Shown here: positions 1 to 64,000 of the stretch, in pieces
How positions within the stretch are numbered: the stretch's first letter is position 1
Layout of the letters: each line of letters begins with the position of its first letter
From: Bugula neritina
Taxonomy: Eukaryota > Bryozoa > Gymnolaemata > Cheilostomatida > Bugulidae
Assembly: GCA_964035545.1 (NCBI GenBank)
Contig: OZ037772.1
Span: forward strand, 2,736,501 to 2,800,500
Direction of reading: 5' to 3'
DNA length: 64,000 nt
The notes under the pieces: generated by a model
What the model was told of the DNA's origin: nothing
The model's input: the letters and a program-made list of their open reading frames with translations, nothing else
Database searches by the model: none
Translations under genes and position numbers: made by a program

Positions 1-804
1 AGAGAAAAACGTTCTGCTCTGGTACATAGTATGCTACTATATAATATAGATTGTATAGCTAGTTTAAAAACTTTTGGTGTATAACATGCAACATATAACA
101 TCCTGGCGTAGTTGATATTAGAATACAATTTCTAGTGAACTGTAGATTTTCAAGCTATAAAATGTGTTTCTCTTATGGAATGTTTCTCATTAAAGTGTTA
201 GAAAAAATATTTGCCCCACTGCAATAACACATTGAATGTATTCATGTAAATTCATGCTATGAAATATAGGTGCATTAATGTTGTAGACAAAGTTTCTTTT
301 CCAACTGGGGGGAAAAAACTGCGCAGATATGGTGAAAAAAGCCATGAGAAGAATTGGCACCAATTGGCTGTGGAGCCAATTCAGTATGAAGGGCAAAGCC
401 CATAAACAACATAAAAAGCTGTCTCTAAAAAAAACTGCAGCTTATAAATGCATACTCAGTAAGTCATATAAATTAATCTCGTTTATTTACATCATAATTA
501 GTTTCACTTCGCTTAAGTTTTTCAGAAATAATTTCAAAGGTTACAGAAGTAAAGTTATAAGCTAAATTTACTTTGATTGAAAAGACATACAGTCAGCATA
601 TTTTTTGTTTCATGTAGAAGGTTAAAGCTCACAGTTGCTAATATAAATTTGTTTTAAAAATGTTTGGCTATTTTATCTTCTAACTTAAACATGCAATACA
701 GTCTGTATTTTGGGAGATAATATAATATTGAAATAAAATCTGTATTAAAACTTAAACAGACACTTGATCTAAATTTGTCAAAATAAAAAATAGTTGTTGT
801 AAAC
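1..804. other. AT-rich intergenic DNA
   Basis: I see no gene here. The short open frames on both strands have no recognisable domain, no splice context and the composition of the surrounding AT-rich DNA. Confidence 0.5.
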
Positions 805-1596
805 ATGACAACTGCACAAGATGATGCAGAGTTATCCACCCAATGGTCCTGCTTCAAGGAAGAGTTTAACTATTCTCTAATAGCATCAGAAAAATCTGAG
901 GATAAAATAAAAATGGCCATTCTAATGCGACCATTAGACCGAGAGGTGTGGACATATTCAAAAGTTTCAAGTTTGGGGAAGGAGAATATAAAGATGTTTA
1001 CAAGGATGTCCTATAATATAGGAAAATTTGACAACTTTTGTAAAAAGACCTTCAAGAAAATAATCAAAAGACATCAACTGCTATCGACAAAACAGGAATG
1101 CTTATCAATAGATGAGTATGTCACCAACTTTTATAGGATCGCCAAAAAATGTGACCTTGGTGACATGTATGATGATTTTTTTATGCAGGCCTTTCTTCTT
1201 GGCATCAACGACGAACAACTGCGGAGAAAATTGTTCAAGGAGTCAGAAAACATAGACCTCAAAAAAGCTATTAAAAAGTGCAAAGTGGCTGAGAGCTCTC
1301 AGAGTGATATGAAGACTATTAAAGCGGAAGGAGAATCAATTCATACACTTGGTCTCAAGGCCACTAAAGCAAACAAAAGTGCCAAACTGTACTTATGCAC
1401 AACTGACAAGGAAGCAAATAATCTTGCCAAGTCTAACTGTGGAAACTGTGGCAACTCTCATCCTCCCGAAAATGCATACGGCAAACAGTGTAGTAACTGC
1501 AAGAAATCCAATCACTTCATAGCAGTCTGCAGATCCAGGAAAAATGGCAGAATAAATGCAGTCACTGAACACATAGCTAAAACATTAAAGCTTTAA
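805..1596 (+). CDS. Retroelement gag-like protein with CCHC zinc knuckles (263 aa)
   Basis: A single uninterrupted 263-codon frame. Residues 1-170 resemble the capsid-like part of Ty3/gypsy Gag: a Trp-x-x-Phe start (WSCFKEEF), an LSIDEYVTNFYRIAKKCDLG segment and a GINDEQLRRKL segment. Residues 212-242 hold a double zinc knuckle. The second (CSNCKKSNHFIAVC) is a complete C-x2-C-x4-H-x4-C. The first keeps C-x2-C-x3-H but lacks its last Cys: relatives usually have Cys-Pro before the AYGK stretch, and both residues are missing here. Gag proteins package element RNA. I found no protease, reverse transcriptase or LTR nearby, so this is an orphan gag, either a solo fragment or a captured host gene. 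The intact frame amid decayed DNA mildly favours the second. The ATG is the first in frame. Confidence 0.75.
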   Translation: MTTAQDDAELSTQWSCFKEEFNYSLIASEKSEDKIKMAILMRPLDREVWTYSKVSSLGKENIKMFTRMSYNIGKFDNFCKKTFKKIIKRHQLLSTKQECLSIDEYVTNFYRIAKKCDLGDMYDDFFMQAFLLGINDEQLRRKLFKESENIDLKKAIKKCKVAESSQSDMKTIKAEGESIHTLGLKATKANKSAKLYLCTTDKEANNLAKSNCGNCGNSHPPENAYGKQCSNCKKSNHFIAVCRSRKNGRINAVTEHIAKTLKL

Positions 1597-4500
1597 CTGC
1601 AACCGTTTTACCTTTTTAGGTTGAATGCAATAAAAAGAAGTGCAGTGTCAAATATACATGTAGCTTCAAGTAGACTTGCACTCATGGCAACTGAAAATCA
1701 TGGACAATAATAGTTCTATACTCAAAATACGTGCAGATAAGTCAGTAATAAGTCTGAAGTTGTGTTTATACCTCTCCTGAACAAAGTATTTATGTTTCAG
1801 TTAATAACACTCTTCAGAGTGCACCCTTAAATAGTTTTACTGAAACTCGGTGACATTTCAACTTTAATTTAAATGCTGACTAAAAATGTGGAAGGTATAA
1901 ATGCAACTTAGCAAATATTACCTAAAAGCTCCATCTAATAAAATAGTTGTGAAGTTTTAGCTACATGCAACATTTTAATAGGCAAAATTACAATCACTCA
2001 CCCTAGTGCTTACTAATCACAAAACCTGGTTTGATAACCGGGGAATTTTAAATAACAATTCATTTCATCAAGATTAGAATTAAAGTAAATTTTTTATGGC
2101 ATTCTCACCAAATAAAGATTTGCTGTCATTGTCCAACTTTGCTCTTTTAATCAAATTATTAAAAGCACTTTGAACAATAGAAGCTGAGTCTACAAAAGAA
2201 AGGAGATGCATGTAAATACAATTTTATATCTGAGTGTTATTCCGTGCATTTAATCCAAAAATGTTAATGAGAAAAACTGAAGGCTCTTGAGTGTGTGTTA
2301 CAAAAATGTTATATAAAGCCTGAGATCATGCTTTAAAACACTTTAAATATTGCATAATATATATTAAATCAAGTAAGTACAAGATCAAAATATATATCCA
2401 TACTATGATTTATTATATGTTTAAATATACATGAAGTGCTAGCATAATGTAGCTAATATTTTATATTATGATCAGCCATAAGTGATCGTTATAATTTTAA
2501 ACAATGTATATGTTCGCAGTCTAAATACAATAAATAGATAGCTGTTGTCCATATTTTCAATGCAAGCTGATTAAAAATTGCCAGTGCAGAGTGTGACAGC
2601 CGATACTAGTTGCTGTATCAGCTGATAATTGTTGCTGCGTCAGCACGGATGCCTATGTATTATGATTCACTTAACAAAGGGTGAATGAATTGAGGACACA
2701 GATGCAGGCCCCAACTCTATTTTTTGTTTATTGCCAACAGCATATTTTCTAAGTTAGACTTAGACTCGAACTCATACTTATACTCATACTGTAACCTATA
2801 ACCATGAGAATTACAAACATCATGTTAACTCAACATTAATTACACAGCTGACAAAACAATTAGTTAATGAAGTTCAAAACAAAAGATAATATAATACTTG
2901 ATACTCACAATTAGGTATAGATTGCCTGCATCTTTAGCAGGAGGAAAATTGAGCTGCACTGACTCATTGAATAGAAATAGCCAGCAAATAGCTATCGCGA
3001 AAGCTTTCACAAATAGCTTTCATTTCACAATGGTTTTTGGAAAGCTGCCAAAACTCCTGCAACACAGAGATCTATATATGGCCTTCAAAGCTATTAAAAT
3101 ATATTTTATAGAGTTCCAATCACCATTAAAACAAAGTTTGAGTATAGTAGGCAATATAATTACTGAACAGACTAACTTTAAATATATATCAACGTAAGAG
3201 GTCTAACATTATTCTTAAAAACAAAGTAACAAAAGTAACAAGCTAAAGTTGCTTTCGAAACAAAATAATGATTTACAGGTATATAAATTATTAAATTAAA
3301 ATGTTTGGTATTAGATTACATCATATAGTTTTTTGGTAAGCATTATGCATGATTGTCTCCCCAATCAACCAGAAGTCATATTATGCAGTTTGATGATTTT
3401 AGTTATTTAAAAAAGATAATTGTATTTTCAGTAAATTGTTACATGAAACAAAATTGCACATTTCCTCATAAATTTAACTACAGTTAAAACAACATTATTG
3501 TTTTTTGGTAAGACTGGAAGAAATTAAAATAATACTCAACCTAAGAAGATACATACCTTTTGCTGTCTCCAACTTGCTGCTCAACTTTTCATTTTTGCTT
3601 CTGGTAGAAACAGGCATTTTTTCTAAGAATTTAGTTATATAGTGTTTAAAAGTACTATGGTTTCCTAGCAAGCTTTACCTTGCTGAAATGTAACTTTCCA
3701 GTGTCAGAATAGCAGGTTTGACAAAATTTCTTATTTATATACTGCTATAATAGTAACAAAGAAAATTATCTGTTCTTACAATTACTTCTACTAAGGTCTA
3801 GAGGGAGACTGCATCCCTATAATTATGAAAAAGATAATAGACCTCTTGTAGTTCTGGGCCTACTTTCTTTTCATCTTCATAATAATCAGGAAGCCTAAGT
3901 AAGCCTAAAAGTTTTTAATCTACTAAAAATGGCTGCCAAGAGTTGTACTTTAGTTTAAACCTTATAAAAAAATCCTGGAATTAGCCTATTTGGCCGCAAC
4001 TTCAAAAGCACTGTCATAATTATAATATCTTTTGAATAAGTTTACCCTCCAATACTGTATAATAAAGACAAATCTTCAAGCTAGCTGTTCTATTTTTCTT
4101 GGTTTTGTGTTATCTCAGTACATGCAAAGTTTATAGTCTCTATGAGAGACCTTCTTCAACTGACTGAGCATAATAGCTGAAAATTTTGTCTGCTGTCACT
4201 ACAACGTGAACTTTTATAATAGGAGATGTTAAGAAATGCTTGCAGCTTACTGTTGCGACTATAAATATTAGACCCTGTAGCATATAAGACACCAAGTTTC
4301 ATTCACAATAAACCTAATGGGAATCAAGAGATAATAAATTCAAAGTTATTACCACATATTATTGAAAATTATCTATACATGTCTTACTCTTTTTTTGTGT
4401 AGGTAATCATATTATATGACTAGCAAGAAATTTAGATTTTGATATTCACCCATTGCGTGAACAATATTTTTTCTAACTGAATTATTTTACTTGAAAAATT

Positions 4501-7500
4501 TTCAAAACAGGTAAAACAATTCAGCAACTAGTTTTAAAGTTTGAAAAAGGCATGTAGCACCGGTGCTACACTGGTCGTCTGTCTCTAAGAGTAACAATTC
4601 AGTTTAATTCCAATTGGCAACTCCCCTCCATATAAACTCCAAACAATATATTCTACTTGAACTGCTATATTTAAAAACATTAGAAAATGAAAATCATACT
4701 TTTTATAAATAGTATGTATAGTAACTTTCATAAAATAAGCAAGCGCTTTGCTGGGAATATTTTGTTGCATGCAATTAATAGAAACTGGGGGAACCCTGAG
4801 TATGTCTCGTGTAAACACAGTTGGAGCAAATACACCAGTTAACTGTAGAATGGCTAAATATTTGCAGCTATAATAACGCCTCTAAACAATTCAACTAAAA
4901 AGTAGACATGAATGTGGACATTGTAGCTATTTGGTTATAATTAGTATAATAGCTAAGCTGTGAATTTGCTCTTATCCTTACTAATAATTGACAGACAAAG
5001 TAAGAATTTAAAAGTAAAAATTCAAAGAATAAAATCTTTTAATAACCTCATACCCCAATACATTAGGCCAGGAACTACGACAAATTAAAACAAATAATGG
5101 CTGTCCTAAATTTGCCTATAAATTTTTTGCGGCTACTTACATTTTTCTTTCATATATTGAAGAAGACACAATTAGTGACAGTTTAGAATTAGCAAAAGCT
5201 AGCAACTGTAAGACATGTAGTAATAATCAAGTAGCTAACCTATTACACAGGAAACTTGACAAATAATATTTTCTGCTTCAGCAAGAGAAGTTTAAGCTTT
5301 TTACCACCTTGTCTCATTAAATGCTTGAATATTTTATGTGTATAAACACCTAAAGTAAGTTTGTGATTTGAAATTAATGGCAAAAGGTTAGACTCAACTA
5401 AGTGACTATTGCCTTTCTTGGCCTGGGCCAAGGCTAAACAACTTAAATAACTACTAAAAGTTTGTGGAGAACTCTGGCAGCTGACAAATTAAGTAATTTT
5501 AGAGGTAATGGTTTTCATTATAAAGTTGATAACAGGTTCCAACCTTAAAGAGATACACAAAGGGCTACATAAGGGCAATGACAACTACAATAAGTATAAC
5601 ATAGGACATGTAGTTTGAAGCAATTCTGATGGCAACTCCCCTAGAATCAATATTATACTTAACAAATGTAAACTTCGAACACATCTCTTCAACTTGCTGA
5701 AACTGCATACCAGCAAGAAATCTTTCAACGAAGATAAATTGTATTTTGCAAAACTGTTCACTGTTACCGTGCAACTGTGACTGAATAAGGAAACATAGAG
5801 CAAGCTATTTTTTGTAAAACTAATCATCGATAAAGTACAGAATAAATAAGTCATATAAGTTGTATAATTTTGTATTTTATACCGAAAAAAGTTTTCTTTA
5901 GTTAAATTATTATTTTAGTTGTTGAAAGGACAACTGTTATATTAACTCTAATAGTTTCACTTGAAGCTTTCCTGCAGTGTAGCAGTGCTTGCTCTATCCA
6001 TTCAGTCAGTTACTTAAAGTCAGTCAACAACTAAAGTTACTAGTCTGTAGGCTGTTCTATTTACTCTAGGGCCGAGGCTTTAAAAATGAAGAACTTCATT
6101 CTCCACCATCTAACACTTGTAACCTATTGATGGTCCAGGGTGCTTTGCTTGCCATACTTTGGCTTACAGACAGAGAATTAAAATTGTTTTTTATTACTGG
6201 GTACCTGTTATATTTTGCTCTTACAAGATAAATAAGTTTTAAAATATGCTAAAAGTATAAAAAGCATAAAAACATTTTTAATGGTAGCACCATACATTGT
6301 TGTCCAGTTCGTATCTCTATCCTATTATTTTGCGTTGTTATTATTATTGTTATCAATTTGTGAAAAGAGGTACTGAAAAAGCTTTTTATGAAACTTTGAA
6401 ACATTTACCCCCTACACAACTTACTGGATTGCTCTGTATCACCGTAGGCTAGCGGCAAAGCTAACCAAAATTGCTTTTTCTAAAGTCTAGCTTTTGTGAA
6501 AATTGGCAAGCTTTAGTTAATAACCTGTAATTATATAGCCAAGTTGTTTAATTAAGATTTAAAGTAGCATTGTGTTACACACAATAGTTTCGGAAAACAA
6601 TTGAAAGAAAAGTTCAATAATATATTATTAGAATACCAGGAAAGTCTTGCTGATGTTTATAATTAGCATGCATTAAACGGACTGTATTTCAATGGAAGAT
6701 GTCTTACACATTGTAGAGGAAAAGTTGTCTACTTGCCTTAGTTTACAAGGCTATAGCATAATGATAGTAGTAGACTGTTACTCAAACAAAAAAATTAGGA
6801 AGAAATTTGGTGCTTGTCATAAATATTATGTTAATTTGTCTCTCTAGCATTAGGACAAAAAGAGAGATAAACCAGTTGCCTATATTGTGAGATTGTGCAT
6901 AAACTGCTATATACTAGCTTACAAATTGTTGAGTGCCAATATTTAAATTATCAATATATTTATGTTAGGTAAGGCCAGTAAGAAAATTTAGTTTACCAGT
7001 GGTAACTTATATATTTTGACTGCTAGAAAGTTCAACTGCATTAACAAATAAGCCTCCTTATGCTGTGTAAGATTAAATAAAAAGTACATAAAAGCAGTAA
7101 CAAAGACAAGTTCTGAAACGTCTGCTCTTGCAAACAAAATGCCTAATTGCTAAGTGTTGGGAGCAGTTTCGAAGAAGCTTGTATATTATACCACTAATTG
7201 TTACCATTCAATCTATAAGTTACTGTTGAAAATGGAAAAAAAATCCAAGGCACATTCAGAAGCTTGCTAATATATTTCTTTTAAAGCAATTGCAATCAAA
7301 GAGTAATTTGTAGTGTAACGGCTGGATTTCTAGCCCACAAAAAGTTTCAATAGCTTATAAAAGGGGAGACAACAGACGTGCCTCACCTGCCTGCCACAGA
7401 CGTGTGTCACTTGCAGTAAATGGTAAATAGTATTATAATGAGTGTTAATGAGGGATGAGCTCCATTACATATGAATGTTATTAATTACATTTAATTTGGT

Positions 7501-8482
7501 TTTCACAAGGTATAAATAGAAGTTTAAAAATTGTACTCCTGGGGTCCAACTATGTGGGGCAATTTTAACATTGGCTAATTTTCTTTGTTCTCAGCAGTGA
7601 TTACTAGTGGATACAATACTGCATTGAATTATTCTGAACTTGTTTATAATTAAATACAATTGGTATGGTAGAACAAGTGTAAATTTTTTTTAGGATTTAA
7701 ACTTTGAAATATAATAGATATGCAATTACAAAGTAATTCTAAAACCCGATTCCATTTCTAGATGTGTAATATATGTTCTACAATTACAGTTTTATACATA
7801 TGTAACAAACTACATTCAATTACTTGAAAAAAAAATTAATTGATCACAACTAATTACGAATTACAATTTCTCAAACCATGGTGGTAATGGTTAATAACTG
7901 GCAGACTCAAATATCCTGTGTGCAGAAGTTTTTAGGGTTAGGTATTGATAATATTTAAAAACATTTTTAATTTGTTTTTTCATATTTCTAATTTTGTCCC
8001 CAAAATTTGAGGGCTGAGAGTATGAAAGCTGTTGAAGGTGAATGGAATATTCTTATAGCCTTTTGAACTGAGTTATCCTGCATGTACTGCACAATTTGTT
8101 AGATAATTTCCCAGAGTACACAGGTATGTAAATGTTGTATACAAGGGCTTTAGATGTCTTGAGTATTGGTTTGTCTATTAGTTATTTTCGAGTTTACGAA
8201 AGAAGATTCTAGTAAGTTAACTGCTTGGTGACTTCCTCTCTAAGAATCAATAAGAATATTTTGGTCATGAATCATTCATTTAATATCTCAGTTTTTTTTT
8301 ATATGTTAGAAATAAAGATTAAATTGGCTCGCTATAGTTAACATGGTAGTTTATTTAGTGGTAAATGAGCATCAGACTCTACTTATGAACCAGAATTGGT
8401 CACAAGTCTTGAGAAGGTGAAGTGAAAACCTCATATATATACTACTAGCTGTAGTAGGACAAAACTACTGCTACTGTTGCAG
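1597..8482. other. Long AT-rich intergenic stretch
   Basis: I see no supported gene in about 6.9 kb. A 99-codon frame at 2898-3197 and several shorter ones lack domains and splice context. The sequence is ordinary AT-rich DNA with A/T homopolymers. It may hold decayed repeats that I cannot name. Confidence 0.45.
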
Positions 8483-8736
8483 GCACACTCAGCTCTCATG
8501 TGCCTCACAGACGTCTCAAACATAAGACAGTGAACAAGCGTGATGCTGACGGAGACAACTCTCGAGTCTATCCATCTATTCCTCACTACCTCTCACACGC
8601 TGCTCAGCACAAGGTCACACAGGTGTGAGCCATCACTTCCAGTGCCAACTTAACATATCCATTTCATTCCTCAGCCAATCAGATCAGCTCAAGTGATGCA
8701 CCAATAATATATCACACTGTTGACTTGAGGAAGCAG
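8483..8736 (+). CDS. Two candidate exons of an unrecognised gene
   Basis: The first candidate exon, 8483-8622, has a pyrimidine-rich acceptor ending TTGCAG and a donor CAG|GTGTGA. One frame is open across all 46 codons, basic at its start (HVPHRRLKHKTVNKRDADGD) and followed by SRVYPSIPHYLSHAAQHK. The second, 8675-8736, follows CCTCAG and may end at a CAG|GTGCTA donor (NQISSSDAPIIYHTVDLRKQ). The stretch is more GC-rich than its surroundings, which supports coding. The phases do not join directly (0 then 1), so the pair may not be adjacent exons or one boundary is wrong. I do not recognise the product. Confidence 0.3.
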
Positions 8737-9209
8737 GTGCTACAGCAGGAGCCCTGCACCATCACTGGGCAATCTGACATGAGCTCACGGGTTTCCTCTT
8801 GCACTGCTATGTGTAAAGTAACAGTCTTCTTTTATACAATATTAAGCTGTTAGTTTAGCATATAACTTGTCTCTATGGTTTTATATTATAGTTTATAAGA
8901 CCATGCCTCTCATGTATGTTTCCAACATGGAGATAATTTGGCATGTAATAATATGCTCCTGGCTTTTTTGGCATCACCAGGAATGCTGACAGGCTTTGAT
9001 ATATTATATTATTAATCCATTTATTGCAAGACATAATAACCTGTACACCTTTTGTTTTGAGTATATTATTACAAGAACAAGTTGTGTTTTTGATTGCATT
9101 TTATTTGACTTATTTGTAAATTCAACAAAAAATACCAATTGGTGCCATGTTAATGATGTCGAGCTTCCTTGTAAGTCTTCTTGTCTGTAAAGGAAAAGAA
9201 TGATAATGA

Positions 9210-9384
<175 letters not shown>

Positions 9385-9699
9385 CTATACAGCTATACAG
9401 CTATAAACATGCTCGTACATAAAGAAAATAACATTCATGCAACTAGTAGTAAATACTGTTTAGTATAAGCTTCTACTAATTTTGCTATGGTATGTAGCTG
9501 CATTATAATAAATAGCGAGTGAGTATACACTACTAAATGAATTGGTGGAGATCACAAAGCACTTAATAGTCTTTATGCAGAATTTTTCTTTCAGTCTAAT
9601 ATATGAAAGTTATAAAAATTATTTTAGAGAGAACACACACTAACTGAAAGCCAATTTGTTTTCAATAAAGTATATCATAGACCTGCATACTTTGTTCAG

Positions 9700-9993
9700 G
9701 AAAGAAGAGAGAGCCCCAAAGGAAGAGCCACGCCTACCATGTCCAATGAAAACAGACCTGTCATACTAAGTAGCTACAGACCTGCTATACCAGATAAAAA
9801 CAAACCTGTCATATTGCACAAAACTGAACCTGCAGCACTGAGCAAAGAGCAACCAATCAAATATTCCAAGCAAAGAGGAAACGATTCAGCATTGTGGGAA
9901 AACCTCCCCAGGGGGATCAGCAAACTCCGACAGCTGGTCAAAGTTTTAGCTACAGAAAAAAAAGAGTTGCCGAGTATTGTAATTATTCAGTGA
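9700..9993 (+). CDS. Candidate terminal exon, Pro/Lys-rich repeats
   Basis: An open frame follows a TTTGTTCAG acceptor and runs to a TGA at 9991-9993. It encodes ERRESPKGRATPT, then an 84-residue part starting at an internal Met. The first half repeats a loose 11-12-residue unit (NRPVILSSYRPAI, NKPVILHKTEPAAL). The rest is charged and helical (GISKLRQLVKVLATEKKELP). I recognise no family. It could be the last exon of the same gene as the candidates at 8.5 kb, 1 kb upstream on the same strand. The repeat could also mean a chance open frame. Confidence 0.3.
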   Translation, partial: ERRESPKGRATPTMSNENRPVILSSYRPAIPDKNKPVILHKTEPAALSKEQPIKYSKQRGNDSALWENLPRGISKLRQLVKVLATEKKELPSIVIIQ

Positions 9994-10781
9994 GGAAAAC
10001 CGCATGCTTACCTTGTTCTGGTAACCACTACACAACTGTGAAGAGAAAGGGCTGGAAAGCTACACAACTTTGAGAGATTTCTCATACAGACAGCTGTTCT
10101 ATAAGAAGTGTTACATAAGAGTTGTGACTATTGACTATTATAGACAGGGTTGTAAGAATGTGGACACAGTTTTAGGATTTCTTATTTTAGGAATCCAATA
10201 CTTTAGTTATGTTATGATAGCATTAACTTAGCAGAGGGTTTGGTGTAATTTGATCTAATGCTTAATTACTACTCAAAGCAGAATGGCTTAGTATTTTTTT
10301 TAAAAAGAACATAATATTATATTTATATTTTCTTAAAAATAAATGTTTATTATACATGCCGGTCATAAAAGTCAATTCATTATATGGTATACAGAATTAT
10401 ATCTGTAAATAAACATGTGCATGCTGCAGCTGAAGAATTACAAATAAAATGAGAAGGAAACAAAACGTATTCAACTGGATGGGTTATCAGATGACATTGC
10501 TGTATAAAATGACGAATCAGGAAAAAGAAAGCCTGTGGAAACAAAGCAACACTGAACTACAATGTGGCTAACAAATACCAGGTCAACAGAAATTATATCA
10601 AAACCAATAAATAAAATACCAAGAGGTGTAAAATATCAATATAAGTACACATAGAAAAAACAGGTGATATACAGAATAAAAAGTAACAGTTTAATATTGA
10701 TAAAGCTTTTCATTTTCACACAAACATAACATCTTTACAAGGCATTATTGTATATATATTGCGAAGGTGTGGGCCATGGTA

Positions 10782-10836
10782 CTCTGTTCTGTGCTGATGA
10801 GGGGACAAATCCCGAAACAGCTGCTGTCCACAGATT

Positions 10837-10840
<4 letters not shown>
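10782..10840 (+). ncRNA. Hammerhead self-cleaving ribozyme motif (type I)
   Basis: All conserved elements are present in order. Helix I 5' strand CTGTG is at 10789-10793. Core CTGATGA is at 10794-10800. Helix II is GGGG/TCCC (10801-10804 with 10810-10813, including one G-T wobble) closing an ACAAA loop. Core GAA is at 10814-10816. Helix III is ACAG/CTGT (10817-10820 with 10824-10827) with a 3-nt loop. C at 10828 is the cleavage-site nucleotide, and CACAG at 10829-10833 pairs perfectly with CTGTG. An outer CTC/GAG pairing (10782-10784 with 10837-10839) extends helix I beyond an internal loop. Very short helix III and a looped helix I are known for hammerheads in Penelope-like elements and animal retrozymes. 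A (TA)n tract begins immediately 3'. Predicted cleavage lies between 10828 and 10829. Confidence 0.85.

Positions 10841-10901
<61 letters not shown>
10840..10901. repeat. (TA)n microsatellite after the hammerhead
   Basis: About 30 TA units follow directly after the ribozyme 3' strand. The same junction (ATTGAGA then TA repeats) occurs at 9248-9260, so the tract is part of the repeated unit rather than a chance neighbour. Confidence 0.9.
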
Positions 10902-10906
<5 letters not shown>

Positions 10907-11044
10907 CGTATGCTCACGTGGAACTATAGAAGGAAATGTCAGCTAGAAGAGGAAAGAAATGGAGGTCAAGGCCAGGAACGCAATGTCAAGGTCAACTGGA
11001 AGAAAGTATTTTAGGTCACGACTTGTCATTCTCAATTATGGCGG

Positions 11045-13324
11045 CTAGTTTGAGCACACTTTTGGACTAGAAGAGGAAGGATACGAGGAGACCACAGAAC
11101 TCTCTGGGGAGGGAGGTAAAACACACTTCAGCTACAAAGCAAGAGTTGAAAAGAGAAATAATTGGAAAAAGTTGAAAATTTACTAATTTGATCAAAAATG
11201 AACAGATATTAATAAAAAAAATTCTACAGATTCTAACGCTGCTATGCCAGGACAACTATAGCATATTATAATTATATTATCACTTCATTATATAAAAATC
11301 ATATTACATAATATATTATATTGTTTATATGCCATATTATCCTTATATTATAATATTATAATCATACTATATTATAAATATGGTATATTATTATATTATA
11401 CTATATCAATGTACATGACTTGCACCAAGTAGATGCCAAACGTTACCTTTTCTGTGTTGGCAACTTGGGGCAGAACTCTTTTGGGTCGAACATCTGAAAT
11501 AGATGGGGAAGAGATGATTCACCGCCCCTAGCAGAGGCGTGATGTCAGGAGAAAAATCCGAAGTTAAGTTACGACAACTTTTTCTCATGGTGTTGGCGGC
11601 TTTGAGAAAGATAGCTCTGTCGTACTCCTTGCCTGAAGACAGGAAACTGTCATTGTACTTCCATAAAGGAAACGTACATGAACTGTATCAGAAGCTCAAA
11701 CTAACGTCTGTTAATAGTAATGGAAGATATAACAATCTTAATGAGAATTAAAAGCTCTATTAATAGTAATCATTAGATATCTGAATTTGAATTGTGGGAG
11801 TCTAACGCACTCACCCTGAGTAAACATCAGTTTGAACAGAGCACTGAGGTTATCTCCAATACTGTTGAGACTAGCTATAGCCTGGGAGCACATATCATAT
11901 TGCAGCCACGGGTCTACCTTAGTAAGTTTCATACCTTCCAACTGTAAAAAAACGACAGAGCGAATAAAAATGAATAACTGAACAAAGAATACATTCAATA
12001 ACAGGTGGTTGTCAGGTGGGTGATATTCACTACTGCTTCCCTCTGATCATGTCATGTAACAGTCAAATATGACATCACATGTCGACTCACTCTGCACTGC
12101 GGGTGGCTGTGACAAGCAGTGCTCCATACTCAGACCACCCACAGTCCAAGCACCTGGAGCACTGCCCACACATGACAAAAAGTGACAAGACAAAGTGCTT
12201 GGGATAACTAGCAATACAAGGAGAATTAACAGTCAGAGTATGAAGCTGGTACTCACCAGTTTGAAAGTGTTCCCAATACCATCTCTATAACTGGTTAGAA
12301 AGGATTGCACTTGGTTGAGTACTCTGTTAACAGCACCATAAATATCCTCTTTAGCGTCGCAGTTGCCGGCACCTGCACAACATGAAATAACTACCACCTG
12401 CTATCCGTTGACATATGTGAGACCAGTTGCTAGTGACATCAAATGACAGGTACTTGGTTAGCAAATTTATACAAAGATGAGAGTTCTACTGTCACTTGAT
12501 CAAAGGTTGCGACACTCTTCGCTTAGTGTGACTCATAAATTATATATGACTTAGGCTAGCAGGTGAGCATGATCTCATATTATAAGCTATGTAGCTCAAA
12601 ACTATGCAAGCATCCTACCATAAAGAGACACCACTACACCGCACCATTAGTATGAGAGTCTTCATAAGAACTAAAGCTACACTCAAGCCCCACCAGCATG
12701 ATAGAATATGTCACAGACACTTACTATTGCACATATAGTCTATGAATGAGAGGGTTGCAGTTAGCTTCTCTGTAGATGTATGGATACATTGAGCAAGGGC
12801 ACCTTGGGCACATGCCATGCGCACATCTGTTGACAGCTGTCAAGTACATGGCAGTACATATTGATGAACAGGTTTGAATGTAATCAACCGGGATTACTGC
12901 CACGTTATAAAAACACAGGGTCTAAAAACTTAGATCTATTTGAGAGACTTTAAATCTTGGTGAAGAGAAAATACAACTCATCAGAAATATGTACAAATTA
13001 TTACTAACTGGTATGTATCATATAGTATGTATTACAAATATTATAAGAAAGCCTGTCTAATGCAAAAACACTAAGTGCACTTGTTACTGCTACTACAACC
13101 ATTGGACAATCACCTGCATGAATTTAATGATGAGCCTGGATATCTTATTGCTGAGCTGTGACATCCTCTGCACAGTGTCTGCAAGGTGCTCGAGTCAATA
13201 TCATCACACACACTAGAGCACAGCTGGCACTGTTCCATCAACACCTCCGATGAGGTCACCAGTTGCAGACAACATGTCCCTGTAGCTTCTTGACGCTGAG
13301 AATCTTCTGGCTCTATAAGTTTGT

Positions 13325-13412
<88 letters not shown>

Positions 13413-16400
13413 ATACGATGTAATGGGAACATAGGCTTTACATTACTACATTACAATACATACACATGTATAACAGAAGTTGATTAAAATATTTGTATAT
13501 TCCTATCCTAAAGATTTAAATATTTTTCAAGTCAGTTGGGTTTTACCTTTTATATGTACACTGTTCAGTGGAATGCTTCTTTTAAACAAAGAAAGTGTTA
13601 TTTAAACTCATTAATTTTAGTTGCCAAGGGAGATAAAGTTGCAGATAGTTTCTTTTCCTTTCAGATAAAACGTGTTACATATGCACATGAATATGTTCAA
13701 CTGATGATAGCAATCAAAATACAAATACCTTGCAACATAAAATAACACAACACCTGCAAAATACTGCTTACAATAGAATTTGCAGCTCTAACTGTAATAT
13801 TGAGTCTACCCTGTGGAGTAATGGTAGCAAGCCAGCGAGTGAAAAGTTTTTAATTGAGTTTTGGGTTTGAAAAGAAATTAGGACTCACCTGCTGACGCTG
13901 CCTTGTAGCTCTCCAGAATGCTGCCAGCAGAGATTCTACACAACTCACACTGCCACAGTATGTAGTCAAATACCTTCCTGCTCCCTACATTGGTTGCTAT
14001 AAACAGTACAGAGCTACACGTATGAGATAAGAGTGGACTAACAGAGAGAGAGGGAGAGGGAGAGAGGGAGAGGGAGAGAGAGGGAGAGAGAGAGGACGGA
14101 TCAACAGTTACTAGCATCTCAATTTCCCCACAATTCTCACCTGTTCTGTGATCTTCACCTTGATCTCTTCCAACTTGTTATGACTTGGTAACCTGCTGTC
14201 TCCACTGTTGGAATCTGGTCTTATACCCTCACTCTCATTGGACGAGTTGCTAGCTAGTAACGTGCCAGCAGATGGTGTGTTGGTGTTTAATGCTGAGTTA
14301 TTACTAGTGTTTACTGCTGACTGAGAGAGATTCGGCCTCAACTACAAAACATAACAGGATAATCTACAGTACAAGGAGGGGATCTACAGTACAAGGAGAG
14401 GATCTACAGTACAAGGAGAAGATCTGCAGTACAAGGAGAGGATCTACAGTACAAGGAGAGGATCTACAGTACAAGGAGAGGATCTACAGTACAAGGAGAG
14501 GATATACAGTACAAGGAGAAGATCTACAGTACAAGGAGAAGATCTACAGTACAAGGAGAAGATCTGCAGTACAAGGAGAGGATCTACAGTACAAGGAGAG
14601 GATCTACAGTACAAGGAGAGGATCTGCAGTACAAGGAGAAGATCTACAGTACAAGGAGAGGATCTACAGTACAAGGAGAGGATCTGCAGTACAAGGAGAG
14701 GATCTACAGTACAAGGAGAGGATCTACAGTACAAGGAGAGGATCTACAGTACAAGGAGAGGATCTACAGTACAAGGAGAGAATCTACAGTACAAGGAGAA
14801 GATCTACAGTACAAGGAGAGGATCTACAGTACAAGGAGAGGATCTACAGTACAAGGAGAAGATCTACAGTACAAAGAGAGGATCTACAGTACAAGGAGGG
14901 GATCTACAGTACAAGGAGAGGATCTACAGTACAAGGAGAGGATCTGCAGTACAAGGAGAAGATCTACAGTACAAGGAGAGGATCTACAGTACAAGGAGAA
15001 GATCTACAGCACAAGGAGAGGATCTACAGTACAAGGAGAGGATCTACAGTACAAGGAGAGGATCTGCAGTACAAGGAGAAGATCTACAGTACAAGGAGAG
15101 GGGGAATTATTTTCAACATGAAGAGTGTAAGCAAGTTCCAATAACAAGAAGCTAAACATTTGCCAACTTTGAGTCCTCTAACAGCTGCAAGGCCATCTTA
15201 AGCTTTTACCTAAACAAATGATGCCTAAGAACTTTTTAATCCCCACCCCAGAAAGAAACCTTGTGTCCATCACCTGTAAGACACACCATGTTTCTAATGT
15301 ATTCCTTAGCTACAGTTTCACAAGAGAATGGATACTCTACCAGACGTGTGTATGATATGTGAGTGGTAGATGAACTCACCTGGTCAGTCATTGAAAGTCG
15401 AATGAGTTCACTGGATATCACTCCGTCTGTGTCACACAGGAAGTGCTTCCTCTGAGAGTTCTGGACCTTTGTCTTTGTTCCTATGGCAACAGCAGTGAGA
15501 CTATTAGTTACTATGGCAACAGCAGGGAGACTATTAGTTACTATGGCAACAGCAGTGAGACTATTAGTTACTATAGCAACAGCGGTGAAACTATTAGTTA
15601 CTATAGCAACAGCAGTGAAATTATTAATTACTATAGCAACAGCAGTGAAACTATTAGTTACTATAGCAACAGCAGTGAGACTATTAGTTACTATAGCAAC
15701 AGCAGTGAAACTATTAGTTACTATGGCAACAACAGTGAAACCAGTAGTTACTATAGTAACAGCAGTGGAACTATTAGTTACTATAGCAACAACAGTGAAA
15801 CTATTAGTTAATATAGCAACAGCAGTGAAACTAGTAGCTAAACTAACTCGTGCACAGAGCAAATATAAAAATACACAGCTATAGTGTACACAAAATATAT
15901 ATAAATATACACAGCTATACACAGAGTATATATAAATATACACAGCTATATACAGAGTATATATAAATATACACAGCTATAGTGTACACAGAGTATATAT
16001 AAATATACACAGCAACAGAAGGCCTAGGGCCACACTGTGCGTATTTTCGCATGCGAAAATTAAAATCGCGAGTAGCAAAGGTGTCCACTGTAGCGTCAGT
16101 GATGCGTGATAAATAAAGCTTTCATTTTTAAATCGCACTCGCTTTCAATAATACGCAATTTACTGGAATATAGCACTAAATAAAGAAATTGGGCTCGCTG
16201 AATAACTACCAGCCAATTAGGTGACGATGACAGAGACGATTCGCACTTGCGTTGAAAATGCAGAGCGACAAGTGCGAAGGTTTTCTCAACGCGCACAGTG
16301 GACACCTTTGCTACTTGTGATTTCAATTTTCGCATGCGAAAATACGCGCCGTGTGGCCCTAGGCTAAGGGTTGACACCATAATTTAGAATGAAGGAAGAT

Positions 16401-17036
16401 TCTGTTTTCACCTGAAGAAGGTAGAAGCTGTTGGGTGGTCCTGTGTTCAATAGATGAGAGATTATCTCGGTATATGGTGTACGCATCATCAGATATGGGA
16501 GTGAGTCCTTGGTAGTCACATTTGAAGAGAGAGAAAAGTTCTGATACTCTGTGGGATATGTACAGTACATCGATTCAGACATGTACAGATTTGATGGATA
16601 TAAGGGTTTGTCTACTGTGAGCTAGCTAGTCAACTATACTATGTATTGTACAGAAAGAAACAATTTCTCTCTCGGATACAATGGCACATATTCAGATATA
16701 TCTTTATTGTATACTGTGGTGTATGAATAATGTTGGCAGACAGCAGCCTACCAGTATGTCACTCTTAGTAACTGAGTCAATATACTGAGAAGTTACAGGG
16801 AGATGATACAATCCTTATATTTACTCTGCTGTACTAGACGAGGAACAAGAAAACTTGTGTTCTAATGTGCACCAAAATCTCTACTTAGCTACAAACATAG
16901 CTGATACTCTCCCCTGTTTATATAATAAAGTTGTAATCTAAAGAATACAAACACACTTTTCCTTAGTGGATGTCAGAACTGGACTACTCAAAGCTCTCAC
17001 CAGTTTTAACTTCTCAGGAGCATTGAGGAACACGGT
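11045..17036 (-). CDS. Multi-exon gene, product not recognised
   Basis: Exons were read by hand on the minus strand: 17036-17001, 16784-16752, 16546-16412, 15480(or 15472)-15380, 14341-14141, 13996(or 13984)-13889, 13295-13114, 12836-12725, 12372-12257, 11941-11815, 11493-11447 and 11103-11045 (stop). Donors are strong (GTGAGT, GTAAGT) and most phases join. The N-terminal half includes LPYLMMRTPYTEIISHLL and HFLCDTDGVISSELIRLSMT, followed by a Ser/Asn-rich linker. The C-terminal half is helical (KISRLIIKFMQ, KLTATLSFIDYMCNS, QVQSFLTSYRDGIGNTFKL, KVDPWLQYDMCSQAI) and ends in a Ser-rich tail. About 410 residues are visible. The 5' end was not found. Exon 13295-13114 needs a 1-nt frame correction, and exon 13996-13889 has two open frames. 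It looks like a conserved helical cytoplasmic protein, but I assign no function. Confidence 0.6.
13323..13409. repeat. (TA)n microsatellite
   Basis: A nearly pure TA run in an intron of the minus-strand gene. Unlike the tracts near 9.3 and 10.8 kb, it has no hammerhead-related flank. Confidence 0.9.
14041..14095. repeat. GA-rich simple repeat
   Basis: A purine-only GAGAGG-type run in the intron between exons 14341-14141 and 13996-13889. Confidence 0.85.
14358..15105. repeat. 20-bp minisatellite, about 37 copies
   Basis: Head-to-tail copies of GATCTACAGTACAAGGAGAG. Most variants are single changes (GATCTGC, GAGAA). It fills most of an intron of the minus-strand gene. Open frames across it on both strands are a product of the periodic unit. 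Confidence 0.95.
15484..15838. repeat. 30-bp minisatellite built on a 3' splice-site sequence
   Basis: About 12 copies of a 30-bp unit. On the minus strand each has the form of pyrimidine-rich CACTGCTGTTGCTATAG followed by TAACTAATAG. The acceptor of the exon ending at 15480 lies in the terminal unit (GCTGTTGCCATAG then the exon), so the array repeats acceptor-like sites upstream of a real exon. All plus-strand frames stay open because the unit is 30 bp. Confidence 0.9.
15890..16013. repeat. Short tandem array, 31-36-bp units
   Basis: About four copies of an AT-rich unit containing ACACAGCTATA and GTATATATAAATAT, directly left of the MITE. Confidence 0.8.
16023..16363. mobile_element. 341-bp MITE with long terminal inverted repeats
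   Basis: The two ends are inverted copies over roughly 70 bp: CCTAGGGCCACAC at the left, GTGTGGCCCTAGG at the right, and GTGTCCACTGT-type inner parts. Each arm contains a perfect palindrome, TTTTCGCATGCGAAAA. There is no coding capacity. It sits in an intron of the minus-strand gene between exons 16546-16412 and 15480-15380. I could not fix a target-site duplication; an end of TAGGGCC would suit a hAT-type element. Confidence 0.85.
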
Positions 17037-20000
17037 CTACAAAATACACCCACACATATCTAGAACTACCCTCTATATTCACTAAACAGAGTTCCTCAGT
17101 CTATTCAGCATGATAGGACACACCCAGCAAGAAATAAACTCAAGGCTAAAACAGTTATCTGACTGTGAATCACACATTTTATGTTTCCACATTGAAGAAC
17201 ACATTTAATCAGCACACACTAGGCTAACTACAATCAGCTAGTCTCATGGTTCTCTCTCATACTACAGAGAGCTAAGTCTATCTAACTGGTGGCCAGCTAT
17301 ACAGTTTTGAGTATTTATATAGTGTGCCCATGAATTGTTAACAGGGTGGACTCAACTTCTTTAACCCCTTCGTCTCGAACTCTCTGTATAATACTTATAT
17401 TATGGGGCGCAGTAGCTATGTATTTTGTAAATTGAAAAAAAGTATTTAAATATACTCCAGTTGCAGTTTTATAATAGATTAGGAGACAAATAGCTGATGT
17501 TTAAAGGCGGTAAGCTTCCAGGTTATTTATTACATTTGAGCAAAAGTTTGCATGCTTTTCAACTGTTTTATCAGCATTTTATCCAATTTCTTATACGAAA
17601 ATACTACAAAAATGTAAGTAAAAGTGGTCATATTAGGTGTCTTGGACTTGCCCAGACTTGCCCGCGAGCGTGCCCTCCGTGTCCTATTCTGACGTGGGGA
17701 TGGCAAAATAGCCCTATTGTAGCGTGAGTTTATATCGCGTAAAGTTATTAAGAAGCGGGTTTGTCACAGATTCTCGTTATTCGTAGTTCAAATCACATGA
17801 ATGTTACTCTTCGGGCGGCTACTAATAACTAACGTTAGCTACGCAACATCAAGAAAGGTAACTAATTTGACTGTTTTCAAATAGACAATTCCATTTTGCT
17901 AGTTTGTAACTATCTGTAAATCACAAAATAATTATTTTCCCTATTTTAATTTCAATTATCATGTCGACCACACTACCAGAAAATTACTCTTAAATATGCA
18001 GTAAATGATGATTTTCAACCGTTTTGTGATGAATTATAGGTTAGTAGTTGTCTACGTAAAACCAAGTTTTAAAATTTGTAACTGAATCAGTGAAACTGAA
18101 TCACAGTATGAGTATCAGTATGAGTATCACTAGTCTATGTCTATGACTCTCACTCTAACTCTAAGTCTATGACTATCGCCTATTGGTGAACTATTATTAA
18201 TAATATTCAATGGTTATATTTATTAACACTATTATTAGTCATAATGATAATCATATGGCAGTATCAGTTTCGAAACTAATACTTATAATATTAGTTATAA
18301 CTATAAGTATAGGTTATACCGATAGCTATATTTATATTAATATAAATATTTATATTCATAGTAATACTAATAACAAATGTAATATTATTATGTTAATCGT
18401 TATACTTGTAAGTTATAATATAAAGCAAACGACACAAGTATTAATTTGAACTGCTGGTCTTAAAATAAAAAGTAAAATAAATAATAATATAAATAATAAA
18501 ATATAAATTATAATAATTTAATTATACTAATACTAATAGCAATACTTATACAGTAATATAATTAGAATAAATTTATAAAACTTAAACAACTTTAAATTTA
18601 AGGAACAACTTTAAATACAAACAAAGATAATATTAAATAATTATAATCATAATGATCATAACAATAAATATAATTATGATTCCAATAATTATCAATATAT
18701 TATGTAATATTTAAATTATTTTAATCTATAATTATAATCATAATTTTTATAGTTATAGTGAATAAATTCAATTTGACATAATAACTATAATATTATAAAG
18801 CAGTCAGCCTATCTCTAATGCTGATTGATATTCAGATTGTTATGACTGTATCATTATTCACTAACTCTAAGAGTAAGTGGCTACAATTATTAGTATCAAT
18901 GTTGTGTTAGAGTACTATACCTATTGGAATTTTGATATATCCATTATATTTACAACTCTGCCTGTTACAGCTATTAATAAATTGAACCAAAATACCAACA
19001 GTGCCTAATAATCGCCTTATTTATAAAATAATCACAATCATAATGCTCAAGTTAATAGATTGGAAATTATTGAAAATTATGTTGTTGCCAATATAAATAT
19101 GACATTGTATGCATCCAAGTAGTGATGTTGTAATATATCTTGGAAGATAATTACATTATAATAAGAGTTAAATTCCTCTAAGTAACTTTTTTTGCAATTA
19201 TTCCTTAGAATAACTATAACTTATACTCCTAACATTTAATAGCGCATTAGTTTTAGATTGAGCTACTAATTGTATTTATTGCATGTGAAAGTTAGTTATT
19301 CTCCGCCAGCTGCATGAATGTGACTGGTAAATTTTGTAACCTTTGGCAGTAATAACTTTGTAGCATAAATTAGACAAATTTTTATGAAAATACATAATTT
19401 TAATGCTATAGCTGCTAGTAATTTTAATGGGTGTAATAATATTACTTTCACCAGCATTAATTTTTACTTTGTTCATGCTTCATAAAGCATTTTCTAAATT
19501 CTTTTTTGAATAAATATATGTATATAATGTGCTGAATAGATTACATATGTTGGGGTTCTTCCTATACTGCAGCTCAGCCTACACTCCCCGCCACAAATGT
19601 TCCTAAACTACTAGCTTCATCAGGATACAGATTGATGGAGCTGTATTGATAAAAACTTCTCTTTTAGCAGTAGAGGCATCATAAAAAAAAGGCAAGTATT
19701 TTACTCAATAAGAATGCGGTTTTTTACTTCTACAAATTTGATAGCCTACACGATTCTATTTAAATGGAAACTGGTCTGACATAATGTGTCTGCAATTTAT
19801 TAGTTATAATATAGTAAATACTATGCGGGTCTATAGATCAAATGGCTCAAAAAAAATTAAATAAAACATTACACAATGCTGTATTTATTAGCAATGTAAT
19901 ACTTAGCAAGTAATTTCACATTATTATTGTTTGCAAAGTTTCATATATCTACATATGTTTGTTCAATTCAGTGTTCTGAAGTAGAAGGTTCCAACAGCAG

Positions 20001-23000
20001 GGAAAAGCCTTGAACAAGATATTATGTTCTACATCTCCAACTCATTTTAACTTTGCTGGTCAGTTCATTGTGTATCTGGAGCATAGTTTTGTATTTTCAA
20101 GTAGTCCATCAGATACCTTTGTAGATAGTAAAGATTAAAATGCTTGTGCAATGATGTCCATAATGTTGAACCGATTTATTGAAACTAAAACTGTTCTTAA
20201 TTATAACAAAACTTGACAATCTTTACGTAAAGAATAATGTCCTATAATCTATCTTCATTGTAAACAAAATTAGAAAGTTCCACACCAGCAAATTGTTTAT
20301 CATCATCTGTAGGTGGAAGACGCGTGCACTCAGTTTTAAAGGCAAGCTGGCAGTGGTTTTCTTTGCCTTCTATGAAGATTTGGAAAGAGCCAGAAAATTA
20401 ATACTCTATAACTGCAAAACCATGTTGTAGTGTCTTGTGTTATTGATTGAATCGTCTAAAAGAAAAATTGTTGTATCATTATAATTTTACTGTTGATGAA
20501 TTAGCAAATCTACTTATCTTGGTAAATATATTCAAGAACAAATACTATAGTGTAACTCAGTTTTGGTTATGTGCATGCTCCTTAAGTGAATTTACAGCAG
20601 ATATCAAACTATATATTAGAGACTGATATAGGAATTAAATTTAAGCTAACCATGATGATGTAAATAGCTGTTGTATGTGACTTCGAGAACTCTGCTGGCC
20701 ATGTCAGTTCAAATACACCAGGGTGATCTGTTACGAATTTCATGTCATTATTGAAATTCAGCTTTTTCAAGTGCCTCTTCACAACTCTGGCAGCATTCTG
20801 ACTGCTACTTAGCTTTCTGCGCCTGAAATTTCTTCTACTTGCACCATTCTTCTATTGGTGGAATGTTAGCCTATAACAAACAGGTGTACCAAAGCTAAAA
20901 AAATATCTAATTCACTGCACTAGGATATTATTCAACTCATTTAAATTTAATATATAGCAGTAAAACAATCACATAATTGTTTTTATTTTATCAGCTTTAC
21001 TTTACAAAGCTGAACCATATAATTTAGTAACTTGTCACCATAATAAACTTTGTACAACATACAAATTGAAAACCTGATGTGATTGCTTTTTTAATAGAAT
21101 ATACATTACAAACATGTTACTTTGATAAGCGTGTTTATAATAAAAGTATTAAACCAGTTAAAAAAAATTATTTTGTTATATAAGGGATCACAAAACTACA
21201 TCATTTTAGACCTGTAGCTCAATGTTCCTCAAGCAACGGGCTGCTATGACTAATTAATTTTCTATCATTGCATTTGATTGTTCTACTCATAGTGTATTGG
21301 CGAGTTAAAATTATTGGTAATTTAATGTATATTTTAGCTACCTCTGTACAATCAATGTCATAGTAATATCAATTAGGTTTTAAATTTCACTGAGTTTATA
21401 GTAAATTACTGCAACCGTTACATAACATTTGGCTAGTTCTCTAGTTCATTAAATAACCATACGAACTTAAATTTACAACATGAAAAAAACACACAAAGCA
21501 AAATCAAAATAAGCATATTATGAACCAATGTAATTGATAAGCGATAATGCTGTTATATAACATAAATTATCAAATTGAAATAGTTATTATTACTATTAGT
21601 ATTACTATCATTATAACAACTATAATTATTATTAGTATTACTATTACTATTAGTATTAGCATTAGTAGTAAAAAATGAGTCGAGTTCAACATAATATACA
21701 ATCTAGCTTACTATAAAAGTAGAAGTAGAACTTTTAAAACTATCATCTGCATCATTATCAGAACTATGAGTAATACTAGTAGTTGTACTAATAGTAATAC
21801 TAATTATTAATAGTAATAGTATCACTATGAGTATGAGACTTGGGCTGGCAGTGATTATCACGATCAGTATCAACATCGTCATAGTCAAAAGTTACAAGAA
21901 TAGAAGCCATATTCATATTGATATTCTCATTGAGTTATGCATAGTCATATTCATAGTAATACTAATAGTCAATCACTGATTGAGTTTATGTCATAGTGAT
22001 ACTCATACTCATAATTAATTTATACGATACTCATACTCATAGTGATACTTCACCGTGAATTTAATAATAATTTTAATTTAATATTATCATTGTTGCTAAT
22101 ATTATGTCTTACTCTTAGTCTAACAGCAGCTCTATGAAGAAGTTAAACATAACTGATAACAAAACAAATTAAAAAAATAATACTGCAACAATCAATATAA
22201 TGTATATCAATATGCTAGCAACCTAATTTTCAGCTCACTTCATTAACTTTCCGTGCAGTATTGTGAATTGTGATAAAATAAATTTATTAATGGTGACCTT
22301 GACATCTTCGTCCAAATGCCTTTCACGTCAAGCCCCGAACCAATTTGTAAAAATTTTGGATTTTTTACTTTTGATTATTTTTTACGAAAAGAGCTTCAAA
22401 ATAAATTTAAAAAAAAGTGAGCTGTTGTCCACATGAAAAGAAATATATGAGCTAATTTTCTAAATTCAGGAAGTTACCAGAGGGTCACAATATTTTTTTA
22501 AAAAAATCTTTATTTTCACGACAAGCTCTATATATTAATATAGAAAAATAGAAGACAACTCTTTTTTCAGATTTTTCATGTGCCACGGTCACGTCAATAT
22601 CAGTGCTATTAACACATATATTTTAATTCATTTTTTCTGGTATATTGAGTTGAGATTTTTTGTATATATTTTGTGAATGCAACTAAAAAAGTATGATCTT
22701 TTAATTAACAGTAATTGATTTTATCAAAATAACCTGGATGCCTACGATGTTTAAATGAAAACATTTAATGGCCTACACCAAGCTTGAAAATAATTAGATA
22801 TAAGCCCACCCCTTGTGCTAGTCACATATTCATGTTCATAGCTTAAGTGAGCTGAAGCACACATCACAGTGGCTGATCATCACCACACACATTCTCACAC
22901 TGTTCTCATAAACTGCAGAGTCGTAAATATGTTCTCCTTCACATTGGTACTTGAACTCGTACTGAAAGTGTTGCTCATAACTGTTCATATTGACACTGAC

Positions 23001-25019
23001 ATTATGAAGTTAGTAGTGATATTTCATTTTCAATAGTAGGGCTTTTAGATGGTATTGATTCATCCACAATGAGAAATACTTGCAAATGTTGATAAATTAT
23101 TTTATGATTGAATTGGTGAGTTATAATGTGTATCATTCAAATGTGAACACTGAACATGATCTGGTCACCTTGATTACTTCATATTGATTCATCGCAATTG
23201 TCAGTATAATTGTGCCATAGAGAATTCTATTAAGTTTGAAAATTGACATACAGTTTCACATTGCTCATTCAGTGATCCATGCTTACTGTTACGTTGGCCT
23301 TCAGGCTTAAAGCAACAAAATCTAACAGTAACACTATCTATAAGTATATTTATATTATTATCAAGTATTAGCATTATGACATAAAATTTAACTTAAAGCC
23401 TGTCAGTTATAGTGTCTATGAAATTAAATTCCAAAAATAAAAAAAAAACAAAAATAACAACTTTTATTCACGCTTCAACTTTCAAAACGAAGACTAAGTT
23501 CAGCCCAACGAGGTAAGAAATGATCATTTAATCAGTTAATCACAATGCCTAGTATGTTATCACATTCACCCAAGCTTTCACTGTAAACCACAATGATTAT
23601 AAGTATGATTTAATGAGTATGGCAATATGGCAATCCCAACGACAATAAGTATAACAGTCTGAGTCTTAGTTCTTACTATTAGTATTACTAATACTATTAC
23701 TATTAGTATTAGTATTACTTACAACTTCAACTTGCTTATGCAAGAGAATTAAATCTTTAAAGCGTAGCATCCTTTTCAAGCAAAATAAGGATAATAAGTT
23801 TCGTCAAATTGAGTTAAAAACTACAACTTTACAACTTATAAGTCACAAGCAGTGAACTGAAACTATAATTATAGTTCAATGGTCACAAGTATAAAGCAAC
23901 TTATGCTCAGTCATCACTAATCCTAGTGGGTACGGCAAGCATAATTAAAGCATAATTAAAGCATAATTAATTTTACAATGCGACAAGATTATCTAGACGG
24001 TGCGCTTACGCCTCTCATTGTACTTAAGCAATATCCAATTGTATGGTTTTTATGACTTTAAAATCCGTTTTTGAGAAGCAAGGCTAGATAGAAATTAATG
24101 ATCGATATTGACTCGCTAAGAGTACTCATGTAAACCCGCAAACTACAACTTTTAACTTGACCGCAAAGCTGGAAGTACGATAAGCGTCGCCGTATTGATT
24201 TCAGGCGAATTTTAGTTTATTTCTTTTAAACTGCTGAGAAGTAATATTTCATTATTTGCTTCCATATTTTTATGTCTGTATCAGCCATCAGGGCTATCGC
24301 GATACAATTATAAATGTTCTTAATTCAATCAATATTATGAAATAATTAATGTAGGAAATTCAATTTTGACTATATAGAATAATCTCAATCTGAATAAGTA
24401 TTATTTATTTATTTAACACTTGCACTTCGTCTTACTCTTACTCTTATTCTTTATCTTAGTCTTAGTCAGATAACATACTGATACTGATACTCAATCTCAT
24501 ACTCAATCTCATACTGAGTCTGATACCCATAGTCATAGTGATAGTCTTTGCCAGATTATTGCTAGATAACTTAAGCTAGTACTAGTACTACTACTAGTAG
24601 TACTACTACTACTACTAGTACTAATAATCACAGTACTAATACTAATACTAATAGTAATAGTTATAGTATTGGAGTAATACTAATACTAATAGTAATACTA
24701 CCACTAGTAGTAGTAGCAGTAGTGCTAGTAGTAGTAGGGTACATGATGATGATCATTATGATTATGATTATGAAGATGGTTACTACTATAACTATTACGG
24801 TATGAGTATAACTATAAGTATTAGTATTTGATTTTATTTTGCATTGCTAATTGAAGACCATGCGTTAAAATTAACTGTTTCTCTCTTTTCTAAGTTACAT
24901 TTAAAGTTGCACACTAATAGACATATATGCTTTCAATTTTTTGGGTCTATCTTTAAGTTGCGAAACTTGACCAGTATGACTATGACTAACTGTAACTAGA
25001 ATAAAATATTAGATGATAG
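17037..25019. other. Gene-free, cryptically simple AT-rich DNA
   Basis: I see no gene. A somewhat CpG-richer patch at 17640-17860 could hold the promoter or 5' exons of the minus-strand gene. From about 18100 on there are irregular runs of ATTAGTATT, ACTCATACTCAT and TAGTACTACT types (18100-18450, 21580-22030, 23640-23720, 24420-24840). These are degenerate simple sequence rather than clean arrays. Confidence 0.5.
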
Positions 25020-25449
25020 AGAAGTTTAATACAGTTACACCTCCTTTGACTTGTGCTACCGTCGGTAGTGTTAAAAGAGTGGAGCCAAAGAAGAGCATAA
25101 TCACAGAATTCACAGCCTGCTGGTTTGAGCTTTTTGTGGTCTAGAGATTGTACTGGGTTACAGGGATCTTTTTCCCGTCTGTGAATTTTTGATCCCTGCG
25201 GTTGTTTCTGACTGTGGGTAGTTGGAGGTGTTGAGGGAGTGGGCTCACTTGGTAGGCTATATCATTGTAATCATATTAACCAACTTAACAGTTTACTAAT
25301 TCATTGTCTAACTCTGTCTGTCTCTGACTAGTAACACTATTTATTTATTTATTTACTTCCTACTCCTTAAAGTTAATATTTACTAAAATTATCTGATAAA
25401 AAATTAAAACCTGAACCTGTCTTTGAATATTTTCCAAAAAAAAATAATA

Positions 25450-26730
25450 TGACGAAACCTAAAAGGTCAGACTCAACCTCAAGTACTAACTCATCAAAAG
25501 CTAAATGCACCCAGAGGCAGAGTGCTATACTTAATTCTACCCCAGGACCTACCGTGCCTCAGGCAGTGTGTGAAAAGTGTACTAAAAATAGATAATGAAG
25601 ATGAAGGTACCCTGTCAATTGAGTGTGAAACTTGTCTCATTTGGTTTCATTTAGACTCTGCTGATCTTATAAAGCAAGATCTAAACACCATTACGAAGAA
25701 GGGCACTCATTGGTTTTGTGACCAATGTAAAGCTGTGGCATTCCCAAATTTCATAACCAGACTTCAAGCTGTTGAATCCCACATTGAAAAAAGTTATGTT
25801 CAAATAATGGATTCATTTAATAATCTCATGACTGCTGTGGAATCTCAACTAACTAGCTTATTTGAGAATCATGTTTCCAGAAGTGAGAAAACATTTGCTT
25901 CGGTAGTTGCAAAACTGGAAGACTCCACTACAACAATAAATAGGCAACTAAAGACCCAAGAAGTTCAAATTAAATCTACCAAAACAGAGATTTCTAGTGA
26001 AAGCAGAGCTAAAAATATCATAGTTTTTAGAATTTCCGAGGAACACGACTATAGTGAACTAGGCTTTGAGTTGAGCATTAACTCTTCACGGATGTTCTTT
26101 ATTATGTTTTATTATACTTCTATTGACATCCTATTGACATCGTCAAGACTACCATTATTGCAATTCAAACTTACATGATCAGGATAAACATAAATAAACA
26201 ATAAACAAAAAAGGAAACAATATAATAAATGTAAATAACTTACTTATTTTGCTCTCTTAAAATTACACCAGTTTACTAGCACCAACTATTGCCAAGTGCC
26301 AGAGTTAGCACTGGCTGTGCTGTAGAAAGCTTTTCTTAGTGTAGCTAAAATAGCTTAGCAAACTAGCGCTAATTTCACTACAACGACACTACTTTAGATG
26401 AATCCATAGGTAAACTCTCAGAAGTTTTAGATTCATGTAGTCTCAGATTTCACACATCAAGAGACAATGCCGCAAGATTAAGACAAAAAAAGTTGACAAG
26501 ATTAGACCCACATGACTAACATTAGCTTCAGAAGTTCAAAAATGGGAATTTCTAAAACGAATCAACGATCAGAAAATAGAAGGAGTCTTTGCGCGTCTTG
26601 ACTGGAATGAAGGGGACCAAGAAAAATATTTTCAACTGAGAAGCGAGCTTAGGGAATTGAGGCAGAAAAATCCAGAAAACAAGTACAAGATAACAAACGA
26701 GAAGATAATAATCGAAGAATATTATCTGTA
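25450..26730 (+). pseudogene. LINE ORF1, PHD-like finger and coiled coil, broken
   Basis: The ORF starts MTKPKRSDSTSSTNSSK at 25450 and gives the first pair of a C4HC3 finger (VCEKC). It then shifts frame near 25590 and continues with IECETCLIWFHLDS and THWFCDQC. One zinc-binding Cys is Ser (WFHLDS where the family has C). A coiled-coil stretch and the NIIVFRISEE segment of the RRM-like ORF1 domain follow. About 338 bp interrupt the frame from 26050. The tail resumes at about 26388 (LDESIGKLSEVLDS) and runs, after further breaks, to a TAA near 26730 (RSELRELRQKNPENKYKI). In relatives the protein binds element RNA. Confidence 0.75.
26050..26387. mobile_element. Small insertion (MITE-like) inside the LINE ORF1
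   Basis: ORF1 homology stops at 26049 and resumes at about 26388. ACGAC occurs at 26045-26049 and again at 26383-26387, consistent with a 5-bp target-site duplication. The insert ends are imperfect inverted copies (TATAGTGAACTAG against TTGTAGTGAAATTAG). No coding capacity. Confidence 0.55.
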
Positions 26731-29700
26731 AATGCAAGATCAGTAAGGGGGAAAATATCGGAGACTCAAACCCTATCCGTTGAATACAATATCATTTGCA
26801 TTACTGAAACACACCTAGATAATGCATTTTTGAATTCTCAACTGTTTTCTTCCAAAGATAAAGTAGTATATAGAGAAGACCCTGACTCGCACGGAGGTGG
26901 TGTATTGATTGCCATAAATGTAGGAATTCCCCATAAGCTAATCAGGTGTGAAACAGAAGCAGAAGTAATCACATAATGTTTTAGATTGGATAGCAAGGAA
27001 TATTGCAATCTTACTTACTATTATAGACCCCCTTCTTCACGTGTTATGAACTTGTTCTTTAAGTACATGGAAAATATTCACACTAAATACTCATAACTGG
27101 TGAATTTAACCTTCCAGGAATCAATTGAGGAAAATACTGGTCTTTCAACTTGTTGGAGGATATACTATACTGACTTTTGTAATTTTCTAACTGATAATCA
27201 TTTTGAACAACTTGTTCATAAATATACGCACGTAGCAGGCAATATATTAGATCTCATCTGTACTGACTTGTCATATAAAGTTTAAAGCACAAATATAATA
27301 ACACCGGGTATTAGCGACCATTTCATGATAGAAACGGTCTTGACCGGTAAAGTTGAACAGAAGAAGAAACCACCTATCCCCCCAATCAAGCTATTTCACA
27401 AAATCGAGTTTCGAACTCGGCGGGTTTACAACTTGTCTAGACGAGTTGCTTTATACTATTAAAAACAAAGTGATGCTGAAATATGATATTAATGTTATAT
27501 GGAATACATTTCAGACTGAATTACATATACTTGTTGATTCATATGTACCAACTAAACAACGTAAGCCTAGAAATCTACATGAGCCTCTCTGGTTTACGGG
27601 CATGTTAGAAACAGCGAAAGTTCTACAACCGCTTTCAAAAGTCTGGTGATACTGATCATTTGGCTAAATATAAAGAATTACGTCGCCACAATGAAAAATT
27701 ATTTAGGAAGCTAAAAGCATCTTTTCTGGTGGATTGTCTATACCAACCTCTTTCCAGTGGCTACACAAAACCGTTTTACTAACATGGTAAAGACCTAAAA
27801 GAGAATGATCATGAGATTACTTCCATAGAAAATAACGATAGTATTTTGATGCACGATAAAACTAAGATATCTAACACTCTGAATGGTTTTTTCTACAGTG
27901 TATTTACCACTCCATCACCTTTACCAGAATTACCATCAGTCACTGAGAAAGATAATATAGTGGTAACTAAAGAAGGAGCTGTAAACCTGCTGAGACAACT
28001 TGTGCAAGGTAAAGCTCCTGGAGTAGATGGATTCACAAAGAACTATCTCACAGTAGACTTAGATCGAACAGCAGAAATACTGGTGTGTATTTTCAATCAT
28101 TCACTCAGTACAGGAATAGTGCCGGATGACTGGAAGACTGCAAATGTAACACCTGAGTTTAAACAGGGTAACCGCATTCTAGCTTCCAATTATCGACCAG
28201 TATCACTAACGTGCATTTGTTGTAAAATTCTTGAACATGTGGTTCTGGATCATTTAAACATACAATTGGAAAATTTCATACATGAAAGCCAACATGGTTT
28301 TCGCCGCAACTTTTTATGTGTAACTCAGCTTGCTACTGTCAACCATGATATATTAAGGCATATAGATAAAGGACATTTTGTAGATGCAGTTGTGCTGGAT
28401 TTTTCTAAAGCCTTTGATGTAATTGACCATCATATTCTTGTAAGCAAAATGATATTGTTAAAAAAATAAACCCCTGTATTATCTGATAAATTTCATCATT
28501 TTTAACTGGACGCTCACAACGAGTGGTCATTGATGGGGTATCTTCGGATTTACACCAGTGACTTCCGGGGTTCCACAAGGAAGTGTGCTGGGTCCAACAT
28601 TATTCGTTTTGTTTATTAATGACATTGTAAACTGCGTTACACACAGTACAATCAGACTTTTTGCTCATGACACTTTTGTCTATCTGCCCATTACTGATGC
28701 AAATGACCATCATAAACTACAGGGAGATCTCTAGACTTTATAGGTGGGCAAAAGAAAACAATATGAAGTTAAACTCAAAGAAAAGTAATGTCATTACCTT
28801 TGGTAAGAAAACAGAAAATATGGAAAATGTCTTCACTTATAAATTAGGAAAAGATCCCCTGAATAGAGTTGGAGTTGTAAAATACCTTGGGATATTGCTA
28901 TCAGCAGACTTGAAATGGAATAAGCATGTCAAAAACGCCATATCAAAGGCATACGGAGTATTGTGGTGGCTCGTAGAGCTACCAGCAACACAATACGCAA
29001 GGTTGCGTATTGACCCGGAACGATGTACTAGCCAATTAGCTAAGCTGCTTAGGAATAATAGTAGCAGCTTCGCGCTACTAGCTCAGTTAAGGATAGTGCT
29101 GTAAATTAAATAGACGTGCGTATTATTAACTGTTGTATATTAGATTTTATTATGTATTCTTGTATTCAAATATAACGATATCTACTCGACTTATCACGGT
29201 GAAGTTTCTCTAGTAATAAATAGACTCTCTTGGTTGCACATCGACCCTAAATCTGAAAATCATAACAGTATTAGGATTAATCAAACTCACACTAGGAAAT
29301 GCCCTAGAAAATGTTATGAGTCTTGCATAAAAAAACTTTTTGTAGACCTCTCCTGGAATATGCTGCGGAAGTATGGGACCCGACCAATTAACATCTAATA
29401 ACAAAATTAGAAGTTACTCAAAATAGGGCTATATGGTTCATTAAAAATTTAAAGGGTAGAGAAGTATCGATAACAGCTGCCAAATTTGACCAAGGCCTGG
29501 AAACATTAAGAAAGCGTAGACAATCACAAAGAATTTCTTTGTTTTGTCGCATTACTGCTAATGATGATTTATTTCCAACCTCGAATAACACACTTAAATC
29601 AATGAAATCCTCAACCCATGACATGAATACCCGTATTAAGACTTTCAATGCTATAGCCTGCGATTGGAGCCTGTACCTGCAGGGTTTCCTGGTGCGCACT

Positions 29701-29742
29701 GTCCGGGAGCTCCATACGGGGAAAATAGTAGCGGATTTCTGA
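26715..29742 (+). pseudogene. LINE ORF2, endonuclease and reverse transcriptase, broken
   Basis: Endonuclease motifs appear in order: LSVNARSV, ICITETHLD, HGGGVLIAI, YYYRPPSS, ITGEFNLPGI (family GDFN, here Asp to Glu) and GISDHFMI. The reverse transcriptase shows GKAPGVDGF, NYRPVSLTCICCKILEHVV, QHGFRRN, LDFSKAFDVIDH (motif A), TSGVPQGSVLGP (motif B) and LFAHDTF (motif C, where the first catalytic Asp is His, codon 28676-28678). A thumb region follows (VKYLGILLSADLKWNKHV), then LEYAAEVWDP and a C-terminal part ending VADF. Stops or shifts lie at 26974, near 27096, after 27282, at 28467 and elsewhere. A gap of about 300 bp at 28975-29285 looks like a second insertion. The enzyme would nick DNA and reverse-transcribe element RNA; this copy cannot. 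Confidence 0.85.
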
Positions 29743-29818
29743 GCCTGGAAAGATCCGAGAGCCCCACAATTACTCTCTCCGAGAGGTCTTGGGACTTAAC
29801 CCAATCAAGATCAAGATA

Positions 29819-30451
29819 ACATTAACTAACAGTTTACTGTGATTGTGTAGATATATTGATGTGTTTATCATGATTATCAATATCACTCGTTATTCATTAT
29901 CATTGTGATTATCATTTAAGTTTAAGTGATTTACTTTTAGTTTTAGTTCAACACTTCCAGTGAATGGGACTCAGACTGCAAATCAAATTTAAATTATTCA
30001 TATTGACGTTGAAGTTTAATTTTATTTTGAAACTTAAAAATTAAAATTAATATAGTTTGTTCAAACAATTAAAATTATATTAATTATTGTAATGATCATA
30101 ATCATAGTCATAACGTTAACTCATATTGCAATAGACATTGATAGTAATACTAAACTTTGGTCTTTTGCTTTTCAAACTTGCAGGTAGAAACAATTTTAAA
30201 TGAGTATTAGTATGTTGAATACTGGTGATCATATGGGGAAAATGATGATAGTTCTTACTTGCAATTCATTTGTTTGTTTGATTATCAATTTGTATGTTCA
30301 GTAAATTTTATGTATTTCTAGGTATTGCATACTCTAGCAATAATAACTTTTATTCTGTAAATGGATGTATAATAATGTTAAGGTGACTATAGTTTTATGT
30401 GATTGTCTATAAAATACTCTTGTTAGCATTAGTGTTCTTGATGTATCATTA
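29819..30451. other. AT-rich spacer
   Basis: I see nothing that can be annotated between the LINE 3' end and the trinucleotide block. Confidence 0.4.
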
Positions 30452-30554
30452 GTGTTACTAAAAACAATGTTTAGGCTTAAAATCAATACTATTGTCATAA
30501 TTCAAATTTATTTTTTGTATTTGTTTTTCGAAATTTTGTTTGTTCTGAAACCAG

Positions 30555-31600
30555 GACCAACCACTACTACTACTACCACCACCACCACTACTACTGCTAC
30601 TACCACCACCACCACTACTACCACTACTAATACCATCTCCACAACTACCACCACCACTACTACTACCACCACTACTACTACCACAACTACTACTCCTTCA
30701 ACTACTACTACTACTACCACTACTACTACTACCACTACTACTACTACCACTACTTCTACTCCTTCAACTACTACTGCTACAGCTGCTACTACTACCACCA
30801 CCACTACTACCACCACCACTACTACCACCACCACTACAACCACTACTACTACTCCTTCAACAACCACTACTACTACCACTACTGCTACTATCACCACCAC
30901 TACTACTACTACCACTACTACTACTCCTTCAACTACTACTACTACAACTACCACTACTACACTACCACTACTACTACTACCACTACTACTACTCCTTCAA
31001 CTACTACTACTACAAATACCACTACTACACTACTACTACCACTACTACAACCACTATTACTACTACTACTACTACCACTACTACTACTACCACTACTTCT
31101 ACTCTTTCAACTACTACTGCTACAGCTGCTACTACTACCACCACCACTACTACCACCACCACTACTACCACCACCACTACTACCACCACCACTACAACCA
31201 CTACTACTACTCCTTCAACAACCACTACTACTACCACTACTGCTACTATCACCACCACTACTACTACTACCACTACTACTACTCCTTCAACTACTACTAC
31301 TACAACTACCACTACCACTACTACAACCACTACTTCTACCACTACTACTACCACCACCACTACAACCACTACTACTACTCCTTCAACTACCACTACTCCT
31401 TCAACTACTACTACAGCTGCTACTACTACTAATACTACTACTACTCCCACTACTACTACTACTACTACTACAACCACTACTACCACTGCTACAACCACTA
31501 CTACTACTACTATTACTACTGCTACTACAGCTGCTACTACTACTACCACTACTACCACTACCACCGCCTCCACCACCACCCGCTGCCACTCCAACTGCTA
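30555..31600. repeat. Kilobase ACT/ACC trinucleotide block
   Basis: About 1 kb of ACT and ACC triplets with interspersed CCTTCAA and GCT motifs. A plus-strand frame starting upstream (Met at 30452 or 30467) gives a hydrophobic signal-like segment (IVIIQIYFLYLFFEILFVL) and then a Thr-rich tract with PSTTTT repeats, before the frame slips to Leu/Pro and Tyr/His near 30960. It could be a broken mucin-like exon, but all three frames are open for trivial reasons. Confidence 0.85.
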
Positions 31601-31965
31601 CTCCAACTGCCGAACCAACAACAACTAAAATGTTTGTCAATTCCAGAGCCCTCGACTTCAGTATGAAATTCCCATGACTTGGTGGCCATGTTGCAATTTA
31701 GAGTAACTATAACTTTGAGATTGTAAGCTAAAATCTACACAATAATATGTTCATTAAAATTGTACTCTGCTTGTCACCAATTTCAATATTAACTTTCTCT
31801 ATAACCCTGGATTATATTAGCTCAGTATAATTTTTTAGGCTCAGTTCCTTAGAATATAGTGTTTTATGGTTAATTCAACTTAGCATGTTATGCACCGTCT
31901 GCTAATTTTTAGATACGTGAGACATTTTTAGAGGTGTGAGCTATGATCAAAAAGTCAATCTTTTT

Positions 31966-32170
31966 TTTACTTTGTTCTCTGCTATTCTTTCACCATATTC
32001 TACACTATTTTACCTTATTCTTGCACACCATTTTTTACATTACATTACATTCTTATTTATTACACCACATTCTACCTTATTTCACCTTATTTTTGCACCA
32101 TATTCTACATTATTCTTACACCATATTCTACCTTATCCTTACACCATATTCTAAATTATCCTTACACCAT
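31966..32170. repeat. Degenerate pyrimidine-rich tandem repeat
   Basis: About ten loose copies of a unit around CACCATATTCTACCTTAT. The two plus-strand open frames over it follow from the repeat. Confidence 0.7.
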
Positions 32171-32483
32171 ATTTTATTCAAGTGTTGGATGCTTGGGGAA
32201 AGCCACCGACCAGATTTTATGGGTTTTTAGTGTATAAGTGCTTTCTGACTCTCATCAGTTTGTATAATACAAGAACCCAGGAGAATCACTGAATTGGTAT
32301 AACATAGATATATGTTCATCAGAAATGTACATGATGTAGCAGTGCAGCTCAATGAAGTCATTCGGAAAGTTAAATAATGCTCTTTTAGACATTGCTTTGT
32401 AGAAGTCAGAGTGAGCATGTGACATCCATTCTAATAATAGACAGGATGTTCAGGGGCAGACAACCTTCACCTTATCATTGCAG

Positions 32484-33403
32484 GGTTCTCTGGTCTGTGC
32501 CTGTATGGGAAGTGCCGGGTTATATACGATAATAATGGTGATCCAAAGGTCATGCCCAAACTCCGGTATACCAGGTTCCGAGTGTATTACCATCAGTGGT
32601 GGAGAGGAAGAAGGTTGTTGGTGTACAGGGGGTACTCACTACTACAACGGAGCTTGTGTACCTGACATGACTAGTAAGTGTGTATCTACAGTGTATATCT
32701 ACAGTGGTTATCTACAGTGTGTCTCTACAGTGTGTATCTGCAGTGTATATCTACAGTGTGTATCTACAGTATATATCTACAGTGTATATCTACAGTGTAT
32801 ATCTACAGTGTGTATCTACAGTGTGTATATCTACAGTGCATATCTACAGTGTGTATCTACAGTGTATATCTACAGTGTATATCTACAGTGTGTATATCTA
32901 CAGTGTGTATATCTACAGTGCATATCTACAGTGTGTATCTACAGTGTATATCTACAGAGTGTATCTACAGTGTATATCTACAGTGTGTATCTACAGTGTA
33001 TATCTACAGTGTATCTACAGTGTATATCTACAGTGTATATCTACAGAGTGTATCTACAGTGTGTATCTACAGTGTATATCTACAGTGTGTATCTACAGTC
33101 ATGACTAACTGATATCACTAATACTGTGAGTCATGACTAACCTTTATAACCTATACTGTTTATCAGTACTATAGCTGATATAACTTATAGTGTAATTCAT
33201 GACCAACAGTATAATTTATACCCTGAATCAACTACTACTGATTATGAGAACTGATTACAGGTTGACTCAGACTGTACGGGGTTTACAGTATGTCTCTCAG
33301 GAGTCTGTACTGTGACATGCAGTGACAACCTCAACTGTCCTGATGGCTGCACTCAGGGCATCTGCACTTCACCTTGTTCTTCTGCAGCTCCATGTGCAGA
33401 CGG
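32484..33403 (+). CDS. Cys-rich exons, possible N-propeptide of the collagen
   Basis: Exon 32484-32673 follows ATCATTGCAG and ends at A|GTAAGTG (or at 32680). Its second half reads SCPNSGIPGSECITISGG and GCWCTGGTHYYNGACVP, a Cys spacing that recalls small trypsin-inhibitor-like (TIL) modules. Exon 33261(or 33271)-33403 reads CTGFTVCLSGVCTVTC and CPDGCTQGICTSPC before a GG|GTGAGT donor. Both lie upstream of the collagen triple-helix exons on the same strand, so they may form its N-terminal propeptide. The phase into the first Gly-X-Y exon does not fit, so an exon is missing, the gene is damaged, or this is a separate gene. The first half of exon 32484-32673 has two open frames. Confidence 0.5.
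32680..33100. repeat. 12-16-bp minisatellite (TATCTACAGTGT type)
   Basis: About 30 copies of TGTATCTACAG/TATATCTACAG units fill the intron between the two Cys-rich exons. Every unit contains an ATCTACAG acceptor-like string, and the array begins within a few bases of the upstream donor. Confidence 0.95.
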
Positions 33404-33716
33404 GTGAGTGATGATAGTTTCACTTCCCTTATTATTATTATGTTTATTAGTATCATGCAATTGTAATTTATTATTATTATATGTGTATATATTATATAAT
33501 ACATATTTTACTATTAAAAGGAAACTCAAACAAGTGTATAGTCCATATTTCTGTGAGAAATACCTGATTGAAAGGTTTTTGTTAAAGTAGGCTAACGGCT
33601 TATTCGTATGTGACACAGGAGGAATTGAGTCATTTTACTCCATCTATCACACACTATATATTATATATCTCTAGTTCGTAGCTATTTTTCCCAATTTAAC
33701 TGCTAAGTTATAATGC

Positions 33717-33970
33717 TTCTTGCATTAAACTAACAGAATATTCACAAATACAGCTGAATAATCGGGGTTTGTTTCTAATTTTGCTTGATTTTCTATGTTT
33801 ATTTTTATTTTTTTACTAAATTTAGGTGTAGACCATGGCAGTTCTTCCGGCACGATCCACACACCTAATTTACTAAAAAAATTGGAAAGAGCATGGAAAA
33901 TCAAGTGAAATTAAAAAACCCTTGTTTGTTCAGCTGTATTGGTTAATATTCCGTGGGTTTAATGCAAGAA
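33717..33970. mobile_element. 254-bp foldback element (MITE-like hairpin)
   Basis: The left half (from TTCTTGCATTAAAC) and right half (to GTTTAATGCAAGAA) are imperfect inverted copies over almost their whole length. They share TACAGCTGAA, CTTGATTTTC and TTTAGTAAATT-type blocks, leaving only a short centre. No coding capacity. It lies between the Cys-rich and collagen exons. Confidence 0.75.
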
Positions 33971-34639
33971 ACTATGTGCAATAGTCACTAAATTATCAAA
34001 AATAGCAAAGAAGTTGAGATATATTGTGTGTATTAAATTTAGTAAAATTACCTAATTATGACTGGATGCTACATTTCTACTCTCAGATGCAATCTTGTTG
34101 TACAGGTAAACCTGGTGAAGATGGATTTGTGGAGAACCCGGACCTAAAGGTGCTCCTGGAGCTGCTGGTGAACCCGGCCCAGCCGGACCTCCAGGTCCTA
34201 CTGGATTCCCTGGTCCACAAGAAAACACTGGCCTAGTTGGTCAACCAGGAGATGTCGGCCTTGTCGGCTTGAAGAGTGCTCGTGGAGAGGTGGGACCTAA
34301 AGGCCCAAGAGGTACGTTCAGCTTATGTAAACACAATTCATATACATGACTCTTCTATTAACTGCTAATAACTCAGTAGGTTTTCATTCCAAACATTATG
34401 AGCTGAGAATGTGACAAGAGGTGACCAAATATTACAGAACCAACTGGTACTGACGGCTTTAGCGGAGAACGTGGACCTAAAGGAGAGCCCGGTGCAACTG
34501 GAGTTACTAGACCACCTGGTCTGCCCGGACCTACTGTCTTGATGGAAAACCTGCTTCACCAGGTGTTGATGGACAACCATGACCAATGGGTATTCTAATC
34601 ATTTGTTGTTATTGATCTGTATATTGCTGAATTACCTTA

Positions 34640-34885
34640 CCTACTGCTACCATCTTATCTTCTGCTACCACCTTATCTTCTGCCACCATCTTATCTTCTG
34701 CTACCATCTTATCTTCTGCTACCACCTTACCTTCTGCCACCATCTTATCTTCTGCTACCATCTTATCTTCTGCTACCACCTTACCTTCTGTTACCACCTT
34801 ACCTTCTGCTACCATATTATCTTCTACTACCACCTTACCTTCTGCTACCATCTTATCTTCTGCTATCATCTTATCTTCTGTGATG
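34640..34885. repeat. 18-bp minisatellite
   Basis: About 13 copies of CTTATCTTCTGCTACCAC with C/T variants, in a collagen intron. Open frames on both strands over it follow from the 18-bp period. Confidence 0.95.
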
Positions 34886-34989
34886 GCATCCTGTGTCAAG
34901 TTAGTAACATCTAACATTTTTTTTATTGCAAGTAAGTCACAGAAAATACATTCAAATTATTAATTTATATTCATCGTGTAAACACTTTG

Positions 34990-35210
34990 AATAAACTTCC
35001 GTAAGTTTATAATCACTATCCCTATGAGAACCCCTGATTTAAAGGTGCAAAAAGCGGGCTGAGGACTATTGTGTAATGTGCCACATGAGCAGTTATGACT
35101 GGGTGCACTTCCCAACATCTTTGCTGGTGTTTTGACTTAACCTACTGCCCTCATGTTTCTTCAGTCAGCACTCTAGCTACTACACCACGACTGATTCCTG
35201 GACACTCAGA
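34990..35210 (-). repeat. Possible tRNA-derived SINE
   Basis: On the minus strand GTGGTGTAGTAGCTAGAGTG resembles a tRNA box A region. It is followed about 40 nt later by GGTTAAGTC, a weak box B. Located in a collagen intron. Tentative. Confidence 0.3.
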
Positions 35211-35757
35211 ATATGACTTAAATTTTGAGTTGGAAAATATTGCTAATTTGATTTAAAATGTTTATTATCGTCACTGTAGTTTTTTAATCGGCCATTTTGT
35301 AGATTCACTCACTCCCATGTAGTCCTGTCACTCTATCCTCCATTTACAATTTCTCTATTCACTCTTTCAGATGTTTTGTAAGAATATTTGTTGTACATTT
35401 AATATGTTGTGTTGCATTTGGCTACTTTTTATAAATAATCTCTGAAATATTGTTGAGCTACTATCCTCGCAGGTGCCGTCGGCTTGGACGAACCTCGGGG
35501 TAAACAGGGAGAGCGCGGGCCACCCGGAGTTAGAGGAGAAATGGGCCTAGAGGGCAGAGTGGGACCTGAAGGCAAGCAGGTAGTGACTTCTGGTGACCCC
35601 TGGTCATGACCTCTGTAACTTTTGGCCATAGACCAAATACACCAAAGAGACCAAATACACCAAATAAGTGTAGCTTAACAATTCAGTGTAACTCCACTAG
35701 CAGTGTCCTACACTGCGAAGTACATTCTCTAGAAGAGCGTAGAAAATTTGTTCACAA

Positions 35758-35836
35758 TATATAATTATATTTATATATATAATTATTATTTTTATATATC
35801 TATATATATATATGAATATATCTATATAGATACATG

Positions 35837-35881
<45 letters not shown>

Positions 35882-35966
35882 GATAATATATATATATACA
35901 TGTAGATATATCTATATAGATATTATCATATATCTATATAGATATATGATAATATCTATATAGATA
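35758..35966. repeat. AT palindromic repeat
   Basis: TATA, ATATCTATATAGATAT and related self-complementary strings, able to fold into hairpins, in a collagen intron. Confidence 0.85.
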
Positions 35967-36044
35967 TATGGCGTTTCCCAATTATCTAACTTCTCTTCTA
36001 GTCCACATTCACTTAACCATAATATGCTGTAAGCAATACGCTTC

Positions 36045-36280
36045 CTGATAACATAGAAAGTACCCTCTGATAACATAGAAAGTACCCTCTAATAACATAG
36101 AAAGTACCCTCTAATAACATAGAAAATACCCTCTGATAACATAGAAAGTACCCTCTGATAACGTAGAAAGTGCCCTCTGATAACATAGAAAATACCCTCT
36201 AATAACATAGAAAGTACCCTCTGATAACATAGAAAGTACCCTCTGATAACGTAAAAAGTGCCCTCTGATAACATGGAAAC
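36045..36280. repeat. 22-bp minisatellite
   Basis: About ten copies of a 22-bp unit containing CTGATAACATAGAAAGTACC, just upstream of exon 36427-36544. Confidence 0.95.
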
Positions 36281-36631
36281 TTTAAATTTTCTGAATTTTG
36301 TAATTATTTTTCTATTTTCTCATTTCCTATTGCACAACATAAAGTTGCGTGCCCTCTTTATTCCATGTTAAAAGACTTCATAAAAACACCACATGAAATA
36401 TTTGAGTTGAAGTTTTACTTTCACAGGGAGAGCGTGGACCAGATAGAGACCAAGGTCCTGTTGGCCCACCTGGACCCACTGGACCAAATGGTGCTCCTGG
36501 TAAGATCGGATATCAGGGTAAACAAGGAGAGCAAGGTCCTGCAGGTAAGAATGAGGAGTTACTCACTCTTGTTTGTGTATTTTGTTCCTTTTAGGTATTC
36601 TATAATATTCCGGTGTTACCCTCACATCTAT

Positions 36632-36815
36632 GATATTTTTTAAGGTTTCCCTCACAGCTAAGCTATATGTTGGGGTTTCCCTCACAGCTATGCTATATAT
36701 GCTGGGGTTCTCCTCACAGCTATTATATATGCTGGAATTCCCCTCACACCTATGCTGTATGCTGGGATTTCCCTCACACTTATGCTATATGCTGGGGTTC
36801 TCCTCGCAGCTAGTC
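36632..36815. repeat. About 30-bp tandem repeat
   Basis: Six diverged copies containing CTATGCTATATGCTGGGGTT and CCCTCACAG, in a collagen intron. The array carries repeated CCTCACAG acceptor-like strings. Confidence 0.85.
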
Positions 36816-39539
36816 TGCACTAAGGCAGGGTGTAGGCTAAGTTATCATATTGAATCCCAGCAGCGATTGTTACTTCAACTGACAGGATTACTGTGTATGA
36901 TAGTTGCTCTGACTGGTTTTCATGGATCATTTTTACCATACTGTTTGCCACATGATGCATTGTCCAAGTAAAAACAAGGAAACAAAGAAATATACCAGAA
37001 ATGTTGAGAAATTTTGTATTCCAAATTTGTTAAAATACCACTTGTAATGCATACTGGTGTTGCTTGGTTCATAGGACCTGTCGGACAAGCTGGAGAACCC
37101 GGTCTGGATGGCAGAAATGGAAAAACAGGAGAAACTGGACCAGCTGGTATGCCCGGTCCAACCGGCTCAAGGGGAGTCACAGGAGAACCCGGATCTGATG
37201 AAAGGTAATATTTGTGTTTCACTTCACCCTATTCAGCTTCTTGGAACTTTTTATCTCTTTTGTTTTTATAATTTGTTGTCAATTTTCTCAGAGACGGTTT
37301 ACCTGGAGTACCGGGTGCTGATGGTAGACCTGGGGAGCAGGGTGATCAAGGACCTGCTGGCCCCATGGGTCCAGTGGGATTCCCCGGTAACCAGGGACCT
37401 GAAGGTGCTCAAGGAGACAAGGGTGATAAGGCAGGAACATTCTTTATTCAGTTTTCTCTTTATTTCAGTTCTCTGGTTTTCCACTAGTCAATCCTGTAGT
37501 TGTTTATTTGTTTTAGTTTATTTATGTTAATACTAGAGTTGCTTCAGTGACATCACATCATGTAATATATTACATAACAGTACAGTACATAGCAATGCAG
37601 TATAATACACCATAATATAATATGTTATACAATACAATATTGTTACAGAAAATAGAATTCACTAATATCTCACAGCTAAGTTGTGTCTTCTAAATATATT
37701 CATTACTATAGGGGCCAGCTGGGCCAGAGGGTGCTTCTGGACCAACTGGATTGTCTGGACCAGCGAGTCCACGTGGGCCAACTGGTCCTCAGGGACCCCA
37801 CGGAGCTTCCGGGAATTCCCGGCGAACAAGGACCTAAAGGTATGAATTAAGTTGAACCTATCTTTGTCCTTAGTTATTGGCCATCAACAGAATCATGGCT
37901 CTAAGAGTTATCCTACCTGGTAAGGAGATAAGGCAACTCCTAACTCATGATAATATTAATGGTGCTGCTGTTGTAAGACCCACTGGTTTCCAGGAACCTC
38001 AGGGATTCCCCGGAGCTCCCGGTATTGATGGTGAAAGAGGAGATGTCGGATAACTTGGTATTGCTGGACCACCCGGGCTACGGGGTGCTGACGGCAAAGA
38101 AGGAATAACTGGTTCTTCTGGTGCTATGGGGCCACCTGGACCTGATGGTGCTAAGGTAAACACTTGCACTGTTAGCAGGTTATTGTTATTCATCTTGTTA
38201 GTTTAGTGGTAATAAACCAATATTCTGTATTTCTAGGGTGAACAAGGGAGAGATGGGGAAATGGGTAGTCCCGGTAGACCTGGACCTCCTGGTGAAGCTC
38301 CAGTATTTGGTTAGTTATTAGTAAAACCGAATCATTGTTCATTACTTGTATCTTTTTTATTTTCTTTCAACTGTTTATTGGTAATATTTTGGGAATTTCA
38401 TCCGTAGCCTGTGATTGAAGCTTTTATTTTATTCTACCATGGGTTATGTTAGGTGCGCCCCCTATGATGATGAGTGCAATGATGTCCAACGGTAAAGGTG
38501 TATAAGCTGATGATGCAGGCGCCAACAATGAGCTCTATAATATGTACCTCAGTGAGTAATGGTCATGATGTGCTTCGATGTTGCCCGATTTGTAGCAGAA
38601 AAGCTCTTTTAAATAGTGTTTTGGAACTCAAATGACGGACCTGTTTCAAATTGTGTGTATGTTTAATTTACAGACAAACAATTTTATAATTAACTGTTAG
38701 AAACTATTGTAATAAAAATATAGACAGCTGTTATAATGTATTTCTCCTCCTAGCATTAATGATTGACATTCTTGTTTGATGAGTCACATATTTAGTTCGT
38801 TTCTCCAGTTAAATGTTGCTACATTCTGACATATTATATAATGTTGATTTATTGCTGTTAGCTTACATCACTACTTCCACTTTATTTCTCTAGAAACAAA
38901 AGTAAGGGACGGGTCCAAAGACAGCCCTGTTAGAGACTGTAGAGAACTCCTCACTGAAAACCCAGAGTTCAAGAGTGGAACTTATTGGGTGAGAGAAGAT
39001 GCTGATATGTTTCTATTTTCTCTGCTCAGAGGAAATCTGCATCCAAGTCTAATGACTGAAATTCTGTGAACATGTTTTACATTCTACAATTGCTACTCCT
39101 GAGATGTCAATATAATGTCATGTGAAGTTTCTACAGATATTTAATGAATTGTTGTTTAGGAAGAAGAGTTTTTCTATGAGTTGCCTGTAATATATAATTC
39201 TGTAGATTCAACAGCTGAACATGTTTTAGTAGTTTTATTTGATATTAGCATTATGTTGGTGTGAAATAGAGAAGTTGTATTCTCTATTGTTTGTTGTCAG
39301 GTGGATCCAGATGGTGGCTCCATAGCTAATGCTATCCAGGCTTACTGTCGCAAGGAAATGAAGAGCACTTGTATCAATGCCAAGACCTCCGAGTTTGCCA
39401 CCAAATCGTATGTCACCCAGCAGCTAGATAATCAACCATTCGTTGCTAAACACATGGGAACAACAATTGTGAGTGTTTATCTTGCATCAACCATGACTTT
39501 CTCAGTAATACTTGAGAATATTCAAAAGTTTTATGTTGA

Positions 39540-39715
39540 GAATTGTCGCTATAGTAACATATTTGTTTACTGTATGGATGTTGATAAGTGTTGCTATAGT
39601 AACATGTTGGTTTCCTGTATGGATGTTGATAAGTGTTGCTATAGTAACATGTTGATTTCCTGTATGGATGTTGATAAGTGTTGCTATAGTAACATGTTGA
39701 TTTCCTGTATGGATT
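39540..39715. repeat. 45-bp tandem repeat, about four copies
   Basis: Copies containing GTTGCTATAGTAACATGTTG and GTATGGATGTTGATAAG, in the intron after exon 39301-39468. The unit length is divisible by three, so the frame of the preceding exon stays open through it. That read-through is intronic. Confidence 0.9.
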
Positions 39716-39804
39716 GTAGTTTGAGTATCAGGCAGAGTTTTCCCAACTCAACTTCCTTCGAATTCACTCTGAGAGAGCAAAGCAAACCCTGACTTACAGG
39801 TAAT

Positions 39805-39975
39805 AGCCACTGCTAGCAGCTTATCAAATAGTCACTAGTTGCTAGTCGCTAATCAGGTAATATTCACTACCAACAGTTTACCAAATAGTCACTAGTCAGT
39901 ATTCACTAGTCACCAGTTGCTAGTCACCAGTTGCTAGTCACCAGTTGCTAGTTGCCAATCACCAGATACTAGTCC
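39805..39975. repeat. GCTAGTCACCAGTT tandem repeat
   Basis: Diverged copies of a 14-16-bp unit with TAGTCACCAGTTGC, between COLFI exons 39738-39799 and 40074-40209. Confidence 0.8.
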
Positions 39976-40612
39976 TCTACTATGTTGCAAGTCACTTGAT
40001 AATCTGAACAATCACAGGCTTTTTCTTAAGCTGAGCGAGTTGTTGGTATGTCTATTCCTTTTGCTGATTGTAGATGTATAAACTCAGTGGCGGTAGAAGA
40101 CGCATACGGTAGGAAGAATAAGTCAGTCATTTTATATACAGCTGGTGATAAAGAATACACAGCGACAGATAGCAGGTTTCAATATTCAGTGCTGCAGGAT
40201 GATTGCAAGGTATGTAAATGTGACCTATATAATGTAAATCTGACCTATATAGTGTAAACCTGATCTATATAGTGTAAATCTGACTTTTATAGTGTAAATA
40301 TGACCTGCATATGCACATGATTGCGATAGTTGCATCTTTTGTTCTATTAATTTACTGTGGAGCTTGCTTTTGAGGCTTGCAATAAATGTTTACAAGTTCA
40401 ACCCAAAAGCCACTTTGAGTGCTGTACGAGTTTAGAGTTTTGAGTTTGCCGTCTGCCATTTTGTAGTATGCCAAATCATCAGAAGCTCTGACAGTGATTG
40501 AGATGACACCAAGACCGCCACCCACTTGCCTATTATTGACATTGCTCCTGGTGACGTTGGGACAACCCACAAAGAGTTTGGGGTTCAGCTTGGAGAAGTC
40601 TGCTTTTCATAG

Positions 40613-41871
40613 ACTCATATCTAACAACAGTTTTATTTGGCTGATTTTTTAAAACTGTCCCTGATTAGAGAATTAGTGGCCAATCAGAGAATGCAATCAA
40701 TGTTAGTTGGCTGAGACCAGCAGTCTGATTTTTATATAACCTAATTGTAAATGAAAGATTTGATTACTCTAAATAAATTTATCCGAGACTTCCAAGGCAG
40801 TGATGGTGATTTTTGCACATATAAATTTGAAGGAGTTTAGCTATAGGGTTTATACTGTTTTTTTAATTATTCCACCATAACCTGAGATTGTGAGTAGTGA
40901 TTCTAGAATGAGATAGGGAGGGTGTTATGCCTCTCCCTATGACTTTATATATTTAGAAACTGTTGTTAATTTAGTAATTCTTGTTGGTGCTACATTTTTA
41001 AATTCATTCAATCCAATCATTTCTCTGATATTGCAAAATACATTTTACCATAAGGTGCTACACAACTTATTTCTCAGCTTGTAGATTTCATCATCAAAAT
41101 TATTATAGTACTAAAGTTGGTCACAGATTTCTGATAAGCTGCAGTTTTCAGATCTGATTATTTAACCTATTCATCCTGAAATGAGACATTGTTAGTTTAA
41201 AATGGAATTTAACATATATTTTAGTTACTTAGTTCCAACTGTGTTGACCATATCAACATTTTAAATTTTATTTTGGATGCTATGAAGTATATAAGCAAAT
41301 GGCATTAAGTTATTAATATATGTAATAAGGTTTGCAAAGACTTAATATACCAAGCAACTGTGACAAGACATGACAATAACTCCAGCCAATCATACATAGG
41401 ACTTTGTTCAACTACCTTCAAAGCCAGACTCAGCAACCATAAAGCCTCTTTCCTACATGCAGATATAAAGCCAACAACACACAACTCAGCAGACACATCC
41501 GGAATTTAGAACAAAAACAACACGAAATTCAGCCTAAAATGGATCATTTTAAAAATTTGTAAATCTTACTCAAAACCTAATCAACAAATGTAACTTATGT
41601 AGCTATGAGAAATATGTAATTTTGAAACAATCGGAGTTATCCACTCTCAACAAACGCAAAGAGCGAAGTGTGAGAATTCCATGCTAGTGACCTGCCACAC
41701 ACAGTGCGTGTGTTGCGAGTGCAAAATATTATTAGCAAATGATGTTAGCGTTAAACTTTACTGCTCGCCTACAGACGTTTGTTTTTAAACAGCGTCACCG
41801 GGCAAAGTTATTTGGATATTATAAAGGCGGAAATGTAAAATATATAAAACTGTTTTAATTCAGCTCAGTAT
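40613..41871. other. Intergenic DNA downstream of collagen
   Basis: I see no gene. A patch at 41640-41800 is richer in CpG (GTGCGTGTGTTGCGAGTGC) than the rest, but no coding exon or promoter motif is clear. Confidence 0.4.
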
Positions 41872-42446
41872 ATTATGTCATACAGTATATTATGTTATAC
41901 AGTATACTATGTTATACAGTATATTATGTTATACAGTATATTATGTTATACAGTATACTATGTTATACAGTATACTATGTTATACAGTATATTATGTTAT
42001 ACAGTATACTATGTTATACAGTATACTATGTTATACAGTATATTATGTTATACAGTATACTATGTTATACAGTATACTATGTCATACAGTATACTATGTT
42101 ATACAGTATATTATGTTATACAGTATACTATGTTATACAGTATATTATGTCATACAGTATATTATGTTAAAAAGTATACTATGTTATACAGTATATTATG
42201 TTATACAGTATATTATGTTATACAGTATATTATGTTATACAGTATACTATGTTATACGGTATACTATGTTATACAGTATACTATGTTATACAGTATACTA
42301 TGTTATACAGTATACTATGTTATACAGTATATTATGTTATACAGTATATCATGTTATACAGTATATTATGTCATACAGTATACTATGTTATACAGTATAT
42401 ACTATGTTATACGGTATACTATGTTATACAGTATATTATGTTATAT
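41872..42446. repeat. 17-bp minisatellite, array 1
   Basis: About 33 copies of TATACTATGTTATACAG. The variants ATTATG, GTCATAC and ACGG recur in no strict order. Each junction forms a GTATAC palindrome. The long Tyr/Ile/Cys-rich frames on the plus strand are artefacts of 17-bp periodicity. Confidence 0.95.
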
Positions 42447-43376
42447 TATTCAACATACAAATGAGATGCTCTTGTCAGTCTATAATGATGAATATTATAC
42501 ACTGGAACTGGGTTACTCTCTCACCTCCCCTCACTGCAGCTCAGCTAGACCAGATCTTCCCAAGTGATGAAGATTTTTATTTCTAAAAGTTTCACAGTTT
42601 GTTACCAGCTCTTTGAGCTCTTGCCTTGTTTTCAAGATTACATGTACTGTATATGTATAACTATAACTCCTTCATTTTATGTAGTTCATATATTTATCCA
42701 CACTACACTCTACAATCTAAGTTTACTTCTACATCCATGTGTCTATTATTCACTCTACCCTAGCTGCTACCCCTCCTACTACGAATGAAGGTTTAGAAGT
42801 TTGAATTGGAAGCAAAACCAACAGGAAGTTTAAGCAGCAATGCAAGCTCATTTCTATAAACTATACACACTGCATACATATAGTGGATATATTTCCTGTG
42901 TTCCAGTACAATCATCACATCATCACTCTTCATTATAGCTGCATCAATCCTTTCAAAGCTGAACTCAAGTTGTGACCTTGACATAATTCTATGATACAAC
43001 TATCCTCACACTCAATAAGTTATTAGAAAAAGAACCTGTTCCAGAGATATCTTTCAAAAAGCATTTCTGCGAATATATTTGAACTTTTACCATTATTTGA
43101 CAGTATTTCTCTGAGCTACCTTCATAAGAGAGTTACATGAGAGTGTCATTGAGCTGGTTTACAGTGAAGGATGATTTGATGAATTCTGTGTTTCCACAAG
43201 CAAACTCTACCCACACATTGCTGACAATACTTTAACAGTTTTAGTGCCATTCAGCACTACCTTTTTATATAAGATAGGATTCCTTCAATATGCCAATGGT
43301 TAGGAATCAGCAAATAAACTGCCTTGACCTGCAAAGTGACCTACAATGTACAGCTTGTCAAAACCCAAGTCAAACT

Positions 43377-43630
43377 TAAGCAAGCTGCAGCACAAATTCA
43401 CCAGCTGCAGCCATAGTATTAATAATTGAACTGCTCTGTGCTTTTTACATGCATAATATAATAATCATAATCTTATATTATAATCAAATATACTAGAACA
43501 AATATAGACTTCTATTGTATATTATGCCTATCATTCATAAATTGCATTTTTAGAAAGAGGGGAACTTAATAGTAAACAGTTATGGAAGGGGAGATGATAT
43601 GGTATGAAAAAGGTTTGGAACCACTGAGCT
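43377..43630 (-). mobile_element. hAT-like non-autonomous element, partial copy
   Basis: The minus strand starts CAGTGGTTCCAAACC, a typical hAT terminal sequence. It then shares GCACAGAGCAGTTCAATTAT and GGCTGCAGCTG-type blocks with the copy at 50150-50662. Truncated on its other side. Confidence 0.65.
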
Positions 43631-43745
43631 AGAGGAACCACCATACCTCTACCATAGCATCACATCCCTCTGCCATCTTGATTGCAGCCTGCCAGTTAAG
43701 AAAATTCAGGATTAATTAGATGTTCAGTGATGTCGCTGAATATGC

Positions 43746-44036
43746 ATATACTATGTTATACAGTATACTATGTTATACAGTATATTATGTCATACAGTAT
43801 ATTATGTTATACAGTATACTATGTCATACAGTATATTATGTTATACAGTATACTATGTTATACAGTATACTATGTTATACAGTATATTATGTCATACAGT
43901 ATATTATGTCATACAGTATACTATGTCATACAGTATACTATGTTATACAGTATACTATGTTATACAGTATATTATGTTATATACAGTATATTATGTCATA
44001 CAGTATACTATGTTATACAGTGTTTAATGTTATACA
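43746..44036. repeat. 17-bp minisatellite, array 2
   Basis: The same unit and the same variants as array 1, in the same orientation, about 1.3 kb further on. About 16 copies. Confidence 0.95.
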
Positions 44037-44784
44037 TAGACTGGAGTATGATTTATTAATTCAATCAGATGCAAGTATGAACTGCGTGTTCCTGTAAAGT
44101 ACAGCCAATCATAATCCTGTGCCAACTTCAGTGTTTCACAGTTAGTGAACTGCAAAAAAACCAACTCATTCACCACCATGTCAGTCAAATAATATAATAT
44201 AAAGTATATTGTGTAGCAACAGCTGGGCTGTGGTGAAACTCTACTAGTCTATATTCTTACATGCAGACATGCATATTTAATTAATTTAACATTTTAAAAA
44301 TGAACTTAAAACTCAAGAATTTAAAATATGAAACAAAATAATGTGTCCTATAAAAATAGCACAGCTTCTTAGAAGCAAGTATTTTACACTTGAACATGCA
44401 GAATTTGTACAGCTTATAATGGTGACATTGTTGAATTGATACACACCTCTGATTGGATGTGTTTTACATAATAAAACAATTGTTCATCACTTTTATTATT
44501 AGTCTAAGGTTGACAATAATTTACACTGTTAGTTATTGGTTGTAAACTGATTAATTCATCATTAAGTACTTGTTTGCTGCTGCCTGGTTTATAACTGCTT
44601 ATCACAATTTTAATAACAAGGAAATTATCTTCTCTTGTTGTCTCCAGGTGCTACTGTATTTGACAGGTTTCCCTGTTAATAAAGTAATCTTATACTGATA
44701 CTGATGACATCCACAAATACTTGTGTAGGGGAACAATTGACCCTTCTCTACAACAGGAAAAGAATTGGTAAGACACGTACCAAT

Positions 44785-45390
44785 AATATTACATAACTTA
44801 TTTTATCAATTTACTTATCCTTAATTTTATTGATTAAAAGTTACTTGCATGTAGGCTATTTTATAAATTGTTCCTATAAGACTAATTTGGGTGTACCTAT
44901 ACAATACCAGGATTACATACGACTGTGGGATTATGCGGAGTACACATTAAATCATGGACAGTGTCAATAGTAGTTACGGTAGACTTTGCTCTTGGTGAGT
45001 TTGTTGGAAGAATTTACAGTCCAGTTCTTCGTGATGGAAAATTTTAATCTGCAGAGCAACTCTAGTTGAAAAACTGTTATCTAAAGTTTGTTACTTCAAG
45101 TACTATACAAATATTATTAGTAGCTTGACATTTCTTATCATTAAGGGGTGTTTAATATAAATATAATACTTGAGGTAAATATTCTCATGTGATATAATGT
45201 AGCTTGAAGTTATATCACATGACTTGACTATCTCTACTAGAGTTAAGGTGGGTCACCTGACAGCCCACACATATCCATACACTACATCAGATACTGTAGG
45301 AAAACAGGGCTAATCTAATAAGTATAGAATAGTTGACCCAGCAGTTAGATATTTTGGTATAGAGACTCTAACTTTCTAGTAGTAGAAATA
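44785..45390. repeat. Local duplication, copy A (empty-site copy)
   Basis: Matches 45965-46380 and 47415-47545 with scattered substitutions, including CCAGTTCTTCGTGATGGAAA, GGTGGGTCACCTGACAGCCC and ATAGTTGACCCAGCAGTTA. Non-coding as far as I can see. Confidence 0.85.
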
Positions 45391-45404
45391 AAAGCAAGAG
45401 TGTC

Positions 45405-45741
45405 CAACCTTTTCAGAGCGAGGGCCACTACATGAAAGCAATTAATACTTCATGACTAAGGCCACATTGGACACGTTAGCTTGCTCTGAGGGCCACAGCA
45501 TCAGTATTTTTAAATTTACTTTATTCCAAATTCCTATAAATCACTACACAATAAAGTCCCAATAGTTACTGCAGGCAGTATGTTTTATAGCATGTGTATA
45601 AATAGGAAATTAAAAAGATAGCTTCTCACTCTAATCCATGTATACATGTGAAAAACAACTTCAGGTTTTTGCCTTTGAGGGCCACATAAATGTAGACTGG
45701 AGGCCACATCCGGCCTGGGCCGCCTGTTGAAAAGCCCTGCT
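45405..45741. mobile_element. hAT-like non-autonomous repeat
   Basis: It begins GTGTCCAACCTTTTCAGAGC and ends in GGCCTGGGCCGCCTGTTG before GAAAAGCCCTGC, with GAGGGCCACA repeated inside. This is the familiar form of hAT-derived interspersed repeats that open with GTGTCCAACC and run into GAGGGCCACA. No coding capacity. It truncates copy A of the local duplication. Confidence 0.55.
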
Positions 45742-45964
45742 TTAAACAGTTGGTATATTAGTATGCCAGTGACCTAAAATGTAATGGTCACTCTAGTGTT
45801 ACTTCACACTTAACACAATTCAAATATTGTACATAATAATATACTATACTCCATTAGCATAGTGTAGTAGTTGTCACCACCTGCAAGATGGTCACATGAC
45901 CACTGCTACTTCTCAGACAGTTTACTAAATGACAGAATGAGAAGAATGATGGCTGATCAGATGT

Positions 45965-47545
45965 ATAATAACATAGTTTATCAGTTCACTTGAAGTCTTA
46001 AATTATTTTTGTTGAAAGTTAGTTGCTTGCATTTTAAAACTTGTTAATAAAACTATTATAACTATACAATACTAGGTTTATATGTGACTGCAATGGAATA
46101 TTTACAATGAAATTTTCAGTCCAGTTCTTCGTGATGGAAATTTTTTATCTGCAGAAGAGCTCTAACTGAAAAACTGTTATCTAAAGTTTGTTACTTAAAG
46201 TACCATACAAATATTATTAGCAGCTTGACATTTGTTATCATTAAGGGGTGTTTAACATAAATATAATATTTGAGATAAACATTCTCATGTGATATAATGT
46301 AACCTGAAGTTATATCATATGACTTGACTATCTCTACTAGAGTTAGGGTGGGTCACCTGACAGCCCACACATATCTACACTGGTGTCAGGTGATAATGGT
46401 ACAATTGGCAAAATAGGTAAAACTATATAGCACATTTTCAATATTAAGGTTTGAGGCAGGTTAAGTAGTTAAAAAGGAGTTAAGGTTTGAGAATGAGGTT
46501 CTTAGTTTGGGGTTTGGGTTTTGAGTTTGTGGTTTACCCTCCTAATTACGCTTAACGTATTGTAACCCATAACAGCAAATTTCAGCCATTCCTGGTATAA
46601 GTTGCAGCGTTAATCAAGCACTGCTTAGCTCAAAAAATCACACCAGGCAGAGTTGATATGGTACTATAAAATTTAAAAAGTCCTTTCCGCTGGTTTGTTT
46701 TAATCGCTTATTGTTGATTTAATTTAATAAATTCAAAAGTTTCAAAGGATTAAAATATCTTTTTCCCCTTGCTTGAATTAAATTCAGCTTAAAAATGTAG
46801 ATTTCACTAATTACTAAAGTATGCAAACCAACAATGTAAAAATTAATTGGACAGCTTAAATATTTTTATTATTCAAATTAGTTTGCACAATTATATATAT
46901 AATAGACACATATATTTAAAGGAGAGGTTTCTTTTTTTAAATGTTTTTATCTAGTCAAGAACATTATTATCACATTTTTTGAAAATAATTTTGCAATAAT
47001 TTGTGAATAACATTCAAAGGAGTACAAGTAACCGCAGACAAGAATTAGCCTTATTATGATTGGTCATAGCTCAACGTCATGCGTTGTACTTTTCTCAGTG
47101 TGTGACGCATGTTGACCAATTGTAACAGCAGGGCAATTTTATTTTTACCGTATGGTAAATGTGAATAAGGGGTCAGAGTTGAGGGTTTGATTTTGGAGTT
47201 TAAGAAAACTTATAAACACCAGTAAGCCATTTTTCCTGCTAGGCTTATTCCATTTGTGCCCTTGATACCAGAACCATTATTACCTGCGTGCCATTCTACC
47301 TGCGTGCCATTTTATTTGTGCCATTTTATACCTGTGCCATTTTACCTGTGCCATTATTACTTGTGCCATTATTACCTGTGCCATTTTCCCTCTGCCATTA
47401 TTACCTAAAATCAACTACACTACATCACATGCTGTAGGAACACTGGCACAGCTGAGGCTAGGCTGACTAATAGGTATGGAATAGTTGACCCAGCAGTTAT
47501 ATACTTTGTTATAGAAACTCTAACTTTCTAGTTTTAGAATATAAA
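45965..47545. repeat. Local duplication, copy B, interrupted
   Basis: Homologous to copy A at 44785-45390, but split by an insertion at 46381-47414. Homology on the two sides joins exactly at CTACAC. Confidence 0.8.
46381..47414. mobile_element. 1034-bp insertion with 6-bp target duplication
   Basis: CTACAC flanks it at 46375-46380 and 47415-47420. Copy A of the duplication gives the uninterrupted version. The ends are related inverted sequences (AGGTGATAATGG near the left end; CCATTATTACCT near the right). Near the right end TGCCATTATTACCTG-type units repeat in tandem. There is no open frame of note, so this is a non-autonomous DNA element. Confidence 0.7.
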
Positions 47546-48054
47546 TAATTCTCTAAAGATTTGGTATATCAGAAAGAGAGTCACTCAACACCAATTAACT
47601 TGGTTGTCTCAATCAGAGCTGGTCTCTGTGTAGTTTAGTTTGTTTTAAAGGTTCTCTGAAGCTTCCCCAGTCTTTATGAGCTCTCTTTAGATATATACAA
47701 TAGTTTTAATACAATACAAAGACAATTATTGTTAACACATGTCAAGTAACAGAACAGGAATAAGGCCTCTCTGATAGTTATTTGAATATCTACAAGAAGT
47801 ATAACTAAATATACAATAATAACTACATATCTAGAAACATGCAGAATATTATACTAGAAGAAATCTCTTGTAACAAAGTATTGTTACATAACTGGAAGAT
47901 AGAGAAACTATATTTCTCAATTCAGAACACAATCTGCAATCAGCATTCAGTGCTGAAATTAAGCAAAAGCGATGACAGTTGTTATATATATGAATATAAT
48001 AATATCATGATGTAAATAATGATAATGATATTATATTCATATACCAAATGTCAT

Positions 48055-48198
48055 TGCAGTTCCCTAAGCCAAGCGTAACTGGTTATTGTAGGTCACGTGA
48101 CTCAACAGATACACGCCCCTTCTGCTGTAACATTACAACGTCATTGAACACAGTCATTCACACGTTGACTGAAGAGGGCTACACACTGATAACGCGGA
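48055..48198 (+). promoter_or_regulatory. Possible promoter and 5' non-coding exon of the TRIM-like gene
   Basis: A GC- and CpG-richer patch in AT-rich DNA, with a palindromic GTCACGTGAC E-box at about 48092-48101 and a possible donor GCGGAG|GTTAGT near 48198. The first TRIM-like coding exon (49647) has an acceptor, so an upstream non-coding exon is required; this is the best candidate I see. Confidence 0.25.
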
Positions 48199-49669
48199 GG
48201 TTAGTATAACATTTATAGACCTAGTTTATCAATAGTCGGCAATCAGTATAAGTATTACATTTACTACATTGCTATAACTATTAGAATTAGATTCAGTGTT
48301 GCAATCAGTTTTAATACCACGCTCGCTACCATCATCATTAAATTTATTTAAAATGATTATCTTAACAAGTTATACTTATAGTAGGTTTATTAATATTATT
48401 ATTTATAACCAGTGAGTCACTTATCTTTACTTTGTGAATTTATGATTGCAACACTGAATAGCATTATCATCATTATAATTATAATAATAATTATAATTAT
48501 AATTGCAAGTTTTTAAATTAATGTTACACTTACTCGATTTGAATATCAGAATATCTTACCACTGGCACTAGTCAGTTATTAATGACAGTGCATAGTCATA
48601 GTGATCACTGCATGTGAGACATTGTCATACCCTGCAAATTCCAATGCACTGCCCTTCTGTATTCATTGTGAATAGCATATTTAGTTGGCTTATATTATTT
48701 TACTCAGCTTTGATTATACAACTAACACGTACTGCACTGCTCTAATTTATGTAACAACACTAGTTGCTGCTATCTTTACCTCTAAATTTATATCATTTAA
48801 AAAACTAACATATTTACATGATAGGTATTAAAATTAAAGTTACATAATTGGAATTGACTATTCTATAGATTACTGAGAATATAAGGTTAGCCGCATTTAT
48901 ATGATGTTGTAGACATAAAATATGAGGTTAGTGTTAACAAATCATTTGCTAGGTAAGAGTGTAGAATAAATAATTGGCTAGAGATGAGTGTAGAAGCTGC
49001 CGACTCATGAAACAACTACACCTGACCTAACAGAAGCACAAACATGTTAAATTAGTTTGTTTCACACCACCATAGTTTCTATTAGATGATTAGAATAGCA
49101 AACTAGCAATTGATGGCATGTTTTCTGACAGATGGAAGGGTGACTCTAAGTAACATATTAAATCATGCATCACGAGCACTGCAGAAATGTTAAAATGAGT
49201 TTTGTCATGTAGATTATCAAGGAAACAAAGAATTTCCAACACCCAGCACAAAATATTTCATAGAACTATGTTTTCTCACACTGCTATGTTCCCCCTGTTT
49301 AGTTTCTCACTCATGCTATACACTCCTTGCTATGTAATAGTTCAAAGACACCCTGGGAAGGAACAAAGTCTATCCTATGCTCAGGTGTAGACTCTGTCCC
49401 AGTAGTGTGTCAAAATACTCAGTTAGAAACACATTATTATTGGGAGTTCATGAAATATCCAGCTTATATAAGCAGCTGAGTCAAATTCTGCTGTTTGTTC
49501 ATAAAATTATTACATAACTCACTGGTATTCATGTTTCACTTCTACTCTACATTTTGATGGTCTGGTTATGACTTAGAACTTTGGTTGGGAAACCTTCACA
49601 GATGTAGTGTAAAATATTATGCTAAGAGTATGTGTATCTTTTACAGGATTTCCTTATCATATAACCAAT

Positions 49670-52600
49670 ATGGCAGAATCCAGAGTTGTGAAAAAAAGAC
49701 TCAACAATTCGTATCGCTGTGGGTACTGCTCGCAGTACTTCAACAAACTTGAAGATCCCAGAACTCTGCCCTGTCTGCATGTGTACTGCATGAGATGTTT
49801 GAAGACTGACATCGGTGGTAGGAAGGATCATATTAGATGTGCTTATTGTAGGTGAGTTACAGTACATAACACAATATATCATATCATAGGCTTGCGTATG
49901 ATTTTCTCACTATCATCTAGGAGTTGTCTGGTCTGTGTCTATGAAAAGCAAACAATACTGTATATTCTATGTGAACTCTGGTTACTAACTTGTGGAGTGT
50001 GTGGATATCTTCTCATTAGGTAGAGAAAGTAACTGTTATGTAGATTACATCATCAGCTGTCCTCTCTTGTTGAATTGTGGTGCTGTTGGATGTCATAGGA
50101 TTGGGGTTGTCTCCTCATTATATTATTTTGTTCTCATACAGTACAAGACTTGTTAGACCAACCTTTTTCATATCATCCCCACTTTCATAAATGTTTACTA
50201 TTTATTATCCCCCCTTTATGAAAAACGAAAAAATTTATGACTGACACAATGATAATATAGATTACTATGCAATATTTTTCCTATTACATTTGAATATAAT
50301 ATAATTATTTCTGATAATTATATTGTGCATGTATAAAACACAGAGCAGTTCAATTATTAATATTATGGCTGCAGCTGATGACATTGTACCAGCTTGCTTT
50401 CCAACCTCCCACCCCAACCCCTAAACCCCAACCCCAATATTGTAATTAAAACACATTCATGTAGAAGTAGACTGAGATGGCAGAATTGGTTAAATAGATA
50501 AGCTAAGATGAATGCTTATAGATATACATGTACATGTAACTTGCAGGAGCTCAAAAGTCTTTACAAACTGCTTGAAATTTTCAAAATCGAAATCCAGGCT
50601 CCCCCCTACAAAGCCCAAATTCCCTCTTATAGGGGGATTCTCCCAGGTTGGGAACCACTGTGTTGAATTGACTTGTGTTTACTATCTCCTTTCCTGTGAT
50701 TATAAACATGCAGTATGATGTTGTCATGACAACAGAGTTGCTGTGGCACAAAGTACAGTTTACTAGTATGTAGTGATTGTGTAGTGAGAGTAAAGTGTCT
50801 GGTTATTGTCCATGGTTATATGTAATCTGTAAGGAGTAGAATTATATTATTTAAATATAATGTTGAGAGAGGTACTTTTATAATGGCAGTTTGCTCAATA
50901 GCTTTAGTTCTAATGCGATAGACTCATAGCTCTGGAGTCTAGCAGCTACTACTATTACCACTAGCTGTTCAAAATTCGGCCAACATCCGGGCTGCCAAAG
51001 CATAATAGCCATTGGCAAGGCCAAGCAGTCACTGGGAAATTATTTGACTAAAGAGCAGGTCTTATGACAATTAGACAGGAATCAGTGATTCTGTGACCTA
51101 TTTAGTTAAATCCAATGCTGAACTTTTGATTGATTATTAGATAGCCATCACAATTGTATTTGGTAGTGAGTTGTACAATATAATATTATGGGGTGTCAAT
51201 CAGTGTCTAATCAGTGTCAATCAGTGTCTGTGAATTGAGTGTCTCCTTTAGCTTTGATGAGTTGATTACTTTTTCTACTATCAGTCAGTTGTATTGAGTG
51301 TTACTTTGTATTGAGTGATGAATAGTGTTAAGGATTTGGGCCTATATTATGCCAACCCACCCCCCCCCTCTGACTTAGACTGTGACCCAGCCTGCTGCAC
51401 ATACATAGTAGTACTACACTGAAGATAGTTAACATGTGTATGTGTCATCCTACTAGTAATGGATTACTAAGTACAAGTTATCCTACGACTCACTCTTCTT
51501 ATGCTAGCTGCACGAGATAGACAACACTCACACGTGACACGCACTCACGGTGCACTAGCTTTTGACACATTGCCAATGATGATGAAATGACAGTTTCGCG
51601 CCACTCCTAGCAGTTAGAGTGGCAGGGAATAGTTGTAGTATGTTGTAGTATTGGCTCCTCAGAATTCACTCCTCAGTAATTAGTTGCATTGCACAAACTT
51701 GCAACAATAGTGAATAATTATTGACAATATGGCCTCCACTCAGTAGTTAACTAGTAATTTATCTTGTCATTTTACAATACAAGTTGCAGTTGGAGTCTAT
51801 TTGTTGAGTAGCAGTTCTTTGTCATGAGTGACTATTTTCCAGCATATTAGGTACATAATATAGTCAAGTGTGTTTGTGTGATAGCCTGTGGTCTTTATAA
51901 TGAATGTGTGTTGATGAGTGATGAGTATTTATTTGAGTATTTGTCAAGGACATAGCTGTGTGTGTGGATGGAGTATTTCATTACTTGAGATATACTAAAC
52001 ACAGCTAACACAGGTAACATACTGATTGCTATATATTGTAGGAAAGATCACTATGACATCACAGATCCCACAACACTACCAGTAGCTCAGCATGGAGACC
52101 CCTTAGAATACAAGTCTCCACCCAAACCTGCACCCATTCCCTGCGATGTGTGTAAAGGTGGAACACAAGCTGCTGTGTTCTGTGTGGAGAGTCAGAAGAA
52201 ATTATGTCAGCAGCATCAAGAAGTGAGTCTTTCTTATATAATTTCTCAAGATTAGTTACTAAACCAGCTCTGGTTTGTATGTAGAATATTATTGAAAAGA
52301 AATGTTGAGTCTGTGTGACTTTTTATACTAAACACACAGTTTCACAGTGCAGTGAGTCAACTATGACAGACTTGTTGGTGAAAATACAACCAACTAAACT
52401 GTTGATCTTTATTATACAGAATCACAAAGAGCTGATGGGAGATAGGCATCAGTTTATTGACATTGAGGTATACAGAGCTTCTCCCCAAAGATATACTATA
52501 ACTGAATGTAAACATCATAAACAGGAACAGCTGACAGAAGTGTGTTCCAAGTGTCACCAGATATTCTGTATGAGATGTGATATGAGGACTGGCTGTAAGG

Positions 52601-55600
52601 ATAAGACAGGTATTTACTTGCTGTTGCTATTTCTGTAGAAAAAAACTGAGAAATATCACAAGAACCTGTTATTTATTATTTTATTATTAAAGTGAGTTAT
52701 GTAACAGTAAAAGAGGAAGTCAGTTTGTCAGCATTAAGGTTTGTGTGAGACAGAAGTGGATAGTGCAGGAGTTTATATGGTTCATTTTACTTAATTTAGT
52801 ACACACATGATTTTATGAATAGTGTGATTTTATGTATACAGAGGAGACAGTAGCATCCCATGACTTGGCATCTTTGAGTGATTTGTCTTGTGAGTTACGA
52901 GAAAGTCTGACTGGTGGAATAGAGACTCTGTCTGAGAAAGTTGCAGAGTTGAATGACATCTCAAAGGATGCCTGGAAAGAACTGAGTAAAATAGAAGATG
53001 AAGTGAAGAAGATGGTTGCCAGAGTAAACGCTATAGCTGACGCTCAGGTATGCTGACATGGTGATGTCCTCTAATGTATTTCTGGTTGGCTGTAATTGGA
53101 ATTTGCATTTGGTCTTTGAGTTGTAAATAGAAATAAATTTCATTTGCCACTAGAATTAACTGACCATTAAAGTATTATCATTCTGTGAACAAGTAGCAGT
53201 AGTCATTCATCACATGTTACTCAGTGCAGAGGAACCTGTCAATACAGATGACTCACTCATCCTTCTGCTACTGTCAATCACTCACACAGAGAGGTTGGCT
53301 GTGTGAGTGATTGACAGGTGTCAGGAGGAGGAGACTAGTCACGTGATGTACTAGCTCTCTGCTGTGTATAGAGTGTCACGTGACTGAGTCATTGTCCACT
53401 CAGTGGGTGATCTTTCACTTTCATTTCAAGTGCAGAGGTTGTGAGGTGCAGATGTGGTTACACTGTGTTACTATTTATTAGATAGAAAAGATCAGAAAGA
53501 GAGCTACAAACCTGAGGCTAGAAATATATGGATATTTGAAGAGCTGCACACAGATAGTGGATAATTATAGAATAGAGCTGGCCTTGAGTAAGACAATGGG
53601 CAGACAGTCTCTGCTGGACACAGTACAACATGCAGTTGATAAGTTCAATGATGCAGGGATTGTGAGAGACTACAAAGAGATGAGTGAGAAGGTGGAAAAG
53701 GCTACAGATATTGGTGTAATAGAGAAGTGTGTACTTCCAGACAGCATCTTGGTACCAACATGTAGGTGGAGTCTATAAATAGTAACACTAACTATAAATA
53801 ACTTTCTGCTTGTAATCATGTGAGTTGCCTTCACTGAATATTTTAATAGTAGAATAAGTAGATAGAGTTTATTTATTAGAGAATTGAGTTTTGTTCTACT
53901 TTAACATTATGAAACATTTCTGCAGTGTTTCAGAGTTTATGATGTATAAGTGAGCTGCTAAACTGTGTCATGCTGACTACCTGCTGTCAGTATTAACAAG
54001 ATATTCTCACTTAGACCTGTGCATCACGTAGCAACTTGTAGTAACTACAGACTGATTGTATTTAAAACATCTTTTTATTTCAAGTTTGAAAAGCTGTTTC
54101 CCACCTCCTCAGGTGATGAGATTCTCAAGTTATAGAATTGTTATTTTGTTGTTGCAGACAGTGAAGACAGTCTGGGACTGAAGCTGCTGCAGCCACCAGC
54201 TTCTCTACAGTCTGATGGACTTCCTGTACGTGACTGGTGTTTCACAGTAAACATCTCAGCTGATGGACATCTGATGTGTGTGATACGAGAAGGTGTAGAA
54301 GTAATAAATAGAGAGACTCTGGATACTATCAGCTCAGTGAAACACACCAACACTACAAGGTGGGGGGAGATAATCCAACCTGAAGGGGTGATGGTTGCCA
54401 GCTGGTATAATGAAGAGGAGAAAACAGCTGAAGTCGCACTTCTTGATCCGAACTCCTTTGAGAAGACTCGCTCTCTCTACAAGCAGTCAGTAGATGAACC
54501 CACTTACTATAGAATAGCTCAGCACGACTCACTGCTCTGTATTGTAGACTACAGTAAGAAACAGCTGGTAGTCTGTAATCTAGTTGACAATAAAATACAG
54601 AAGTTCCCACTTCCTGAGATGAAGAACCCTCGTCCTGTATACATCCTCCCAGACTCAACTCTCCTCATAGGAGACTGGGCAGATGGTAAAGTGAGAAGAT
54701 ATAAAGTGGAGAACACAACTCTCACTCTAATGTGGGATTTTCCTCACATCTCAGTACCAACTGGTATTTCCTTTGATCCAACATCTGAACTGATTCACAT
54801 CTGTACACTGGGAGGACCTCTCCTCATTCTCTCACTTGAAGGTAAATACTCTGTTTATTATAGTAAGTTTAGTTATTTTATATATAATTATGTTGTAGTA
54901 AATAATATATTTTAATAATTAACAGTAAACAACTTCCACTCATAAGATATATTATGATATTGTTAGTATTTATCAACTCACTGATGTTATTTTTAGCTAA
55001 AAGTTATGTAATAAAGACTGTAACATGCTGATAGTAGATGTTATATTCTTCATCACATGACTTGTAGCTAATAATAATATTAGTGAATAATACTGCCTCC
55101 CTACAATAAGTTTATTTCCAGCTGCAGTAACATGCAGGATGTAAGCACAGGTAAAAGTGTATAATATACTGTATAGGTTTAAGGTGTACTCTGTGTAGTG
55201 TGCAGTGAGCTCTTAGTAAACTCTCTATTCAGTCTTCCTTTCCAAGGGTTCACCTGGTAGAGTAGAGGATAGGGACTCCACACTGCTAAGTGAGTTGGTG
55301 CTGCAAGGGGTTCAAACCCACCTATCAGCATGTATAGTTAGTATACTATGCAAGTGTTTTACAGTAATTTTAGAGGTGCTCAGTCTAACAACTGTACAGA
55401 ATGCCAGCTACATATGAGTTATAAGTTGTAGTTTGACTTCAGTCTAGTGCTGCTATTGTTTTGGTTATCAGATAATTTAAATATAAATAATTTGATACTT
55501 TTTGACTGCCATTACTGAGACTATTGTAATTTGATGATGGCTGGTAGAGCAGTGTTTGCTGGTGGGACTCAGTTGGCTGTGGTTGGTTCTTGTCAAGTAT

Positions 55601-55981
55601 TTAATATGTGATAATGTTGGAGTAGCTGCAGTAGTAATAAAAGTACACACGTGGGTGTGTTCTTGTTAAGAGCCACAGGCTAAGTTTGTGAGTCAAGGTC
55701 AATATTGTTGTATAATGAGACACTATTATCTGCTCTATTTGAGTATTTACTTCATGCATGTAACCTGCTTAGTTGCATCTTTAAAGGCAGTCTGTCTGTT
55801 TCTCTCAATACACACTAACTGACACAATATGATGCTATTATTTACAGGTCAACTGGTGCTCACTGTTCCCAGAGAAAGTCTTGGTGTTAGTGACTGGGTG
55901 GGGGACATTGCGGTGTGTAACAGAGACACAGTGTTTCTAGCATGTAGAGATGGTTTGAGGAGATACACAATAAAATACTAA
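49670..55981 (+). CDS. TRIM-type RING/B-box protein with beta-propeller-like C-terminus (618 aa)
   Basis: Seven exons: 49647-49851 (ATG at 49670), 52042-52222, 52420-52609, 52842-53047, 53482-53761, 54158-54841 and 55848-55981. All have GT-AG borders, the phases agree, and the sum is exactly 619 codons including the stop. Residues 17-60 form a C3HC4 RING (CGYC, PCLHVYCMRC, CAYC). A B-box-1-like CDVCKGG...C part and a B-box 2 (ECKHHKQEQLTEVC, CHQIFCMRC) follow. Then comes a coiled coil (LSEKVAELNDISKDAWKEL) and about 290 residues of short beta repeats (ISADGHLMCVIREG, VYILPDSTLLIGDWADGK, RDTVFLACRDGLRRYTIKY). RING domains of this family are E3 ubiquitin ligases acting through E2 enzymes; the propeller would bind targets. 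The C-terminus is NHL-like in character but not a clear NHL match. No lesion is seen. A polyadenylation signal lies 181 nt past the stop. Confidence 0.85.
50156..50662 (+). mobile_element. hAT-like non-autonomous element in TRIM-like intron 1
   Basis: It ends AGGTTGGGAACCACTG, the inverted form of a standard hAT terminus, and begins with a degenerate CCAACCTTTTTCAT. Its left half matches the inverted copy at 43377-43630. It contains a C-rich CCCCAACCCCTAAACCCC stretch. Confidence 0.65.
50885..51110 (+). repeat. Possible SINE
   Basis: TAGCTTTAGTTCTAATGCG, then GTTCAAAATTCGGCC 80 nt later, resembles degraded tRNA promoter boxes. A unique GC-richer body follows (CATCCGGGCTGCC). In TRIM-like intron 1. 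Weak. Confidence 0.25.
53271..53317. repeat. Perfect 19-bp inverted repeat
   Basis: CTGTCAATCACTCACACAG at 53271-53289 and its exact reverse complement at 53299-53317, with a 9-nt loop. In TRIM-like intron 4. Two CACGTG E-box strings follow within 70 nt. Confidence 0.9.
55245..55325 (+). repeat. tRNA-derived sequence, likely SINE head
   Basis: TGGTAGAGTAGAGG fits a Pol III box A and GGTTCAAACCC fits box B at tRNA-like spacing. The ends do not pair as an acceptor stem, so it is a tRNA-derived SINE rather than a tRNA gene. It lies in the last TRIM-like intron. Confidence 0.5.
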
Positions 55982-56110
55982 ACTTATCAGCTACAGTCTA
56001 CTAATAATCAGCTCAGTCAGTGAGGTCCTGAGAGATGAATTGGATAATATTTGTCATCAACATAATTATTTCATCACAATTCATCAATACACACACTCTG
56101 TAATTATAGT
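55510..56110 (+). repeat. Inverted duplication, arm 1
   Basis: Runs from ACTGAGACTATTGTAATTTG in the last intron of the TRIM-like gene, through its last exon, to the downstream GATTATTAGT-type flank. It matches the reverse complement of 58540-59372 with indels. Confidence 0.85.
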
Positions 56111-56161
56111 TAGATAAGAGATGTTTTACTGTATCAAATATGTGTTGTTATTTTACCATCT

Positions 56162-56167
56162 AATAAA
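56162..56167 (+). terminator. Polyadenylation signal of the TRIM-like gene
   Basis: AATAAA, 181 nt past the stop codon, with a GT-rich stretch upstream. Position and sequence are the only evidence. Confidence 0.45.
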
Positions 56168-58539
56168 GTTCATTTGCTAGCGAAAATATAGTCTGTTTTC
56201 ATGCCTCATTAGCTTTAGTTCAAGTTGAGTTCACTTACTAAAAAATAATCTTTACTGGAGCAGTAACTGTAAATGACTTGTCTGCAGGAGAATTTATTCA
56301 CTGAATTGACATGCAGGTGCAAGTACCTCCAACATGACTAAGTAAATTTATTCCAACCATTCACAATGTTATACATTCCATTGCTGTGCAAACAATAGCA
56401 TTGAGTAGCCAATCAAATTGTTTCTTGTCATGCAATCAGGAATCTGATAAATAATACATAAGGCAATCAACTAGATATAAACACTGTATTACTCTACACA
56501 TGAGCTGTCTGTGATACAGCTGCTTGGTGAAATGTGTGTAATTTGATGAGTTTAGTTCAATTGGTTGCAGTTTAATTATGACATATTCACCATTATGTAA
56601 TATTAGAGGACAACTCCTATCCAGTGTGCAGTGGTAGTACACTATTAGTCAAAGGGAGTGCTCAGTATAATATAAATAGCTGACCTCTCCTACACCAACA
56701 CTCCTGAACACCAGGTAGACGACAAGAACTCTTGAACACCACTCAGGTTAAGGGACTCCACCCACCCAGGCACCCCTGAACACCATCCCAGGCAGACGTG
56801 TTCCGGATCACAGTCTTAACTCCTCACAGACTAAGACAGGAGCTGGAGTCATCCTCACAGCCAAGCAACCCATGCCAATATACCAACCCTAGCTAACCTG
56901 AATACTACAACTTATATATTATAGTATAATTCGGAATAACTCCTAAGTAGCATATTTCTGTTAAAATAACATTAATAATAAACAGATAAATTATATATTT
57001 ACTGATTCAATCACTATTTGAGTTTTCAAATTGAAATTCAATAAGAGACATCAGCAAGTAATAATCATATGTTATGTGATAATACATGCAACAAAAAGGC
57101 ATCACTCTAAAATTTAACAAAATGTATTAGCAGTTATCTATACTGAGATTATAACGTAATAATAATGTTGTATAAAGTACTAAACTATCAACCCCTCTCA
57201 TATTATTATTTAACCTTTGACCTACAAACAATGATTTCTTGTTGCTATACTGTCTCTTGTCTAGTTGGCTTATAGAAACAGTTTCAATCTAACAAGGTAG
57301 TGTTGATACAAATCAGAGTATATAAGCTCAACAATAAAACATAAGAAATAAATATCCTCAATATCCTAAGGAATATTCCAGAGAACACTGCAGGCTGAGC
57401 TAAGATATTTTACAACTACATGCAGTTGACATATCTTCATGAATTGTGGACCATTTTGGTGCTTCTGCGTGCACAGACAAGTTGTAATGACTCCAACAGA
57501 AACTTTCTCATTAGGTTTCAGTTCATCTTGAATATAGTACATCTTTTTGTCATTTGGCCTCAATATTATTGATGATACGCCACCTTGTTTGGCCTCAATA
57601 GTATTGATGGTAGACTACCTTGTTTGGCCTCAATAGTATTGATGGTCCACTACCTTGTTTGGCCTCAACAGCATTGATGGTACACTACCTTGTTTGGCCT
57701 CAACAGCATTGATGGTACACTACCTTGTTTGGCCTCATTAGTCTTGCTAATATAAAATTAAGAGCACAACTTGCAAGATTTAACTAATTTAACTTGGTTC
57801 ATATTATGATGTTAATATGTTGACATTTATAACCTCTGATATATTTCTATGTTTATAACCTATCAATATGCTCTGATCTACAGTCTTTATTGCCATTCAA
57901 GGTGTTGCTCACTGCTGGTCAACCCCATTAACCCCCAACTTACTGTCTACATAGAAAACTGTCTACTCTCCCTCCATGGTACATAGCTCATACAATGTGT
58001 ATAATTATTTGCTTTTGCACATTCATTACATAAAATACCAGCCATTGTGCTAAAAGTAGAGTTTTGTTGTAGTCTCACATATTGGAACATGGCCTTAAGA
58101 TTTGTAGTATCTGAGGCTTTTATTAAGCTAATGCAGGAGAAAATTGCTAAGAATTTACTGCAGTGAATCTTTGTATAAACATTACTTATGAAATGCATAT
58201 CTGTGGAATACTTGATCTACTCTGTATCATGTAAACTAACTTACACACAAGTTATATACAGCTACTACTTGATAAGGAAGTAATAGACTTACACTAACAG
58301 AGTTATTGACATGAAAAAGTAAATAATATTTAATTTGTGATGACTAAGTAAGTGGATGATGAGTCATAAACCAGTCAAAAAATAATTTCTACAAACAAAC
58401 TTTATTGAGTAAATGTGACTACAGAGTCTTGACAACATAGCAGAGTAAATATGTTACATAATCATTACTAATCAACATCAAATACTGCATATAAACAGTG
58501 CAAGTCCTGTGGAATATATAATATTATACTGTGAGTAGA
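56168..58539. other. Intergenic DNA
   Basis: No supported gene. A minus-strand frame at 57366-57563 (KMYYIQDELKPNEKVSVGVI) is open for 65 codons but has no splice context or family that I recognise. A 35-bp tandem repeat is listed separately. Confidence 0.4.
57570..57745. repeat. 35-bp tandem repeat, about five copies
   Basis: Units containing TACCTTGTTTGGCCTCAATA and GTATTGATGGT. Confidence 0.9.
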
Positions 58540-59372
58540 ACACAATATATTATATTTGACATGTACTATTGATGACCTCACTGAGCTGATTATTAGTAAA
58601 CTGTAGCTGATAAGTTTAGTATTTTATTGTGTATCTCCTCAGACCACCTTCACATGCTAGAAACACTGTGTCTCTGTTATACACAGCAATGTCCCACACC
58701 AAGTCACTCACACCAAGACTTTCTCTGGGAATTGTTACCATCAGTTCACCTTTAAAAAATATAATGTCAGATTGAATCAGTTTGAGACAAACAGACAGAC
58801 TACAGTGATATCACAACAGCTGACACAACTACATGCAAGTTTTTACTTTCCAGTATAATATAGTAACTAAAATATATTCGATAATAATACAATAAATTTC
58901 AAATATATTTCTCACTCAGAAAGACTTCCTTTAAAGATGCAAGTAAACAGTCTATGTTGAAGATAATAAAGTTCTACCAGTCAGTATTGAATAATTCACT
59001 GAGCTGCTCTACTGTTTACTTCATAATAAATGACAACATGGAGAGACTCAACATAGAAATTTACCCCCTCAGCAAATATGATTATACAGGAGAGAAGATA
59101 TATAATATAAGTATTACATACATGAAGTAAATATTCTAACAGAAAATAATGTCTCATTATACAACTGTATTGACCTTGACTCACAAACTTAGCCTGTGGC
59201 TCTTATATAGAACACACCCACATGTCTACTTCTAATAATACTGCTACTGCAGCTACTCCAACATCATCACATATTAAATACTTGACAAGAACCAACCGCA
59301 GCAACCTGAGTCCCACCAGCAAACACTGCTCTACCAGCCATCATCAAATTACAATAGTCTCAGCAATTATTA
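58540..59372 (-). repeat. Inverted duplication, arm 2
   Basis: The reverse complement of arm 1, including TRIM-like last-intron sequence (GACTATTGTAATTTGATGAT and CAGTGTTTGCTGGTGGGACT are shared). Longer than arm 1 through added AT-rich sequence. Stops where the 19-bp minisatellite begins. Confidence 0.85.
58616..58749 (-). pseudogene. Inverted copy of the TRIM-like terminal exon
   Basis: After a TTTAAAG acceptor, the minus strand reads G|GTGAACTG and encodes 44 residues to a TAA (IPRESLGVSDLVWDIAVYN, then GGLRRYTIKY). Nine residues differ from the exon at 55848-55981, and the length, phase and stop are the same. The flanking intron and 3' sequence are duplicated too. None of the other six exons is present upstream, so this is an orphan exon. 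It is a pseudogene unless another gene splices to it. Confidence 0.8.
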
Positions 59373-59374
59373 CA

Positions 59375-59668
59375 TGATATAAGATATATTACATAATATA
59401 AGATATATTACATAATATAAGATATATTACATAATATAAGATATATTACATAATATAAGATATATTACATAATATAAGATATATTACATAATATAAGATA
59501 TATTACATGATTTAAGATATATTACATAATATAAGATATATTACATAATATAAGATATATTACATGATTTAAGATATATTACATAATATAAGATATATTA
59601 CATGATATAAGATATATTACATAATATAAGATATATTACATAATATAAGATATATTACATAATATTTA
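59375..59668. repeat. 19-bp minisatellite
   Basis: About 15 copies of ATAATATAAGATATATTAC. It begins at the edge of the inverted duplication. Confidence 0.95.
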
Positions 59669-59889
59669 TATACTCTTTCTATAATGTATAATCTTGCATA
59701 CACATACAGCCATTAAAACCTCTTGCCATTTAGTTTGAGTTTATCAATTTAGACACAGAATGCATTTGATCTTCAGTCCCATGACTGTCAAAACAGCACA
59801 TTTCACATTCATTGGTTATACAAGAGATTGTTTCCCCAATAATAGCAGCGTTACTCTAAATTGAAAAAAAAAACTATAAAGTTATCAGC

Positions 59890-60318
59890 TAATTAAACAG
59901 AGTCATCTAAAGGGTATAGATATAGAATAAGTCAATTGAATAGAGTCATCTAAAGGATATAGATATAGAATAAGTTAACTAAATGGAATCATCTAAAGGG
60001 TATAGATATAGAATAAGTTAATTAAACAGAGTCATCTAAAGGATATAGATATAGAATAAGTTAATTAAATGGAATCATCTAAAGGGTATAGATATAAAAT
60101 AAGTTAATTAAACAGAGTCATCTAAAGGATATAGATATAGAATAAATTAATTGAATAGAGTCATCTAAAGGGTATAGATATAGAATAAGTTAATTGAATA
60201 TAATCATCTAAAGGATATAGATATAGAATAAGTTAATTGAATAGAATCATCTAAAGGGTATAGATATAGAATAAGTTAATAGAATAGAGTCATCTAAAGG
60301 GTATAGATATAGAATGGT
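59890..60318. repeat. 43-bp minisatellite, about ten copies
   Basis: Units containing GAGTCATCTAAAGGGTATAG and ATAGAATAAGTTAATTGAAT. It ends about 50 nt from the VARS exon. Confidence 0.95.
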
Positions 60319-60745
60319 AACCACAGACATCAGAAGAAGCAGAAGACACTTTCTACCACCAGACGTACCTCTTTGAATGGTAACTCCCCGAGTAGGAATT
60401 GTCCCATCATGACCATGCGGGCCACCCAGAAGAAGAGGATGTCGAGTCTCTAGCAGAGTACCCGGGTAGTAGGCTTGCAGGTCGGGGGTGTTATATGGCC
60501 ACCCCATAGTTGAGAAAGGAAACATTCCGGAACTAAACCAAGTGTCCAGCACATTTTCATCTGTATAAAAGGCAGGAAATGGAACAATGTTCAGAGTTGT
60601 CTTCTCTGACAAACTGAAACTAGGGTTAATTTACTCAAAGGAAATGTCTAGTCCGTGAACAAAAGAAAGTAAATTATCAATAAGTAGTTAGAGAAATGTA
60701 GCTCGCTGCTTTACTATAAAGGAGAAGAGAAAGTTGGAGGTGTGT

Positions 60746-61030
60746 ACATACTCAATACATACTCAATATATACTCAATACATACTCAATATATACTCAAT
60801 ACATACTCAATATATACCCAATACATACTCAATATATACTCAATACATACTCAATACGTACTCAATATATACTCAATACATACTCAATATATACTCAATA
60901 CATACTCAATACATACTCAATACATACTCAATATATACTCAATACATACTCAATATATACTCAATACATACTCAATACATACTCAATACATACTCAATGT
61001 ATACTCAATACATACTCAATATATACTTAA
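60746..61030. repeat. 11-bp minisatellite
   Basis: About 26 copies of CATACTCAATA/TATACTCAATA in the VARS intron between 61065 and 60560. Confidence 0.95.
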
Positions 61031-61214
61031 CATACACTTGAGCTGTCATATGGAATAGACTTACCCTGGCTAAGACTGATGACATCTGGATGTACGTTAA
61101 ACTTCATTGCTGCCTTTGACAGCGCTTCATGATAGGATCTGCCAGTCACCCAGTAGTTGTTGTCACTAAACTATGTAAAATATATAGAGGTTAAAAGGTC
61201 ACTAGACTATCACG

Positions 61215-61634
61215 GGCTTTCCATGTATCGATCTCAGATCGATCTAAGAAATGTGCTCAGAGTGTCATATCGATCTCACGGAGTTACCTCCTCTTAAGTG
61301 AAAGATACTTTAATAGTATAATTTGCTCACCAATCTGACTGATTGAAGCTACTGCTGTCAAAAACAAGATTGTTGCAGTCTAAATTTAATGCCAGCTATA
61401 AACTATACTATAATTTTATATAATCGAGTTTTCTTAATCATCGTACTGAAAGTCAAAGTTTGGCATCTGAAAATATGACTATCATAATTAATAAGTAATT
61501 TGCTTAGTAATTATCAATAACTTATCATTTTCATTAGCAGACAGCATTTTAGCGAACATTTATTTTTCTACTTCTCAGATCGATCTTTCGTCTTTCCATG
61601 GTCTTATTGACTTGAGATCGATCCATGGAAAGCC
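61215..61634. mobile_element. 420-bp palindromic MITE, copy 1
   Basis: Ends are GGCTTTCCATG (left) and CATGGAAAGCC (right). Each is followed inwards by ATCGATCTCAGATCGATCT-type sequence, an inverted repeat rich in GATCGATC. No coding capacity. In a VARS intron. Confidence 0.8.
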
Positions 61635-61767
61635 GGTGTATGTACAAGATGTAGAGGTAAAGAGGTCACCAGACTATGTACAAAATATAAAGGTCAAGAG
61701 ACTATGTAAAATATACAGATGTCAAGAGGTCACTGAGCTATGATGAACAATGTACAATATGATCACA

Positions 61768-61857
61768 GGCTTTCCATGGACGACTGAGATCGATCTTTGA
61801 TGTCTTTTCATGGAGCGATCTCACCAATATAGATCTGAGATCGATCCATGGAAAGCC
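61768..61857. mobile_element. 90-bp palindromic MITE, copy 2
   Basis: Same ends as copy 1 (AGGCTTTCCATGG, CCATGGAAAGCC) with almost no interior, giving a nearly perfect hairpin with GAGATCGATCT arms. 133 bp from copy 1. Confidence 0.8.
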
Positions 61858-61999
61858 AGTGAAAGGGTCACACCCACTCCAGAAATGGCCACACCCACTC
61901 CGGAAAGAGCCACGCCCACTCCAGAAAGGACCACACCTACTCCAGAAAGGGCCACACCCACTCTAGAAAGGCCACACCTACTCCAGAAAGGGCCACATT
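61858..61999. repeat. 20-21-bp minisatellite
   Basis: About seven copies of GCCACACCCACTCCAGAAAG. The Pro/Thr-rich plus-strand frame over it is an artefact. Confidence 0.9.
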
Positions 62000-62279
62000 A
62001 AAGGGAATTCATAGTTTATCAACATAAACAGAGTCTGTGGTGAATATTAGGTCTGTGCTAAACCCGCTTGCTTCCTGTAAATAACACAAGACAAGATAAA
62101 GAATGAGTCATACCTCAGCCTTAGGTTGCCCCTGGATCTGCACAAAGTAGGATGGTATCCTGTGCCCCCACCATAGCTGTCTGGAGATACACCAGTCCCT
62201 GGAGTTCCTCAGCCATTTGTACCAAGTGACTGTGTGATAGTCTGGTATGATCTTTAGCTTGCCTGATTCTACTACCTGC

Positions 62280-63030
<751 letters not shown>

Positions 63031-63488
63031 TATAATACAAGTACCTCTACAGCCTTGGTTGCCATATCGTCACACGCCACATACCACTGTGGTTTGGGTA
63101 TCGGCTCAATGATATCTTTAGATCGACTATAACACAAGAGACCACGGTGTGGAGGTCATTGTTAACAGACAGACTCACATAGTAACAGTTCAACTCAACA
63201 GCATTGTAAAAGATAGTGGATATGTTAATGGAGCTATTCTTTAGGAGAACAAGAGAAGGCAACTTCTATTTCATTGAGATCTGTAACTATGAGTCATTTT
63301 ACTTGATTTAGCACACAGAGCCATATACCTCTAGCTTTTAGCTATTGTTCACAGTTGAGCTGCTAATTCCGTATCTCAGTAAGCTGAGGGACCTGACACC
63401 TCAATTCATGACACAGTAGAATTCTTACCTTAGCAGAATACCATATTTAACACACGGATCTGTTAAATTATTTGGTTCCTACACACAA

Positions 63489-64000
63489 AAGGCTTTGAAT
63501 ATACAGGATAACAGGCTATGAATATACAGGACAACAGGCTATGAATATACAGGACAACAGGCTATGAATATACAAGACAACAGGCTATGAATATACAGGA
63601 CAACAGGCTATGAATATACAGGACAACAGGCTATGAATATACAGGACAACGCGCTATGAATATACAGGACAACAGGCTATGAATATACAGGACAACAGGC
63701 TATGAATATACAGGACAACAGGCTATGAATATACAGGACAACAGGCTATGAATATATAGGACAACAGGCTATGAATATACAGGACAACAGGCTATGAATA
63801 TACAGGACAACAGGCTATAAATATACAGGACAACAGGCTATGAATATACAGGACAACGGGCTATGAATATACAGGACAACAGGCTATGAATATACAGGAC
63901 AACAGGCTATGAATATACAAGACAACAGGCTATGAATATACAGGACAACAGGCTATGAATATACAGGACAACAGGCTATGAATATACAGGACAACAGGCT
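63489..64000. repeat. 23-bp minisatellite running off the window
   Basis: At least 22 copies of a 23-bp unit (CAGGCTATGAATATACAGGA plus CAA) with rare single-base variants, continuing past the last base. Confidence 0.95.

Follow-up and report, generated by a model that had tools for sequence, protein, structure and literature searches.

Non-LTR retrozymes of metazoans, known from coral, mussel and axolotl, are described by Cervera and de la Pena (2020, PMC7229834) as tandem units of ~170-400 nt with low GC content and type I hammerhead ribozymes, whose RNAs form self-paired circles. Target-site duplications, when present, are longer than 4 bp. According to the same paper, Penelope-like elements coexist with animal retrozymes and are proposed as their mobilisers, being called a "strong candidate". 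The words microsatellite, sponge and truncated are absent from its main text, and we saw no mention of TA junctions there; we make no claim that such junctions or whole-lap copies are unpublished.

Penelope-like elements carry hammerheads of their own, described in PMC7761336 as minimal, without helix III or loop-loop contacts. As reported by Arkhipova et al. (2013, PMC3846280), these elements form partial tandems and head-to-head inverted copies, show microhomology at their 5' ends and are subject to mobilisation in trans. Frangieh et al. (2024, PMC11167929) describe a Penelope protein that cuts AT-rich DNA and extends both strands, with reverse transcription starting internally, at a pair of neighbouring sites in agreement with the genomic tail; hammerhead cleavage was dispensable for insertion in vitro, and the RNA-seq described there gave no sign of cleaved ends. 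More distant are the LTR retrozymes of plants, which are likewise non-autonomous and hammerhead-bearing, with a circular RNA intermediate proposed, but which are longer and carry type III hammerheads within LTRs together with a PBS and a PPT, whereas the hammerhead described here is of type I (PMC4918200, PMC7761336).

Results

A type I hammerhead motif in the window

The window is the whole 64-kb stretch of Bugula neritina DNA that was analysed (C8:2736501-2800500). The original prediction placed in it a hammerhead ribozyme with the conserved core, GAA, three helices and a C at the cleavage site in the right order. All of these are read directly from the sequence (Table 1). Helix III was claimed as 4 bp with a 3-nt loop and is ACAG-CUG-CUGU, and helix II, claimed as GGG/CCC plus a wobble, is GGGG-ACAAA-UCCC with its G-U pair. 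The pairing proposed for helix I (CTGTG with CACAG) holds, but inner helix I is 6 bp long, one more than claimed. A descriptor comprising the core, helix I of 5 bp, helices II and III of 3 bp each and a non-G at the cut found this motif as its sole match in the 64 kb and gave 2 matches in 300 dinucleotide shuffles. A looser core pattern matched the window 4 times against 0.35 expected.

Table 1 Features of the hammerhead-bearing copy and its surroundings (positions in the window)
Feature	Positions	Strand	Basis
Host repeat, at least 3.2 kb, in which the window copy is nested	9203-12423		34 matches: 32 on C8, 2 on C5
5'-truncated copy of the 271-bp retrozyme unit, 87 bp	10757-10843	+	87-bp stretch common to other copies
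Type I hammerhead ribozyme motif, outer helix I to outer helix I	10782-10839	+	Read directly; single descriptor match in window
Outer helix I, CTC/GAG	10782-10784/10837-10839	+	Read from sequence
Internal loop UGU/UU between outer and inner helix I		+	Read from sequence
Inner helix I, UCUGUG/CACAGA	10788-10793/10829-10834	+	Read from sequence
Catalytic core CUGAUGA	10794-10800	+	Direct reading and core-pattern scan
Helix II GGGG/UCCC, loop ACAAA	10801-10813	+	Direct reading; energy model permits helix II
GAA between helix II and helix III	10814-10816	+	Read from sequence
Helix III ACAG/CUGU, 4 bp, loop CUG	10817-10827	+	Direct reading
C17 of the hammerhead	10828	+	Read from sequence
Predicted self-cleavage site, after C10828	10828-10829	+	Predicted from the hammerhead core
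Putative zone in which reverse transcription starts (ATTGAGATAT), 6-15 nt beyond the cleavage site	10834-10843	+	Copies end here and join (TA)n
(TA)n tract at 3' junction of window copy	10840-10902	+	No long tract in 16 empty sister sites

The covariance search proposed as a check, a miss in which was to speak against the ribozyme, returned no Rfam hammerhead family at its gathering score, an outcome that nominally counts against the motif. The best match was RAGATH-1-hammerhead, at 15.2 bits against a cut-off of 56.3 (E 1.8), and Rfam searches of the window and of the loci L009 and L091 described below gave only AT-rich microRNA-like noise or sub-threshold matches. In a 68-nt stretch, the hammerhead fold (-12.7 kcal/mol) lies 2.9 kcal/mol above the minimum-energy fold (-15.6 kcal/mol), and the stretch folds no better than its shuffles (z -0.18). 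Direct reading confirms a complete type I hammerhead motif in the interval. In our view the missing Rfam match reflects a limit of the Rfam models, because copy number, tandem register and empty sites, all described below, are independent of those models.

The window holds other repeats. LINE-type reverse transcriptase fragments lie at 27783-29742, with RVT_1 on 27783-28469, and a Gag-like open frame at 787-1596 matches Retrotrans_gag below the Pfam cut-off. Tandem repeats are unusually abundant in the window (81 entries), including a 1-kb ACT-rich array at 30563-31561 and a 17-bp repeat that forms two arrays separated by 1.3 kb (41866-42445 and 43747-44036). Large AT-rich palindromic stretches at 35794-35970 and 62408-63034 gave sub-threshold microRNA-family matches on both strands, which we judged to be noise.

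A 271-bp ribozyme-bearing family

The genome searched comprises 215.8 Mb in 295 contigs. A 35-nt core allowing up to 3 mismatches occurs in 527 genomic copies (260 forward, 267 reverse), while a reversed-pattern control gave 0. The larger copies share a 271-bp unit repeated in exact head-to-tail register, with up to 4 consecutive units (C8:7936530-7937606), and copies occur as singles, in 5'-truncated form or as exact head-to-tail arrays. The original prediction of a small non-autonomous ribozyme-bearing retroelement, and its expectation of related and tandem copies, are supported by these counts and by the empty sister sites described below. A short-gap hammerhead pattern matched 6 places in the genome, all of them variants of the 271-bp family (control 0), and the exact 27-nt core was found in neither IMG/VR nor the prokaryote genome set (0 matches in each).

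The analysis covered part of the 527 copies, namely 68 loci that gave 76 arrays on chaining. Fewer than two units are present in 55 of the 76 arrays and two or more pieces in 21, a few pieces being rearranged fragments (L034, L071, L082). Identity to the unit of L009 ranges from 92.3 to 100% among thirty units of 256 nt or longer; the median of 99.2%, measured against one unit, suggests a young family. The unit has a GC content of 43%. The three-unit array of L009 is touched by 5 ORFs of at least 50 aa, none of them wholly inside it, and a tRNA search of L009 found none. Folded as a circle, the unit has a predicted energy of -99.6 kcal/mol against -61.2 +/- 4.6 kcal/mol for 200 shuffles (z -8.43), and of -95.9 kcal/mol with the hammerhead enforced.

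Compared with the L009 unit, the hammerhead region is less variable than the rest (35 of 3545 versus 169 of 9965 site comparisons). Within the hammerhead region, variation peaks at unit position 253 (9 of 69, deletions counted), where a T to C change in L028, L042 and L043 turns the helix II G-U pair into G-C. Neighbouring units within an array differ at 62 of 5327 sites, or 3.15 per 271 nt, fewer than units of different arrays (7.58 per 271 nt, 1161 pairs). Four arrays run against this trend, their neighbours differing as much as or more than the between-array median (L010, L012, L065, L079), and L071 equals it.

Array ends and TA junctions

Most sampled copies cross the cleavage site on their 3' side and end 10-15 nt beyond it in (TA)n. 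With a 3' junction scored when it carries a TA run of at least 12 nt, and a 5' flank when such a run lies within 40 bp upstream, L065-L084, which were taken from the core-pattern list without regard to TA, have a 3' TA junction in 19 of 21 arrays and TA in the 5' flank in 13 of 21. The corresponding values are 36/37 and 26/37 for L009-L043, a set found with a query that contained TA and including sister copies of one insertion, and 9/9 and 7/9 for the tandem arrays L092-L100. As background, 3529 stretches of 40 bp lying over 600 bp away from any core in L065-L084 had no such run, and 1.3% of stretches drawn at random within the window had one. Copies lacking a 12-nt TA run at the 3' end are L073, L075 and the minus-strand copy of L013. 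The 3' junctions of L065-L084 take the forms GAGATAT(TA)n (6 copies), GA joined directly to TATAT (9 copies) and others (6 copies); at the internal junctions classed in the same loci, the longer form is kept in 23 of 23.

With sister copies dropped, 17 of 72 arrays have their 5' end at unit positions 9-12 (13 exactly at 12), i.e. whole laps back to the 3' start zone, and 7 of 72 have it in a second cluster at 198-202. Short leading pieces were left out of this count, and the exact 5' ends are uncertain by a few nucleotides, since BLAST alignments run on through TA that happens to match. Whole-lap arrays include some of two units (L096, L100, L012) and one of four (L093). L082 starts at unit position 191, where ACTATA is joined to TATA, yet spans the cleavage junction. 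These ends fit a template continuous across the cleavage site, circle or multimer, on which TA-rich DNA would prime at UA-rich sites. TA microhomology alone may also yield the whole-lap 5' ends, so by themselves they do not separate a circle from a multimer.

Target-site duplications were not recognised by eye in the printed flanks, where TA tracts would hide them. In L086, L013 and L076, retrozyme copies or fragments lie head-to-head, separated by TA tracts in L086 and L013 and by ~30 bp in L076; this arrangement could reflect priming from both strands or two insertions. Retrozyme pairs in L017 and L022 are in tail-to-tail orientation.

The window copy and its empty sister sites

The window copy matches unit positions 200-271 over 10757-10828 with 100% identity and continues, at 10829-10843, with the first 15 nt of the next lap. 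Matches of its host repeat on C8 lie mostly in the first 4.2 Mb, most long copies being 91-96% identical, and this repeat, which may be a dispersed satellite limited to one chromosome, contains an open frame of 121 aa (9628-9993) without a Pfam match. Twenty sister loci (L044-L063) were compared, of which 4 are filled (the window itself, L051, L056 and L060) and 16 are empty; a copy of the host repeat on C5 (L034) is also filled. At an empty site the flanks are joined as in GTATATATA-ACTATTTGTATTAGAAGAGAGAAACAATATA-ATTTCG. At filled sites both flanks are retained, with 26-31 bp between them missing and the retrozyme fragment and a long TA tract gained. This comparison of filled and empty sisters shows the window copy to be an insertion that was later co-amplified with the host repeat. 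Because the empty sisters carry only a short (TA)4 and no long (TA)n, the tract would either have pre-existed in one allele since lost or have been made on or after insertion.

Penelope-like elements of this genome

A Penelope-type reverse transcriptase probe gave 89 matches in the genome at E up to 1, of which 57 were below 1e-5 (best 1.4e-29, 48% identity). None of the 89 lies in the window, bearing out the earlier remark that no Penelope ORF is nearby, and many are found elsewhere. The element at L091 has a 777-aa ORF on which Pfam calls only RVT_1; its end reads as GIY-YIG-like by motif. The best database relatives of this ORF carry PF26215, which we take to be Penelope-associated. A genome search with the GIY-YIG Pfam model found 1 place, other than L091, and was rejected as a measure of Penelope-like elements; the probe together with ORF reading gave reverse transcriptase followed by a GIY-YIG-like stretch. 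Elements with this order of reverse transcriptase and GIY-YIG-like end (again with no Pfam call), a minimal hammerhead and ends in TA tracts are seen at L033, L090 and L091. L090 holds a second, divergent reverse transcriptase type in which YRDD replaces the usual motif.

L091 is a partial tandem with the same 729-bp end at 907-1635 and 3659-4387, and each end holds a minimal hammerhead core, CTGAAGA...GAAATATC (at 1033 and 3785, minus strand). Beyond the site of predicted cleavage, two points of joining to (TA)n were seen, about 35 nt from each other: the L033 end runs into (TA)n after CTATTTATA, the L091 end after AAAGATATATTTAAAT. When the L091 end with its TA served as query, 37 of 44 alignments (E < 1e-100) continued beyond the tail into TA for 15 nt or more; the proportion is biased, since the query itself contained TA. 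The sampled ends of the co-resident Penelope-like element obey a rule similar to that of the retrozyme ends, and in L033 a retrozyme and a Penelope-like element lie tail to tail with one TA tract between them. The 271-bp unit and the L091 element have no detectable common sequence beyond TA, and the link between them is therefore one of architecture.

Discussion

Judged from its sequence, the 271-bp family belongs to the metazoan non-LTR retrozymes, with which it agrees in the following features: a type I hammerhead with helix I open and helix III of 4 bp, a unit length within ~170-400 nt, tandem arrays, GC below 45%, no coding capacity, a circle predicted to be strongly self-paired, and co-resident Penelope-like elements. 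It differs from those described in that nearly all sampled copies lie in TA tracts and many are short truncated singles, that the junctions suggest a reverse transcription start site, and that it is known from DNA alone. The junction evidence is what it adds to known retrozymes. With Penelope-like elements bearing minimal hammerheads, the family shares a hammerhead followed by the 3' end within tens of nucleotides, two alternative end sites, partial tandems, AT-rich targets and 5' microhomology, as these are described in PMC11167929 and PMC3846280. In contrast to an autonomous Penelope-like element, the unit has a helix III, no ORF and no similarity to the local element. The original prediction had taken the short helix III as the Penelope form, which does not agree with the minimal hammerheads described in PMC7761336.

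Setting together the observed copy number, unit, array register and junctions, the one locus with empty sisters and the co-resident Penelope-like elements with similar ends, we consider it probable that the window holds a 5'-truncated copy of a 271-bp non-autonomous non-LTR retrozyme whose RNA circle was copied by a TA-primed Penelope-like reverse transcriptase. In this model the type I hammerhead would cut tandem or read-through transcripts, and the products would be closed to 271-nt circles. A Penelope-like reverse transcriptase would cut TA-rich DNA, and the TA end would pair with AUAU just past the cleavage site and prime synthesis round the circle, which could cover a fraction of a lap, a single lap or several laps. 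The 5' end would then be joined at short TA microhomologies, as the recurrent end points suggest. The ribozyme may be dispensable at the insertion step itself, since Penelope insertion in vitro and the accompanying RNA-seq gave that picture (Frangieh et al. 2024). More tentatively, the junctions might record rolling-circle reverse transcription of a ribozyme-made circle, in which a Penelope-like enzyme, with TA-rich target DNA as its primer, starts at AUAU 10-15 nt past the cleavage site and copies fractional or whole laps, while slippage may lengthen (TA)n; we hold this to be possible rather than probable.

Three other origins were weighed. The copies might stem from a SINE-like linear element, uncleaved read-through transcripts of which prime some reverse transcriptase through their own (UA)n tail, the ribozyme being incidental and no circle being used. 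Such an origin would suit the 55 of 76 sampled arrays with fewer than two units and the (TA)n that ends nearly all sampled copies, but the exact 271-bp multimers, the whole-lap arrays of two and four units and the permuted L082, with its start at unit position 191 and its passage across the cleavage junction, require a template that is circular or multimeric, and the strongly folded circle that is predicted also argues against it; we regard it as unlikely. Most improbable is a spread without RNA, in which recombination of DNA between TA tracts would have dispersed a satellite and the hammerhead would be a relic. It would have to explain why copies, dispersed in their hundreds, are almost constant at the 3' end and variably truncated at the 5' end, and why the hammerhead region varies less than the rest of the unit, although short tandem arrays with TA flanks and nesting inside a nearly contig-limited repeat are what a satellite would show.

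A different question is whether a circular or multimeric RNA template was copied by a LINE or other reverse transcriptase instead of by Penelope-like elements. In the comparison of Penelope-like and retrozyme ends, both come after a hammerhead and run into (TA)n, and the purified Penelope protein, as described in PMC11167929, cleaves AT-rich DNA, with internal starts at two neighbouring sites. Against these stand the LINE-type reverse transcriptase within the window at 27783-28469, weaker matches to reverse transcriptases of another type in the genome, and the lack of sequence similarity between the unit and the Penelope-like element. On balance, we think another mobiliser somewhat unlikely.

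A route by which solo hammerheads can come to lie beside TA repeats is illustrated here, and such hammerheads are overlooked by Rfam cut-offs. If true, the rolling-circle reading would supply the missing link between retrozyme circles and the enzyme that mobilises them. Because this is a young family with empty and filled sites, whole-lap copies and co-resident Penelope-like ends, the identity of the enzyme that copies the circles of animal retrozymes into genomic DNA is testable here with one RNA circle and one protein.
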